DNA of 64,000 bases from Alphaproteobacteria bacterium (lineage in GTDB: Bacteria; Pseudomonadota; Alphaproteobacteria; Micropepsales; Micropepsaceae), in assembly GCA_947475445.1 (NCBI GenBank), contig CANJLC010000006.1, forward strand, positions 62,001 to 126,000. Reading direction: 5' to 3'. Position numbers and translations under genes: made by a program. Below the pieces are notes generated by a model. It made no database searches, had not been told where the DNA came from, and worked only from the letters and a program-made list of their open reading frames with translations. This document shows positions 1 to 64,000 of this stretch, one piece after another (within the stretch, counting starts at the first letter, position 1; every line of letters starts with the position of its first letter).

Positions 1-148
1 GCTGTGCCGCCAGGTCGCCATCGTGAACAAGGGCCGCGTGGTGCGCGAAGGCACCAAGGACGAAATGGCCGGCGGCCCCGGCGGGCTGGAGAATGCCTAC
101 CTGGTCGCCACGGGCGCCGAGCCCGACCATGTCCCGGGGGCGGCGTGA
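1..148 (+). CDS. ABC exporter ATP-binding subunit, C-terminal end (partial)
   Basis: Only the last 48 codons are present, read from base 2 to a TGA at 146-148. The text VAIVNKGRVVREGTKDEM is typical of the stretch just after the H-loop in ABC-2 type exporter ATPases (CcmA/YadG-like), where the D-loop and switch regions are already past. The Walker motifs lie outside the window. Its stop codon overlaps the ATG of the permease by one base (TGATG), so the two are one operon and one transporter. The substrate cannot be told. Identification depends on the short tail plus the permease context. Confidence 0.75.
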   Translation, partial: LCRQVAIVNKGRVVREGTKDEMAGGPGGLENAYLVATGAEPDHVPGAA

Positions 149-915
149 TGGGTATCAACTGGATCGGTCTTTACACCATCATCCGGCGCGAGGTTTCGCG
201 CATGTGGCGCGTGCCGGTGCAGGCCTTTGTCGCGCCCTGGATATCGGCGCTGCTGTTCATCTTCATTTTCGGTTCCGTGGTGGGCGGGCGCATTGCCACC
301 ATCGGCGGCCATCGCTACCTGGAATTCGTGCTGCCGGGCATCTTGATGATGAACATCGTCAACGCCGCCTTCCTGCAATCCTCCTCCGCCATCTATTTCT
401 CGCGCTTTGTGCGCTTCGTGGAAGAAATCCTGGTCGCGCCCTTGTCCTATGCGGAAATGATCGCCGGCAGCCTGTCGGTGGTGGTGCTGCGCGCCAGCGT
501 CACCGGCGTCGGTATCCTCCTGATGGGCATCGCTTTTGGCGCCAGCTCCATCGAATCCTGGCCGCTGTTCATTTTCTGGATTGTCAGCGTTTCCACCGTG
601 TTCGGGCTTTTGGGCATCATCGTGGGCCTGTGGTCCAAGAATTTCGAACAGCTGAACATGCCAGTGGTGTTCTTCCTCACCCCGCTCTCCATGGTGGGCG
701 GCGTCTTCAACACGGTGGCGATGCTGCCGGAGTGGCTGCGCTGGATCGCCTGGGCCAATCCCTTCTTCTATTTCATCAACGGCGTGCGCGGCGCCATGAT
801 CGGCGTGGACGAAACCCCGCCCGGCCTGGGCGAGGGCCTGACGCTGCTGCTGCTGGTGGTGCTGGGCGGAACCGTGTGGCGCATGTATTCCAAGGGCTAT
901 GGCCTCAGGGAGTGA
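148..915 (+). CDS. ABC-2 type transporter permease (YadH/NodJ-like)
   Basis: This 255-residue inner-membrane protein has about six hydrophobic segments, the expected topology for an ABC-2 permease. Family-typical features are the amphipathic N-terminal helix (IIRREVSRMWRVPVQAF), the central stretch FSRFVRFVEEILVAPLS that contacts the ATPase, and the late WLRWIAWANPFFYFINGVR segment. The ATG at 148 is favoured because it overlaps the upstream ATPase stop; a longer in-frame reading from base 4 is only readthrough of the ATPase region. It forms the membrane half of an exporter with the partial ATPase. Members of this family move lipids, polysaccharides or drugs; nothing here decides the cargo. 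Confidence 0.88.
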   Translation: MGINWIGLYTIIRREVSRMWRVPVQAFVAPWISALLFIFIFGSVVGGRIATIGGHRYLEFVLPGILMMNIVNAAFLQSSSAIYFSRFVRFVEEILVAPLSYAEMIAGSLSVVVLRASVTGVGILLMGIAFGASSIESWPLFIFWIVSVSTVFGLLGIIVGLWSKNFEQLNMPVVFFLTPLSMVGGVFNTVAMLPEWLRWIAWANPFFYFINGVRGAMIGVDETPPGLGEGLTLLLLVVLGGTVWRMYSKGYGLRE

Positions 916-1039
916 AAGCACGCACGGCGCGTTGTTAAGGTTTGAGGTCTTCGCCGCGAACCGTTATCCTTCTGCTTCGACACCACAGAAACGCCCGATT
1001 TGCTTGCAAAAACGGTGCGGCCTGCAGCTTGGAGATTTC

Positions 1040-1558
1040 ATGATTCGCACTCTTGTCCTGGGTTCCCTGATTGCCCTTTGCGCAGCGTCTCCCGCATTGG
1101 CGGATTCGGCCACCCTGCTGGGCGTCTTCAAGAACTGGACCGCCTACCAGACCGGCAGCGGAAGTTCCCTGACCTGCTATGCCATGTCCCAGCCGCGCGC
1201 CATGCAGCCCAGGGGAGCCAAGCGCGGCCCCATCTACCTGATGGTGTCCGACTGGCCGTCGCGCCGGATCAAATCCGAGCCGCAGATCGTGCCGGGTTAT
1301 GGCTACAAGCCGGGCGGCGTGGTCACGCTGGGCATTGGCGGAGACCGTTTCAATTTCTTCTCCCGCAATGAAGGCACGGTCGGTTCCGCCTGGCTGCAGA
1401 ATTTGAACGACACCAAGGCGCTGATGGATGCCATGAGTTCGGGCGTGTCGGCGGTTGCCATCGGCACCTCGCAGCGCGGCACCCGCACCGTGGACACCTA
1501 TTCCCTGGCCGGCTTCATTGACGCCACCGCCAAGATCCATTCCGCCTGCAACATGTGA
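1040..1558 (+). CDS. IalB-family secreted protein (invasion associated locus B-like)
   Basis: The product is 172 residues with a clear signal peptide (hydrophobic core, likely cut after ALA at residue 21), so it is periplasmic. The body resembles alphaproteobacterial IalB-family proteins: an early Trp/Cys region ([16 protein letters not shown]), a [11 protein letters not shown] strand, and a late [13 protein letters not shown] segment. The ATG at 1040 is chosen over an in-frame upstream start at 899 because GGAG at 1031-1034 sits five bases before it and the signal peptide begins there. IalB proteins were first linked to erythrocyte invasion in Bartonella, but relatives occur in free-living species and their role is unknown. 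The stop overlaps rlmN by one base. Confidence 0.82.
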
Positions 1559-2700
1559 TGGCGGATAAGGTATCCCTGATCGGCCTGGACAGGTCCGCAC
1601 TCGGCGCGGCGCTTGTGACCGCGGGATTCCCGGAAAAAGCCGTCAAGATGCGCGTGGGCCAGTTGTGGAACTGGATTTACGTGCATGGCGCGCGCGATTT
1701 CGGCCAGATGAGCAATTTGGCCAAGGGTTTCCGCGACACGATGGAGGCGCATTTCACGCTGGCGCGGCCCGAAATCGTCACCGAACAGATTTCCAATGAC
1801 GGCACCCGCAAATGGCTGCTGCGCACCGGCCCCGGCATCGAGTTTGAAACCGTCTATATCCCGGAAAAGGATCGCGGCACGCTGTGCGTTTCCAGCCAGG
1901 TCGGCTGCACGCTGACCTGCCGCTTCTGCCATACCGGCACCCAGAAGCTGGTGCGCAACCTGACCCCGGCGGAAATATTGGGGCAGGTGCTGATCGCCAA
2001 GGATGCGCTGGATGACTGGCCCTCGACGGCGCCGGGCCGCAGCGTCACGAATGTGGTGATGATGGGCATGGGCGAGCCGCTGTACAATTTCGACAATGTG
2101 AAGGCCGCGCTCAAGATCGTCACCGACGGCGACGCGCTGGCTTTGTCCAAGCGCCGCGTCACCCTGTCCACCGCCGGCGTGGTGCCGATGATTGAAAAAG
2201 CGGGGACCGAGATCGGTTCCGGCCTGGCCATTTCGCTGCATGCCGTGCGCGACGAACTGCGCGACCAGATCGTGCCCATCAACAAGAAATACCCCATCAA
2301 GGAATTGCTCGACGCCTGCCGCGCCTATCCCGGCGCTTCCAACGCGCGGCGCATCACGTTTGAATATGTGATGCTGAAGGATGTGAATGACAGCCTCGCC
2401 GATGCCCGCGCTTTGGTGAAATTGCTGGCGGGCATTCCCGCCAAGATCAACCTGATCCCGTTCAATGCCTGGCCCGGCGCGCCCTATGAATGCTCGGACT
2501 GGGCGCAGATCGAGAAATTCGCCGAGATCGTCAACAAGGCCGGCTACGCCAGCCCCGTGCGTACCCCGCGCGGACGCGACATCATGGCGGCCTGCGGCCA
2601 GCTCAAATCCGAAAGTGTGAAAGAGCGTGCCAGCACGCGGCTCGCCGCAGAAAAACTGGCAGACATGCAGTCGGGCCAACTCGCCCGGATGCCGCACTGA
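1558..2700 (+). CDS. rlmN: 23S rRNA/tRNA adenine C2-methyltransferase RlmN
   Basis: This 380-residue radical-SAM enzyme methylates C2 of A2503 in 23S rRNA and of A37 in some tRNAs, aiding translational fidelity. The cluster-binding motif C117-x3-C121-x2-C124 (CTLTCRFC) is intact. The two catalytic cysteines of the family also appear present: C110, seven residues before the cluster as in E. coli, and C346 in the C-terminal [10 protein letters not shown] segment. The ATG at 1558 overlaps the IalB-like stop (TGATG); a GTG one codon earlier is possible. The stop in turn overlaps the DUF2905 gene, so the three form one unit. Confidence 0.97.
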
Positions 2701-2903
2701 TGCAGAAATTGCTCATTCTTGGCGGGCTGGCGTTGGTGGTGGCTGGGCTGTGCTGGCCCATGCTGTCGCGGCTGGGGCTGGGCCGGCTGCCGGGCGACAT
2801 CTCCATCCAGGGCGAGAATGGCGGCTTTTACTTCCCCATCATGACCTGCATTGTGGTTTCGGTGGTGCTGTCCCTCATTTTCTGGCTGGCCGGGCGCTTC
2901 TGA
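2700..2903 (+). CDS. DUF2905 small membrane protein
   Basis: A 67-residue protein with two predicted transmembrane segments (residues about 3-21 and 42-63) separated by a loop reading RLGLGRLPGDISIQGENG. The GRLPGDI text and the two-helix layout are the signature of DUF2905, a widespread family of unknown function. The ATG overlaps the rlmN stop by one base (TGATG), so translation is probably coupled. A longer in-frame reading beginning at 2490 lies inside rlmN and is not needed. Confidence 0.85.
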   Translation: MQKLLILGGLALVVAGLCWPMLSRLGLGRLPGDISIQGENGGFYFPIMTCIVVSVVLSLIFWLAGRF

Positions 2904-2962
2904 CCGGCTGGATTTTCAGCCTCAAATCCCTATAGTCCCGGCGATTTTGAGGGGTACGGGCC

Positions 2963-4195
<1,233 letters not shown>

Positions 4196-4203
4196 GCCTG
4201 GCC

Positions 4204-5037
4204 ATGAGCGCCAACGAAGACCAGATCAAATACTGGAACGAGGGCGCCGGCGAGAACTGGACACAACTTCAGGCCACCATGGACCGCAATCTGTCGGCGA
4301 TCCATGCGGTGCTGATGGACTTCGCCGCGCCCGCGCCAGGCATGGCGGTGCTCGATATCGGTTGCGGCACCGGCACCACCACTCTGGCACTGGCCGATCG
4401 CGTCGGCCCGGAAGGAAAGGTCACGGGGCTGGATATCTCGTCCCCCATGCTGGGTCTGGCAAAGCAGCGCGCCCAAGGCCAGCCGGCCGTAGATTTTGTC
4501 CTGGCGGATGCCTCGGCCGCGCAATTCCGTGGAGATTATGACCTGCTGTTTTCCCGCTTCGGGGTGATGTTCTTTGACGATCCGGTGGGCGCCTTCCGCA
4601 ACCTGCGCGGCGCCTTGAAGCCGGGTGGCCGGCTGGCCTTTGTCTGCTGGCGCACGCCGCCCGAAAACGCCTGGGCCTCGGCGCCCTTGAAGGCCGCCAA
4701 GCCCTTCCTGCCAGAAGTCCCGCCGCCCGATCCGCTGGCGCCCGGCCCTTTTGCCTTCGCCGATCCCGAACGCATCCGGGCCATTCTGGGCGAGGCCGGC
4801 TTTGCGGCCGTCCATATCGAAAAATTCGACGGCATCATGCCCATGGGCAATGACTTGGAATTGGCTTCCGCCCAGACCCTGCAGATCGGTCCCCTGTCCC
4901 GCCGGATCGGCGAGGCCGATGAGGCGGCGCGGGAGCACATCGTGAAAGCGGTGAGGGCCGCCCTTGGCGGGTTCATCGCGCCGGGCGGCGAGATCGCGCC
5001 ACCGGTCGCCTGCTGGCTGGTGGCCGCTAAGGCGTAG
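4204..5037 (+). CDS. Class I SAM-dependent methyltransferase
   Basis: A 277-residue soluble enzyme with a Rossmann methyltransferase core. Motif I is VLDIGCGTGTTT (about residues 51-62), the acidic end of strand beta-2 is LDIS, motif II lies in DLLFSRFGVMFFDD, and a post-core LKPGGRLAFVCWR strand follows. This arrangement is the Methyltransf_11/25 type seen in UbiE/UbiG-like and small-molecule methyltransferases. The substrate is not evident. It follows argG by eight bases and may be cotranscribed. Its 3' end overlaps the converging DUF4236 gene by 11 bases. Confidence 0.85.
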   Translation: MSANEDQIKYWNEGAGENWTQLQATMDRNLSAIHAVLMDFAAPAPGMAVLDIGCGTGTTTLALADRVGPEGKVTGLDISSPMLGLAKQRAQGQPAVDFVLADASAAQFRGDYDLLFSRFGVMFFDDPVGAFRNLRGALKPGGRLAFVCWRTPPENAWASAPLKAAKPFLPEVPPPDPLAPGPFAFADPERIRAILGEAGFAAVHIEKFDGIMPMGNDLELASAQTLQIGPLSRRIGEADEAAREHIVKAVRAALGGFIAPGGEIAPPVACWLVAAKA

Positions 5038-5632
5038 GCGGCGGATCCATTCCCAGTACTGAAGCCCGCATGTAACCGGTCAAGTTCCCATCGGTGACGG
5101 AAGCCCAGCCGTCGGCATCGATAGCCGTGACAGTGACCTTGGCCCCCTTCGACTCCTTCTTGAGAGTCTTGGCAGAAGCCTTTGCTTCGGCGCGTAAAAC
5201 CGATCCTGCCCGCCGCACATAGCGTGGTCCCGGCAGGGTGCCTTCATCGGCATGGCGCACGGCCGGGCGCTCGGCGGGGGTGGTGATGTTGGCAGGTGTC
5301 TTGATTGCCTGCGCAGCGGGTGCGGCCTGGCTTTGAACCACCGGCTGGGGCACAGCAGGGGCGATGAATTTCTGGATGTCGGCGCGGTGGCCATACGCCC
5401 ACCAGCCGATGCCCGCCACCACCATCAGGATGCCGGTGACGCTGCCCTTGCCGCCCAGCTTCTGCCGCCAGGACAGGCCGGTGCCGGGGATACCCGCATT
5501 GGTGGTGATGCCGTGCCGGCCGATATTCAGGTCGGCGCCCTTCGGCCCCACGCTGAGGGATGGCGTGGATTTGGACAGGTTGACCCGCACCCCCGGCAGC
5601 AGACGCAGCACCCGGTGGAAGCGCAGGCCCAT
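5027..5632 (-). CDS. DUF4236 plus SH3-like domain protein with one membrane segment
   Basis: The 201-residue product has three parts. Residues 1-55 match the DUF4236 pattern (MGLRFHRVLRLLPGVRVNLS, then SVGPKGADLNIGRHGITTN and GIPGTGLSW). Residues about 64-82 form one hydrophobic helix. After a Pro/Ala linker, residues about 130-201 look like a bacterial SH3 (SH3b) domain with a RAGSVLRAEAKASAKTL opening and a VTAIDADGWASV strand. SH3b domains often bind cell wall. The gene lies 75 bases beyond gyrB on the same strand, with a palindromic repeat between them. Function is unknown. Confidence 0.75.
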   Translation of the reverse strand: MGLRFHRVLRLLPGVRVNLSKSTPSLSVGPKGADLNIGRHGITTNAGIPGTGLSWRQKLGGKGSVTGILMVVAGIGWWAYGHRADIQKFIAPAVPQPVVQSQAAPAAQAIKTPANITTPAERPAVRHADEGTLPGPRYVRRAGSVLRAEAKASAKTLKKESKGAKVTVTAIDADGWASVTDGNLTGYMRASVLGMDPPPTP

Positions 5633-5640
5633 TACCTTGG

Positions 5641-5697
5641 GTCGCGCGGCCGGACGGAAAACCGGTTCGCTGCGCTCCCACTTTTCCTGGCCGCCGC
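5641..5697. repeat. RIME/REP-like palindromic intergenic element, copy A
   Basis: In the gap between gyrB and the DUF4236 gene, GCGGCC (5646-5651) pairs with GGCCGC (5689-5694), and GGAAAA (5656-5661) pairs with TTTTCC (5682-5687). The two stems are separated by a 4-versus-1 base internal loop and closed by a 20-base terminal loop. A second copy at 15507-15560 has the same flanks and the same 4/1 internal loop but a different inner stem, with both partners changed. That pattern indicates selection or mobility acting on the fold. It resembles palindromic mosaic elements of Rhizobiales (RIME); that family link is from memory. Confidence 0.7.
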
Positions 5698-5707
5698 TCC
5701 CATGGCT

Positions 5708-8128
<2,421 letters not shown>

Positions 8129-8147
8129 CTAATCCTGACGGGTAAAC

Positions 8148-9314
8148 TTATTTTTGTAGGAAGAACTGGCCGTTCTCGACCAGTAAGATTTCGGCGCGGG
8201 CGCCGGTGAAAAGCGATAGATCGGTGCCGGTCATCCAGGCCTGCGCGCCCAGATCGGCGATCTCCTCGAACAGGGCGGCGCGGCGCACCACATCCAGATG
8301 CGCGGCGATTTCATCCAGCAGCAGCAGCGGCGCCATGCCGTCACGGGCGTCGGCCAGTTCGCGGGCCTCGGCCAGCATGATGGAGATGAGAAGCGCCTTC
8401 TGCTCGCCGGTGGAACAGTCGCGCGCATCGGTGCGCTTGGCCGTGTGGCGGGCGGCCAGATCGGTGACATGCGGGCCCACGAGCGTGCGGCCGGCTTCGG
8501 CATCACGGATGCGGCTGGCGGCAAGGGCGCTGCGCAGGGCATCGGCGTTGTCGAATGTGTCGCCAGTCAGGGACAGGGATGCGGAGGGGAAGGCGCCCGC
8601 TTCACCGCGCGCGGTCAAGGCGCGGTTGAGGCGTTCCACCGTGGCAACGCGGCCCGCCGCCAGCACGATTCCGGCTTCCGCCATTTCATTCTCAAGCCCG
8701 TCCAGCCAGGCCGGGTCGCGCGGGCCATATTTCAGCAGCCTTGCGCGTTCGCGCATGGCGGTTTCATAGCGCGTGGCGGCGCGGGCATGGCCACTGTCAA
8801 AGCCCAGCACCAGCCGGTCGAGGAAGCGGCGGCGTCCACTGGCGCTTTCAATGAACAGCCGGTCCATGGCCGGCGTCAGCCAGATCATCTGCACGATATC
8901 GCCCAGGTCGGCGGAGCCCTTGGCTTCCACGCCATTGAGGCGCACATGGCGGCGCTCGCCGCCGCCGGGGCCGACCGTCAGCCCGGTGCCGATTTCGTAA
9001 GGCGTGTCGCCGCGCGTGACCGTGGCGGCCACGGCCCAGAGCGCATCGTTCTGCGAGATCGGGCCCTTGCGCACATGCTCGCCCAGTTTGGAACCGCGCA
9101 GGCCTCGTCCGGGCGCCAGCAGCGAAATGGCGTCCAGGATATTGGTCTTGCCCGCGCCATTGGGGCCCGCCAGCACCACGGGCGCCCCGGCAATGGCCAG
9201 CTCGCCCACGGCATAGGAGCGGAAATTGGTCAGCCGCAGCCGCGTCACCGCCAGTTTTGCAATGGCGGATGGTTCCCCGGAGGGGCGCGTTTGCGGCGAG
9301 GACGCCAAACTCAA
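8148..9314 (-). CDS. recF: DNA replication and repair protein RecF
   Basis: A 388-residue SMC-like ATPase that binds gapped DNA and helps RecO/RecR load RecA. The Walker A sequence GPNGAGKTNILDAISLL lies about residues 50-66 and the late LLLLDEIAAHLD block is Walker B plus D-loop. The Walker A is preceded by the expected RLTNFRSYAVGEL beta strands. The reading frame opens with TTG at 9314, which overlaps the dnaN stop by four bases (TTGA); a GTG about 22 codons later is an alternative because RecF normally starts closer to RLTNF. Partner RecO is encoded at 59759. Confidence 0.93.
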   Translation of the reverse strand: MSLASSPQTRPSGEPSAIAKLAVTRLRLTNFRSYAVGELAIAGAPVVLAGPNGAGKTNILDAISLLAPGRGLRGSKLGEHVRKGPISQNDALWAVAATVTRGDTPYEIGTGLTVGPGGGERRHVRLNGVEAKGSADLGDIVQMIWLTPAMDRLFIESASGRRRFLDRLVLGFDSGHARAATRYETAMRERARLLKYGPRDPAWLDGLENEMAEAGIVLAAGRVATVERLNRALTARGEAGAFPSASLSLTGDTFDNADALRSALAASRIRDAEAGRTLVGPHVTDLAARHTAKRTDARDCSTGEQKALLISIMLAEARELADARDGMAPLLLLDEIAAHLDVVRRAALFEEIADLGAQAWMTGTDLSLFTGARAEILLVENGQFFLQK

Positions 9315-10432
9315 ACCCGGAGCGGCATGAGGACGTAGAGGGTCCGGGGATCCTCGGCGTCTTCGATGATGGCGGGCGATCCCGCATCCGACAGCAGGAA
9401 GCGCACTTCCTTGCCCTCGATCTGGCCGGTGATGTCCAGCAAATAGCGGGCGTTGAAACCGATCTCGATGGGCGTGGCGCGATAGGTCGCCCCCACATCT
9501 TCCGTGGCGGTGCCGCTTTCCGGGTTCACCACCGACAGCGTGACCTTGTCCTTGCCGATGTTGAGTTTCACGGCGCGGGTCTTGTCGGCGCTGATGGTGG
9601 AAACGCGGTCCACGCTTTGCGAGAATTCGCGCGCTTCCAGCGCCAGCGACTTGTCGTTGCCGGAGGGAATGACCCGTTCATAGGGCGGGAAATTGCCGTC
9701 AATCAGCTTGGAGGTCAGTTCCACGCCGTTGAAGCCGAACTGGATCTTGGTGTCCGAGAGCGAGATTTCGATGGCGCCTTCCGCATCGTCCAGCAGCTTG
9801 CGCAGTTCGCCCACCGTCTTCCTGGGAATGATCACGCCGGGCATCTGTTCGGCCCCGGCGGGAAGCTCCAGTTCGTAACGTGCCAGGCGGTGGCCGTCGG
9901 TGGCCACGGCCCGCATCACCGGCGGCTTGGAATCCTTGGCGGCATGGACATAGATGCCGTTGAGGTAATAGCGGGTTTCTTCCGTCGAGATGGCGAAGCG
10001 CGTCTTGTCGATGATGCGCTTGAGGTCGTCTGCCGCCAGCCGGAAACGGTGGGGCAGGGCGCCCGCCGCCATGGCGGGGAAATCATCCTTGGGCAGGCAG
10101 GCCAGCTCGAAGCGCGAGGAGCCGGCGCTGACGGCCAGGCGGCCGCCTTCGCTGGACAGGAGTTCGACCTGCACCTGGGCGCCGTCCGGCAGCTTGCGGA
10201 CAATGTCGTAAAGCATGTGGGCGGGCGCGGTGGCGAAGCCGCCCCGCAGGACATCGGAGGGAATGGACTCCACGATCTCGATGTCCAGGTCGGTGGCGGT
10301 GAGCTTCAGCGCGCTCTTGCCGGCTTCCAGCATCACATTGGACAGGATGGGGATGGTGTTGCGGCGTTCGACAACACTCTGCACATGGGAAAGCGCCTTC
10401 AGGAAAGCGCCGCGTTCAACATTGATCTTCAT
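9311..10432 (-). CDS. dnaN: DNA polymerase III beta subunit (sliding clamp)
   Basis: The 373-residue clamp has the usual three repeated domains. It opens with MKINVERGAFLKALSHVQSV and ends with the canonical LMPLRV tail. The ATG at 10432 is the natural start; an upstream in-frame extension to 10651 would run through the dnaA terminator and is rejected. The gene is separated from dnaA by 252 bases holding an intrinsic terminator, so it probably has its own promoter, although no strong consensus was seen. The stop overlaps the recF start. Confidence 0.97.
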   Translation of the reverse strand: MKINVERGAFLKALSHVQSVVERRNTIPILSNVMLEAGKSALKLTATDLDIEIVESIPSDVLRGGFATAPAHMLYDIVRKLPDGAQVQVELLSSEGGRLAVSAGSSRFELACLPKDDFPAMAAGALPHRFRLAADDLKRIIDKTRFAISTEETRYYLNGIYVHAAKDSKPPVMRAVATDGHRLARYELELPAGAEQMPGVIIPRKTVGELRKLLDDAEGAIEISLSDTKIQFGFNGVELTSKLIDGNFPPYERVIPSGNDKSLALEAREFSQSVDRVSTISADKTRAVKLNIGKDKVTLSVVNPESGTATEDVGATYRATPIEIGFNARYLLDITGQIEGKEVRFLLSDAGSPAIIEDAEDPRTLYVLMPLRV

Positions 10433-10613
10433 CGCTATGATGCCGTTCTGTTGCTGCCAAAACCCGGTTTCCAGGCCACGGCCCCTTCTTTTTTGACAAA
10501 GAAGGCGCGCCCGAAAACGCCCCATTTTCTTGTGTTTTGGAATGGCCTTTCGGGATGCGAAACCGGCCCCAAGACTCAAGTGAAGGACCATACCAAAAGG
10601 GGCCGCAAAGGGC

Positions 10614-10643
10614 AAAAAAAACGCGGCCGGAGCCGCGTTTTTC
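10614..10643 (-). terminator. Intrinsic terminator after dnaA
   Basis: A seven-base stem ACGCGGC/GCCGCGT (10621-10627 with 10632-10638) with a four-base loop is flanked by an A-run (10614-10620) and a T-run (10639-10642). On the minus strand this is a GC hairpin followed by seven U, 46 bases after the dnaA stop. The flanking runs make it potentially bidirectional. Confidence 0.85.
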
Positions 10644-10683
10644 TGTCCCAATTTCAGGCCGGAATCCGGGCTTTCTGGAACCC

Positions 10684-12132
10684 CTAAAGCTCACCCCGCC
10701 TTTGGAGCATCTGGCTGAGGAAATCGACCTCCTGGCGGAACAGGGGGTCTCCTTCGATCAGGGACTCGATGCGGCGGCAGGCATGCAGCACGGTGGTGTG
10801 GTCGCGGCCACCGAAACGCCGGCCGATTTCCGGCAGGGAGCGGCTGGTCAGCTTCCTCGACAGGTACATGGCCACCTGGCGGGGGCGGGCGACGCGGCGG
10901 GCGCGCTGGGGCGAATGGAAGTCCTTCACGTCCAGCTTGTAGAATTCGGCCGTCTTCCTCTGGATGTCCTCGATCGAGGTCTTGGCGCCGGGGCTGGTGC
11001 GCAGGCCCACCGCTTCCTCGGCGGTTTCCAGCGTCACCGGCTTCTTGGTGAGGTCGGCATAGGTCGCCAGCTTGGTGAAAACGCCGATCAGCTCGCGCGG
11101 GGAGGCGTCGTCCAGGTCGGCGATGCGTTCCAGCACATTTTCCGGCAGCACCACTTCGGGCTTGTGGCGGGTGAATTCCGTGGCCCGCGCCCGCACGATG
11201 GCCAGGCGCGTTTCGCGGTCCGGCTTGTCCAGGCCGATGCAAAGACCGCCTGCCAGGCGCGATTTGACGTCGGCGCCAAGGCCTTCCAGCGCTTGCGGCG
11301 CGCGGTCGGCGGCAATCACCACCCGGCGGCGCAGGTCGGCAAAGGCGTTGACGGTGTAGAGGAATTCCGACGCCGTGGCGGTGGAGCGGCAGATATGCTG
11401 CAAATCGTCGATAATCAGCACTTCGGCGGTGCGCAGCTCTTCCTTGAAGGCCAGCGTGTCCTTGCGATAGAGCGCGCCCAGGAAATGGCGCATGAAATCC
11501 TCGGCCCGCAGGAACAGCGTGCGCTTGCCGCGCTTGCGGAATTCCAGCGCCGCGGCATTCAAAAGATGGGTCTTGCCGAATCCGAATCCGCCATGGATGT
11601 AGAGCAGGGGAATGTCGCTCTGCTGGCCTTCGGCGAAGGCGCGTGCCGCGCCATGGCCAAATTCATTGGCCGGGCCGGGAATGAAGCTGTCAAAGGTCTG
11701 CTGCGGATGCAGCATGCGCGTCCAGAGGCCCTTGGCGCTGTCTTCCTCGCCGGTTCCGGCGCGCGGCGGCAGGTAGGAAACATTGCTGGCAGGCATGTCG
11801 GCGGGCGGGATATCGCGCAGCGCGTTGCCGCCGATGCTGGGCGGGGTGGCGGCCATCACGATGGACAGCGAGACCGGCTCGGCGCCTTCGGCGCGGAAGG
11901 CGCGTTCGATGCGGGCGACATAATGGTTGGCGACCCAGTTGCGCACGAAAGGCTTGGTGGCGCCGATCTTCAGCTCGTCCCTGTCGCTGGATTCCAGGCT
12001 CAGCGGCCCGATCCAGGCCTCGAATACCGGATCTCCCAGCTCGCGCCGCAGCCGGTCCCGTACCGCAACCCATGCTGCCGGCCAGTCAGGCCGGTTCGGT
12101 TTGCCCGTCAAATGTCCCATTCTATTACCCAT
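10684..12132 (-). CDS. dnaA: Chromosomal replication initiator DnaA
   Basis: A 482-residue AAA+ initiator. Residues 1-90 form domain I and about 91-140 the variable linker. The AAA+ core has Walker A GGFGFGKTHL (181-190), Walker B LIIDDLQ and the SRLAGGL sensor region. The C-terminal DNA-binding domain carries SLPEIGRRFGGRDHTTVLHA, the DnaA signature. GFGKTHL is the form known in Caulobacter DnaA. The usual TQEEFFHT stretch after Walker B reads STATASEFLYT, a divergent version. Start is ATG at 12132; ATG at 12120 is also possible. Only 114 bases separate it from the rhodanese stop, so that gap should hold its promoter. Confidence 0.96.
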   Translation of the reverse strand: MGNRMGHLTGKPNRPDWPAAWVAVRDRLRRELGDPVFEAWIGPLSLESSDRDELKIGATKPFVRNWVANHYVARIERAFRAEGAEPVSLSIVMAATPPSIGGNALRDIPPADMPASNVSYLPPRAGTGEEDSAKGLWTRMLHPQQTFDSFIPGPANEFGHGAARAFAEGQQSDIPLLYIHGGFGFGKTHLLNAAALEFRKRGKRTLFLRAEDFMRHFLGALYRKDTLAFKEELRTAEVLIIDDLQHICRSTATASEFLYTVNAFADLRRRVVIAADRAPQALEGLGADVKSRLAGGLCIGLDKPDRETRLAIVRARATEFTRHKPEVVLPENVLERIADLDDASPRELIGVFTKLATYADLTKKPVTLETAEEAVGLRTSPGAKTSIEDIQRKTAEFYKLDVKDFHSPQRARRVARPRQVAMYLSRKLTSRSLPEIGRRFGGRDHTTVLHACRRIESLIEGDPLFRQEVDFLSQMLQRRGEL

Positions 12133-12246
12133 ATGTCGCGGCCCGAATTCGGCGCCGTTGTTTGCTCGTCGGCGCGCTATTGCGCGTCCGTATGTCTTTT
12201 TGGCCGTGTCAGCCGTTAGGCTTTCCTCGTCGCATGCAAATTCCTC

Positions 12247-12738
12247 TCACGATTGTTTCCAGGGAAGGCCTTGCGCCTTCCAGCCATTGTTGCCGCCGCG
12301 GTGGCGTTCGCCGTCAAGGTCGCCCTCGAAGCCGCCCGCAATATTGAAAGCCTTTTCAAAACCCGCCCGCGTCATGGCGATGGCGGCGGCGCGCGAACGC
12401 GCGCCCGAGCGGCAAAGGAACAGGACGGGCGAGCCCGCGCCGCCTTCGCCCAGCGCCGCCGCCGTCTCGCCGACAAAGTCGGGATTGGGCGCCATGGAGG
12501 GAAAGCCCTGCCATTCGATGCAGTGCGTCTTGCGCCCCAGCTCGCTCAGATCCGGCAGGCCGACGAAATTCCACTCCGCCATGGTGCGCACATCCACCAG
12601 CTGCGCCTTGGGATCGCTTTTCAGCATGTCCCAGGCCTCGGCGGGATCGATATCGCCGGCGTAATCGCGAGGGGGAGTGAAAGGAGACATTGCGGAGCCC
12701 GGCAGACAATTCATCCCTGCCGGGTTTTCACCCAGCAT
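12247..12738 (-). CDS. Rhodanese-like domain protein
   Basis: A single-domain rhodanese of up to 163 residues. The features are the AWDMLKSDPKAQLVDVRT entry strand, a WNFVGLPDLSELG loop and the active-site loop LCRSGARSRAAA, whose Cys would carry the persulfide. Rhodaneses transfer sulfur or act as redox sensors; the acceptor is unknown. Three in-frame ATGs (12738, 12714, 12690) are possible and none has a strong ribosome site; 12714 has the best (GGCAGGG). Two short Trp/Gly-rich stretches follow the active loop. It is the gene directly upstream of dnaA on the same strand. Confidence 0.85.
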   Translation of the reverse strand: MLGENPAGMNCLPGSAMSPFTPPRDYAGDIDPAEAWDMLKSDPKAQLVDVRTMAEWNFVGLPDLSELGRKTHCIEWQGFPSMAPNPDFVGETAAALGEGGAGSPVLFLCRSGARSRAAAIAMTRAGFEKAFNIAGGFEGDLDGERHRGGNNGWKAQGLPWKQS

Positions 12739-13083
12739 GAAGCGTCCATTTGAAAGGATTTAAGTGGTTAAAGTCTTATCGAACAGGCCCAAAATCCGTA
12801 AGCGACCGCCGAATACTGTGCTATTACTGCATCTTATCTTCGGCATTGCTTAGGACCTACCCCCGTCGTTGGTTAAGATACGATCAAGCCGAGTCGCGGC
12901 ACAAGAGAACAAATGCTGATTCGCGAGATTTTTTCGCTTTTGTGACCAGCGCTAAGCGATTGTACAGTATACGGAAAATAGGGGTTTTGCAGCTCTTTCC
13001 GGCGAATCAGTGGCTTAGCGGCGGTTCCTGCTCACGTTGCAGTGCGAAAACGTCATAATCAGCAAAATCAGCATACGGACAAT
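12739..13083. other. 345-bp AT-richer intergenic region upstream of the rhodanese and dnaA
   Basis: No credible gene was found here. By hand count the region is about 48% G+C, well below its surroundings. It contains two GANTC sites (12918-12922 and 13004-13008), with two more just beyond it at 13125 and 13138, and an eight-base inverted repeat CGCTAAGC/GCTTAGCG (12950-12957 and 13013-13020). No match to the DnaA box TTATCCACA within two mismatches was seen by eye. It presumably holds the rhodanese promoter. An open frame at 12750-13058 has no start context or family resemblance. Confidence 0.5.
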
Positions 13084-13112
13084 AAAAAAGGCCCGGATTT
13101 TGCCTCCGGGCC
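13084..13112 (-). terminator. Intrinsic terminator after rpsT
   Basis: GGCCCGGA (13090-13097) pairs perfectly with TCCGGGCC (13105-13112) around a seven-base loop. An A-run at 13084-13089 becomes a U-run on the minus strand. It lies 41 bases beyond the rpsT stop. Confidence 0.9.
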
Positions 13113-13153
13113 CATTCTATTCTTGAATCCACCAAAGGATTCAGCGTGTTCGG

Positions 13154-13420
13154 CTATTTTGCCAGTTTTGCGACGCGCTTGGTGAGGCGCGAGACTTTCC
13201 GCGAGCCGGTGTTCTTGTGCAGGATGCCCTTGGACACGCCGCGCATGATTTCCGGCTCGGCGGCCTTCAGGGCGGCCAGGGCGGCAGCCTTGTCACCCTT
13301 GGTGATGGCTTCTTCCACCTTGCGGATAAAGCCGCGAACGCGGGTTTTGCGCGAAACATTGATGGCGGTGCGCTTGGCCGTGGTGCGGACGCGCTTGCGG
13401 GAAGAGGCGATATTCGGCAT
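13154..13420 (-). CDS. rpsT: 30S ribosomal protein S20
   Basis: An 88-residue, strongly basic protein starting [19 protein letters not shown], the S20 N-terminal pattern, with the family's [20 protein letters not shown] segment before the basic tail. The ATG at 13420 is preceded by GAAGG with a six-base spacer; a TTG two codons earlier is less likely because S20 starts directly with its NIAS block. It is flanked by a good promoter and a good terminator, so it is monocistronic. rpsT next to dnaA is a long-known alphaproteobacterial arrangement. Confidence 0.96.
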
Positions 13421-13467
13421 GGGCAACCTTCAGGTTTTTCGGCGTTTTTGGGCGGAAAAGAGGGCGG

Positions 13468-13496
13468 CATATACCCCTTGGCCCCCCCAAGGTCAA
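13468..13496 (-). promoter_or_regulatory. Predicted sigma-70-type promoter of rpsT
   Basis: On the minus strand TTGACC (13496-13491) and TATATG (13473-13468) are separated by exactly 17 bases, about 48 bases before the rpsT ATG. A near-perfect inverted repeat CCTTGG-5-CCAAGG (13476-13492) fills the spacer and touches the -35 element, which could be an operator or chance. Confidence 0.65.
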
Positions 13497-13635
13497 TAAA
13501 GCGGGCCAAAGGCGCTGATGGACGGTTTCCGGGATGCGGGAAAAGCCGGGTCCGGGCTTTGACAGGGCCCAAGGCCCCACCCATCCTGCCAAGGCCGGGC
13601 TGGAACACGGCGGACAAATAATCGGGAGAGAGACG

Positions 13636-14622
13636 ATGAAATTCACCACCGCCCTGTTGCTGGCTTCCGGGCTCGGCCTTGCCGCCGTGCAGGCCGCCAC
13701 CATCGACGACCATGTCTTCGCCGCCCACAAGGCCGCCGGCCTGGACTATCCCGGCACCTTCGCCCGCGTCTGCATCCAGCCGCCCAATAGCGGTGATGCG
13801 CTGGCTTCCGCGCGCCGCACGGCCGGCGCAGCCGCCGCGCCCCAGCCGCCGCGCCCGACCCCCGCGCGTGATGCCTGGTATGCCGAGCCGGGCCATCCCT
13901 TCGACAATCTTTATTGGCTGGGCAGCAAGGTCCACAACAGCTGGGCGCTGAAGACCAGCGCCGGCATCGTCATCATCGACACGCTCTACAATTACGCCTC
14001 CGAAACCGAGATCGTGGGCGGCATGAAGAAGCTGGGGCTCAATCCTGCCGACATCAATTATGTCATCGTTACCCACGGACATGGCGACCATGACGAAGGC
14101 GCCAGGCTGCTGCAGGACAAGTTCGGCGCCCATGTCGTGATGGGCACGGCCGACTGGGACGCCATCGCCAAGGCCGGCAACATGCCGGGCGGCGTTCCCA
14201 AGCGCGACATCGCGGTATCTGCGGACCAGAAGCTGACAGTGGGCGATACCACCATCTCCATCATCACGACCCCCGGCCATACGCCCGGCACCTTGTCAAT
14301 GATCTTCCCGGTCAAGGATCACGGCAAGACCATCACCGTGGCCTATAATGGCGGCACCGCCTTCAACTTCCCGCGCACCCCGGCGAATTTCGACATCTAT
14401 ATCGCCTCGCAGAAGAAATTCGCGGCGGCGGCCAAGGCGGCCGGCGCCGTCGCGCTGATCTCCAACCATACCGAGTTCGACGGCGCCTTTTACAAGGCGC
14501 GCATCGCACGCGCCGCGGGCGACACCAGCCCCTTCGTGGTGGGAAGCGATACCGTGCAGCGCTATTTCACCGTCACCAGCGAGTGCGCCGAGGCCGCCAA
14601 GATGCGGCTCAAGGGTTCGTAA
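13636..14622 (+). CDS. Secreted metallo-beta-lactamase-fold hydrolase, subclass B3-like
   Basis: A 328-residue protein with a signal peptide (likely cut after residue 20). The metal site reads THGHGDH at 146-152 (H147, H149, D151, H152), followed by TTPGHTPG for the third zinc His and SNHTEFD for a late His. Asp-His after the HxH and the absence of a metal Cys are the B3 pattern. Whether it cuts beta-lactams is unproven; many B3-like proteins in soil bacteria are phosphodiesterases, lactonases or true lactamases. The ATG at 13636 follows GGGAGAG. Its stop abuts the mutM stop with no gap. Confidence 0.82.
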   Translation: MKFTTALLLASGLGLAAVQAATIDDHVFAAHKAAGLDYPGTFARVCIQPPNSGDALASARRTAGAAAAPQPPRPTPARDAWYAEPGHPFDNLYWLGSKVHNSWALKTSAGIVIIDTLYNYASETEIVGGMKKLGLNPADINYVIVTHGHGDHDEGARLLQDKFGAHVVMGTADWDAIAKAGNMPGGVPKRDIAVSADQKLTVGDTTISIITTPGHTPGTLSMIFPVKDHGKTITVAYNGGTAFNFPRTPANFDIYIASQKKFAAAAKAAGAVALISNHTEFDGAFYKARIARAAGDTSPFVVGSDTVQRYFTVTSECAEAAKMRLKGS

Positions 14623-15492
14623 TCACTTTTGGCAGGCGGGGCAGTAGAAGGTCGAACGTCCCGCCTGCACGATGCGCTTGATGGTGCCCTTGCAGGACTT
14701 GCAGCTTTTTCCTTCGCGGCCATAGACCAGGAAGCGGTGCTGGAAATTTCCGGGATCGCCGGTGGCCTGGGCATGGTCGCGCAAGGTTGAGCCGCCCGCC
14801 GCGATGGCGTCTTTCAGGACTTTCTTGATGGCGCGGGCCAAAAGCGCGATCTGTTCTTTCTTCAAGCTGCCCGCCAGCCGCTTGGGCGAGATGCGGCTGA
14901 TGAACAGCGCCTCGCAGACATAGATATTGCCCAGCCCCGCAATCAGGCGCTGGTCCAGCAGCGCCGACTTGATGGGTGTCTTCTTGCCGTCCAGGGCCTG
15001 GGCCAGATACGCGGCGGTGAATTTCCCCGACAGCGGTTCCACGCCGATCTCCCTGAACAGCTTGTCCTGCTCCAGCGTATCGGTGGGCACCAATGCCATC
15101 AGCCCGAAGCGGCGATGATCGTTGAAGACAATGCGGGCAGGGGCGTCCGTTTCCAGCACGACATGGTCATGCTTGCCTTCGCCTGCGCTGGGCGGCGCGA
15201 CGTCATAGACGTAATTGCCCAGTTTTTTGCGCTTTCCTTGCGCATACACGCTCATGCGCCCGGACATGCCCAGGTGGATCACCAGCGTCTCGCCGCTGTC
15301 CAATGCTGCCAGGATATATTTGGCACGCCGTGTCAGGGCCTTTACCTTGCGGCCCGTCAGCCGTTCGGCGAAGCGGGGTGGAAAGGGGACGCGCAAATCG
15401 CCGCGCCGGACGATGGCCCTGGTGATGGTGCGGCCTTCCAGCGCGGGCTGAAGGCCAAGGCGAACCGTCTCTACTTCGGGCAATTCGGGCAT
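14623..15492 (-). CDS. mutM: Formamidopyrimidine-DNA glycosylase (Fpg)
   Basis: A 289-residue bifunctional glycosylase/AP lyase that removes 8-oxoguanine. The mature N terminus [13 protein letters not shown] supplies the catalytic Pro and Glu, which fixes the ATG at 15492. The helix-two-turn-helix region ([20 protein letters not shown]) and the C-terminal zinc finger (CKSC at the front, CPAC at the end) are intact. It is divergent from ubiE with a 106-base gap holding palindromic repeat copy B. Confidence 0.97.
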
Positions 15493-15506
15493 GATCTTCT
15501 TTAATG

Positions 15507-15560
15507 GTCGCGCGGCCGAACGGCGAACCACGAGGCCGCACTTCGCCTGGCCGCCGCTCT
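15507..15560. repeat. RIME/REP-like palindromic intergenic element, copy B
   Basis: Lies in the divergent mutM/ubiE gap. GCGGCC (15512-15517) pairs with GGCCGC (15549-15554) and GGCGAA (15522-15527) pairs with TTCGCC (15542-15547). The terminal loop is 14 bases. Compared with copy A at 5641, the outer stem, the internal loop positions and the flank GGTCGCGCGGCC are shared. The inner stem has changed at two positions on both arms (AA/TT to CG/CG), keeping the pairing. Confidence 0.7.
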
Positions 15561-15598
15561 ACCTAGCCGATTGCGGCCTGACGGGCTATGATTGCCGC

Positions 15599-16354
15599 AT
15601 GAGCGAACAGAAAACCGCCAGCTTCGGTTTCCGCGACGTGCCGGAGGCCGAAAAGGAAGGCCTTGTGCGCGAGGTCTTTTCCTCGGTTGCGGCGCGCTAT
15701 GACCTGATGAATGACCTGATGAGCGCCGGCGTCCACCGCATCTGGAAGGATGCCATGGTGGAATGGCTGAACCCCAGGCCGGGCTGGAAATGCCTGGACG
15801 TGGCAGGCGGCACCGGCGACATCGCCTTCCGCATCGCCCAGATGGCGCGCAGCAGGGGCGGCGAGGCCGACATCACGGTTTGCGACATCAATGCCCAGAT
15901 GCTGGGCGAAGGTGTGCGCCGGGCGGCGGAAAAAAGCGAGACAGCCATCCAGTGGGTGTGCGGCGACGCTGAGAAACTGCCGGTGCCTGACAGCAGCTTC
16001 GACGCCTACACCATCGCTTTTGGCATCCGCAACGTCACGCATATCGACCAGGCCCTGCGCGAAGCGCGGCGGGTCCTGAAACCGGGCGGGCGTTTTATCT
16101 GCCTGGAATTCTCCAAGGTGGAAGTTCCGGGCCTCGACACGCTGTATGACGCCTATTCCTTCAAGCTGATGCCCAAGATGGGCGGGCTGGTGGCAGGCGA
16201 CGCGGAGTCCTATCGCTATCTGGCGGAAAGCATCCGCCGCTTCCCGCCCCAGGCGGAATTCGCACGCATGATCACCGATGCCGGCCTGTCGCGCGTCACT
16301 ATCCGCAATCTTTCCGGCGGCATCGCCGCCATGCACAGCGCCTGGCGTATCTGA
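15599..16354 (+). CDS. ubiE: Demethylmenaquinone/2-methoxy-6-polyprenyl-benzoquinol methyltransferase
   Basis: A 251-residue SAM methyltransferase carrying out C-methylation in ubiquinone (and menaquinone where present) synthesis. The UbiE hallmarks are [20 protein letters not shown] at the start, [18 protein letters not shown], motif [17 protein letters not shown], and [22 protein letters not shown] at 15599 opens the family N terminus; an in-frame extension to 15491 runs through the palindromic repeat and is rejected. The stop overlaps ubiB by one base (TGATG), so these two ubiquinone genes form an operon. Confidence 0.96.
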
Positions 16355-17844
16355 TGAATTCGCTTTCCAGCCTTATGCGCCTGTTGCCAGCCGCCTGCGT
16401 GGTGTGGACAGGCTGGCGCGTGCGCAAGGGGGCGCTGCCGCCCTCCCGCCTGGCGCAGAAACTGGAAAAGGCGGGGCCCGCCTATATCAAGCTGGGCCAG
16501 ATGCTGGCGACCCGCCCCGATATCGTGGGCGAGGATGTGGCGCGCGCCATGGAACATTTGCAGGACCGGCTGCCGCCCTTCGCCGGCGCCAAGGCCCGTG
16601 CCGTGATCGAACGCGAATTCGCCCGGCCGCTGACAACCCTGTTCTCGCGTTTCGACGCGCCGGTGGCCGCCGCCTCCATCGCCCAGGTCCACCGTGCCGC
16701 CACAACCGGGAATGTCGAAGTGGCGGTAAAGGTTTTGCGTCCCGGCATCGAGGCGCAGTTCGCCCGCGACCTGGACGCGCTATTCCTGTTCGCGCGCATC
16801 GCCGAGAAATTTTCCGCCGAAGCCCGCCGGCTGCGCTTTATCGCGCTGGTCCAGACCCTGGCCGCCTCCGTGGCGCTGGAACTGGATTTGCGCATGGAAG
16901 CCGCCGCCGCTTCCGAGCTTTACGACCGCACCAGCGCGGATGCCGAATTCCGCGTGCCGCATGTGGACTGGGCCCGCACCAGCGGACGCGTGCTGACCAG
17001 CGAATGGATAGACGGCACGCCCATCCGCGATCCGGCGGCGTTGCGCGCGGCCGGCCATGATCCCAGGAAGATCGCCCTCACATTGGTGCGCTCTTTCCTC
17101 ACCCAGGCGCTGCGCGACGGCTTTTTCCATGCCGACATGCATCCGGGAAACCTGTTCGTGGATTCCGCCGGGCGGCTGGTGGCGGTGGATTTCGGCATCA
17201 TGGGGCGGCTCGACGCTCCGATGCGCCGCTTCATGGCGGGCACGCTGGCGGGGTTCCTCACCCGCGACTACCGCAAGATCGCCCAGCTTCATTACGACGT
17301 GGCCTTTGTTTCGCCCCACCATGACATGGAGACCTTCGCCCAGGCGCTGCGCGCCATCGGCGAGCCGATCTTCGGCAAAAGCGCCCGCGAAGTTTCCATG
17401 GCGCGGCTGCTGGGCCAGTTGTTCGAGACCACCCGGCGCTTCGACATGCAGGCCCAGCCGCAGCTGGTCCTGCTGCAAAAGACCATGGTGGTGGTGGAAG
17501 GCGTGGCGCGCGGGCTCGATCCGGATTTCGACATCTGGGAAGCCTCGCGCCCGGTGGCAGAGCGCTGGGTTTCGGAAAATCTGGGACCCGAAGCGCATCT
17601 GGCCCGCGCTGCCGAAGGTTTCAGCGCGCTGGGCAAGCTGGCGCAGGATCTGCCGCAGCTTGTCCGCAACGCTGAGGAATTGTCCCAGATGGTGGCCGAA
17701 GGCGGGGTGCGCCTGCATCCCGACACGGCGCGCCAGATCGCGCGCGAACAGGACCGCCGCACCAGGCCGCTGTGGCTTGCGCTGTTCGCGCTGGCCATCG
17801 TGATGGCGCTGGCGGGGTTACTGCGAAGCTACGGCGCGTTTTGA
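16354..17844 (+). CDS. ubiB: UbiB, ADCK-type atypical kinase for ubiquinone biosynthesis
   Basis: A 496-residue membrane-anchored ATPase/kinase-like protein needed for ubiquinone synthesis. The family's KxGQ motif is at K46-Q49 (KLGQ), replacing the usual Gly-rich loop function. The Ala-rich nucleotide loop DAPVAAASIAQVHRA, the HADMHPGNL catalytic loop and the VDFGIMG metal motif follow. A hydrophobic C-terminal segment (LALFALAIVMALAGLL) is the expected anchor. Its last 27 bases overlap the converging MATE gene. Confidence 0.95.
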   Translation: MNSLSSLMRLLPAACVVWTGWRVRKGALPPSRLAQKLEKAGPAYIKLGQMLATRPDIVGEDVARAMEHLQDRLPPFAGAKARAVIEREFARPLTTLFSRFDAPVAAASIAQVHRAATTGNVEVAVKVLRPGIEAQFARDLDALFLFARIAEKFSAEARRLRFIALVQTLAASVALELDLRMEAAAASELYDRTSADAEFRVPHVDWARTSGRVLTSEWIDGTPIRDPAALRAAGHDPRKIALTLVRSFLTQALRDGFFHADMHPGNLFVDSAGRLVAVDFGIMGRLDAPMRRFMAGTLAGFLTRDYRKIAQLHYDVAFVSPHHDMETFAQALRAIGEPIFGKSAREVSMARLLGQLFETTRRFDMQAQPQLVLLQKTMVVVEGVARGLDPDFDIWEASRPVAERWVSENLGPEAHLARAAEGFSALGKLAQDLPQLVRNAEELSQMVAEGGVRLHPDTARQIAREQDRRTRPLWLALFALAIVMALAGLLRSYGAF

Positions 17845-19200
17845 CAGCAGTGCAAAGCGCGTGGTGAGCAAGATCGCCGCCACGAACAGTCCGGCGGCAA
17901 GGCCCAGCCAGACGCCAAAGCCTTCCAATCCAAACGTGAATCCCAGCAGCAGGCAGGTGGGTGCGCCCACCAGCCAATAGGACGCGCCCGCCAGCCACAT
18001 CGGCATGCTGGCGTCCTTGAGGCCCCGCAGGCTGAGCGCCGCCGTCACCTGCAAGCCGTCGGCAAGCTGGAAGGCGGCGGCGACAAACAGGAACCGAACC
18101 GCCAGCGCCAGCACTTGCGCATTCTGCGCCACATCCGGCAGCCACAGGGTGGCGATGGCGCGCGGCCACAGCAGCAGCGCAATGGCGGTGGCGCACATGA
18201 ACAGGGCGCCCATGGCGATGGCGGTGAAACCGGCCCGGCGCGCCGCTGCGGCATCGCCCGCACCCGCCGCCATGCCCACCCGCACCGTGGCGGCCAGGCC
18301 GATGCCCAGCGGCACCATGAAGGTAAGGGAAGGGATAGTGATGGCGATCTGGTGCGCCGCGATGGAGGCGACGCCGAAATAGCCCATTGCCAGGGTCGCG
18401 CCGTTGAACAGCGAGACTTCGAACACCATGGTGATGCCGATGGGCAGGCCCAGCTTGAACAGTTCCGCCAGCACGCCCCAATGCGGCTGCATCAGCCGGT
18501 GCAGGATTCGGTATTGCCTGAGGGCCGGCATGGCCAGGCAGATGAGCAGCATCACGGCGAAGGCAAAAATGTTGGAGGCGGCGCTGGCCAGGCCCGAGCC
18601 GAACAGGCCCAGCCGCGGCAAGCCGAAATGGCCGAAGATCAGGGCATAGTCGCCGGCAGCGTTGAACAGCACCGCCAGCGCCATCACCACCAGCGGCGGC
18701 ACGGCGCGCGACAGGGCGGTGGAGAAGCTCCGCAGCACCTGGAACGCCATGGCGAAGGGCAGGCCCCAGGCAAGGCCCGACATGAAATGCGCCGCCTGCT
18801 GCGCCAGGGCGGGGTCTTCGCCGCACAGGATCAGGATATCCCTGGTGTAGAACAGGAAAAGCAGCAGCGGCGGCGTCGACAGCAGCACCGACCACAGGCC
18901 CATGCGCACCGCGATGCGCACATCGCGGCCGTCGCGCGCCTTGATGTCGGCGCTCTGTTCGCCCTGGATATGGGCGATGATGGGCGAGACGGCGAAGGGC
19001 AACCCGCTGCCGAAAAGCCAGGCCAGGATAAACATGGTATTGCCCAGCGCGGCCGCCGCCAGCGCATCCTGGCTGTAATGCCCCAGCATCATGGTGTCGG
19101 TGGCCAGGATGATCATCTGCGCCAGCTGGGTGGCCGCCATCGGCACCGCCAGCTTTGCCAGCTCGCGCGCTTCCACCGTCCAGGGGTTTTGACCGCTCAT
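17818..19200 (-). CDS. MATE-family multidrug/cation efflux transporter
   Basis: The 460-residue product has about 12 membrane segments in two homologous halves, as in NorM-type pumps that export drugs in exchange for Na+ or H+. The opening LAKLAVPMAATQLAQMIILATDTMMLG and the AAAALGNTMFILAWLFGSGLPFAVSP block are typical. Substrates cannot be inferred. It starts at ATG 19200, 94 bases from the divergent glycerophosphodiesterase. Its 3' end overlaps ubiB antisense by 27 bases. Assignment to the family is sure; the NorM subgroup is probable. Confidence 0.9.
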   Translation of the reverse strand: MSGQNPWTVEARELAKLAVPMAATQLAQMIILATDTMMLGHYSQDALAAAALGNTMFILAWLFGSGLPFAVSPIIAHIQGEQSADIKARDGRDVRIAVRMGLWSVLLSTPPLLLFLFYTRDILILCGEDPALAQQAAHFMSGLAWGLPFAMAFQVLRSFSTALSRAVPPLVVMALAVLFNAAGDYALIFGHFGLPRLGLFGSGLASAASNIFAFAVMLLICLAMPALRQYRILHRLMQPHWGVLAELFKLGLPIGITMVFEVSLFNGATLAMGYFGVASIAAHQIAITIPSLTFMVPLGIGLAATVRVGMAAGAGDAAAARRAGFTAIAMGALFMCATAIALLLWPRAIATLWLPDVAQNAQVLALAVRFLFVAAAFQLADGLQVTAALSLRGLKDASMPMWLAGASYWLVGAPTCLLLGFTFGLEGFGVWLGLAAGLFVAAILLTTRFALLSKRAVASQ

Positions 19201-19294
19201 GCCGGGGCGTTAAACCCGCTGGCGCCTCAGGTCAATCGCGGGACCGTCATGTCCTGCTGGCAGTGCAACCCCGACTCCGTCTAGGTTCGCCATC

Positions 19295-20080
19295 GTGGGG
19301 AAAACGCTCAACATTGCGCATCGCGGCGGCGCCGGGCTGAAGCCGGAAAACACGCTGGCGGCTTTTTCGAACGCCATTGCGCGCGGCTATGACGGCGCGG
19401 AACTGGATGTGCAGCTTTCCGCCGATGGGGTGGCGGTGGTGCATCATGATTTTCGCCTCAATCCGGTGCTGGCCCGCCATGCCGGGGGCTGGCTGACGGG
19501 CGAGACGCCCCGCATCCGCGACCTCAGTTACGCGGCGCTCCAGGTTTTTGATGTCGGCCGCCCCGATCCGCACAGCGACTATGCAAGGGCACACCCCAAA
19601 TTGACGGCGGCGGAAGGCGAGCGCATCCCCACGCTGGAAGCCGTGCTGGCGCGGGCCGTGGCGGCGAAAAATCCCTTCACTTTGTTCGTGGAATTGAAAA
19701 GCTCCAATGATCCGGACTCCGGCGACGCCATTGCGCTGGCGGAAGAAACCTTGTCCGTGGTTGAAGACGCGCTGGACCGCATAATTTTCGTGGGTTTCGA
19801 CTGGCGCGGTTTGCTCAGGGTCAAGGAACTGGAACCCAGGGCGCGCTGCTGGTTCAGCAGCGACAAGCTGCAGGGAGACCTGAAGCCCACTCTCGACGGC
19901 ATCAAGGCCAGCAAGGCCGATGGCTGGTTTCCACACTATGCCAACATCACTGAGGAGACGGTGGCTTATGCACGCCAGCTGGGCCTGAAAGTCGGGGCCT
20001 GGACCGTCAACGATCCGAACGAGATGAAGAAACTCCTGGCGCTTGACCTCGACGCCCTCTGCACCGACCGGCCGGACTTG

Positions 20081-20098
<18 letters not shown>
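19295..20098 (+). CDS. Glycerophosphodiester phosphodiesterase
   Basis: A 267-residue TIM-barrel enzyme that hydrolyses glycerophosphodiesters to glycerol-3-phosphate and an alcohol. The catalytic [16 protein letters not shown] and the metal/catalytic [17 protein letters not shown] are both present, and a late [12 protein letters not shown] strand closes the barrel. No signal peptide is seen, so it is probably cytosolic. The start is GTG at 19295 with a poor ribosome site, chosen because the family begins directly at the HRG strand. The 3' end overlaps cysK by 18 bases. Confidence 0.9.
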
Positions 20099-21037
<939 letters not shown>

Positions 21038-21044
21038 GGCATCC

Positions 21045-21500
21045 TCAAATGGTGAAATCGGCGCTGACACCAGTGTCGGCATCCACGCCCTGGGAACGGG
21101 CACGCTGGCACAAATCCTCGATGGTCACCGAATCCAGCCGCACCATCACGTCATCCTGCAAAGTCTGGATCAGCGGTGCGACAATGCGAAGACCAAGGTC
21201 GGAACGGGGGCGGATTTTCTCCTCCTCGGCATCCTCGATGCTTTCGGCCACCCGCACCACATCGCCCACCGAAATGCGGCGGCGTTCGCGCGCCAGGCGG
21301 TAGCCGCCGCGCGGCCCGCGCACCCCCTTGAGAATTCCGGCGCGCACCAATTGCTGCATCACCTGTTCCAGGTAACGCTGGGGCACACCCTGGCGGGCCG
21401 TGATTTCCTTGGCCTGCACCGGCTCCGGCCGCGCATTGAAGGCGATGTCGATCACCGCCTCCAGCGCCAGCAGGGTCTTGCGGGACAGGCGCAGCATCAT
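21045..21500 (-). CDS. Rrf2-family transcriptional regulator (CymR-like)
   Basis: A 151-residue winged-helix regulator. The Rrf2 blocks are [20 protein letters not shown], a recognition region [19 protein letters not shown], and the wing [22 protein letters not shown]. Only one cysteine is present, late in the protein (DLCQRARS), so the three-cysteine iron-sulfur site of IscR/NsrR is missing, as in CymR. It overlaps dut by four bases (ATGA) and ends seven bases before cysK. A second ATG one codon in is possible. Likely a sulfur-responsive repressor of its own operon or of cysteine genes. Confidence 0.88.
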
Positions 21501-21946
21501 GACTTCACCATGCCCGTGGAGCCGAAGCCGCCGGCGCCGCGCGCGCTGTCGGAAAGCGAGTCCGTTTCGACAAGTTCCGCCTGCTCGTGGCGGGCGATCA
21601 CCATCTGGGCGATCTTGGTGCCGCGCGTGATGCGGAAGGGCTGCTGGCCGTGGTTGATCAGGATGGCCTTGATCTCGCCGCGATAATCGCTGTCGATGGT
21701 GCCCGGCGCGTTCAAACAGGTAATGCCGTGATTGAGCGCCAGGCCGGAACGGGGACGGATCTGCGCCTCCACGCCGGGCGGCAATTCAATGGCGATGCCG
21801 CAGGGCACGGCCATGCGCGCGCCCGGCAGCAGGTCAATCTCGGTTTCCACCGCCGCCAGAAGATCGAGCCCCGCCGCTCCGGCCGTGGCATAGAAAGGCA
21901 GCGCCAGGTCGCGGGCATGCTCCAGTTTCTTGATACCGACTTTCAT
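21497..21946 (-). CDS. dut: dUTP diphosphatase
   Basis: A 149-residue trimeric dUTPase that makes dUMP and keeps uracil out of DNA. The five family motifs are visible: [30 protein letters not shown] with the catalytic Asp, GTKIAQMVI, and the C-terminal arm [10 protein letters not shown]. The start at 21946 overlaps the coaBC stop by four bases and the stop overlaps the Rrf2 start by four bases. Function pairs with the uracil-DNA glycosylase at 47857. Confidence 0.97.
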
Positions 21947-23154
21947 GCTGCCCCTTTGAGCTTGTCCGCGATGCGCAGCGCCAGCCGTGACCCCACTTCG
22001 GATTTGGAAAGTTCGGGCCAGTCTTCCGTGCCGGTTTCGCTGATCAGGTGAATGCGGTTCTTCTCGCCGCCCATCACCGATTCTCCATCAAGATTGGCGG
22101 AAACGTCATTGGCGATGATCCAGTCGGCGCCCTTGCGGGCGCGCTTGGCGACGGCATTTTCCACCACATCGTCGGTTTCGGCGGCGAAGCCGATCACCAG
22201 CCGGGGGCGCTGCGGCCCATGCGCCAGCGTGTGCAGGATATCGGGATTTTCCACCAGCTTGATCAGCGGCACGATGCGGTCGGTGCTTTTCTTGATCTTG
22301 CTGTTGGCGGCGATGTCAGGCCGCCAGTCGGCCACCGCCGCTGCCATCACCAGCACATCGGCGGGCAGGGCGCTTTCGCAGGCTGCCAGCATTTCGCGCG
22401 CCGTGGTGACACGCATCAGCTTTACGCCGGTTGGCGGCGCCAGCGACACCGGCCCGGAAATCAGCGTCGTGTCCGCGCCGGCACGCGCCAGCGCATCGGC
22501 AATGGCATAGCCCTGCTTGCCGGAGGAATGATTTGCCAAAAAACGCACCGGGTCTACCGGCTCGCGCGTCGGGCCCGCCGTCACCAGCGCCCGGACCCCG
22601 GCCAGCGGCCCTTCGATCTTCAGGGCGCGCTCGATGGCGGCGACAATCTCCAGCGGTTCGGCCATGCGGCCCGGGCCAAATTCGCCGCAGGCCATTTCGC
22701 CGTCATTGGGGCCCACAAACAGCACGCCGTCTTTTTTCAATTGCTCGACGCTGCGGCGCACGGAGGGGCTTTCCCACATCCGCACATTCATGGCCGGGGC
22801 CATCAGGATCGGTTTGTCGGTGGCGAGCAGGGCAGTTGACGCCAGGTCATTGGCCAATCCGCCCGCCAGCTTGCCCATCAGGTCCGCGGTGGCCGGGGCG
22901 ACCACGACAAGATCGGCGCTGCGTGACAATTCGATATGACCCATCTCAGCCTCATCGGTCAGCGAGAACAGGTCGGAGAAAACTTTCTCACCCGCCAGTG
23001 ACGATACCGACAAAGGCGTGACGAATTCCGCGCCGGCCTTTGTCAGGATGGCGCGGGTCTTTACGCCCCGCTCGGACAGGCGGCGGATCAGCTCCAGCGA
23101 TTTGTAGGCCGCGATGCCGCCGCCGATAATCAGAAGAATGCTCTTGCCGTGCAT
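21943..23154 (-). CDS. coaBC: Bifunctional phosphopantothenoylcysteine decarboxylase/synthetase
   Basis: A 403-residue fusion of the two middle steps of coenzyme A synthesis. The N-terminal CoaC flavoprotein half has [16 protein letters not shown], the catalytic His in [20 protein letters not shown], and the PAMNVRMW loop. The C-terminal CoaB half begins about residue 190 ([20 protein letters not shown]) with NHSSGKQG and a late lysine region SKIKKS. First gene of the coaBC-dut-rrf2-cysK unit. A TATATT on the minus strand about 45 bases upstream may be a -10 element, without a clear -35. coaBC beside dut is common in Alphaproteobacteria. Confidence 0.96.
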
Positions 23155-23333
23155 GGATTGAATTCCTGGGGCCGAAAAATACGGCGCTTGGGGCGGGAAT
23201 ATAGCAAACCACGAAGGCGAAGTGTAGTTCCATGCAAGCTGTTGATGTAGCGAAAGTATTTACAAGTTCCGTGAGTTAATCCTTCGCTAATCTTGTGGTG
23301 GTCCAATAGCCGTGTCGAAGAAGGCGTCTGCCC

Positions 23334-23561
23334 TTGGCTGCGACCAGAACCCACCTGACCACCAGCGACATGTATCGCCTTGCTTCCGATTTTGCGGAAG
23401 AGCATGGCGACAATGCCTGCGACTATGCCTATCGCGCGGTGGTGAGCTTCGAAGCCGAAGGCGCAGGCGACCGGGCCTATTTCTGGTTCCTGCTGCTGGT
23501 GATGCTGGGCGATATCGCCAGCCACCGCATTGTTCCGGGCGCCACCATCACCATCCACTAA
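23334..23561 (+). CDS. Small conserved-looking protein of unknown function
   Basis: An open frame of 75 codons beginning with TTG at 23334, which has GAAGAAGG nine bases upstream; ATG at 23370 is an alternative start (63 residues). The protein is acidic at first (ASDFAEEHGDNACDYAYRAVVSFEAEGAGDRAYF) and ends in a hydrophobic stretch (WFLLLVMLGDI). The pattern resembles short alphaproteobacterial proteins of unknown role, but no family name can be given. It sits 59 bases before the esterase gene on the same strand. Confidence 0.55.
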   Translation: MAATRTHLTTSDMYRLASDFAEEHGDNACDYAYRAVVSFEAEGAGDRAYFWFLLLVMLGDIASHRIVPGATITIH

Positions 23562-23619
23562 CTCGCCTTGTCCCGCATGATGCGTTAGCGTGCATACAGC
23601 GCGCTTCTGCAGGACCGTC

Positions 23620-24564
23620 ATGCCCCTCGATCCCCAGGTCAAAGCCTTTCTCGACCAGATGACGGCCATGCCGCGCCTGAAAATGTCGGACATGCCGCTG
23701 TCGCTGTCGCGCCAGAGCTTCGCCCAGATGATGGCGATGATGGGTCCGCATGACGTGCCGGTGGGCAAGGTGCAGAACATCACCCTTGCGGGACCTGCGG
23801 GAGAAATCCGCGCGCGTGTTTATTCCCCCATCGCGGCGGGCGGCGAGGCGCTTCCGGCGCTGGTCTATTTCCATGGCGGCGGCTTCGTGACGGGCGACCT
23901 GGAAACCCATGACGGATTGTGCCGCCTGATCGCGCATGAAGGCGGTTTCCTGGTGGTGGCGGTGGATTACCGCCTGGCCCCCGAACACAAATGGCCGGCG
24001 CAGATTGACGACGCCTTTGCCGCCACGCGCTGGGTCTTCGCCAACGCCCCGTCGCTGGGCATCGATGCCGGGCGCATTGCCATCGGCGGCGACAGCGCGG
24101 GCGGGCATTTGGCTGCCTGCGTCACCCAGATGGTCAAGGCGCATGGCGGACTGAAAATCGCCTTCCAGCTCCTGATGTTTCCCGGCACCGAATTCACCAC
24201 CGACACCGGCTCGATGCAGCGTTTCGCGGTGGGCTACATGATGGAAAAGCAGACCATCGAATGGTTCTACAGCCAGGTGCTGCCGGACGGCACCGACCGC
24301 GCCAGCGCCAAGATCTCGCCGCTGCTGGCCAAGGATTTTTCGGGGTTGCCGCCGGCCTATATCATGCTGGGTGGCTATGACCCGTTGCATGACGAGGGCC
24401 TGGCCTACGCGCAAAAGCTGGAAGCGGCGGGCGTGAAGGTCACGGTCGCCGACTACGCCGACATGGTGCATTGCTTTATCTATTTGCAGAGCGTGCTGCC
24501 CCAGGCGCATGACGCCGTCGCCAAGGCCGCCGAAGCGGTGGCGCAGGCGCTGGACCAGGCTTAG
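23620..24564 (+). CDS. Alpha/beta-hydrolase, hormone-sensitive-lipase family esterase
   Basis: A 314-residue cytosolic esterase of family IV. The oxyanion motif HGGGF is near residue 87, the nucleophile elbow GDSAGGHLAA carries the catalytic Ser, GGYDPLHDEG carries the Asp, and VHCFIYL gives the His. VVAVDYRLAPEHKWPAQIDD is the standard family block between them. The ATG at 23620 follows AGGA by five bases; an in-frame ATG at 23590 lacks support. The last four bases overlap the converging AGPS-like gene. Natural substrate unknown, probably short acyl esters. Confidence 0.92.
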   Translation: MPLDPQVKAFLDQMTAMPRLKMSDMPLSLSRQSFAQMMAMMGPHDVPVGKVQNITLAGPAGEIRARVYSPIAAGGEALPALVYFHGGGFVTGDLETHDGLCRLIAHEGGFLVVAVDYRLAPEHKWPAQIDDAFAATRWVFANAPSLGIDAGRIAIGGDSAGGHLAACVTQMVKAHGGLKIAFQLLMFPGTEFTTDTGSMQRFAVGYMMEKQTIEWFYSQVLPDGTDRASAKISPLLAKDFSGLPPAYIMLGGYDPLHDEGLAYAQKLEAAGVKVTVADYADMVHCFIYLQSVLPQAHDAVAKAAEAVAQALDQA

Positions 24565-26075
24565 ACCGGAATCAACTTTCCCGGATTGAGGATATTTTCC
24601 GGGTCGAGCGCCTGTTTCAAGCCGCGCAACGCCTTCAATCCCAGCGCGCCTTTCTCCTGTTCCATCCAGGGAAGAAGCTCTTCGCCCACGCCCTGATGGG
24701 AAAGGCTGCCACCATGTGCGGCGATGGCGTCACGCGCCGCCTTGGCGATCGCTTGCGCCTGGACAAATTCATTGTTCAGCACCCGCGCAAAGATCGCCGT
24801 GATGCACAGCGTCGCGCCGCCGGGATTGCCATCGGTTATTTGCGCCAGCACCAGTCCATGCGCGCCTGGGCGGGGCGAATGACTTTGCATCGCCATCTCC
24901 AGCGCCCGCACCACCGACGTATAAATCAAGGGCAACTTCGACCAGTTGGCCCGGGTTTCGAAAATCGCCATGGCTGCGCCGTGATCCAGCATGGCGCCCT
25001 GCCGGTCAAGGATCATGGTGTTCACCGCGCGGGTGGAAAAACCGCCCAGCTTGCGGACAAGCGAGTCCATGCGTTTGGCGTCGGCGGCATTGGCGAAGTC
25101 GATGTCCAGCAGGCAGGGGTGGGTGTCAAAGCGGCGCCAGAGCAGGGCGATGTCACCGCGCCAGTCGCGGCGCTTTCTTTCCTGGCGGGCAAAACGGGTT
25201 TGCGCGCCGTCCGACAGGGCCAGGCGCAGATGCGGTGGCGCGGCCCGGATGGCGGCGATGCCGCTGGCGATGTCGCGCAGGAAATAGGCGCGATGAATTT
25301 CCGCAGCGATTGGGCGGATGCGCAAAGTCGCCTGGGTAATAACACCCAGCGTGCCTTCCGATCCCAGCACCAGGGATTTGATATCGGATTGCGGCGTATC
25401 GAACGCCAGCACGCCATGGGCGCCGGCCATGCGTGCGCCATACAGCCCGTCATCACCCTGGCGGCTTTGTGCGATCCAGCCGCCCAATGTCCCGTTCAGC
25501 GCGATGCCCAAAGTCATGCCGCGCGCCGCCACGGCTTTTTCCAGTGCGACAAGGGTTATGCCCGCTTCGGCAGTGACAGAGGCTGCCAGCATGTCGATGG
25601 CCAGGACCCGGTCCATGCCCGCAAGGTCCAGGCTGATGCGGCCCGGCGCCGCTGTCACGCCACCCGCCATGCCACCGCCGCCGCCAAAGGCCACCACGCC
25701 GATGGTGCGGCTTGCGCAGTATTTCAGGACCGCCAGCACATCGGCTTCGCCGAGCGGGAACAGCACGGCATCGGGCGCGGTGGAATAATCCCCGGCATGG
25801 GCCGCGAGCAAGTCGGCAAGGCTGCGGCTGCGGGCGTGGGCCGTGCGCGTGGGAACATCCTGGCGCACCCGGTCGGGGCCGATCAGGGCGCACAATTCCT
25901 TGATGATTTCCGGCGACAGCGCCCGCGCGGGCAGGGTGACGCTGTCGGCGGCGCGCGGCGGCGTCGCCAGCAGCGACGGCATGCCAAGTTCGCGGGCGAG
26001 AAAGTGCCAGGCATCGTCACGCCGCAGGATGAAATCCGGCAATGGCCAATAAGGGCGCGACTCGGCAATGCTCAT
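24561..26075 (-). CDS. FAD-binding oxidase, alkyl-DHAP-synthase-like
   Basis: A 504-residue flavoprotein of the VAO/GlcD fold. The N-terminal FAD domain has the phosphate loop VVAFGGGGGMAGGVTA and the VTAEAGITLVALEKAVAARG block; the C-terminal cap ends GGSLSHQGVGEELLPWMEQE then DPENILNPGKLIPV. The SxxHxGVG region is where alkyldihydroxyacetone-phosphate synthase (AGPS) keeps its active histidines (HHH); here only one His remains, followed by Gln. It follows glpD by 27 bases on the same strand. Ether-lipid synthesis or oxidation of a 2-hydroxyacid are both possible; the first is suggested by the neighbour. Confidence 0.75.
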   Translation of the reverse strand: MSIAESRPYWPLPDFILRRDDAWHFLARELGMPSLLATPPRAADSVTLPARALSPEIIKELCALIGPDRVRQDVPTRTAHARSRSLADLLAAHAGDYSTAPDAVLFPLGEADVLAVLKYCASRTIGVVAFGGGGGMAGGVTAAPGRISLDLAGMDRVLAIDMLAASVTAEAGITLVALEKAVAARGMTLGIALNGTLGGWIAQSRQGDDGLYGARMAGAHGVLAFDTPQSDIKSLVLGSEGTLGVITQATLRIRPIAAEIHRAYFLRDIASGIAAIRAAPPHLRLALSDGAQTRFARQERKRRDWRGDIALLWRRFDTHPCLLDIDFANAADAKRMDSLVRKLGGFSTRAVNTMILDRQGAMLDHGAAMAIFETRANWSKLPLIYTSVVRALEMAMQSHSPRPGAHGLVLAQITDGNPGGATLCITAIFARVLNNEFVQAQAIAKAARDAIAAHGGSLSHQGVGEELLPWMEQEKGALGLKALRGLKQALDPENILNPGKLIPV

Positions 26076-26102
26076 GCGCCAGCCTAACCCATATGGACGG
26101 GA

Positions 26103-27707
26103 TCAGCCTGAAGTCTTGAAAATGGGCGCAAGGCTGTCCATTTCGCGCCAGCGGCGGCTTTCGTCCCAGCCCAGCGCCGCGCCCATCGTGTCGGCCACCT
26201 TGGCCAGGTTGCGCGGTGGCCCGAACTGGCCCAGCGACGTGCGCCGCATCACCACATCTTCCAGCGTCAGCGCCATTTCATGGCGGATGGCGAAATGAAC
26301 CTGCGCCATGGTATCGCCGCTTTGGCCCAGCTCGGCCAGATCGGCGACCTTGGCGTCTTTCAATACCAGCGGCAGCCGCGCGCCAAACATGTGCACCAGG
26401 TGGTGCATGGTGGAAATTCCGGGATAGGTTTTCTCGAACCCCTTCACCAGCGGCTTGAAGCGGTCAAAGCGTCCACCGGGCAGGGGCGTATTGTCCGTGA
26501 AACAGTAACGCGCCTTGACGCCCAACTTCTTCACCACCTTGTCGGTGATGATTTCCGCCAGGTTGCGCGAGGTGGTCCATTTTCCGCCCAGCGCCGAAAG
26601 CAACCCGTCAATGCCGTCGGCATGGTGATCCACCAGTTCGGAGCGGCGGCTGGCGTTGTAAGTCTGCCCCGATCCATCATCCACCAGCGGCCGCAGCCCG
26701 GCATAAAAATGCTCCACCGCCGCGCGCGTCAGCTTTGCGGCGGGCAGGTAATTGTTCACCAGCCCAAGGAAATCGCCGATGTCCTTTTCGCTGACGGCAA
26801 CCGTGGCGGGATCGCCGCGAAACTCGGTATCGGTGGTGCCCAGCAAGGTATGGCCGCGCCAGGGCAGGACGAAAAAATGGCCCTTGCCCGCTTCCATGGT
26901 CAGCGCGGATTTGGTGATTTGCGGGAGCAGGAGATGAATGCCCTTGGAGCGCAGCAATTTGTGCTGCGCCGGTTTGCCGGGGGCATGTTCCAGGAAAAGA
27001 TCAGCCCAGGGGCCGGCAGCCACCAGCGTCAGTTTCGCCTGGATGTCGAAAGCCTCGCCGCTCAGGCCGTCGCGCATGCTGGCGCCGATCACGCGCTTGC
27101 CCTGCATCAACAGCCTGTCGGCGGCCACATGATTGGCGACAGCCGCACCATGGGCGTCCGCGTCGATCACGCATTCCAGCGCGATGCGCTCGGGGGAATA
27201 CATCTGGGCGTCGTGATATTCGTAGGCGCCGGCAAAGCCGTCGCCTTCCAGCACCGGCTCGCGCGCCAGCGCCTCGCTTGTGGAGATAAAGCGGTGCCCG
27301 GGCATTTTTTGCGCCGGATCGTCCAGATGGTTGCGGTCAAAGGACAGCAGGTCATACAGCGTCAACCCGATGCCCAGCTTCGTGCGCTCGACAAAGCCGG
27401 TGTTGTAAAGTGGCAGCAGGAAGGGCAGGGGCCGCACCAGGTGGGGCGCGATGCGCTGCAGGTAGCGCCGCTCGCGCAAACTCTCGCGCACCAGCCCGAT
27501 TTCCATGTTGCGCAAATAGCGAAGTCCACCATGCACCAGCTTGGAATTGTGCGCCGAGGTGGCGGAGGCGAAATCATTGGCTTCGACCAGCGCCACTTTC
27601 AGGCCGCGCATCGCCGCATCGCGGGCGGTGAAACAGCCGGTGGCGCCGCCGCCGATGATCAGCAGGTCGAATTGTTCGGATGAAAGCCGGGAAAGGGCGC
27701 GCTGCAT
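26103..27707 (-). CDS. glpD: Aerobic glycerol-3-phosphate dehydrogenase
   Basis: A 534-residue FAD enzyme that oxidises glycerol-3-phosphate to DHAP and feeds the quinone pool at the inner membrane. The N-terminal dinucleotide fold is LLIIGGGATGCFTARDAAMRG, followed by the family block FASATSAHNSKLVHGGLRYL and LGTTDTEFRGDP. The length and the C-terminal helical domain are normal. It starts at ATG 27707, 42 bases after rpmG, and precedes the AGPS-like gene by 27 bases. A DHAP-producing enzyme next to a DHAP-lipid-type flavoprotein suggests linked lipid chemistry. Confidence 0.93.
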   Translation of the reverse strand: MQRALSRLSSEQFDLLIIGGGATGCFTARDAAMRGLKVALVEANDFASATSAHNSKLVHGGLRYLRNMEIGLVRESLRERRYLQRIAPHLVRPLPFLLPLYNTGFVERTKLGIGLTLYDLLSFDRNHLDDPAQKMPGHRFISTSEALAREPVLEGDGFAGAYEYHDAQMYSPERIALECVIDADAHGAAVANHVAADRLLMQGKRVIGASMRDGLSGEAFDIQAKLTLVAAGPWADLFLEHAPGKPAQHKLLRSKGIHLLLPQITKSALTMEAGKGHFFVLPWRGHTLLGTTDTEFRGDPATVAVSEKDIGDFLGLVNNYLPAAKLTRAAVEHFYAGLRPLVDDGSGQTYNASRRSELVDHHADGIDGLLSALGGKWTTSRNLAEIITDKVVKKLGVKARYCFTDNTPLPGGRFDRFKPLVKGFEKTYPGISTMHHLVHMFGARLPLVLKDAKVADLAELGQSGDTMAQVHFAIRHEMALTLEDVVMRRTSLGQFGPPRNLAKVADTMGAALGWDESRRWREMDSLAPIFKTSG

Positions 27708-27749
27708 GCGCGCGAAGGCTAGGCCCTAGTCAAAGCGGCGATCAAGGAC

Positions 27750-27917
27750 TTACTTGATCTTGCCTTCCTTGAAGGTGACATGCTTGCGCAGGACCGGGTC
27801 GTACTTCTTGATCGTGAACTTCTCGGTCATGGTGCGCGTGTTCTTGCGGGTGACATAGAAAAAGCCGCTATCGCCTTCGCTGTTGAGGCGAATTTTGGCG
27901 GTGGTCGGTTTGGCCAT
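27750..27917 (-). CDS. rpmG: 50S ribosomal protein L33
   Basis: A 55-residue basic protein starting [21 protein letters not shown], with the L33 core [21 protein letters not shown] and the [14 protein letters not shown] end. It is the cysteine-free (C-) form, so it needs no zinc. Real start is ATG 27917; the in-frame upstream extension covers the promoter. rpmG next to rnr is common in Alphaproteobacteria. Confidence 0.97.
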
Positions 27918-27951
27918 GGCATTGCTCCGAAAAGAACGATTTGAGGGGCGG

Positions 27952-27980
27952 GTAATGAAGCAGCCGCCCCCTCCTGTCAA
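27952..27980 (-). promoter_or_regulatory. Predicted promoter of rpmG
   Basis: On the minus strand a perfect TTGACA (27980-27975) is followed after 17 bases by CATTAC (27957-27952), 35 bases before the rpmG ATG and starting 26 bases past the rnr stop. The -10 element matches the consensus at three of six positions. Confidence 0.6.
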
Positions 27981-28005
27981 GCGTATCGCGCCAAGTTGCT
28001 GGAAT

Positions 28006-30228
28006 TTATCGCTTTTTTGCCTTGAAACGACGCTGTGGCTTGCCCCGATGCGGCTTGGACGGGGCGCGTCCCGGGCGGCCCGATGATCCGCCGGAGACCC
28101 CGCCTTCGGCCAATTCGAAGCGCAGTCCCCCGGTGACCGGGGCGGCTTCCACCAGCTTGACCGTCACGATGTCACCCATGCCATAGGAGGTTCCGGTGCG
28201 GTCCCCGATCATGGCCTGGCGGCGCTCATCATGGCGGAAGAATTCGGTGCCCAGGTTGCGGGCCGGCAGCAGGCCTTCGGCGCCAGATTCCTTCAACCGC
28301 ACGAACAGCGCGAATTTGGTGACGCCGGTGATGCGCGCCTCGAACACCGCGCCCAGGTGCGCCTGCATGTAGGCGGCGACATAGCGGTCGGTGGAATCGC
28401 GTTCCGCCATCATGGCGCGGCGCTCGGTCATGGAAATTGTCTGGGCGATTTCCGGCAGATGCTTGATCTCGCGGTCCGTCAGTCCGTCATCGCCGCCCAG
28501 ATTGAGGCCGCGGATCAGGGCCCGATGCACAATCAGATCGGCATAGCGGCGGATGGGGGAGGTGAAATGGGCGTACTTGGCCAGGTTCAGGCCGAAATGG
28601 CCGATATTGCCGGGGTCATAGATCGCCTGGGCCTGGCTCCTCAGCACCACGTCATTCATCACCGCCTCATGCACGGTGCCCTTGGCCCCGGCCAGGATGC
28701 GGTTGAAGGTACCGGGCTGCACCACCTGGCCCTTGGCGAAATTGATGTTCAGGGTGCGCAGGAAATCGGAAAAGGCGAACAGTTTCTCCTTCGACGGCGT
28801 GTCATGGATGCGGTAGATCAGGGGCGTCTTGGACGCTTCCAGGCTTTCCGCGGCCGCAACATTGGCCAGCACCATGCACTCTTCGATCAGCTTCATCGAT
28901 TCCAGCCGCTCGCGATAGGCGATGGAGGCGACCTTGCCATCCTCGCCCAGCACGATGCGCCGTTCCGGCAAATCGAGATCGAGGGGGCTGCGCTTTTCGC
29001 GCGCGATGATCAGGGTTTTGTAGGCCGTCCACAGATCAGCCAGCGTCTTTTTCACGGTGGCGTTCAGGGAAGGATCGGGATTGCCGTCGAATGCGGCCTG
29101 CGCCTTGGCATAGGTCAGCCGCGCCGCCGAGCGCATCACGCCGCGCATGAAGGCATGGCCGGTCTTGCGGCCATGGGCGTCGAACACCATGCGCACCGCC
29201 AGGCAGGGTCGGTCCACGCCTTCCTTCAGCGAACACAGATCGGCGGACAGTTCTTCCGGCAGCATGGGCACCACGCGGTCGGGGAAATAGGTGCTGTTGC
29301 CGCGCTTCAGGGCTTCTTTATCAAGTGCTGAACCCGGCGTGACATAATGGGCAACATCGGCAATGGCGACCAGCACGGCCCAGCCATCGCCTTCCGGTCC
29401 CGCCCAGACGGCATCGTCATGGTCGCGGGCATCTTCCGGGTCAATCGTGACCAGCGGGATGTCGCGCAAATCCTTGCGCCCCTTTGGCGTGATGGGCTGC
29501 GCCGCCTTGGCCTCATCCAGCACGCTTTGCGGGAAGGCGGTGGGAATGCCATGGGCGTGAATGGCGATCAGGCTGATGGTGCGGGGGCTGTCCATGCTGC
29601 CAATGCGTTCGACGACCCGAACCTTGGGGAAGCCCACCGCTTTCTGGCCGGTTGGTTCACATTGCACCAGCTCGTTGTGCCGGGCGTCCCTGGCGTCTCG
29701 CTTGTCCAGGACATATTCGCCCCGTTCTTTGCGGTTCACCGGCATGACGCGAAAGCCATGCTCGGTTTCGCGCAGCACGCCCAATATGCGTTCCGGCCCG
29801 GCTTCGGCTTCCAGCCGGCGGATGACCTTGGCCTCATAACTGTCGCCGCGCTTTTCGAGCCGCGCCAGCACCCGCGCCCCGGCCGCAAGCGCCTTGCCCT
29901 CCTTGGGCGGCGTCACATAGATGGTTGGCGGTTCCTCGCTGCTGTCCCAGTTCAGCGGCGTGGCCAGCAATTCGCCATCGCTGTCGACGCCGCTGATTTC
30001 CAGCAGCGTCACATCGGGCAATTCGCCATGCTTGGTGAAGCCGCGCTTTGACTTGCCGTCAATGACGCCTTCGGCCTCAAGTTCCTTCAGCAGCCGCTTG
30101 AGCAGGATGCGGTCCGAACCCTTGAGGTTGGTCAGCCGCGCCAGGTCGCGCTTGGTCGCGCCGGGATTTTCGGCCAGCAGGGTGAGGAGGCGTGCCTTGT
30201 CGAGCTTGGGAGCGTTTGTGCGCGCCAA
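28006..30228 (-). CDS. rnr: Ribonuclease R
   Basis: A 740-residue 3'-5' exoribonuclease that degrades structured RNA and helps in tmRNA-linked quality control (smpB is at 46931). The order is an N-terminal winged-helix region ([22 protein letters not shown]), cold-shock domains, the RNB catalytic block [15 protein letters not shown] with its metal Asp residues, [20 protein letters not shown], an S1 domain, and a basic tail rich in Lys/Arg. The start is TTG at 30228, directly abutting the topA stop, with no obvious ribosome site, so translation is probably coupled to topA. Confidence 0.95.
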
Positions 30229-32853
30229 TTATTCGCCCGCCACCGGTTCCGGTTTTTTCTTGGGCGCGGCCTTCTTCTTGGCCACGGCTTTCTTGGCAGG
30301 CTTCTTCTCGGCCTTTTCCGCCTTGGGCTTGGCTTCGGCCTTCGCCTTGGGCGCCGCCTTCTTTTTCTGCTTCTTGCCACCGCCCTTGGCAATGCGTTCG
30401 GCAATCAACGCAAGTGCTTGTTCCATCGTCACGCTTTCGGGCTCGGTGCCTTCGGGCAGGGTGGCATTGATGTCGCCATCGCTGACATAAGGTCCAAACT
30501 TGCCCTTTTGCACCTTGATAGCGCGTCCGTCGGCGGCCGCACCCAGGTCTTTCAGCACCTGTGCGCCCCGGCGGCCCGGGCCTTTGGCCTTCTTCTCGGC
30601 GATGAGCGTGACGGCATGGTTCAAGCCGATGTCGAACACATCCTCGGCGGAGGGCAGAGAGGCGTAGATATTGTCGTGCTTCACATATGGCCCAAAGCGG
30701 CCGAAATTCGCCGTGATCTTTTTTCCGTCTTCCGGGTGCAGGCCGACTTCGCGCGGAAGGGCCAGCAGTTTAAGCGCCAATTCCATGTCCACGTCCGACT
30801 TGTCGGTGCCCTGTGGCAGGCCACTGCGTTTGGGCTTGTCACCGTCGCCGCGCTGAACGTAAGGGCCGTAACGGCCGGTGCGCAGCGTGATCTTCTCGCC
30901 GGTTTCGGGATCCTCGCCGATATCTTGCGGGCCAGCGTCGCCTTCGCTGGCGCCCAACTGCTTGGTGAAACGGCATTCCGGATAGTTGGTGCAGCCGACA
31001 AAGGCGCCAAACTTGCCAAGCTTGAGGCTCAAGCGGCCATCGGCGCAGGAGGGGCATTTGCGCGGATCGGTACCGGGCTCGCCGGCCGGGAAGATGTAGG
31101 AACCCAGCACGGAATCCAGTTCGTCGATCACCTGACGGATCTTGAGGTCCTTGGTCCCGGCGACAGCCTCGGAGAAGCCCTTCCAGAAATCGGCCAGCAG
31201 GGTCTTGTAGTTCAGCGTGCCCGCCGAAACCTCGTCCAGCTTTTCTTCCAGGTCTGCCGTGAAATCATATTCGACATAGCGCTTGAAGAAGCTCTGCAGG
31301 AAAGTGGTGACCAGCCTTCCCTTGTCTTCGGGATAGAAACGGCCGCGATCCTGGCGCACATAGGCGCGGTCGCGCAGGGTCGAAAGTATGGTGGCGTAGG
31401 TGGAGGGGCGGCCGATGCCCAGCTCTTCCAGCTTTTTCACAAGGCTGGCTTCGGAATAGCGCGGCGGCGGCTCGGTGAAATGCTGCGCCGAATTCACGTT
31501 CTGCGGCTTGGCGGCGTCGCCGGCCACGACCTTGGGCAGCTTGGAGCCTTCCTCGTCGGCGGCGTCATCATCGCCTTCGAGATACAGAGTCAAAAAGCCG
31601 TCGAACAAGGTGACCGTGCCGGTGGCGCGCAAGGTGATCTTCTTGTCGGCGGAAATCACATCCACCGTGGTGCGTTCCTGCTCGGCGCTTTCCATCTGGC
31701 TGGCGACGGCGCGCTTCCAGATCAGTTCATACAGCTTGGCGGCGTCGCCATCGAGATAGCGCGCAACTTCTTCCGGGGTGCGGGCGAAGCTGGTGGGACG
31801 CACCGCTTCATGCGCTTCCTGGGCGTTCTTGGCCTTGGAGGTATAGACGCGCGGGGCGGCGGGCACATAACGCTTGCCATATTTGTCGCCGATCACGCTG
31901 CGCGCTTCGGCAATGGCTTCCGGCACCATGATGACGCCGTCGGTACGCATATAGGTGATCAGGCCGGTGGTATCGCCGCCGATTTCCACGCCTTCATAAA
32001 GACCCTGCGCCACCTGCATGGTGCGCTTGGCATTGAAACCCAGCTTGCGCGAGGCTTCCTGCTGCAAGGTCGAGGTAATGAAGGGCGGCGAGGGGTTGCG
32101 CCTGACCGGCTTGGCCTCAACGCTGCCGATGGAAAATGTCTGCGCCTTGATGGCGTTCACGGCGCGGGTGGCGTCGGCTTCGTTGCCCAGCGACAGCTTT
32201 TCCAGCTTCTTGCCGTCCAGCTGGATCAGGCGGGCCGGGAAAGTGCCGGCGCTGGCTTCGACGTCCGCGTCGATGCTCCAATATTCCTGGGCCTTGAAGG
32301 CCTCGATCTCGGTTTCGCGTTCCACCACCAGGCGCAGCGCCACGGACTGGACGCGGCCGGCCGAACGGGCGCCGGGCAATTTGCGCCACAGCACGGGGGA
32401 CAGCGTAAAGCCGACCAGGTAGTCCAGGGCGCGGCGGGCGAGATAGGCATCCACCAGTTCCTGGTTGATCTGGCGGGGGTGGGCGATGGCCTCGAGAATG
32501 GCCGACTTGGTGACGGCGTTGAACACCACCCGCTCCACCGGCATTTTCAGGGCATGCTTCTGCTGCAGCACTTCCAGGATGTGCCAGCTGATGGCTTCGC
32601 CTTCGCGGTCCGGGTCGGTGGCCAGGATCAGCTTGTCGGCGCCTTTCACAGCGGCGGCGATGTCCTTCATCTTGGACTGGGCGCGGGCATCCACTTCCCA
32701 GACCATGGAAAAATCGTCGTCCGGCTTCACCGACCCATCCTTGGAGGGCAGGTCGCGGATATGGCCAAAGCTGGCCAGCACTTTGTAGCCGGGGCCCAGA
32801 TACTTATTGATGGTCTTGGCCTTGGCGGGCGATTCAACGACGAGGACGTTCAT
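30229..32853 (-). CDS. topA: DNA topoisomerase I (omega protein)
   Basis: An 874-residue type IA topoisomerase that relaxes negative supercoils. The TOPRIM domain (VVESPAKAKTINKYLG, ATDPDREGEAISWH) opens the protein and the active tyrosine lies in GLITYMRTDGV. One four-Cys zinc ribbon (CPSCADGRLSLKLGKFGAFV then CTNYPEC) is followed by three Cys-free repeats of the G-R/K-F/Y-GPYV type. The last roughly 50 residues form a Lys/Ala/Pro-rich tail. The ATG at 32853 is followed downstream by rnr with no gap. Confidence 0.97.
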   Translation of the reverse strand: MNVLVVESPAKAKTINKYLGPGYKVLASFGHIRDLPSKDGSVKPDDDFSMVWEVDARAQSKMKDIAAAVKGADKLILATDPDREGEAISWHILEVLQQKHALKMPVERVVFNAVTKSAILEAIAHPRQINQELVDAYLARRALDYLVGFTLSPVLWRKLPGARSAGRVQSVALRLVVERETEIEAFKAQEYWSIDADVEASAGTFPARLIQLDGKKLEKLSLGNEADATRAVNAIKAQTFSIGSVEAKPVRRNPSPPFITSTLQQEASRKLGFNAKRTMQVAQGLYEGVEIGGDTTGLITYMRTDGVIMVPEAIAEARSVIGDKYGKRYVPAAPRVYTSKAKNAQEAHEAVRPTSFARTPEEVARYLDGDAAKLYELIWKRAVASQMESAEQERTTVDVISADKKITLRATGTVTLFDGFLTLYLEGDDDAADEEGSKLPKVVAGDAAKPQNVNSAQHFTEPPPRYSEASLVKKLEELGIGRPSTYATILSTLRDRAYVRQDRGRFYPEDKGRLVTTFLQSFFKRYVEYDFTADLEEKLDEVSAGTLNYKTLLADFWKGFSEAVAGTKDLKIRQVIDELDSVLGSYIFPAGEPGTDPRKCPSCADGRLSLKLGKFGAFVGCTNYPECRFTKQLGASEGDAGPQDIGEDPETGEKITLRTGRYGPYVQRGDGDKPKRSGLPQGTDKSDVDMELALKLLALPREVGLHPEDGKKITANFGRFGPYVKHDNIYASLPSAEDVFDIGLNHAVTLIAEKKAKGPGRRGAQVLKDLGAAADGRAIKVQKGKFGPYVSDGDINATLPEGTEPESVTMEQALALIAERIAKGGGKKQKKKAAPKAKAEAKPKAEKAEKKPAKKAVAKKKAAPKKKPEPVAGE

Positions 32854-32925
32854 GCCGGGTTATGAATACCTTGGGTTTTTGAAGGGCTTATCTGGGGCTG
32901 TTGAAGTCCTGCGACAAGACCATGG

Positions 32926-32946
32926 CGGAAAAGGCGGGTTTTTCCG
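32926..32946. repeat. Hairpin in the dprA-topA gap
   Basis: CGGAAAA (32926-32932) pairs with TTTTCCG (32940-32946) around a seven-base loop. It lies between the dprA stop and the topA start. The stem sequence is like the inner stem of palindromic copy A at 5641, but the outer stem is missing. No U-run follows, so it is not a clear terminator. Confidence 0.4.
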
Positions 32947-32963
32947 GCAAGGCGGGCGGGACA

Positions 32964-32990
32964 CTGATAGAAGCGGAACACGCCTGTCAA
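32964..32990 (-). promoter_or_regulatory. Possible topA promoter
   Basis: On the minus strand TTGACA (32990-32985) and TATCAG (32969-32964) are 15 bases apart, about 110 bases before topA. The spacing is short, so this is tentative. The 246-base gap after dprA makes a separate topA promoter likely. Confidence 0.35.
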
Positions 32991-33099
32991 CGCCGGACTT
33001 GAAACCGCAAGTTGTACTCCGGGTGGATTTTGTTCCGCCGTAACCGCAAGTGGCAGGCAAAAGAACGGAAAATCGGCAAAGGACGGGTTCCCGGGTTTT

Positions 33100-34194
33100 T
33101 TATGCCCAGCCCACCAGATTGCCCGGCTGGCGGCGGCAACGCCCGGACAGCTCCAGCTCCAACAGAACCGTCAGCACCACGGACGCCGGGGCGCCGGTCT
33201 GGCGAATGAGCTCGTCCACCGCCACCGGGGGAGGGCCCAATGCTTCCTCCACCGCCTGCCGGATGCGGTCGGCTTCAGCTTCCAGCATCTTGCTGTCCGG
33301 CGCGAGACGGGGGCCTTCCGGTTCTGCAAAACCATGGCCAAGGATGGGCCGCAGCACATCCAGTATGTCCTGCGCATTTTCCGTCAGGGTGGCGCCGTCG
33401 CGTATAAGCCGGTTGGCGCCCTTGGCACGCGGATCGAGCGGCGAGCCCGGCACGGCAAATATCTCGCGCCCCTCTTCCAGCGCATAAGTGGCGGTGATGA
33501 GCGAGCCGGAGCGTTCCGCCGCTTCCACCACCACCACGCCGCGCGACAGGCCGGAGATCAGCCGGTTGCGCCGGGGAAAGTGGCGCGCCTGGGGCTGCTC
33601 GCCCAGCCGCATCTCGGAAATGATGGCGCCCTGCAGTTTGATCGCCTCATAGAGTTTTTCATTCTCGGGCGGATAAATCACATCCACGCCGCCTGCCACC
33701 ACGGCAACCGTGCCGCCTGCCAGCGCCCCGTCATGGGCGGCGGTATCAATCCCGCGCGCCAGGCCGGAAGCCACCACCAGTCCGGCAGCCGCAAGGTCCT
33801 GCGCCAGTTGCTGCGCGAATTTGCGCGACAGGGCCGAGGCGTTGCGCGCGCCCACGATCGCCACCATCTCGCGCTTCAGCAGCGCTGCCTGTCCCAGCAC
33901 CGCGATGATGGGCGGGCGCGGTTCCAGGGCGGCAAGCCCTTGCGGAAAATCATCCTCGCAGGCGGCGATGAAACGCCCGCCCAGCCGGGCCAGGGCCTCG
34001 ATCTCGCGCTGCGCATCTTCCTTGGGAGTCAGGATAAACTTCTTCGCGCCGCCGCGCGCCGCAAGCCGCGGCAACTCATCCAGCGCCGCGCCGGCATTTC
34101 CAAAGCGTGCAATCAGGTTTGCGAATGTGACAGGGCCGACATTCTCGGTGCGCGCCAGCCTCAGCCAGTCACAGCGCGCGCCCGGTTCAAGCAT
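33100..34194 (-). CDS. dprA: DNA processing protein DprA
   Basis: A 364-residue protein that protects incoming single-stranded DNA and loads RecA during transformation. A SAM-like N-terminal region precedes the Rossmann-like DprA core: VAIVGARNASALS, GLARGIDTAAHDGAL, TVAVVAGGVDVIYPPEN and FPRRNRLISGLSRGVVVVEA. A C-terminal winged-helix domain (PPPVAVDELIRQTGAPASVV) completes it. ATG at 34194 overlaps the plsY stop by eight bases. No other competence genes are in the window. Confidence 0.95.
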   Translation of the reverse strand: MLEPGARCDWLRLARTENVGPVTFANLIARFGNAGAALDELPRLAARGGAKKFILTPKEDAQREIEALARLGGRFIAACEDDFPQGLAALEPRPPIIAVLGQAALLKREMVAIVGARNASALSRKFAQQLAQDLAAAGLVVASGLARGIDTAAHDGALAGGTVAVVAGGVDVIYPPENEKLYEAIKLQGAIISEMRLGEQPQARHFPRRNRLISGLSRGVVVVEAAERSGSLITATYALEEGREIFAVPGSPLDPRAKGANRLIRDGATLTENAQDILDVLRPILGHGFAEPEGPRLAPDSKMLEAEADRIRQAVEEALGPPPVAVDELIRQTGAPASVVLTVLLELELSGRCRRQPGNLVGWA

Positions 34195-34804
34195 TCTTCT
34201 TGACGGTTTTTTGAGCGCCGATGCGCGGCTCCTGTCCGCGCAGCAGCCGCTCGATGTTTTCGCGGTGCATGAATATGACCAGGGCGGCCAAAATTACCGA
34301 CAGCGACACGTAATCGCGCTGGCCCCAGGCAAAAAAGGAAATGGGTGACAGGGCGATGGCGACCAGCGCCGAAAGCGAGGAATAGCGCCACACCGCCGCG
34401 ACCAGCAGCCAGGTTATCATCGCCAGCACGCCCACCGGCCAGAACAGGGCGGTGCAGATGCCCAGATAGGTGGCGACGCCCTTGCCGCCCCTGAATCCCA
34501 GCCAGAGCGGAAAGACATGCCCGATCACGGCCGCCAGCGCGGCGAAGATTTCCGCGCCGGGCGCCAGCCAGTAGCGGGCGATCAGCACCGCCACCGCGCC
34601 TTTTGCGCCGTCGCTCAGCAATGTCGCTGCCGCCGCCCATTTCTTGCCGGTGCGCAGCACATTGGTGGCGCCGATATTGCCCGAGCCGATCTTGCGCACA
34701 TCGCCCGCGCCAGAAACATGCGCGAAGAAAAGGCCGAACGGGATGGCGCCCAGGAAATATCCCAGGACCAGGGCGGCGATGGCGGCGGTTAGGGGCAGCG
34801 TCAT
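34187..34804 (-). CDS. plsY: Acyl-phosphate glycerol-3-phosphate acyltransferase PlsY
   Basis: A 205-residue membrane protein with five to six hydrophobic segments. It transfers an acyl group from acyl-phosphate to glycerol-3-phosphate, the first step of phospholipid synthesis. The three family motifs are present: GSGNIGATNVLR, the GH-rich HVFPLWLGFRGGKGVAT and the late NIERLLRG. It follows the dihydroorotase-like gene by 23 bases and overlaps dprA. Confidence 0.95.
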   Translation of the reverse strand: MTLPLTAAIAALVLGYFLGAIPFGLFFAHVSGAGDVRKIGSGNIGATNVLRTGKKWAAAATLLSDGAKGAVAVLIARYWLAPGAEIFAALAAVIGHVFPLWLGFRGGKGVATYLGICTALFWPVGVLAMITWLLVAAVWRYSSLSALVAIALSPISFFAWGQRDYVSLSVILAALVIFMHRENIERLLRGQEPRIGAQKTVKKNA

Positions 34805-34827
34805 GGCGGCGGGACGATGCCAGTCTT

Positions 34828-36123
34828 TTAGCTGCGTGAGAAGACGCGTTCGCCGCCGACAAAGGTCATTTTGGCGCGGCCCTGGAATTTGCGGCCTTCG
34901 AAGGCGGTATTGTGCGCGCGCGAATGCAGCGCTTTTTCATCCAGGACAAAGGGTTCGCCTTCGTCGAACAGCACCAGATCGGCGGGCGCGCCCTTGGCCA
35001 GCGTGCCGGCATTCAGGCCCAGTATTGCGGCCGGCGCTGATGTCAGGGTCTTGAGGATATGGCTGATCCCGGCATGGCCATTGTGGTGCAGGCTCAGCGC
35101 TGCGGGCAGCAGCGTTTCCAGCCCCACGCTTCCGAAGGCGGCGGCGGCGAAAGGCTGGCGCTTGGTGTCGGCGCCCTGCGGTTCATGGCTGGAAACAATC
35201 ACATCAATTACGCCGCTGGCGACACCTTCCACCATGGCGGCGCGGTCGGCTTCGGCGCGCAGCGGCGGGTTGACCTTGCGGAATGTGTAGTAAGAGCCGA
35301 CATCCAGCTCATTGAGCATTAAGTGATGGGCGCTGACGCCGCAGGTAATGGGAAGGCCGCGCGACTTGGCGGCTGCGATGGCGTCCAGGCTGGCGCGGGT
35401 GGAAATCTGGCCGAAGTGATAACGCGCGCCGGTCAGCTCGACCAGGCGTATGTCGCGCTCCACGATCAGCACTTCGGCAAGGGCCGGGGCGGCAGGCAAT
35501 CCCATGCGGGTGGCGAATTCGCTTTCGGTTGAGGCGGTGCCTTGCGTCAATTCCGGGTCTTCGGCATGGCCGATCACCAGCGCATTGAAGGTTGCGGCAT
35601 AAGACAGCGCCCGGCGCATCACCCGCGCGCTGGCGACGGTGCGGTCGCCATCGCTGAAGGCCACGGCGCCAGCTTCCTGCAGCAGGCCCATTTCCGTCAT
35701 GGTTTCACCCGCAAGGCCGCGCGTCAGCGCCGCCATCGGCGCAACGCGTACCTTGGCGGTGGCGGCGGCGCGGCGCTTGATGAAATCCACCAGGGACGGC
35801 TCGTCGATCACCGGGTCGGTGTTGGGCATGGTGACAATGGTGGTGACGCCGCCGGCGGCGGCGGCCTCGCTGGCCGAGGCCAGGCTTTCGCGATGTTCCG
35901 CGCCGGGCTCGCCGGTGAAGACGCGGCAGTCGATCAGGCCGGGGCTCAGGATCATGCCGCGGCAGTCAATGATCTCGGGATCGTTGCGGTCGGCATCATT
36001 GAACAAGCGCGGCCCGACATCGGCAATCTTGCCATTCTCCACCAGCAATCCGCCCTTGGCGTCCAGGCCGGAAGCCGGATCGATCAGGCGGGCGTTGCGA
36101 AAGGCGATGCGGTTCGTACTCAT
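34828..36123 (-). CDS. pyrX: Non-catalytic dihydroorotase-like protein (ATCase partner)
   Basis: A 431-residue amidohydrolase-fold protein. Active class I dihydroorotases have an HxH pair after PGLID and an Asp in TDHAP; here these read [14 protein letters not shown] (61-74) and SSHEPQ (311-316), so two metal histidines and the catalytic Asp are missing. Other ligands (D158, H186, H236) remain. This matches PyrC'/PyrX proteins, which support assembly of aspartate carbamoyltransferase in Pseudomonas. The start overlaps pyrB by four bases (ATGA), consistent with a complex. A longer frame to 36402 lies inside pyrB. An active pyrC must exist elsewhere. Confidence 0.88.
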
Positions 36124-37067
36124 GTCATCCCCCGCGACAGGGCATCCAGCACCGCCATGCGGATGGCGACGCCCATCTCGACCTGTTCGGAGATCAGGCT
36201 GACATCCACATCGTCGGCGATGTCGGAGGCGATTTCCACGCCCCGGTTCATCGGGCCCGGATGCATGACCAGCGCGCCGGGCTTGGCATAGCTGAGCTTT
36301 TCGCGGTCCAGCCCATAAAAGCGGAAATATTCGCGCGCCGAGGGCACCAGGGCGCCCGTCATGCGCTCCAGCTGCAGGCGCAGCATCATCACGATATCGC
36401 ACCCGGCCAGCCCGGCCTTCATGTCGGTGAAAACCTTTACGCCGAAGCGCTCGACATCGCAGGGCAGCAGGGTGCGCGGCGCCACCAGCCGCACCTGCGC
36501 CCCCATCATGGACAGCAGGCGGATATTGGAACGGGCGACCCGCGAATGCGCGATGTCGCCGCAGATCGCCACGGTGAGGTTTTCAAAAGAACCGCGATGT
36601 CGGCGGATGGTCAGGGCGTCGAGCAGCGCCTGGGTGGGATGTTCATGCTGGCCGTCGCCGGCATTGACCACGCTGCAATCCAGCTTGCGCGAGAGCAGTT
36701 CGGCCGCGCCGCTGTCCTGGTGGCGCACCACCAATATGTCGGGGCGCATGGCATGGAGGGTGGCGGCGGTATCGATCAGCGTCTCCCCCTTGGAAACGGA
36801 CGAGGTCTTGACGCTCATGTTCAGGACGTCTGCGCCCATGCGCTTGCCCGCCAGCTCGAAGGACGACTGGGTACGGGTGGAGGCTTCGAAGAACAGGTTG
36901 ATCAGGGTGCGGCCCTTGAGCAGGGCGGTCTTTTTTTCCGCGCCCCGGTTGAGGGTGGCATAGGTCTCGGCCAGATCGAGCAGGGCCACCACTTCGGGTG
37001 CGGAAATTCCTTCGATCCCAAGCAAATGGCTTGATTTCAGGATCGGTGCGGGCTTCGCGGATGTCAT
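36120..37067 (-). CDS. pyrB: Aspartate carbamoyltransferase catalytic subunit
   Basis: A 315-residue enzyme making carbamoyl-aspartate, the committed pyrimidine step. The carbamoyl-phosphate site [16 protein letters not shown], the [10 protein letters not shown] loop, [16 protein letters not shown] and [13 protein letters not shown] are intact. ATG at 37067 gives the normal length; an upstream extension to 37106 is rejected. It overlaps pyrX by four bases. No pyrI is present, fitting the PyrB-PyrX type of complex. Confidence 0.96.
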
Positions 37068-37125
37068 TAAAGTGGGCCTTATAGACAGCAAATCGGCTTC
37101 CGGCAAGGAGACATTCCTGAACCGG

Positions 37126-38409
37126 TTAAGCAGTCATTTCCTCAAGCGTTTTGCCTGCCGGTTCGGGCAGGAAACATATGGCGATCAAGGTAATGGGGAT
37201 AGAGCAGAGCAGCAGCTGAACAGCGGGGCCATGGGCCTGGAAATGGTCATACAGCCGCCCCTCCAGCCCCAAGGCCACCGCGCCCATGCCGATCTCCACC
37301 AGATAGCGCAGGCCGGACACGGTGGCGCGGTAATTGGTGGGCACAATCTCCAGGGCAAAGCCTGCGATCAGGGCGTCGCCGGAGAAAAAGCCGAAGAAGG
37401 AGATGATCCACAATATCGGCAGCCAGACGCCGCCAATGCCCGAATAGAAAAGCGCAAAGGCGCAGCCTGCCAGCGTCACGATGGCAAATGTCAGCTTCTT
37501 GCGTCCTATGCGGTCGGACAGTTTGCCTGACGCAATCGCCAGCCCCAGCCCGACAAAGCCGCCGGGGATCACAGTCAGGTTTACGTCCAGCGGTGAGTAA
37601 TGAAACACGCTTTGCAGATATTTGGACTGCAGAACGGACGCCGACGACATGGCAAAGCCGAAGGCGCCTGCCGCCACCAGGATGGTGAAAAGCCGTGCGG
37701 GATATTGGTGCACCAGATCGTGCAGCAACGCTTTAGTCTCGCGCAGTTTGGATCTGGCTTTGCTGACACTCTCCTTCGCCACGAAGGCTTGTGTCTCGGG
37801 CAATCTGCGCCGCAGATAGGCGACCAGCAGCAGCGGCGCCGTACCGATGATGTACAAGGCCCGCCAATCATAAGGCAGGAAGCTGATCATGCCGAACATC
37901 AGCGAGGCGATGCCGGCGCCCAGATAATAGAGCGCGCTGATGGTGCCGTTGGCCCAGCCGCGCGAACTTTGCGAAACCTCCTCGGCGATCACCACGAAGC
38001 ACAGCATTTCCTCGGCATAGCCAAAGACGCGCGTCAGGCCTTGCGCCCACACGAAGCTGGCGTAATCGGGGGCAAAGGCGGTGGCGAAGGTAAAAAGGCC
38101 CTGGCCGCAGATGGTGATCAGCAGCAGGCGCCGCCGTCCCACCAGATCGGCACTGGCGGCCAACAGCATGGCGACTATCGCCGCCAGGCGGAAATAGGAA
38201 ACCGTCAGGCCCAGCTCATTTTCGGGAATGTGCAGGCTGGCTTGTATTTGCGGCGCGGCGAAACCGAACACATTCTGGTCATACCCGGCAAAGAACGCCG
38301 CCGCCCCGACCAGGAGAAACACCCGCTCCTGCCGCCATACCATTTTTTCAGGCGGGCGCAGGCCGGGTGGCAGCCAGCGGAATTTTGCGGGAGTGTTGTC
38401 TGCGCTCAT
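37126..38409 (-). CDS. Major facilitator superfamily transporter
   Basis: A 427-residue protein with about 12 membrane segments. The loop 2-3 motif is [12 protein letters not shown] and its repeat in the second half is [14 protein letters not shown], both standard MFS marks. [14 protein letters not shown] in helix 1 resembles sugar/acid carriers of the SP or AAHS type, though the substrate is open. It overlaps ruvX by four bases (ATGA) and precedes pyrB by 58 bases. A carrier in this otherwise conserved ruvX-pyrB interval is not part of the standard order I know, so it may be a later insertion. Confidence 0.88.
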
Positions 38410-38867
38410 CGCGCCCTCAGCCGGTCGAGCGCCAGCTGCAAAATGTAAGCGGCGGCCATCTTGTCCACCACTTCCGCCCGCTTTTTGCGCGAGGTATCGG
38501 CTTCCAGCAGGGTGCGGGTCACGGCGCTGGTCGAAAGCCGTTCGTCCTGGAACATGAGGGGTAGGGGGGAGTGCTTTTCCCAGTTGCGGCCAAAGGCCCG
38601 GGCCGACTGGGCCGAGGGGCCGTCCGTCCCGTCCATGTTCAGGGGCAGGCCCACCACCAGCCCGCCAACGCCCTGCTCACTTATTATAATGTCCAGCCGG
38701 GCGGCATCGGCGGCGAATTTGCCCCTTTTCAGGGTCTGCATGGGGGTGGCGACGCTCAAGGTGGTGTCGGAAAGGGCCAATCCGATGGTCTTTTCGCCCA
38801 AATCCAGGCCCAAAAGGCGCTGTCCGGGGCCCAAGACCAAAGCGGCTATGTCCGTCACCGCCATCAA
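38406..38867 (-). CDS. ruvX: Putative pre-16S rRNA nuclease / Holliday junction resolvase YqgF
   Basis: A 153-residue RNase H-fold nuclease. The YqgF blocks are LLGLDLGEKTIGLALSD, VVGLPLNMDGT and FQDERLSTSAV, with the last catalytic Asp in KRAEVVDKMAA. In E. coli it matures the 5' end of 16S rRNA; the resolvase activity is less certain. Either of two adjacent ATGs could be the start. It is divergent from gatC by 76 bases. Confidence 0.94.
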   Translation of the reverse strand: MMAVTDIAALVLGPGQRLLGLDLGEKTIGLALSDTTLSVATPMQTLKRGKFAADAARLDIIISEQGVGGLVVGLPLNMDGTDGPSAQSARAFGRNWEKHSPLPLMFQDERLSTSAVTRTLLEADTSRKKRAEVVDKMAAAYILQLALDRLRAR

Positions 38868-38943
38868 TCGCGCCCTTTTCCTTGCCAGTGCCGCCCCTGA
38901 TTGCTAGCAAAGTCCCGTACCTTCTAACAGGTCAGGAAGCCCA

Positions 38944-39231
38944 ATGTCCGTAGATAAGGACACCGTGCAGCGCATCGCCAAACTGGCCCGGCTCGCCGTG
39001 CCGCAGGAGAATCTTGCGCCCATGGCCGATGCCCTGAACGGCATCTTCAACTGGGTCGAAATGCTCAATGAAGTGAATGTCGACGGCGTCCCGGCCATGA
39101 CTTCCGTGGTGGCCCAGAAACTGAAATGGCGCGAAGACGTGGTCACGGATGGCGGCGTGGCCGAAGCGCTGATGAAGAATGCGCCGGAATCCGAAGGCAC
39201 ATTCTTCGTCGTGCCCAAGGTGGTGGAATAA
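38944..39231 (+). CDS. gatC: Asp-tRNA(Asn)/Glu-tRNA(Gln) amidotransferase subunit C
   Basis: A 95-residue wrap-around subunit that stabilises GatA-GatB. It begins [20 protein letters not shown] and has the [19 protein letters not shown] helix-loop and the late DVVTDGG. ATG at 38944 follows CAGGAAG. The TAA stop overlaps the gatA ATG (TAATG). Confidence 0.95.
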
Positions 39232-40709
39232 TGTCGCCCACCGCATTCACCCTGGCCGGGGCGCGTGACGCGCTGAAGGCCAAGAAGATCTCCTCGACCG
39301 AGCTGACCCAGGCGTTCCTGAAAGCCATGGAAAGTGCGCGGGGCCTGAACGCCTATGTCACCGAGACGCCGGAAAAGGCGCTGGCGATGGCGGCGGCGTC
39401 CGACAAGAGACGGGGCGAGGGCATCGGCGGCGCGCTGGAAGGCATGCCGCTGGCGATCAAGGATTTGTTTGCTACCCGGGGCGTGCGCACCACGGCAGGC
39501 AGCAACATTCTTTCCAATTTCGTGCCGCCTTACGAATCCACCGTGACGCAAAACCTGTGGGATGCCGGCGCGGTGATGCTGGGCAAGACCAACATGGATG
39601 AATTCGCCATGGGCTCGTCGAACGAGACCAGCGCGCATGGGCCGGTGTTCAATCCCTGGCGCGCCAAGAATTCCAACGCCAATCTGGTCCCCGGCGGTTC
39701 GTCGGGCGGCTCCTCCGCTGCTGTCGCCGCCGATCTGTGCCTGGCCGCCACCGGCACCGATACCGGCGGCTCGATCCGCCAGCCTGCCGCCGTCACCGGC
39801 ACGGTCGGCATCAAGCCGACCTATGGCCGCTGCTCGCGCTGGGGCATTGTCGCCTTCGCCTCGTCGCTGGACCAGGCCGGTCCCATGACCAAGACCGTGC
39901 GTGACGCCGCCATCCTGCTGGGCAGCATGGCCAGTCCCGATCCGCGCGACTCCACCAGCGTCAATGTCCATGTCCCCGATTATGAAAAGCAGCTGGAAGG
40001 CGGCATCAAGGGCCTCAAAGTCGGCATCCCCAAGGAATACCGCATGGACGGCGCGCCGCCGGAAATCGCGGCGCTGTGGGACAAGGGCGCGCTATGGCTG
40101 AAAGAACAGGGCGCGGAGATTGTCGAAGTCTCGCTGCCCCACACCAAATATGCGCTGCCGACCTATTATATCGTCGCGCCTGCCGAAGCCTCCTCCAACC
40201 TGGCGCGCTATGACGGCGTGCGCTTTGGCCATCGCGCCAAGGGTGCGCGCGACATCACCGATCTCTATGAGAGAAGCCGCGCCGAAGGGTTCGGCGCCGA
40301 AGTGCAGCGCCGCATCCTGATCGGCACCTATGTCTTGTCGGCGGGTTATTACGACGCCTATTACGCCAGGGCGCAGAAACTGCGCACGCTGATCTCGCGC
40401 GATTTCACGCAAGCCTATGCCAAGTGCGACGTGCTGCTGACGCCGGCCACGCCGGGTCCCGCCTTCGCGGTGGGCGACAAGAGCGATGACCCCGTCGCCA
40501 TGTATCTCAATGACGTCTTCACCGTGACGGTGAATCTGGCCGGGTTGCCGGGCCTGTCGGTTCCGGCCGGGCTGACCGCCAACGGTCTGCCGCTGGGGCT
40601 GCAGCTGATCGGAAAAGCCTTTGATGAAGGCACCGTTTTGCGCGCCGGCCTTGCCATCGAGCAGGCGGCTAATTTCACCCACAAGCCTGCCAACTGGTGG
40701 AGCAAATAA
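39231..40709 (+). CDS. gatA: Asp/Glu-tRNA amidotransferase subunit A
   Basis: A 492-residue amidase that releases ammonia from glutamine and channels it to GatB. The Lys-cisSer-Ser catalytic system is visible: K in MPLAIKDLF, Ser in [16 protein letters not shown], and Ser in [12 protein letters not shown]. Length is normal. The start at 39231 overlaps the gatC stop; a longer in-frame reading from 39126 lies within gatC. The stop overlaps gatB by one base. Confidence 0.97.
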
Positions 40710-42214
40710 TGAACGCTCCCGCGAAACAGACCATCAAGGGCGAAACCGGCGACTGGGAAATCGTCATCGGCATGGAAGTCCATGCCCAGGTGACCTCGAA
40801 ATCCAAGCTGTTTTCCGGCGCCTCGACCGAATTCGGGGCCGAGCCCAACAGCCAGGTCAGCTTCGTGGATGCCGGCCTGCCCGGCATGCTGCCCGTCATC
40901 AACGAGAAATGCGTCGAGCAGGCGGTGCGCACCGGCCTTGGCCTGAAGGCCCAGATCAACCTGCGCTCGCTGTTCGACCGCAAGAACTATTTCTACCCCG
41001 ACCTGCCCCAGGGCTATCAGATCAGCCAGTTCAAGGACCCCATCGTGGGCGAGGGCGAGGTCATGCTGGACCTCAAGGACGGCAGCACCATCAAGGTGGG
41101 CATCGAAAGGCTGCATCTGGAGCAGGATGCCGGCAAAAGCCTGCACGACCAGAGCCCGGATTCCTCCTATGTCGACCTGAACCGCTCGGGCATCGCCCTG
41201 ATGGAGATCGTCACCAAGCCGCATATGCGCACCTCCGAGGAAGCGGCGGCCTTCTTGAAGAAATTGCGGGCGATTGTGCGGTACCTGGGCACCTGCGACG
41301 GCAATATGGACGAAGGCTCCATGCGCGCCGACGTCAATGTCTCGGTCTGCCGGGTGGGGGGCTATGACAAGTTCCGCGCCGATGGCAGTTTCAAGCATCT
41401 GGGCACGCGCTGCGAGATCAAGAATGTCAATTCCATGCGCTTCGTCGCCATGGCGGTCGAGTATGAAGCCCGCCGCCAGGTCGAGATCCTCGAGGGCGGC
41501 GGCACCATCAAACAGGAAACCCGCCTGTTCGACAGCAAGCTGAACGAGACCCGCTCCATGCGCTCCAAGGAAGAGGCGCATGATTACCGCTATTTCCCCG
41601 ACCCCGACCTGCTGCCGCTGGTGCTGGAGGAGGCCTGGGTCGAGTCCATCAGGAAATCCCTGCCCGAACTGCCCGATGAAAAGCGCGCCCGCTTCGTGGC
41701 GGCCGGCCTTTCGCCCTATGACGCCTCGGTCCTGGTCGCCGAGCGCGAGCTGGCCGACTATTACGAGGCACTGGCCAAGGGGGTGGACGCCAAGGCGGCG
41801 GCCAACTGGCTGAACAATGAGGTGCTGGGCCGCCTGAACCGCGATGGCCTGTCCATCACTGACGTTCCGGTGAGTGCGGCTGCGAACAACGCCATCGTGG
41901 CGATGATCGCGGACAACACCATCTCCGGGAAGATCGCCAAGGACCTGCTCGACATCATCTGGACCGAGGGCGGCGACCCGCGCGCCCTGGTCGAGAGCCG
42001 CGGCTTGCGCCAGGTGACCGACACCGGCGCCATCGATGCGGCCATCGAGGCGGTCATCGCGGCGAACCCCGACAAGGTGGAAGAGGTGAAGGCCAAGCCG
42101 AAGCTCGCCGCCTGGTTCGTCGGCCAGGTGATGAAGCAGACCGGCGGAAAAGCAAACCCGGGTGCCGTGAACGCTGCCCTCAAAAAGCGACTCAATCTCC
42201 CCGAAGAGGGGTGA
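40709..42214 (+). CDS. gatB: Asp/Glu-tRNA amidotransferase subunit B
   Basis: A 501-residue kinase/transamidase subunit that phosphorylates the mischarged Glu or Asp on tRNA and replaces it with amide. GatB marks are [39 protein letters not shown], and the C-terminal YqeY-like helical domain. Having GatCAB implies Gln- and/or Asn-tRNA are made by the indirect route. ATG at 40709 overlaps the gatA stop; an earlier ATG at 40697 is within gatA. Confidence 0.97.
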
Positions 42215-42353
42215 TTCGTACAAAATGCGCAAAATGGGCCGGGACCGGCCACAAAAACGGACTTTTCGTCCGTGTACGGAATAGCGAATATAACCCTTTA
42301 GAAATCGGGCTTATACGCATTTTCGTGAAATCGCTGATTTTCGAATGTCAAGG

Positions 42354-42381
42354 AAGACTTGCACAACCAAATGCAAGTCTT
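42354..42381. repeat. Strong hairpin upstream of the lysine-rich microprotein
   Basis: A ten-base perfect stem AAGACTTGCA (42354-42363) with TGCAAGTCTT (42372-42381) and an eight-base loop. It is 140 bases after gatB and 69 bases before the microprotein ATG. The following bases are T-rich but broken (TCATATTCATCATGTTTT), so it could end gatB transcripts or be a leader structure. A second, shorter hairpin ACGGAC/GTCCGT lies at 42257-42273. Confidence 0.5.
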
Positions 42382-42450
42382 TCATATTCATCATGTTTTG
42401 GGGGGTGACCTGAGTCGCCTCAGACCAAACAAACGATAGAGGAGTTGATC

Positions 42451-42519
42451 ATGGCTGCCAAGAAAAAGGCCAAGAAGGTTGCGAAGAAGAAGACTGCCAA
42501 GAAGAAGAAGAAGAAGTAG
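42451..42519 (+). CDS. 22-residue lysine-rich microprotein
   Basis: A tiny frame encoding M-A-A then lysine blocks, with 14 Lys and 5 Ala in 22 residues and no acidic or aromatic residue. It is real-looking because AGAGGAG (42438-42444) lies six bases before the ATG, one of the best ribosome sites in the window, and the frame closes at TAG 42517. The composition is that of histone H1/AlgP-type tails and would bind DNA, RNA or acidic surfaces. It lies between gatB and a GST gene in a low-GC interval and ends 12 bases before a hairpin. No family can be named. Confidence 0.65.
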   Translation: MAAKKKAKKVAKKKTAKKKKKK

Positions 42520-42531
42520 TCTCTTCTTCCT

Positions 42532-42550
42532 GGTTGACTTTACGTCAACC
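42532..42550 (+). terminator. Hairpin after the lysine-rich microprotein
   Basis: GGTTGAC (42532-42538) pairs perfectly with GTCAACC (42544-42550) around a five-base loop, 12 bases after the stop. No U-run follows, so it may stabilise the 3' end or act as a weak terminator before the GST gene. Confidence 0.4.
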
Positions 42551-42589
42551 TGACGCTCACGGTTACCCCTGACATTCAGGATGTATCCG

Positions 42590-43354
42590 ATGAACAAGGC
42601 AAAGGCCGCGGTCATCCGAAAGGGTACCGCGGCCAAGCCCGTTTTAGCCCTCGGCGGCAAGCGGGCAGGGGCGCCCCCGATCGCGCTCTACTACTGGCCC
42701 ACCCCCAACGGCCACAAGATCACCATAGCCTTGGAAGAGATGAAGCTGGCCTATGTCCTTAAGGCCGTGAATATCGGCAAGGGCGAGCAGTTCGCCCCCG
42801 CCTTCCTCAAGATATCCCCCAATAATCGCATGCCGGCCATCACCGACCCCAGGGGGCCGGGCGGCAAGCCCATCTCGATCTTCGAGTCTGGGGCCATTCT
42901 GCAATATCTGGGGCGCAAGACCGGCCAATTCTATCCCCAGGACCCGCGCCAGCGCGCGGCGGTAGAGGAGTGGCTGTTCTGGCAGGTCGGCGGCCTGGGC
43001 CCCATGGCGGGTCAGGCCAACCACTTCCTCAAATATTCGGGGGAGGACCTTCCCTATCCCAGGAAGCGCTACACCGACGAAGTCCACCGCCTGTTCGGTG
43101 TGATGAATTCAAGGCTGGCGAGGCGCAAATACCTGGCCGGCAGCTATTCCATCGCCGACATGGCCTGCATCAGCTGGGTCCGGTCGGCCACCAGCTACCA
43201 GTCGCTGGACGAATTTCCCCATCTTTCGGCCTGGGTTGACCGGCTGTTGAAACGCCCCGCGGTGAAGCGCGGATTGGCGGCAGGCGCGGATTTGCGCAAG
43301 CCCGTCATGACGGAAGAAGAGAAGAAAATTCTTTTCGGCCAACGGGCCCGCTAG
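42590..43354 (+). CDS. Glutathione S-transferase, YfcG/Nu-class-like
   Basis: A 254-residue thioredoxin-fold plus helical-domain protein. After a basic 30-residue extension comes YYWPTPNGHKITIALEEM, whose TPNG motif is the YfcG/Nu-class mark, then FESGAILQYLGRKTG, the gamma-glutamyl binding loop. The all-alpha C-terminal domain has SIADMACISW, the N-capping box. YfcG-type enzymes reduce disulfides with bound glutathione. ATG at 42590 has AGGA eight bases upstream; an ATG three codons earlier has poor spacing. Confidence 0.9.
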   Translation: MNKAKAAVIRKGTAAKPVLALGGKRAGAPPIALYYWPTPNGHKITIALEEMKLAYVLKAVNIGKGEQFAPAFLKISPNNRMPAITDPRGPGGKPISIFESGAILQYLGRKTGQFYPQDPRQRAAVEEWLFWQVGGLGPMAGQANHFLKYSGEDLPYPRKRYTDEVHRLFGVMNSRLARRKYLAGSYSIADMACISWVRSATSYQSLDEFPHLSAWVDRLLKRPAVKRGLAAGADLRKPVMTEEEKKILFGQRAR

Positions 43355-43367
43355 CGCCCGTTTTCCT

Positions 43368-43381
43368 GGATGCGCGCATCC
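43368..43381. repeat. 14-base perfect palindrome after the GST gene
   Basis: GGATGCGCGCATCC is self-complementary over 14 bases and begins 13 bases after the GST stop. No U-run follows. It could be a protein site, part of a REP-like element, or chance in GC-rich DNA. Confidence 0.4.
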
Positions 43382-43530
43382 CTGCGCGGATTTCCGCCCT
43401 TGCGCGCGCCGGCGCTAAGACTTTGTTCACCACGCCTAACGGGTTTTAGCATTTAAGGCTAACGCGCATTTACCGCGTCTTAGTTTCTCAGGCTTCAACA
43501 TGCCCCTGCACATTGGAAGGGATTAGTGTC

Positions 43531-43803
43531 GTGGCGTGTATCGATATGGATTCACTGGCGCAGTATGAAAGCGAGGCCAAGCTTGGCCGCGCCGATGCGC
43601 TTTACAATCTTGGCCTTGCCTATTCGACGGGCCAGGGCGTGGCGCAGGACTATGTTGCCGCCCACAAATGGTTCAACCTCGCGGCCCAGCGCGGCAGCGA
43701 CATTGCCAAGAACTGGCGCAACTCGATTGCCGAAGAGATGAATGCCGGCCAGATCGCACAAGCCCAGAAGCTTGCCCGCGAATGGCTCACCATCTTCAAG
43801 TAG
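43531..43803 (+). CDS. Small Sel1-repeat protein
   Basis: A 90-residue helical protein with one clear Sel1-like repeat (ALYNLGLAYSTGQGVAQDYVAAHKWFNLAA) and half of another. Such repeats mediate protein contacts. It starts at GTG 43531 with GGAAGGGA eight bases upstream; ATG at 43546 is an alternative. No signal peptide, so cytosolic. Its stop directly abuts the stop of the converging transglycosylase gene. The 176-base gap upstream carries repeated TTTAGCATTT/GCGCATTT-like text of unclear meaning. Confidence 0.8.
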   Translation: MACIDMDSLAQYESEAKLGRADALYNLGLAYSTGQGVAQDYVAAHKWFNLAAQRGSDIAKNWRNSIAEEMNAGQIAQAQKLAREWLTIFK

Positions 43804-45930
43804 TCACCGCGCTTTTACGGGTGCCGCCGTCACCGGCGCGTTCAGCACCACCGTCACCGGCGCCGCCGGCGCGTACAGATCGCCCATGATCTGCAGCGGC
43901 AGGTCCTTCCCTGCCAGCCGCGTCCGGTAGACCTCGGTATTTTCCAACACACGCTGCACATAATCGCGGGTCTCGCCGAACGGGATCTGCTCGATCCAGT
44001 CTACCGGGTCCACCGTGCCCGTCCTGGGATCGCCATAGGCGGCGATCCAGCGCCGCGCATTGGTCGGCCCCGCATTGTAGGCGCTGGCCGCCAGGACCAG
44101 CGATCCGTTCCAGTTCGACAGGTGCCCGGCATATTCGATCATGCCCAGCTGGATGTTGTAGTCCCGGTCCGTGAGAAGATCATTGGGCCGATAGGGCAGG
44201 CCGCCCTGCTGCGCCGCCTTCTTGGCGGAAGCCGGCATCATCTGCATCAGACCCTTGGCCCCCGCCGAACTGATGGCAAAGGGATCAAACTCCGTCTCCT
44301 GCCGGATCAGGCCATGCACCAGCGCCGGCTCCGGCGCCGTGCCGGGGCCCTTGTAGGCCGGCAGGGCGATCACCGGATGGGTGTAGTCCAGCATGGTTGC
44401 GCCGGCATAGGACGCGTTCTTGGCCAGCCGCACGGAAATCTCGGGATAGCCCCACTCCGTCAGCGCCTGCATGAAGGCCTTGATGTGTCGGGGCGAGGAA
44501 TAGACTTCGGCGTCGGCCGCCGCGAACAGGCGCAGATCCCCCGCCTGGCCCAGATCGGCCAGCACCCGGATCTGCGGCATCAGCCGGTCGTTTTCAATCT
44601 CGGCCCGCGCTGCAGCCACCACCGGCGTGTCAGCCACATGCAGCAACGGGGCTGCGTCGGTGCGCGCCTGCGCCAGCTGGCCATAAAAAGTTTCCGGGAA
44701 GGCGGCGGCCAGCTTGTAATGGGCGATGGCGCCCGCATTGTCGCCCAGGGCCTCATAGGCGCGGGCCTGCCAATATTCGCCACGCGACTTGCTGATGGGG
44801 CGGCTGACGGCGGCGGTAAGGCGCTGGAAATAGGGCAGCGCCGCCTTTGCGTCCTTCAGGAAGCGCAGGGCGATGAAGCCGCCCAGGAATTGCTGGTCGG
44901 CATACTGGTCGGATGCCGGCAGCATGGCATGGTCCACCATCGCCAGCGCCGCCTTGGGATTGCCATCCTTGAGAAGATCGCGGGCCTGCACGCTGATCTC
45001 GTTCCACCAGCGTGCGGTGTGATCCTTCGCCAGCGTGGCAGGCGCGGCGCGCATCAGCCGCCGGTGTGCTTCCGCGTCCTTCTTCTCAAGCCGCAGCGCC
45101 CGCGACCAGTCCAGCAGCAGGGCAGGGTCGCTGGTGCCCTCAAGCCCCTTCAGCGCGGTCCGCGCCGCCCTGGTGCCGCCATCCAGGGCAATGCGGGCGC
45201 GTGCGATGGTGGCGGTTGGTGCGTCCACCCGCGCCAGCTGCCGCCTTGCCGCGCCGGTCTCGTCGCGCCAGACAAGATTGTCCAGCCGCGCCTTGTCGTT
45301 GGCGGCGGAGATATAGGCGGCATCCTGTTGGAGGATGGCGGCTTCCGTGGCTTCGTCGAAACTGCCTTCGACCCAGCCGCGCGCGATCAGCGGCGCGCCC
45401 TTGGCGATCTGTCCGGCGGCGACCAGGGCTTCGCCATAACGGATGCGCCCGATGCTGGAATTGGGGTCATGCGCGGCGAACCAGGCAATGGTCTGCTCCG
45501 GCGTCATCGCGGAAGGCTGGCTTGGGTCGGGCTGGATCGCGGCTTCGGCGCGGGCCTGCAAGGTGCCCTTGAGCGGCCAGCTGGCGGCGAACTTCATCAC
45601 CGCGTCTATTTCCGTGAAAGTGGCGCCGGACTCGCCGTCCAGCGCATAGCGCCATTGCAGCAGCTGGCGCGCCACGCTGTCCTTGCCCTGGTTGGCCAGC
45701 GCCATGGCGCCGGCCCAGTCGTGGCTGGCCCCGGCGGCGTAGGCGCGCAGGTACAAATCCCGGTCGGCGGCGGACAAAACCCGGATGGTGCTGGGCCGGG
45801 CCCCGCTGATGCCGGAATCGCCGCTGGCCAGGGGCTGGACGGGCGGCATCATCACCACAGCCGCGCTCTGGGCCAGCGCCGCCACGGGCGCCAGCAGCAA
45901 TATGAACAGGGCGTTATGCCTGGCGGCCAT
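43804..45930 (-). CDS. Soluble lytic murein transglycosylase (Slt70-like)
   Basis: A 708-residue periplasmic enzyme cutting peptidoglycan glycan strands with 1,6-anhydro ring formation. It has a signal peptide (LFILLLAPVAALAQS), a long alpha-superhelical U domain made of TPR-like helices, and a C-terminal SLT domain. The SLT domain carries the catalytic Glu in GLIRQETEFDP, followed by SSAGAKGLMQMMPASAKKAA and ASAYNAGPTNARRW. ATG at 45930 is taken; a TTG three codons earlier is possible. It is divergent from dapA by 107 bases. Confidence 0.93.
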   Translation of the reverse strand: MAARHNALFILLLAPVAALAQSAAVVMMPPVQPLASGDSGISGARPSTIRVLSAADRDLYLRAYAAGASHDWAGAMALANQGKDSVARQLLQWRYALDGESGATFTEIDAVMKFAASWPLKGTLQARAEAAIQPDPSQPSAMTPEQTIAWFAAHDPNSSIGRIRYGEALVAAGQIAKGAPLIARGWVEGSFDEATEAAILQQDAAYISAANDKARLDNLVWRDETGAARRQLARVDAPTATIARARIALDGGTRAARTALKGLEGTSDPALLLDWSRALRLEKKDAEAHRRLMRAAPATLAKDHTARWWNEISVQARDLLKDGNPKAALAMVDHAMLPASDQYADQQFLGGFIALRFLKDAKAALPYFQRLTAAVSRPISKSRGEYWQARAYEALGDNAGAIAHYKLAAAFPETFYGQLAQARTDAAPLLHVADTPVVAAARAEIENDRLMPQIRVLADLGQAGDLRLFAAADAEVYSSPRHIKAFMQALTEWGYPEISVRLAKNASYAGATMLDYTHPVIALPAYKGPGTAPEPALVHGLIRQETEFDPFAISSAGAKGLMQMMPASAKKAAQQGGLPYRPNDLLTDRDYNIQLGMIEYAGHLSNWNGSLVLAASAYNAGPTNARRWIAAYGDPRTGTVDPVDWIEQIPFGETRDYVQRVLENTEVYRTRLAGKDLPLQIMGDLYAPAAPVTVVLNAPVTAAPVKAR

Positions 45931-46037
45931 GGCAGTCAAATACTTGTTGAATCTTCCAGATCAGCTTAGACGGAGGCCGCCCGGTAAGGCCATAATGCAT
46001 GGCCTTCAATTCCGGCCCATTTAAGGACGAAACGATC

Positions 46038-46931
46038 ATGAGTTCCGTTGCGGCGCGCCTTTCGGGTTCCATGCCCGCCCTCATCACGCCCATGAAGGGC
46101 GGCAAGGTGGATGAGGCCGCATTCCGCAAATTCGTCTCCTGGCAGATCGAGCAGGGCAGCCACGGCCTGGTTCCCTGCGGCACCACCGGCGAATCGCCCA
46201 CCCTCAGCCATGACGAGCATATGAAAGTGGTGCAGATCTGCGTCGAGGAAACCGCCGGCCGCGTCCCCGTGATTGCCGGCGCGGGTTCCAATTCCACCGA
46301 CGAGGCCATCGGGCTCACGCGCCACGCCAAGGAGGTGGGCGCCGACGCCGTGCTGCATGTCACGGGCTACTACAACAAGCCTTCGCAGGAAGGCATGTAC
46401 CGCCATTTCATGGCCATCGCCGATGCGGTGGACATTCCCATCGTCCTCTACAACATCCCCGCCCGCGCGATTGTCGAGATTTCGGTGGAGACCATGGCGC
46501 GCCTGGCCAAGCATCCCAATATTATCGGGGTGAAGGACGCCACGGCCAACCTGATGCGCCCGACGCGCGAGCGCAACGCCTGCGGCAAGAACTGGCGGCT
46601 GATCTCGGGCGAGGACGGCACGGCGCTGGGTTACATGGCCCATGGCGGCCATGGCTGCATTTCCGTCACTGCCAATGTCGCCCCCAAGCTGTGCGCCGAG
46701 TTCCAGGACGCCTGCCTGCGCGGCGCCTTCGACCGCGCCCGCGAGCTGCAGGACAAGCTGATGCCGCTGCACGACGCCATGTTCTGCGAGCCGTCGCCCG
46801 CGCCCGCCAAATATGCGGTGTCGCTGCTGGGCATGTGCACACCCGATGTGCGCCTGCCGCTGACTGAGCTGACCGAGGCGGGCCGCACCCGTGTGCGCGA
46901 GGCCATGCAGGGCTGCGGCTTCAAGGTCTGA
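46038..46931 (+). CDS. dapA: 4-hydroxy-tetrahydrodipicolinate synthase
   Basis: A 297-residue TIM-barrel aldolase condensing pyruvate with aspartate semialdehyde on the lysine/diaminopimelate route. [14 protein letters not shown] binds substrate, the Tyr is in [12 protein letters not shown], and the Schiff-base Lys is in [11 protein letters not shown]. The ATG at 46038 follows AAGGA by ten bases; an upstream ATG at 45999 adds 13 residues not seen in the family. The stop overlaps smpB by one base. Confidence 0.96.
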
Positions 46932-47404
46932 TGTCGAAGAAAAAAGAAGACAGCTTCAAGATCATCGCCGACAACCGCAAGGCGCGTTACGCCTATGCCA
47001 TCGGCGAGACGCTGGAGGTGGGCATCATGCTGATGGGCTCAGAGGTCAAGTCGCTGCGCAGCGGCAAGACCACCATCGGTGAAAGCTATGCCCATGCCAA
47101 GGATGGCGAGCTGTGGCTGGTCAATTGCTATATCCCCGAATACACCCAGGCCAGCCGCTTCAATCACGAGCCCAAGCGCACCCGCAAATTGCTGGTGCAC
47201 AAGCGCGAGGCGCAGCGCCTGTCGGCGGCGATCCAGCGCGAAGGCATGACGCTGATCCCGCTCAAGCTCTATTTCAACGCCAAGGGCCGGGCGAAGCTGG
47301 AACTGGGCGTCGCCAAGGGCAAGAAGCTGCACGACAAGCGCGAAACGGAAAAACAGCGCGACTGGCAGCGCGACAAGGCGCGGTTGATGAGGGATAAGGG
47401 GTGA
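46931..47404 (+). CDS. smpB: SsrA-binding protein SmpB
   Basis: A 157-residue tmRNA partner for trans-translation. It shows the oligonucleotide-binding barrel opening [22 protein letters not shown], the [16 protein letters not shown] strand, the [16 protein letters not shown] block and the basic C-terminal tail ([14 protein letters not shown]) that enters the decoding site. No ssrA gene is seen in the window. A palindromic doublet follows six bases after the stop. Confidence 0.97.
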
Positions 47405-47410
47405 GGAGCG

Positions 47411-47451
47411 GTTTGCCGTAAGGCAAACGAAATGGTCCAGTGGACCATTTC
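47411..47451. repeat. Tandem palindromic doublet downstream of smpB
   Basis: Two hairpins are directly joined. GTTTGCC (47411-47417) pairs with GGCAAAC (47422-47428) closed by GTAA, a GNRA-type tetraloop. Then GAAATGGTCCA (47429-47439) pairs with TGGACCATTTC (47441-47451), an 11-base arm around one base. There is no U-run. The compact double-hairpin resembles REP-type mobile palindromes. Confidence 0.65.
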
Positions 47452-47500
47452 GAGCGACAAACGCACGAGCGTAAGCGAGGGCCGGGGAGAGCGGTGTACC

Positions 47501-47860
47501 ATGCCAAATCGAAATTTGACCAACGAGGAATTGCTGTCCGCGAATGATTTGCTCTCGACAATCAGGGCGCGGCTCGAGACTTTGGCGGGCGGTGACAAAA
47601 ATCCGCTCTTTGCTTATCGCCGAAAAATCGTCAAGGAGCTTGGATACGACGAAAGAAGCAAGCCAGGCGTTCGTGGCAAACTAAAAGCCTTGAAATGGGG
47701 TCTGCAAAACAGGCTTTGTGCGCACTGCCAAAAGGAAATGCCCTTGAAGTATTCCGAGTTGGATCGGAAGAACGCGGCAGACGGCTATACCGAAGAAAAC
47801 ACCGAGCTTGTACACGCTCAGTGTCATCACGAGCGGCAAGCCGCGAAGCGGTATACTTAA
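47501..47860 (+). CDS. HNH-nuclease-like small protein
   Basis: A 119-residue protein with an unassigned helical N-terminal half and a C-terminal treble-clef-like region: CAHC (Cys pair), SELDRKNAADGYTEEN, then ELVHAQCHHER. The Cys-x2-Cys, the LDR, the Asn and the final Cys-His-His match the outline of HNH endonucleases, although the first catalytic His is not where expected. Hand-counted G+C is about 51%, far below neighbours, and it sits beside a palindromic doublet, so transfer is likely. GGGGAGA is ten bases before the ATG. It overlaps the glycosylase gene by four bases at the 3' ends. Confidence 0.6.
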   Translation: MPNRNLTNEELLSANDLLSTIRARLETLAGGDKNPLFAYRRKIVKELGYDERSKPGVRGKLKALKWGLQNRLCAHCQKEMPLKYSELDRKNAADGYTEENTELVHAQCHHERQAAKRYT

Positions 47861-48495
47861 ATCCCCGCCAACCCCTTCGCCTGCGCCACGACATGCTCGA
47901 ACATCTCGGTCGTCAGCCGCCGCGTATTGGTGTTGTAGCGCGAGCAGTGATAGCTCGAAATCAGTGTGAACTTCCCAATCGTATAGACGCTGCCATGCGC
48001 AAAGGGGTGCTTGCCGATCTTCGCGTCCAGCGTGGTCAGCACGCTGTCATGGGCAATCTTGCCCAGCGCCAATATGACTTTCACATTCGGCAGCGTCTCA
48101 AGCTCGCTGATCAGGAACTGGCGGCAGGTCCGGATTTCGCTCGGCTCGGGCTTGTTCTGCGGCGGCACGCAGCGCACCGAATTGGCGATGCGGCAATCGA
48201 CCAGCTCCAGCGTGTCGTCGATGCGCTCGTCGTAAACGCCTTTCGCCAATCCCAGCTTCAGAAGCGTGGCGTAGAGAAGGTCACCCGCCCAGTCGCCGGT
48301 GAATGGCCGCCCGGTCCTGTTGGCGCCCTGCAGTCCCGGCGCCAGGCCCGCGATCACGATCCGCGCCGTCAACGGGCCGAAGCTGGGCACCGGTCCATTG
48401 AACCATTCCGGATGCTTTTTGCGGTTGTCATGGCGAAATGCCGCCAGCCGGGGACAGAGCGGACAATCATGCGGCGGGGAAGCGGGTTCTTTCAC
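47857..48495 (-). CDS. Family 5 (UDGb-type) uracil-DNA glycosylase
   Basis: A 212-residue iron-sulfur DNA glycosylase removing uracil and other deaminated bases. Motif A is GLAPGLQGANRTGRPFTGD and the late motif is SSYHCSRYNTNTRRLT, both of the UDGb type. Four cysteines expected to bind the 4Fe-4S cluster occur in CPLCPRL, SVRCVPP and RTCRQF. The usual Asp/Asn of classic UNG is absent, as in family 5. Start is GTG at 48495, 19 bases after the NYN gene on the same strand. Confidence 0.9.
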   Translation of the reverse strand: MKEPASPPHDCPLCPRLAAFRHDNRKKHPEWFNGPVPSFGPLTARIVIAGLAPGLQGANRTGRPFTGDWAGDLLYATLLKLGLAKGVYDERIDDTLELVDCRIANSVRCVPPQNKPEPSEIRTCRQFLISELETLPNVKVILALGKIAHDSVLTTLDAKIGKHPFAHGSVYTIGKFTLISSYHCSRYNTNTRRLTTEMFEHVVAQAKGLAGI

Positions 48496-48514
48496 CCGCC
48501 CCGATTAACAAGAT

Positions 48515-49081
48515 TCATCCCGCCGGGGCAAATTGCGGCGACGAGGCCTTGCCGCCTTCGCGGGAAATCTGCCCCTTGATCTCGTCCAGCTCGATGAAAT
48601 TGTCGGCCTGGCGGCGCAGCTCGTCGGCGACCATGGGCGGGGAGGTGCGGATGGTGGACACCACGCTGACCCGCCTTCCCCTGCGCTGCACCGCTTCCAC
48701 CAGGCGGCGGAAATCGCCATCGCCCGAGAATATCACCACATGGTCCACGCAACTGGCCATTTCCATCACGTCGATGGCCAGTTCGATATCCATGTTGCCC
48801 TTGACGCGGCGGCGGCCCTGCGCGTCCGTGAATTCCTTGAGCGGCTTGGTCACAACCGAGAAGCCGTTATAATCCAGCCAGTCCACCAGCGGCCGCAGGG
48901 GCGAGAATTCCTGGTCCTCGGCCACGGCGGTATAATAGAAGGCGCGCACCAGATTGCCCTTGCGGGCAAACAGTTCCAGAAGCCGCTTATAGTCTATGTC
49001 GAACTGCAGGCCCTTGGCCGCGCCATAGAGGTTGGCGCCATCAATAAAGAGCGCGAGCTTCTCAGTCGGATAAAAAAGCAT
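48515..49081 (-). CDS. NYN-domain (LabA/DUF88) predicted ribonuclease
   Basis: A 188-residue PIN-like protein. Acidic residues for metal binding lie in LALFIDGANLYGAA, GNMDIELAIDVMEMA and VIFSGDGDFRRLVEA, the NYN pattern. Family members act on RNA in some species; LabA was named for a clock role in cyanobacteria. The ATG at 49081 has GGAGG four bases upstream, and that site lies inside the first codons of the divergent folK. There are no bases between the two start codons. Confidence 0.88.
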   Translation of the reverse strand: MLFYPTEKLALFIDGANLYGAAKGLQFDIDYKRLLELFARKGNLVRAFYYTAVAEDQEFSPLRPLVDWLDYNGFSVVTKPLKEFTDAQGRRRVKGNMDIELAIDVMEMASCVDHVVIFSGDGDFRRLVEAVQRRGRRVSVVSTIRTSPPMVADELRRQADNFIELDEIKGQISREGGKASSPQFAPAG

Positions 49082-49573
49082 ATGACCTCCAATAACGATG
49101 CACCAATTCCGACTTCTCAGGTTTTAATCAGCCTTGGGGCCAATATTCCGTCCCATGCCGGTCATCCTGCCCAAACCCTGAAAGCGGCGCTGGCGGCGCT
49201 CTGCCGCGCCGGGGTCGAGGTAATTGCCGTTTCGCCCTTCTACGAGACACAGGCCTGGCCCGATCCTTCCGACCCTCCATTCACCAATGCGGTTGCCGCC
49301 GTCAAAACCCGGCTTCAACCCCTTGCGCTGCTGACACTTTTGCATGAAGTCGAAACGGCTTTCGGCCGTAAGCGTTCCGTTCCCAATTCTCCGCGCAGCC
49401 TGGATCTTGATCTGCTGGACTTTGGCGGCCAGGTTCAGGACGGTCCCGTCATCCTGCCGCATCCGCGCATCGCGGCCCGGCGCTTTGTCCTTGAACCCAT
49501 CAGGGATATAGCGCCCGGCTGGCGTCACCCGGTCTCCGGGGAGGCTGTGGAGGCCTTGCTAACGGCCCTGTAA
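49082..49573 (+). CDS. folK: 2-amino-4-hydroxy-6-hydroxymethyldihydropteridine diphosphokinase
   Basis: A 163-residue folate-pathway kinase transferring pyrophosphate from ATP to the pterin. The marks are VLISLGANIPSHAGHP at the start, SPFYETQAW, FTNAVAAV, and the signature RSLDLDLLDFGG with its metal Asp pair, then LPHPRIAARRFVLEPI. The ATG at 49082 begins right beside the NYN gene's ATG on the other strand, and no other usual start codon lies before the conserved strand. Its own ribosome site is poor. The stop is inside a terminator-like hairpin. Confidence 0.95.
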   Translation: MTSNNDAPIPTSQVLISLGANIPSHAGHPAQTLKAALAALCRAGVEVIAVSPFYETQAWPDPSDPPFTNAVAAVKTRLQPLALLTLLHEVETAFGRKRSVPNSPRSLDLDLLDFGGQVQDGPVILPHPRIAARRFVLEPIRDIAPGWRHPVSGEAVEALLTAL

Positions 49574-49585
49574 CGGGCCGTTTCC
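49561..49585 (+). terminator. Hairpin overlapping the folK stop
   Basis: AACGGCCC (49561-49568) pairs perfectly with GGGCCGTT (49575-49582); the loop contains the folK stop codon. A short TTT run follows. A weak intrinsic terminator or 3' stabiliser. Confidence 0.5.
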
Positions 49586-49615
49586 TTGACCCGCCTGTAA
49601 AACCCATGCTATCGG
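49586..49615 (+). promoter_or_regulatory. Possible promoter of the CHRD-PQQ dehydrogenase pair
   Basis: TTGACC (49586-49591) is followed after 17-18 bases by CTATCG/TATCGG (49609-49615). It lies directly after the folK hairpin and about 70 bases before the CHRD gene, a sensible position. The -10 match is moderate. Confidence 0.45.
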
Positions 49616-49683
49616 CGTGACGCGTCCATGCCGAATAAACAGAGCATTTGCAGCAAAAAAGGACGCGGGGAGGAATTCCAGTG

Positions 49684-50127
49684 ATGTTCCGTCAACGCAC
49701 GCATTATGTTCTGATCGCAGGTCTGGTGTCCCTTCTTGCTGCGCCGGCTTTCGCCGCCGACGTCCAGTATTCGACGCCGCTCGATCCGGTCGCTTTCGAC
49801 AATTCCACGGTCAAGAACAATGTCGGCACCGGCGAGATCACCGCGACGCTGTCGGGCAAGACCCTGACCGTCACCGGCAAATATTCCGGCCTGTCGTCCG
49901 CCGCCACAAAGGCCGAGGTCAAGATCGGCCCGGTCATGGGTGTGCCCGGACCGGTGGTCGGCGAGCTGAAAATCCCCGGCGGCATGAGCGGCGACATTTC
50001 CGGAAGCATCACGCTGACCTCTGCCCAGCTGGCGTCCCTCAACAAGGGCGGCGTCAGCGTTGTGATCAACAGCGAAAAAGCGCCAAACGGCAATCTCTGG
50101 GGCTGGCTCCAGACTGCCGCCCAATAA
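49684..50127 (+). CDS. Secreted CHRD-domain protein
   Basis: A 147-residue protein with a signal peptide (YVLIAGLVSLLAAPAFA, cut about residue 24) and one CHRD domain: GTGEITATLSGKTLTVTGKY, SGLSSAATKAEVKIGP, then the closing GGVSVVINSEKAPNGNLWGW. CHRD was defined in chordin and occurs in bacterial envelope proteins of unknown role. GGGGAGGAA lies eight bases before ATG 49684; GTG at 49681 is possible. It precedes the PQQ dehydrogenase by 37 bases. Confidence 0.88.
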   Translation: MFRQRTHYVLIAGLVSLLAAPAFAADVQYSTPLDPVAFDNSTVKNNVGTGEITATLSGKTLTVTGKYSGLSSAATKAEVKIGPVMGVPGPVVGELKIPGGMSGDISGSITLTSAQLASLNKGGVSVVINSEKAPNGNLWGWLQTAAQ

Positions 50128-50164
50128 GCGCCACAAGCACAGAATTTTGAAAAGGATGCGTTCG

Positions 50165-52342
50165 ATGAATCGCAACGGAAAAATGATCGGTTTCGCCGTC
50201 ATTGCCGCCTCGCTCGGCGGCGCCTATGCCCTGGCGCAAGGCGCCACCGGCCCCATGACGCAGGCCCAGGTGACCGCGGGCCGCGCCGACTACATTGCCA
50301 ATTGCGCGGGCTGCCATGCCCCAGGCCTGACCGGTGCGGGCGATGCGCCCGCCCTGACCGGCGCCACCTTCAACAGCGCCTGGGCCGACAAGAGCACCAA
50401 GGAAATGCACCAGTTCATCTCGACCTCCATGCCCTATGGCAATGCGGGCCAGCTCAGCCCCGCCACCTACACCAACATCGTCTCTTATATTTTGGCCGCC
50501 AACGGCGCCAAGCCTGGCGACAAGCCTTTCACCAAGGATACAGACGTCAAGGTCAGCACCATTGCAGACGGCAAGATCGTGGCCGCCGTGTTGGCCGGCA
50601 CTGTTCCGGCCGCTGCGCCGCGTCCCGCGGCCGGCGCTGCCCGTCCTGCGGGCGGTGACGGCGATGGCGGCGGCCGCGGCGCCCCCGCTTTCAACCTAGG
50701 CCATACCGTCCAGGGCACGGTGAAGAATTATAGCGACGTTACCGACGACAATCTCAAAAAGCCCGCCGATGGCGACTGGCTGATGTTCCGCCGCAATTAC
50801 CAGGGCTGGAGCTACAGCCCGCTCAACCAGATCACGCCGGACAACGTCAAGAATTTGCAGCTGAAATGGTCCTGGGCGATGGTCGGCGGCGGCGCGGTGG
50901 AAGTCACCCCGATCGTCCATGACGGCATCATGTTCCTGTCCAACAGCAACAACACGGTGCAGGCGCTGGACGCCAAGACGGGTGAGCTGATCTGGGAAAA
51001 CCGCCTTGGTCCGGTTCAGACCTCGGCCTATGGCGCCACCCGTTCGCTGGGCCTGTACAAGAACAAGGTGTTCGTCGCCACCACCGACGCCAAGATCCAT
51101 GGGCTGGACGCGCGCACCGGCAAGGAGCTTTGGTCCACCACCATCGACACGCCGCCCAAGAGCGAAACCGGCGGCGTCATGGTCATCAACGGCAAGGTGC
51201 TGACCGGCCTGATGGGCTGCGACCAATACTCCGTCACGGGCTGCTATATCAGCGCCTATGACACCGAGACCGGCAAGCAGCTGTGGAAGTTCCAGACCAA
51301 CGCCCGCACCGGCACGCCGGGCGGCGACACCTGGAACGGCTTGCCCGACGAACTGCGCGGCGGCACCGACACCTGGATCGCCGGTACCTATGATCCGGAA
51401 CTGAACACGACCTATTGGGGCACGGCCCAGGCCAAGCCCTGGCTGCGCGCCAGCCGCGGCACCGCCGACAAGGCGGCGCTCTTTTCGACCTCGACGCTGG
51501 CGCTCGATCCCGATACCGGCAAGCTGAAATGGTATTTCCAGCACATCCCCGGCGAGTCGCTGGACCTGGATGAAGTCTATGAGCGCGTGCTGATCGACCA
51601 TGGCGCCAGCAAGGAAGTCTTCACCATCGGCAAGACCGGCTTCCTGTGGAAGCTGGACCGCGTCACCGGCAAGTTCCTGGGCATCAAGCCGACCGTGTTC
51701 CAGAACGTCTTCGCCAAGGTGGACGAGAAGACCGGCGCGCTGGAATACCGCAAGGACATCCTGGAGCAGAAGACGAACCAGTATTATTCGTCCTGCCCCG
51801 GTCCGGAAGGCGGCCATGACTGGCAGGCGACCTCCTATCACCAGCCCACGGACAACCTGATCATTCCGCTCAGCCAGAGCTGCGTGATGATCGCGGGCCG
51901 CGACGTGGACAAGAAGATCGGCAGCGGCGGCACCGCCGCCACCCAGCTGTTCTTCTTCATGCCGGGCACCAACCAGAATATGGGCCGTCTGACGGCGGTG
52001 AATACCGCCACGATGGCCACCACCTGGACCTGGCAGCAGCGTTCGCCCTTCCTGACCAGCGTGATCTCGACCGGCGGCGGCGTGGCCTTCATTGGCGACT
52101 TCGACCGCAACTTCAAGGCGGTGGATGCCAAGACCGGCAAGATCGTGTGGCAGACCCGCCTCGGCCAGATGGTGGAAGGCTATCCGTCCACCTTCGCCAT
52201 TGACGGCAAGCAGTATCTGGCCGTGACCGCCGGTACCGGCGGCGGCAGCCCGTTCCAGAAGCCTTCGACGCTCCTGACCGATGTGCACCGCCCCCTGAAT
52301 GGCACGGGCCACGAAGTCTATGTCTTCGGCCTGCCGGACTGA
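50165..52342 (+). CDS. Periplasmic quinoprotein (PQQ) dehydrogenase with N-terminal cytochrome c
   Basis: A 725-residue protein: signal peptide (to about residue 25), a cytochrome c domain with CAGCH at 47-51, an Ala/Pro/Gly linker around 145-178, then an eight-bladed PQQ propeller from about 200. Propeller marks are WLMFRRNYQGWSYSPLNQI and repeated ALDAKTGELIWEN-type tryptophan-docking motifs. It oxidises an alcohol, aldose or similar compound and passes electrons to its own heme; the substrate is unknown. AAAAGGA is eight bases before ATG 50165. Heme first, PQQ second is the reverse of classic type II alcohol dehydrogenases. No pqq genes are in the window. Confidence 0.88.
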   Translation: MNRNGKMIGFAVIAASLGGAYALAQGATGPMTQAQVTAGRADYIANCAGCHAPGLTGAGDAPALTGATFNSAWADKSTKEMHQFISTSMPYGNAGQLSPATYTNIVSYILAANGAKPGDKPFTKDTDVKVSTIADGKIVAAVLAGTVPAAAPRPAAGAARPAGGDGDGGGRGAPAFNLGHTVQGTVKNYSDVTDDNLKKPADGDWLMFRRNYQGWSYSPLNQITPDNVKNLQLKWSWAMVGGGAVEVTPIVHDGIMFLSNSNNTVQALDAKTGELIWENRLGPVQTSAYGATRSLGLYKNKVFVATTDAKIHGLDARTGKELWSTTIDTPPKSETGGVMVINGKVLTGLMGCDQYSVTGCYISAYDTETGKQLWKFQTNARTGTPGGDTWNGLPDELRGGTDTWIAGTYDPELNTTYWGTAQAKPWLRASRGTADKAALFSTSTLALDPDTGKLKWYFQHIPGESLDLDEVYERVLIDHGASKEVFTIGKTGFLWKLDRVTGKFLGIKPTVFQNVFAKVDEKTGALEYRKDILEQKTNQYYSSCPGPEGGHDWQATSYHQPTDNLIIPLSQSCVMIAGRDVDKKIGSGGTAATQLFFFMPGTNQNMGRLTAVNTATMATTWTWQQRSPFLTSVISTGGGVAFIGDFDRNFKAVDAKTGKIVWQTRLGQMVEGYPSTFAIDGKQYLAVTAGTGGGSPFQKPSTLLTDVHRPLNGTGHEVYVFGLPD

Positions 52343-52363
52343 TCGGGCTGTTTCTTGAAACAG

Positions 52364-52392
52364 GGGCGGCTGGGGCCACCAGCCGCCCTTTT
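52364..52392 (+). terminator. Intrinsic terminator after the PQQ dehydrogenase
   Basis: A ten-base perfect stem GGGCGGCTGG (52364-52373) with CCAGCCGCCC (52379-52388), a five-base loop and a TTTT tail. Confidence 0.92.
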
Positions 52393-52402
52393 CATTTTTA
52401 TT

Positions 52403-52433
52403 GCCCGAATCCAGGAATTTCTGTTATTCGGGC
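52403..52433. repeat. Inverted repeat upstream of rpoZ
   Basis: GCCCGAAT (52403-52410) pairs with ATTCGGGC (52426-52433). The inner 12 bases CAGGAATTTCTG are themselves nearly self-complementary, so the whole 31 bases can form one long imperfect hairpin. It stands 73 bases before the rpoZ ATG and could be an operator or a leader. Confidence 0.45.
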
Positions 52434-52506
52434 CTTCAATTCACCGCATCGCCCTGCCTTTCACCTGAAGGGTTGGCCGTAACTACCTGATCCGAAAAGG
52501 ACTTCC

Positions 52507-52890
52507 ATGGCTCGCGTCACTGTCGAAGATTGCGTAGACAAGATCCCGAACCGCTTTGACCTGGTGCTGGCCGCCGGTTTCCGCGCCCGCCAGCTCTCCG
52601 GCGGGGCCGAGCCCATGCTGGAACGGGACCGTGACAAGAACCCCGTCGTGGCCCTGCGCGAGATCGCGGCCAAGGCCCTCAAGCCCGACGAAGTGAAGGA
52701 AGAATATATCCGCTCGCTGCAGAAGCATGCCGAAGTGGACGAGCCGGAAGAAGCCCGCCCTGAGGCCGATGACCGCGAGGATCCCTCGCATCGCCAGGTC
52801 ACCGAGGAAGAGCTGCTTCGCGCCCTGACCACGGAAGCCCAGCGCCGCGCCGAGCCGCAGCCTGAGCCTGAGGCCGACTACGAAGAGTAG
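52507..52890 (+). CDS. rpoZ: RNA polymerase omega subunit
   Basis: A 127-residue omega subunit, longer than the E. coli form as usual in Alphaproteobacteria because of an acidic C-terminal tail rich in Glu/Pro. The core is [30 protein letters not shown] and [10 protein letters not shown]. Omega helps assemble beta-prime and forms part of a ppGpp site in some bacteria. AAAAGGA precedes the ATG by five bases. It is followed by its own terminator and then by rsh. Confidence 0.95.
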
Positions 52891-52915
52891 TCTGTTGGAC
52901 TGATATTTCTCGAAA

Positions 52916-52940
52916 AGCCCGGCCAAAAGCCGGGCTTTTT
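52916..52940 (+). terminator. Intrinsic terminator after rpoZ
   Basis: AGCCCGGC (52916-52923) pairs with GCCGGGCT (52929-52936) around CAAAA, followed by a T-run. It is 26 bases after the rpoZ stop, so rsh should be transcribed separately or by readthrough. Confidence 0.9.
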
Positions 52941-52987
52941 GCTTTCCGTGGTTTCTGTTTTTTCGCATTTCGCGCCTATATTTGGGC

Positions 52988-55222
52988 ATGACCCCGCCGA
53001 CCCCGGTCCAGACTGTCGAAAAAGACCCGGCCAAGCCGCTGCCGGCCCCGCCGCGCGGCCGCCGCCGCCTGATGCGCCAGACCGACCTGGTGGAGCGCGT
53101 CCAGGCCTATGACCCCGATGCCGACGAGTCGCTGCTCAACAAGGCGTACGTCTACGCCATGACGGCGCATGGCAAGCAGTTCCGCGCCTCGGGCGATCCC
53201 TATTTCGCCCATCCGCTGGAAGTGGCCGCCATCCTCACCGAGCTCAAGCTCGATGTCCCCACCATCGTCACCGCGCTGCTGCACGACACCATCGAGGACA
53301 CGCTGGTCACCTATGAGGATGTCGAAAAGAATTTCGGCAGTGAAATCGCCGGCCTGGTTGATGGCGTCACCAAGCTGTCCCAGCTGGAGGTTTTTTCCGA
53401 GCGCACCAAGCAGGCGGAAAATTTCCGCAAGCTGATGCTGGCCATCACCGGCGACATCCGCGTTCTGCTGGTGAAGCTTGCCGACCGGCTGCACAATATG
53501 CGCACGCTCGGCTACATCGAGAAGCCCGAGAAGCGCCAAAGCATCGCCCGCGAGACGGTGGACATCTACGCCCCGCTGGCCGGGCGCATCGGCATGCAGA
53601 ACATGCGCGAGGAGCTGGAGGATCTGGCCTTCGCGGAACTGGACCCCGAGGCGCGCAACTCCATCGTCACCCATTTCGCCCGCCTCGACATGGTGGGCGG
53701 TGACCGGGTGGGCCGCATCGCCGACCAGATCAAGCGCAAGCTGGCCGAACATGACATGGAGGCCTGGGTCTATGGCCGGGGCAAGCGTCCTTTCTCCATC
53801 TGGCGCAAGCTGCAGACCAAGAAGCTGAACTTCGAGCAGCTTTCCGACATTTTCGGCTTTCGCGTCATCGTCAAGACCACGGAAGACTGCTACCGCGCCC
53901 TGGGCATCATCCACACCAGCTGGCAGATGGTGCCCGAGCGCTTCAAGGATTTCATCTCCACGCCCAAATCGAACGGCTACCGCTCCATCCACACCACGGT
54001 GATGGGCCCGGAAAAGCAGCGCGTCGAAATCCAGATCCGCACCCAGGACATGCACGACATCGCCGAGCGCGGCGTTGCCGCCCATTGGCGCTACCGCGAG
54101 CATGTGCCGGAGAAGGACGGCAAGGACAGCGTCACCTATGGCTGGCTGCGCGACATGGTGGATTTGCTGGAGCGCGGCGACAGCCCGGAAGAGGTGCTGG
54201 AGAATTCACGCCTGTCCATGTACCAGGACCAGGTTTTCTGCTTCACGCCCAAGGGCAGCCTGATTTCCCTGCCGCGCGGCGCCACCCCCATCGACTTCGC
54301 CTATGCCGTGCATACCGACCTCGGCAACACGGCGGTTGGCGTCAAGGTCAATGGCGGCCATGTACCGTTGCATACGCCGCTCAAGAATGGCGACCAGGTG
54401 GAAATCATCATCACCAAGGATTCCACGCCGTCGCCGCTATGGGAGCAGTTCGTCGTCACGGGGCGGGCGCGGGCGGAAATCCGCCGCTATCTGCGCCATG
54501 CCCAGCGCGGCGAACATGTGAAATTCGGCCAGAAAATCCTTGAGAAAACTTTTGCCGACCAGGGCGCGGAGCTGACGGAAAAAGCCATCGGCGAAGTGGC
54601 CAAGAAACTGCGCCTGTCCAAGGCCGAAGATGTCTATGCCGATGTGGGGCGCGGGACGCTGCGTGGCACCGAAGTGCTGCAGGCGGTTTATCCCGAACTG
54701 GGGCGCGGCCGCGTCACCACCAAGGGACCGGAGGCGCAGGGTTCGCGCGTCGTGCGGCAGATATCCATCCGCGGCCTCACCGAAGGCATTTCCTACAAGC
54801 TGGGGCAATGCTGCCACCCGCTGCCGGGCGACCGCATTGTCGGCATCCTGACGCCAGGCGAGGGCATCATCGTTCACACCATTGACTGCGCCGAGCTGGA
54901 CAAGGCGCAGAACATGAATGACTGGCTGGATGTGGGCTGGGGCGCCGGCGCCGGCGATCAATTGTCGGTGGCCCGCGTGCTGGTGCGCGTCAAGAACGAG
55001 CCGGGCTCCCTAGCCGCCGTCATGACGGTGATCGCGGCCAATGGCGGCAACATCTTCAACATGAAGGTTCTGGAACGTAACCCGCTTTTCTTCGAATTCA
55101 TGGTGGATATCGAGGTGCGCGACGTGGCGCATTTGCAGAATATCGTGGGTGCGCTACGGGTGAACAACGCGGTCGAATCGGTTGACCGCATGCGGGAAGC
55201 GGAAGCAGCGCCGATAAACTAA
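52988..55222 (+). CDS. rsh: Bifunctional (p)ppGpp synthetase/hydrolase (Rsh)
   Basis: A 744-residue Rel/SpoT homologue controlling the stringent response. The hydrolase HD domain has LLHDTIEDT at about 97-105, the synthetase domain has YGRGKRPFSIWRK and IFGFRVIV, and TGS (FTPKGSLISLPRGATPIDFAY), helical, CC/zinc-finger and ACT (GSLAAVMTVIAANGGNIFNM) domains follow. Both catalytic halves look intact. The start is uncertain: ATG at 52988, TTG two codons earlier, or ATG at 53072, where typical alphaproteobacterial Rsh proteins begin. rpoZ-rsh adjacency is conserved. Confidence 0.95.
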   Translation: MTPPTPVQTVEKDPAKPLPAPPRGRRRLMRQTDLVERVQAYDPDADESLLNKAYVYAMTAHGKQFRASGDPYFAHPLEVAAILTELKLDVPTIVTALLHDTIEDTLVTYEDVEKNFGSEIAGLVDGVTKLSQLEVFSERTKQAENFRKLMLAITGDIRVLLVKLADRLHNMRTLGYIEKPEKRQSIARETVDIYAPLAGRIGMQNMREELEDLAFAELDPEARNSIVTHFARLDMVGGDRVGRIADQIKRKLAEHDMEAWVYGRGKRPFSIWRKLQTKKLNFEQLSDIFGFRVIVKTTEDCYRALGIIHTSWQMVPERFKDFISTPKSNGYRSIHTTVMGPEKQRVEIQIRTQDMHDIAERGVAAHWRYREHVPEKDGKDSVTYGWLRDMVDLLERGDSPEEVLENSRLSMYQDQVFCFTPKGSLISLPRGATPIDFAYAVHTDLGNTAVGVKVNGGHVPLHTPLKNGDQVEIIITKDSTPSPLWEQFVVTGRARAEIRRYLRHAQRGEHVKFGQKILEKTFADQGAELTEKAIGEVAKKLRLSKAEDVYADVGRGTLRGTEVLQAVYPELGRGRVTTKGPEAQGSRVVRQISIRGLTEGISYKLGQCCHPLPGDRIVGILTPGEGIIVHTIDCAELDKAQNMNDWLDVGWGAGAGDQLSVARVLVRVKNEPGSLAAVMTVIAANGGNIFNMKVLERNPLFFEFMVDIEVRDVAHLQNIVGALRVNNAVESVDRMREAEAAPIN

Positions 55223-55277
55223 CCTCCATGGCCGGGTTCGGCCCGGCCATCCAACTTACGAGAGAGCATCGAGGAAA

Positions 55278-55862
55278 ATGAAAGTCGAACAAGTCCTTGC
55301 CGAATTCAAGAAGTCCGGCGCGTTGCTGGAAGGCCATTTCATTTTGTCCTCCGGCCTGCACTCCGACAAATTCCTGCAAAAGGCGCTGGTGTTCCAGGAC
55401 GCCAAGCGCACCGCCAAGCTGTGCAAGGCGCTGGCTGCCAAGGTGAAGAAGGAAGTGAAGGACGAGATCACAGCCATTGTTTCACCGGCGGTGGGCGGCA
55501 TCGTTCCCGGCTACGAAATGGGCCGCCAGATGGGCCTGCCTGCCATGTATGTTGAACGCGTGGATGGCGAATTCCAGCTGCGCCGCAACTTCACCCTCAA
55601 GAAGGGCCAGAAAGTCCTGATGGTGGAAGACATTGTCTCCACCGGCGTCTCGTCGCGCGAATGCATCGCCGCCATCAAGAAGACCGGCGCCAAGGTTGTC
55701 GCCGCCTGCTGCCTGATCGACCGCTCCGGCGGCAAGGCCAAGGTCGGCGTGCCCCTGATCGCGCTGGCGGAATGGAAAGTGAAGGCCTGGGAGGCCAGCA
55801 ACCTGCCGCCGCACCTGCGCAACATTCCCGCTGTGAAGCCGGGGTCGCGAGGATTGGCGTGA
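55278..55862 (+). CDS. pyrE: Orotate phosphoribosyltransferase
   Basis: A 194-residue enzyme joining orotate and PRPP into OMP. It has the lid loop region SSGLHSDKFLQKALVF, the domain IVSPAVGGIVPGYEMGR, and the PRPP motif VLMVEDIVSTGVSS. ATG at 55278 lies 55 bases after rsh. It overlaps pdxJ by four bases (GTGA). Confidence 0.95.
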   Translation: MKVEQVLAEFKKSGALLEGHFILSSGLHSDKFLQKALVFQDAKRTAKLCKALAAKVKKEVKDEITAIVSPAVGGIVPGYEMGRQMGLPAMYVERVDGEFQLRRNFTLKKGQKVLMVEDIVSTGVSSRECIAAIKKTGAKVVAACCLIDRSGGKAKVGVPLIALAEWKVKAWEASNLPPHLRNIPAVKPGSRGLA

Positions 55863-56587
55863 GCAGGCTGCGCCTCGGCGTCAACATTGATCATGTGGCG
55901 ACGGTGCGCAACGCGCGCGGTGGTGCCTTTCCCGATCCGGTGCGCGCGGCCCTGCTGGCGGAACAATCAGGCGCCGACGGCATCACGGCGCATTTGCGCG
56001 AAGACCGCCGCCATATCCGCGATGAGGATATCGTCGCTCTCAAGCGCGACCTGAAAATTCCCCTCAATCTTGAGATGGCCGCCACGGACGAGATGCTGGC
56101 CATCGCGCTGCGCCACAAGCCGCATGCCGCCTGCATCGTTCCGGAAAAGCGCGAAGAGCGCACCACCGAAGGCGGCATTGACTGCATCGGCCAGCACAAC
56201 CGGCTCCGGCCCATCGTGGCGGCGCTGGTGGAAGCGGGCATCCGCGTTTCCATGTTCATCGAGCCGGACCGCAAGCAGCTGGATGCCGCCCGCGCCCTGG
56301 GCGCCCCGGTGGTGGAACTGCATACCGGCGCCTATGCCAACGCAAGTGGCGAGGCACAGGCCAAACTTCTCAAGCACATCCACAATGCCGCCGAATTCGG
56401 CGCTGATCTGGGACTGGAAGTTCATGCCGGACACGGCCTGACCTATGACAACGTCAAGCCCATTGCCGCCATGCCCCATATCCGCGAACTCAATATCGGC
56501 CATTTCCTGGTGGGGGAGGCGATCTTTGCGGGCCTGGCAGAATCGATCCAGAAGATGCGAACGCTTATGGATGAGGCGCGTCAGTGA
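55859..56587 (+). CDS. pdxJ: Pyridoxine 5'-phosphate synthase
   Basis: A 242-residue TIM barrel making PNP from 1-deoxyxylulose-5-phosphate and aminoacetone phosphate. [16 protein letters not shown] opens the family; [31 protein letters not shown] and [12 protein letters not shown] are conserved active-site blocks. The start is GTG 55859, overlapping the pyrE stop; a longer frame from 55661 is inside pyrE. It overlaps acpS by four bases (GTGA). Confidence 0.96.
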
Positions 56588-56976
56588 TCCTGGGACTCGG
56601 CAGCGACCTCTGCGATATCCGCCGCATCGAAAAGGTGCTGGCCGACCATGGCGAACGCTTCATTGCCCGAATCTTTACCGACATTGAGCGCGCCAAGTCC
56701 GAGAAGCGCGCCGCCTCCTATGCCAAGCGTTTTGCCGCCAAGGAGGCCTGCGCCAAGGCGCTCGGCACGGGCCTGCATCACGGGGTTTTCTGGCGCGACA
56801 TGGGGGTGGTGAACCTTCCCGGCGGCAAGCCCACCATGGCGCTGACCGGCGGCGCGCTGGCCCGGCTGGAGGCGATCACCCCGCCCGGATACCGCGCCCA
56901 GATTGATCTTTCCATCACGGACGAGTTTCCGCTGGCCCAGGCGATCGTCATAATCTCCGCCACTTTAATCCCGTAA
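56584..56976 (+). CDS. acpS: Holo-[acyl-carrier-protein] synthase
   Basis: A 130-residue phosphopantetheinyl transferase that activates [19 protein letters not shown] supplies the metal Asp, and [16 protein letters not shown] holds the second acidic residue and Lys. GTG at 56584 overlaps the pdxJ stop. pdxJ-acpS-lepB-rnc-era is a widely conserved order. Confidence 0.95.
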
Positions 56977-57059
56977 GTGGGGCAGGATTAACAAGTATAT
57001 CCTTGACAGAAAGGGGGCTTACCCGGTTTCTGTCGCCCGCACCGCACCCGCAAGGCCCC

Positions 57060-57821
57060 ATGTCGGATATCAAGACCAATAGCAGCACGCAGGGCGAATC
57101 CTGGACCGAGCTTGCCAAGACCGTCATTTATGCCGGCCTGATCGCGGTGGTGATCCGCACCTTCCTGTTCCAGCCCTTCAACATTCCCTCCGCGTCCATG
57201 GAAGCGACGCTGCTGGTGGGCGATTACCTGTTCGTGGAAAAATTCGCTTACGGCTACAGCCGCTACACTTTCCCGTTCGGCGGCTGGCCCGTGGGCAAGG
57301 CCATGCATGGCCGCTTCTTGTCCCGCACGCCGCATCGCGGCGACGTCATCGTCTTCAAGACGCCGCAGGACAACAGCACCGATTACATCAAGCGGCTGAT
57401 CGGCATGCCGGGCGACCATATCCAGATGCGTGACGGCACCGTCATCCTCAACGGCAAGGCCATTATCCGCACGCGCGTGGATGACTATATCGAGAAAATT
57501 GACGGCCAGGAGCGTCATGTCGCGCAGTACCGCGAAACCATGCCCGAGGGCGTGAGCTACCTGACCCTGGACCGCGATCCCGAAGGCATGATGGACAATA
57601 CCGGCATCTATGTCGTGCCGGCGGATCATTATTTCATGATGGGCGACAACCGCGACAATTCCAACGACAGCCGCATGGATGTCGGTTACGTCCCGGCGGA
57701 GAATTTGGAAGGCAAGGCGGAATTCCGCTTCTTCTCGATTGATGAAAGCGCCCGCTTCTGGGAAATCTGGAAATGGCCGATGGCGATCCGCTATTCGCGC
57801 CTGCTGACGCCGATTGACTGA
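57060..57821 (+). CDS. lepB: Signal peptidase I
   Basis: A 253-residue membrane protease. One N-terminal anchor (residues about 21-38) is followed by the catalytic Ser46 in PSASMEATLLVGDY and the general base Lys111 in DYIKRLIGMPGD. The box MMGDNRDNSNDSR (SPase box D/E) is intact. ATG at 57060 is chosen; an in-frame TTG at 57003 would add 19 residues. It overlaps the rnc start by eight bases. Confidence 0.96.
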   Translation: MSDIKTNSSTQGESWTELAKTVIYAGLIAVVIRTFLFQPFNIPSASMEATLLVGDYLFVEKFAYGYSRYTFPFGGWPVGKAMHGRFLSRTPHRGDVIVFKTPQDNSTDYIKRLIGMPGDHIQMRDGTVILNGKAIIRTRVDDYIEKIDGQERHVAQYRETMPEGVSYLTLDRDPEGMMDNTGIYVVPADHYFMMGDNRDNSNDSRMDVGYVPAENLEGKAEFRFFSIDESARFWEIWKWPMAIRYSRLLTPID

Positions 57822-58485
57822 TTTGGACGCGCTCGAAACCAAGCTCGGCCACAAATTTTCCGACCCCGGACTTTTGCAGCGCGCGCTCACCCATGCCGGC
57901 GCCAATGCCGAACATTCCAACGAGCGGCTGGAATTCTTCGGCGACCGGGTGCTGGCCCTGATCGTGGCGGAAAAACTCTTCACCCTTTATCCCGGTTTTG
58001 CCGAAGGCGAGTTGACGCGCCGCGTCCATGCCCTGGTGCGCTGGGAATATTGCGCCAAGGTGGGCGAGGCGTTCGGGCTGTGGGACCATCTGGTGCTGAC
58101 CCGGGCCGATGCGGCCAGCGGCGGCGGCCGCTCCAGGGGCCCCATCGTGGGCAGCGCCTGCGAGGCGGTGATCGCCGCGCTGTATTTCGACGGCGGGCTG
58201 GCGGTGGCAAAGGCCTTCGTCGAACGTTATTGGCGCTTTGACGATTTCCAGGACGATATGCGTGACGCCAAGACGCGGCTGCAGGAATGGGCCCAGGCGC
58301 CTGGCCGAGGCGGCGCCGCGCCGGTCTACTCCATGATCGGGCGCGAAGGTCCGGACCATGCGCCGCGTTTTGTGGTCGAGGCCAGCGTCGCTGGCCATGA
58401 ACCGGCGCGGGGCGAGGGCGGCTCCAAGCGTGAAGCCGAACAGAATGCAGCAGCCAGCTTGCTGGCGAAAGTCGAGAACACATGA
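57814..58485 (+). CDS. rnc: Ribonuclease III
   Basis: A 223-residue double-strand RNA endonuclease. The signature helix is ERLEFFGDRVLALI, the second catalytic Glu is in GSACEAVIAALYFDGG, and a dsRNA-binding domain (DAKTRLQEWAQA to the end, with GGSKREAEQNAAASLL) follows. The start is TTG 57814, overlapping lepB by eight bases; TTG at 57823 is an alternative. It overlaps era by four bases (ATGA). Confidence 0.95.
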   Translation: MTDLDALETKLGHKFSDPGLLQRALTHAGANAEHSNERLEFFGDRVLALIVAEKLFTLYPGFAEGELTRRVHALVRWEYCAKVGEAFGLWDHLVLTRADAASGGGRSRGPIVGSACEAVIAALYFDGGLAVAKAFVERYWRFDDFQDDMRDAKTRLQEWAQAPGRGGAAPVYSMIGREGPDHAPRFVVEASVAGHEPARGEGGSKREAEQNAAASLLAKVENT

Positions 58486-59399
58486 CCAATTGCGGCGTCT
58501 GCGCCATCATCGGTGCGCCCAACGCGGGCAAATCCACGCTGACCAACGCGCTGGTCGGCACCAAGGTCGCCATCGTGACCCCAAAGGTCCAGACCACGCG
58601 CATGAATGTGCTGGGCGTGGCCATCCGGGGCGAAACCCAGATCGTGTTCGTCGATACGCCGGGCATCTTCAAGCCCAAGAGGCGGCTGGACCGCGCCATG
58701 GTGGGCGCAGCCTGGGCGGGGGCGGAAGATTCTGACGCCATCCTGCTGATCGTGGATGCTGCCGATCTCACCGCAAATCCGCGCAGCCATGCCGCCAATG
58801 ACACCCACGCCATCCTGGAAGGGCTGAAGGCCGGCAGCAAAAAGAAGATCGCCCTGGTGCTGAACAAGATCGACGGCATGAAGCGCACCGACCTGCTGCC
58901 GCTGGTGGAGAAATTCCATGCCGAGGGTGTGTTCGAGGATGTCTTCCTGGTTTCCGCCCTGAAAGGCGAAGGCATTGGCGATGTCGGCGCCTGGGTCCAG
59001 GCGCGCATGCCGCCCGGCCCCTGGCTTTACCCGGAAGACCAGGCTGCCGACATTCCCTCGCGCCTGCTGGCTGCGGAAGTCACGCGCGAGAAAATCTACC
59101 TGCGCCTGCATGACGAGCTGCCCTATGCCAGCGCCGTGGAAACGGAAAAATGGGAAGAGCGCGACGACGGCTCGGTCAAGATAGACCAGGTGATCTTCGT
59201 CCAGCGCGAGGGCCAGAAAGCGATTGCCCTGGGCAAGGGCGGCCAGACCATCAAGACCATCGGCGAGCTGGCGCGCAAGGAAATGGAAGAAATCTTTGGC
59301 CGCCGCGTGCATCTTTTTCTATTCGTGAAGGTGCGCGAGGACTGGGCGGAAAACCGCGAGCATTATCGTGAGATAGGGCTCGATTTTCCCAAAGATTAG
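58482..59399 (+). CDS. era: GTPase Era
   Basis: A 305-residue GTPase involved in 16S rRNA maturation and 30S assembly. G1 is GAPNAGKSTLTNAL, G2 lies in TTRMN, G3 is VDTPG, G4 is NKID, and the C-terminal KH domain has ALGKGGQTIKTIGELAR. ATG 58482 overlaps rnc. Its 3' end overlaps the small antisense gene by four bases. Confidence 0.97.
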   Translation: MTNCGVCAIIGAPNAGKSTLTNALVGTKVAIVTPKVQTTRMNVLGVAIRGETQIVFVDTPGIFKPKRRLDRAMVGAAWAGAEDSDAILLIVDAADLTANPRSHAANDTHAILEGLKAGSKKKIALVLNKIDGMKRTDLLPLVEKFHAEGVFEDVFLVSALKGEGIGDVGAWVQARMPPGPWLYPEDQAADIPSRLLAAEVTREKIYLRLHDELPYASAVETEKWEERDDGSVKIDQVIFVQREGQKAIALGKGGQTIKTIGELARKEMEEIFGRRVHLFLFVKVREDWAENREHYREIGLDFPKD

Positions 59400-59695
59400 C
59401 GCGTTTCCAATTCCCTGACCTGCGCCGCCTTGGACTTCTTGTCGTACAGGCACAGCCACTGGCTGGGAAAATTCGCGGTCTTTCCCACCATCAGCAACCC
59501 GTAATACTGGTCGCCATTGCCGCCGATGCCGGAAATGCGCCCAGTGATTTTCTGGATTTTCGCCTTGGAGGCCATCTTGACGGTGGCCTTGGTGCAGGAG
59601 GCTTGCGCCGCCTTGTCCAGCGCGTCCCATGCGGAGGGCGTGCTGGCAAGGGCAGGGCTGCAGACCAGAAAGAGCAGGCAGATCAAGGTGCGCAT
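59396..59695 (-). CDS. Small secreted protein of unknown function
   Basis: A 99-residue protein with a signal peptide (LICLLFLVCSPALA, cut about residue 17). The mature part has two cysteines (ASCTKAT and QWLCLYD) that could form a disulfide, a KITGRISGIGGNGDQYYGLLMVG strand pattern, and a charged end. No family recognised; it may adopt a small OB- or beta-barrel fold. It converges on era and is separated from recO by 63 bases. Confidence 0.65.
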   Translation of the reverse strand: MRTLICLLFLVCSPALASTPSAWDALDKAAQASCTKATVKMASKAKIQKITGRISGIGGNGDQYYGLLMVGKTANFPSQWLCLYDKKSKAAQVRELETR

Positions 59696-59758
59696 AGCGC
59701 TATAATCCGCCCACGCACTTTGGGTTGCAACACGTGCGCGAAACGGTCAGGAAAGCGC

Positions 59759-60481
59759 ATGGAATGGACCGACGCAGGCATCGTGCTGTCCGCCCGCCCG
59801 CATGGCGAGAGCGGCACCATCCTTGACGTCCTGACCCGCGAGCATGGCCGTCATGCCGGCCTGGTGCGCGGCTCCAGGAACCGCGCCTTGCTGCAACCGG
59901 GCAACGGGCTGGCCATTCACTGGCGTGCGCGCCTGCCCGAACATCTTGGCAGCTTCACCCTGGAACTGGCCCAGGCCCGCGCCGGCGCCCTGATGGAATC
60001 GCGCCAGACGCTGGCCGGGCTCAATGCCTTTGCCGCCATTGCCGGCGCAGCGCTGCCCGAACGCATGCCCTATCCGGCGGTGTTCGAAGCGGCGGAGATT
60101 TTGCTGGACGCCATGATGGACCAGGATTTCTCCCATTGGGGTCCGCTCTATGTGCGCTGGGAAGCCGGCTTGCTGGAGGCGCTGGGCTTCGGCCTGGACC
60201 TGTCGCAATGCGCCGCCACAGGGTCCACCGCCGATCTGGTCTATGTTTCGCCCCGCACCGGCCGGGCGGTATCGCGCGAGGCCGGGGCGGAATATGCGGG
60301 ACGGCTTCTGGCGCTGCCGGGATTCCTGCAAGCTACAACCGTCATGCCAGACCGCGCCGCCACCCGCGCGGGGCTCGCCCTGACCGGACATTTCCTGGCC
60401 GAACGCATTTTCAAGCCCAATGGACGCGAATTGCCCCCGGCAAGATTGAGACTGGACGCACTGTCAGGCGAATCAGAATAA
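59759..60481 (+). CDS. recO: DNA repair protein RecO
   Basis: A 240-residue mediator that helps RecA replace SSB at gaps. An N-terminal OB fold ([26 protein letters not shown]) and [13 protein letters not shown] precede a helical domain with [22 protein letters not shown]. The typical zinc site is mostly absent, as in many Alphaproteobacteria. ATG 59759 follows AGGA by six bases; the longer frame from 59603 is readthrough of the upstream gap. It ends ten bases before parC. Confidence 0.93.
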
Positions 60482-60491
60482 AAGCGCCGGG

Positions 60492-62738
60492 ATGGGCGCC
60501 GTCGCAAAACCTGAAGAGTTCCGTTCCGAAAAGCTGGCCAAGGCATTGGCCGAGCGCTACCTCGCCTATGCCCTCTCGACCATTACCCAGCGCGCCTTGC
60601 CCGATGTGCGAGATGGCCTCAAGCCCGTGCATCGCCGCCTGATGCACGCCATGCGCCTGCTGGGGCTCAACCCGGCGGCGGGCTTCAAGAAATGCGCCCG
60701 CGTGGTGGGCGACGTCATCGGCAAATATCATCCCCATGGCGATATCGCGATCTACGAAGCGCTGGTGCGCCTGGCCCAGGATTTTGCCCTGCGCTACCCC
60801 CTGATCGAGGGTCAGGGCAATTTCGGCAATGTCGACGGCGATAACGCTGCCGCCATGCGCTACACCGAAAGCCGCCTCACCGAAATCGCCCAGGCCCTGC
60901 TCGAGGGATTGGACGAAGACGCGGTGGATTTCCGCGCCACCTATGACGGCGAAGACGAAGAGCCGGTGGTACTGCCCGCCGCCATTCCCAACCTGCTCGC
61001 CAATGGTTCTTCCGGCATCGCTGTGGGCATGGCCACCTCCATTCCGCCCCACAATCTGGGCGAGCTGTGCGGCGCGCTGGTGGCGCTGATTGAAAATCCG
61101 GGCCTGCAGGACCGCAGCCTGCTGAAATTCGTCAAGGGTCCGGATTTTCCCACCGGCGGCATCGTGGTGGAAGACCAGGCCTCCATGGCCGAGGCCTACA
61201 AGACCGGGCGCGGCGGCTTTCGCCTGCGGGCACGCTGGGAAAAGGAAGAAGGCGCGCGAGGCGTCTACCAGATCGTCATCACCGAAATTCCCTACCAGGT
61301 GCAGAAGGCCAAGCTGATCGAGCGCATCGCCGAACTGCTGGAGCAGAAGAAGCTGCCGCTGCTCGACGATATCCATGACGAAAGCGCCGAGGATATCCGC
61401 ATTATTCTCTCGCCCAAGAACCGCACCATCGATCCGGCGCTGCTGATGGAACAGCTGTTCCGCCAGACCGACCTGGAAATCCGCTTTTCGATGAACATGA
61501 ATGTGCTCAACCATGTCCAGGTGCCGGGCGTGATGAGCCTGAAGGAAGTGCTGCAGGCCTTCGTGGACCACCGCCGCGTGGTGCTGGAGCGGCGCTCCAG
61601 GTTCCGCCTGGAAAAAATCCGCACCCGGCTGGAAGTGCTGGAAGGCTATCTCGCCGTCTTCCTCAACCTGGACAAGGTCATCAAGATCATCCGCACCGAG
61701 GATGAGCCAAAATCCAAGCTGATGAAGGCGTTCGGCCTCAACGACAACCAGGCCGAGGCAATCCTCAACATGCGCCTGCGCGCCTTGCGCAAGCTGGAGG
61801 AAATGGAAATCCGCGGCGAGCATGCGACCCTGACCAGGGAACAGAAGGAACTGGCGAAACTGCTGGGCTCCGACAAGCTCAAATCCGAGCGCCTGATCGA
61901 GGAGGTCAAGGCGATGGACGCCAAGTTCGGGGCCAAGACCAAATTGGGCAAGCGCCGCACCGAAATCGCCGGCGCCAAGGATGTCGAAACCCTCTCGGCC
62001 CTTGCCGAGGAAGCGGTCGAACTGGCGACGGCGGTGGAAAAGGAGCCCATCACCATCGTCCTGTCCGACAAATTGTGGTTGCGTTCACTCAAGGGGCACC
62101 AGGAACAGAGTGACGCCATCAAGTATCGCGAAGGCGACAAGGCCCGCTTCTGGGTCCATGCCCAGACCACCGACAGCCTGATGATGCTGGGCACCGATGG
62201 GCGCTTCTTCACCCTGGACTGCTCAAAGCTGCCGGGCGGGCGCGGCAATGGCGAGGCCATCCGCACTTATATCGACCTGCCGCCGGAAGCCGATATCGCC
62301 ACCGCCTTCGTGCATGTGCCGGGCCGCAAGCTGCTGCTGGCCGCCACGTCGGGCCACGGCTTCATCACCAATGAAGACGACGCCATCGCCATGACCAAGA
62401 AGGGCAAGCAGGTCATGAACGTGAAGCCCGGCATCGAGGCGGCGGTCGCGCGGCCGCTGGAAGGCGACCAGGTTGCCGTGGTGGGCGACAACCGCAAGCT
62501 GCTGATTTTCCCCGTTACCGAATTGCCCGAGATGGCGCGCGGGCAGGGCGTCTATATGCAGAAATACAAGGATGGCGGCCTGACCGACGCCACCTCCTTT
62601 GTCTGGAAGGAAGGCCTGAAGGACGAAAATGGCCGGCTGTTCGGTCCCGGCGATCTCAAGGACTGGCGCGGCGAGCGCGCCCAGGCCGGGCGAATTGTGC
62701 CTAACGGGTGGGCAAGATCGCGGAAGTTCGCCCCTTAA
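60492..62738 (+). CDS. parC: DNA topoisomerase IV subunit A
   Basis: A 748-residue cleavage-religation subunit used for decatenation. The catalytic Tyr is Y124 ([10 protein letters not shown]). The quinolone-region motif is [14 protein letters not shown], with Ile85 at the place usually held by Ser/Thr. ParC rather than GyrA is supported by the [13 protein letters not shown] block and the short, weak C-terminal propeller. The matching parE is not in the window. ATG 60492 follows GCGCCGGG. Confidence 0.93.
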
Positions 62739-62834
62739 TCACAGGATTAACCATGGAAATTTTGATCTGTCCCGAAACGAGACAGGTCAAAAGGCGTTCG
62801 GTATAGTTACGGGGCTCATTTTTTGCCGGCGGCC

Positions 62835-64000
62835 ATGTCATCCTTGCGCGCATTGGGGTTGTCTTATCTTGCGACGGCGTCGCTGTTTTCGCTCGCCATC
62901 GCCTTTTCCGACCATGCCGCCTTGCGCCTGGTGACGCAGGAAAGCCTGCGCGCCTTGTCGGACAATTTCCAGGCGCGGGTGGTGGGTCCGGTGATGCAAT
63001 TCGCCCGCATCCAGGATGAACGCATCTTCGATCCGCAGGTCGTGGTGCCCCTGTCGCCGCCAGGCCCCAATGATGCCCGCCCGCTTGATACACGCACCAC
63101 GGCGCATGTGGACATGCCGTCCATGCCGCAACACGCCATCGTCGCACCGCAGATCACCATTCCTGAACCCGTGATCATCGCGCCCGACCTGCCCGACATG
63201 GGAACGTCGGAGATGGGTGCGGGCTATGGCGGCTCAGCGCCGCCGCCTTTGCCAAAATTTGTCGAGCCGCAGACATCGCAGCTCGCCATGCCTGTCATCC
63301 CGATGCAAAAGCTGGCGCCGCCGCCCAAGGGGCCTGATGCCAGCGCGCTCTCGCCTGCCGAGCGCGCCGCGGTCACGGCGCGCCTGGAAGAAACCCTCAG
63401 CCCCGAAATGAAGGCGAATTTCGATCTCGTTCTTTATGTCAGCAAGTCGAAAAAAGGCCCGCTGGCCCAGCGTCTTTATGTCTTCAAGAAAGACAGCAAG
63501 GGCGCGCTCAACTTGGCCCATGACTGGGCCGCGTCCACGGGGCGCGAGGAATACGAAGTCTCGCCGCGCGGCGCCCATACCCGCACCAACACGCCGGCCG
63601 GCTTCTACCAGCTGGATCCCGTCCGCATGTATCGCAAGTATCATTCTTACTCATGGGACCAGCCCATGCCCTACGCCATTTTCTTCAACTGGGAGAGCGA
63701 GGGCAACCAGACGGGCCTGGCGATTCATTCCGCCACCGGCGACGACATCCCAAAGCTTGGCCAGCGCGCCAGCGCCGGCTGCGTCCACATCGCGCCGGAT
63801 AACGCCCGGCAGCTCTATGAAATGATCCGCGCCGACTACAAGGGTGCGGCGCCGCGCTTTGCCTATGACACGCGTACCCAGACCATGCACAAGGACGGCC
63901 AGCTGATGCGCGATCCAAAGGGCAATCTGGTGATGGCGCAGGGCTACAAGGTGCTGGTGGATATCGAGGATTTCAGCGGCGCCAACATGCTGGCCACGCT
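62835..64000 (+). CDS. L,D-transpeptidase family protein (3' end beyond window)
   Basis: The frame is open from ATG 62835 to the window edge (388 codons). It has an N-terminal hydrophobic segment (YLATASLFSLAIAF), a long Pro/Met-rich linker (about residues 60-175), then a YkuD-like domain. The catalytic block reads AIHSATGDD followed by RASAGCVHI, giving the His and Cys of L,D-transpeptidases. Such enzymes cross-link peptidoglycan or attach proteins to it. It is 96 bases after parC and may be separately transcribed. Confidence 0.85.
   Translation, partial: MSSLRALGLSYLATASLFSLAIAFSDHAALRLVTQESLRALSDNFQARVVGPVMQFARIQDERIFDPQVVVPLSPPGPNDARPLDTRTTAHVDMPSMPQHAIVAPQITIPEPVIIAPDLPDMGTSEMGAGYGGSAPPPLPKFVEPQTSQLAMPVIPMQKLAPPPKGPDASALSPAERAAVTARLEETLSPEMKANFDLVLYVSKSKKGPLAQRLYVFKKDSKGALNLAHDWAASTGREEYEVSPRGAHTRTNTPAGFYQLDPVRMYRKYHSYSWDQPMPYAIFFNWESEGNQTGLAIHSATGDDIPKLGQRASAGCVHIAPDNARQLYEMIRADYKGAAPRFAYDTRTQTMHKDGQLMRDPKGNLVMAQGYKVLVDIEDFSGANMLAT

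Follow-up and report, generated by a model that had tools for sequence, protein, structure and literature searches.

Both palindromic elements in the window (the whole stretch of 64,000 nucleotides that was analysed) are probably copies of a non-autonomous, dispersed RIME/REP-like repeat that is widespread in Alphaproteobacteria and whose units would be inserted now and then by a mobiliser other than RAYT and would form a putative passive hairpin in 3′-UTRs. The repeat is real, dispersed and conserved in structure, with unusually clean covariation, and a single-hairpin repeat of a known kind (REP/RIME-like) at the 3′ ends of genes is the best reading of it. The first-pass annotation had suggested a dispersed palindromic unit of the REP/RIME type, and this was borne out by the copy numbers and the covariation found elsewhere. 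Selection on the hairpin, templated copying from arm to arm, or both together would maintain the shape.

Sequence and anatomy of the two copies

The same element had been described in the divergent mutM/ubiE gap (copy A) and in the gap between gyrB and a DUF4236 gene (copy B). Base by base comparison of 15506-15559 and 5640-5699 confirmed this, and direct reading bore out the internal loop of four bases against one, the two paired changes in the inner stem and the terminal loops of 14 and 20 nt. The identities of MutM, UbiE and DUF4236 were confirmed with Pfam; gyrB and the DUF4236 gene, which flank copy B, both lie on the minus strand. The features of both copies are listed below. The parts of each copy were placed by direct reading, supplemented by folding where indicated, and the bit scores were obtained with covariance model R1, of which both copies are training sequences.

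15495-15505, plus strand: T-rich stretch ahead of copy A, by direct reading; family-typical by flank composition
15506-15559, plus strand: copy A, from GGTC to GCTC, in the divergent mutM/ubiE gap; 79.3 bits
15506-15509, plus strand: GGTC of copy A, followed by GC at 15510-15511
15512-15517, plus strand: 5′ arm of the outer stem of copy A, GCGGCC (direct reading and folding)
15518-15521, plus strand: internal-loop side of copy A, GAAC
15522-15527, plus strand: 5′ arm of the inner stem of copy A, GGCGAA
15528-15541, plus strand: terminal loop of copy A, 14 nt
15542-15547, plus strand: 3′ arm of the inner stem of copy A, TTCGCC, followed by T at 15548
15549-15554, plus strand: 3′ arm of the outer stem of copy A, GGCCGC
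15555-15559, plus strand: end of copy A, CGCTC
5640-5699, plus strand: copy B, from GGTC to GCTC, between gyrB and the DUF4236 gene; 78.4 bits
5640-5643, plus strand: GGTC of copy B, followed by GC at 5644-5645
5646-5651, plus strand: 5′ arm of the outer stem of copy B, GCGGCC
5652-5655, plus strand: internal-loop side of copy B, GGAC
5656-5661, plus strand: 5′ arm of the inner stem of copy B, GGAAAA
5662-5681, plus strand: terminal loop of copy B, 20 nt
5682-5687, plus strand: 3′ arm of the inner stem of copy B, TTTTCC, followed by T at 5688
5689-5694, plus strand: 3′ arm of the outer stem of copy B, GGCCGC
5695-5699, plus strand: end of copy B, CGCTC

A strict two-part pattern matched twice in the window, against a mean of 0.01 in 100 shuffles, none of which held two matches. 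In the entire genome of 2,166,302 bases the strict pattern again matched only these two places. The proposal that two copies imply many in the genome was upheld by the covariance model, with 17 matches at E≤0.065, but not by the strict pattern. The stem was as described in both copies; across the family, however, the outer stem is longer (8 bp with GC/GC) and variable.

On the plus strand the unit of the family starts with a T-rich tract (about -9 to -1), followed by GTCGC, a variable 6-nt arm and GGAC. The core is a conserved inner hairpin consisting of GGAAAACCG, a loop and CACTTTTCC, after which come T, the 6-nt arm that complements the first, in some copies a single bulged base, and GCTC. 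Conservation is stronger in the inner stem than in the outer one, where the unit varies and a single bulged base is frequent. Of 137 distinct copies, 126 fold more stably as the minus strand, in keeping with the C.A mismatch beside the inner stem, which turns into G.U on that strand. Among mismatches within the arms there were 19 cases of A.C (a wobble when read on the minus strand) and 9 of G.T, counted over distinct arms of two partly overlapping sets that share genomes, with arm pairs of fewer than four Watson-Crick pairs skipped; their types lean weakly toward the minus sense. An intrinsic terminator was rejected, because the T-tract stands ahead of the hairpin when the plus strand is read, and on the minus strand it is an A-tract that follows the hairpin.

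Three plasmid copies from Rhizobiaceae have a second hairpin after the first, and the whole reads TAGAGC...GCTCTAG on the minus strand. By eye, no second palindrome was seen at the copies of the own genome, and most units in the genus of the window have the one hairpin alone.

Size and distribution of the family

Among 60 relatives, the strict pattern gave two true copies, in genomes G006 and G008, and its remaining matches look unrelated. According to the reading of open reading frames, the G006 copy lies between an SDR gene and trpS and the G008 copy 3′ of a Sel1-like gene. Model R1 was built from these two copies together with A and B. In the own genome (2.17 Mb) it gave 18 matches at E≤5, including the 17 at E≤0.065 mentioned above. 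The search of the genome and its relatives with a covariance model, as suggested in the first-pass annotation, thus brought up further copies: at E≤1, matches were found in at least 47 of the 61 genomes of the genus (own genome included), with a maximum of at least 68 per genome, all of these being lower bounds (88 candidates were scored per genome) and matches near E=1 being possibly due to chance.

The genus set used below comprises 144 copies and is non-random, as it holds the matches of the own genome and mainly the best-scoring ones from elsewhere. A copy found in two overlapping loci was counted once. Two weak matches, L111:839 (E 0.3) and L110:2116 (E 0.47), were excluded from the counts of pairing, flanks, TA, mismatches, folding and placement; the latter is still included in the survey of neighbour genes and in one placement line of 52/101.

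Beyond the genus, the exact core was found in 10 of 190 genomes and 8 of 167 genera of the class, own genus included, against no match throughout for the reversed-core control. The core is present in named Hyphomicrobiales. When named genomes were scanned with a pattern in which the arms were free, at least 119 stretches were obtained, and Mesorhizobium, Chelativorans, Phyllobacterium, Nitratireductor, Agrobacterium salinitolerans, Amorphus and Pelagibacterium are among the matches listed. With a Chelativorans copy as query, 497 of 72,556 plasmids matched at 2,119 places (Rhizobium 288, Sinorhizobium 144); the plasmid count rests on this copy because copy B as query gave just 6 weak matches at E≤1. 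Phage records gave no match to the repeat at E≤0.01. A literature search by sequence word showed no paper of relevance to the repeat among those listed. The analysis yields a clean consensus of a palindromic repeat common to Rhizomicrobium-like bacteria, Mesorhizobium, Rhizobium and others, for which curated Rfam models stayed below threshold in the window.

Several side observations were made during these scans. The short pattern CTGGCCGCCGCTC with two mismatches was uninformative (430 matches against 429 for its reversed control). Tandem or clustered copies were seen at L274, from the Amorphus coralli genome (G258), which holds 140 exact-core matches, and at L187, with three neighbouring copies of the repeat. 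Four contigs titled as Candidatus Marinimicrobia MAGs (L293, L295, L344, L348) also bear the repeat; they are perhaps misnamed or misbinned alphaproteobacterial contigs.

Covariation of the arms

In the genus set, 128 of the 144 copies pair at six of six positions (a single bulge being permitted), with 30 distinct left arms, and the 50 distinct arm combinations hold 277 pairs against at most 237 in 5,000 shuffles. In a second set of 132 copies from named genomes, for which the arms had been free in the search, 107 pair at six positions, 19 at five and 6 at four; here 53 distinct arm pairs hold 291 pairs out of a possible 318, where 10,000 shuffles gave no more than 217. The further copies keep the stem rather than break it, though 16 of 144 in the genus set and 25 of 132 in the named set fall below six of six.

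Alignment A5 is gapless and comprises 86 of the 132 named-set copies (5-nt loop, distinct sequence). In it, 98.1% of cells were paired against 85.9% in shuffles, and 163 two-sided cells were counted against 47.6 ± 6.9, a number reached in 0 of 500 shuffles; the shuffles in both comparisons ignore relatedness. Slid structures gave 7-37 two-sided cells. Two of five measures (pairs with two-sided change, and further pair types) did not exceed the shuffles. The inner stem is invariant in A5 because the search had fixed it. In the genus set it covaries, with GCAAAA/TTTTGC, GAAAAA/TTTTTC, GCCAAA/TTTGGC and GGGAAA/TTTCCC as well as GGCGAA/TTCGCC of copy A. The compensatory change noticed in the two window copies, proposed as the mark of a structured RNA or a transposase-moved REP/RIME unit, is found in other copies at a level above shuffles (the 163 two-sided cells).

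Changes at single sites were followed by matching flanks with BLAST, which gave 43 copy pairs, 33 of them between different loci, some of the pairs having less than 200 nt or about 70% identity and so possibly not being orthologous. At least one two-sided change was present in 14 of the 33 and at least one broken pair in 10. By cells, 25 were two-sided, 3 one-sided and 18 broken, and 12 of the 18 came from two L187 copies whose ends the model had misplaced. In the SDR/trpS gap, G006 carries GCGGCC and GGAAAA with their partners, and the own genome ACACCC and GGCGAA with theirs.

Such paired changes could also be mutational. A nascent strand that folds back at the hairpin during replication would have one arm copied onto the other (quasipalindrome template switching), and the arms would then drift together without any function. 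Taken as a single proposal, this main rival is a possibility of some weight, if on the doubtful side. It would account for the 25 two-sided against 3 one-sided cells at flank-matched sites and for the outer helix of A5, which alongside its 163 two-sided cells has only 5 G.U and 24 unpaired cells among 688. One-sided states are rarer than slow compensation in an RNA suggests, which favours templated copying, and their scarcity speaks for change that is concerted and perhaps templated. However, the internal loop has stayed asymmetric (GGAC against T), and the C.A or C.C mismatches by the inner stem likewise persist without having been evened out, so that copying alone is insufficient to explain the anatomy. 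For the dispersed REP/RIME-like repeat favoured here, an outer stem that varies freely with its pairing kept offers a test bed for selection on the hairpin against templated (quasipalindrome) mutation.

Placement between genes

With genes called by a home-made script, 81 of the 144 copies lay in co-directional gaps, 44 in convergent and 13 in divergent ones, and 6 at the edge of a locus; the other gaps of the same loci were divided 147/33/41 (p 2e-4 against the copies). Copies are dispersed between genes, enriched in convergent and depleted in divergent gaps. Co-directional copies were in minus sense in 53 of 81 cases (p 0.007). The 18 rows of the own genome comprise 7 (-,-), 6 (+,-), 3 (+,+) and 2 (-,+), and copy A is one of its two divergent copies, contrary to the preference of the family. 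For three annotated copies on plasmids, the match and the gene to its right overlap at the stop-codon end of that gene. The genes neighbouring the repeat are unrelated between copies.

Copies beside a stop codon would be carried in the mRNA of the minus strand, with the hairpin after the stop codon, where it would probably serve as a passive 3′-UTR barrier (end protection or processing), by analogy with proposals for other REPs. Many copies lie at stop codons; they could change mRNA ends, and could mislead predictions of sRNA genes.

Judged from its sequence, the repeat is possibly a transcribed structured RNA. It is unlikely to be a cis-regulatory RNA, or a small RNA with a function in trans, maintained for its structure. 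The strong covariation, the better folding of the minus sense and weak overlaps with Rfam models named as Brucella sRNAs all point to such an RNA, but the neighbour genes differ from copy to copy, unlike those of a cis-regulator, and no Rfam family reached its gathering score in the window.

The two window sites in relatives

Both gaps were compared by reading, and 27 of 29 relatives were readable at each. In the gyrB/DUF4236 gap, at least five congeners (L411, L412, L414, L415, L419) lack the element, and their stop and start codons overlap; in the mutM/ubiE gap, G009, G025, G014 and G006 have a short gap without the element. Model R1 found the element at the two gaps in the own genome only (1 of 30 loci each); another match, in L407, lies some 870 bases from its gyrB. 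As the element is absent from both gaps in relatives, the window insertions look lineage-specific; other copies are shared by position.

Other sequences were seen in the mutM/ubiE gap. Nine more distant congeners (e.g. L439, L441, L442, L458) have GTCGC and, six bases on, an RACGG-like stretch before TAGCC, which is either left over from the repeat or an older motif. In at least five other congeners (L448, L450, L451, L452, L453) the gap is occupied by palindromic repeats of the TGTCATCCCGG type, which by eye are like the CGTC REPs described in Di Nocera 2013 (PMC3733652).

In our reading, both window sites can be taken as a TA (or TAA) duplication when set against the gaps of relatives, as would be left by a MITE whose parent transposon, IS630/mariner-like or similar, duplicates a TA target. 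Such an origin is nevertheless improbable, since TA has no fixed place at either end over the 144 copies and clear terminal inverted repeats are absent in the genus.

Strand polarity

In genus g9, exact-core copies were divided by strand as 0/10 in G044, 21/1 in G202 and 2/17 in G251. Mixed counts were obtained in G250 (3/4), G249 (1/1), G252 (2/5) and G253 (4/0), which consist of several contigs of arbitrary direction. G044 is one contig of 3,741,076 bases, in which GC skew was positive in 9/9 samples up to 1.5 Mb and negative in 11/11 beyond 1.68 Mb (samples L465-L484; copies L485-L504). The copies thus stay on one strand across both replichores, a pattern that replication-linked insertion would not give. 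Coding bases in G044 are near balance between the strands (78,900 against 86,733). Counts elsewhere were 10/32 in Mesorhizobium amorphae, 3/15 in Phyllobacterium bourgognense and 92/48 in Amorphus; most of the window's genus is balanced, as is Chelativorans (32/30).

As a long shot, these counts allow one to imagine that the repeat is a single family of mobile hairpin elements, widespread in Alphaproteobacteria, whose mobiliser is other than RAYT and works on single-stranded DNA of a given polarity. If it were true, the one-strand copies of g9 would point to insertion during single-strand transfer of the whole chromosome or another chromosome-wide polar process, and the co-varying arms would be a record of one arm having served as template for its partner.

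Search for a transposase

The transposase search was made with the PF01797 family. The own genome (G000, 98.4% complete) gave no match and no candidate. The family is present in 18 of 61 genus genomes, with no link between its presence and copy number (Fisher p 0.74-1, Mann-Whitney p 0.71; 61 genomes), and at RAYT loci the element was found in 0 of 30 (of 33 listed PF01797 places) at E≤0.1 within about 1.5 kb. Mobilisation by RAYT/TnpA-REP, which the first-pass annotation had raised, suggesting a check for such a gene, is largely refuted by these results, and a RAYT-mobilised REP is very improbable: the copies are REP-like in being short, imperfect intergenic palindromes at gene 3′ ends, sometimes tandem or paired, but they lack a GTAG end, the plus-strand ends being GGTC and GCTC. 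A past RAYT, since lost, may have been the mover.

Relation to known repeats and RNA families

The repeat shares with GTAG REPs with RAYT its nature as a dispersed intergenic palindrome, and differs from them in the lack of a RAYT in the own genome, of RAYTs flanked by the element and of the GTAG end. GTAG and CGTC REPs with similar placement are reported in Di Nocera 2013 (PMC3733652), where the CGTC REPs are given as having no dedicated transposase. Like the repeat, CGTC REPs are predominant in Alphaproteobacteria, lie at gene 3′ ends and avoid divergent gaps. Their description there is of an 8-9 bp stem starting with A-T pairs, a 4-5 nt loop and a CCA tail, whereas the repeat is longer, has a two-part stem with G-C first and lacks the CCA tail; by eye, then, stem and tail do not match this description, and identity with CGTC REPs was rejected.

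PMC2573895, PMC2245857 and PMC2873474 mention RIME and the Sm, AB and C palindromes known from Sinorhizobium, and the last of them reports 26 REP elements with transcriptional activity. Like the repeat, these are palindromic intergenic sequences of Alphaproteobacteria. Sinorhizobium plasmids carry the core, and the region of one of these copies has a full-length match on pSymA of S. meliloti 1021. RIME1 has two palindromes per unit. The three Rhizobiaceae copies with a second hairpin form a two-palindrome unit of this kind, unlike the mostly single hairpin of the window's genus. The repeat is likely identical with RIME1, RIME having been set against it by description rather than by sequence.

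Br-REP1/2 of Bradyrhizobium are likewise REPs in 3′-UTRs, with consensus sequences (PMC5082802) that differ from that of the repeat. Bru-RS1/2 of Brucella (PMC2266754, PMC2267715) are also alphaproteobacterial palindromic repeats.

Among Rfam models, RF02599 and RF02600 (named Brucella sRNA CI408/CI27) matched weakly over copies in L098, L314, L511 and L512, with 19.3 to 21.7 bits against gathering scores of 59.8 for RF02600 and 398 for RF02599. The RF02600 consensus is like the repeat in having a nested stem and then an A-rich linker; both models differ from it in the letters of the core, and all matches were below gathering. A cobalamin riboswitch (RF00174, 42 bits) was also seen on the minus strand of L512 at 3989-4188, on a Rhizobium leguminosarum plasmid.
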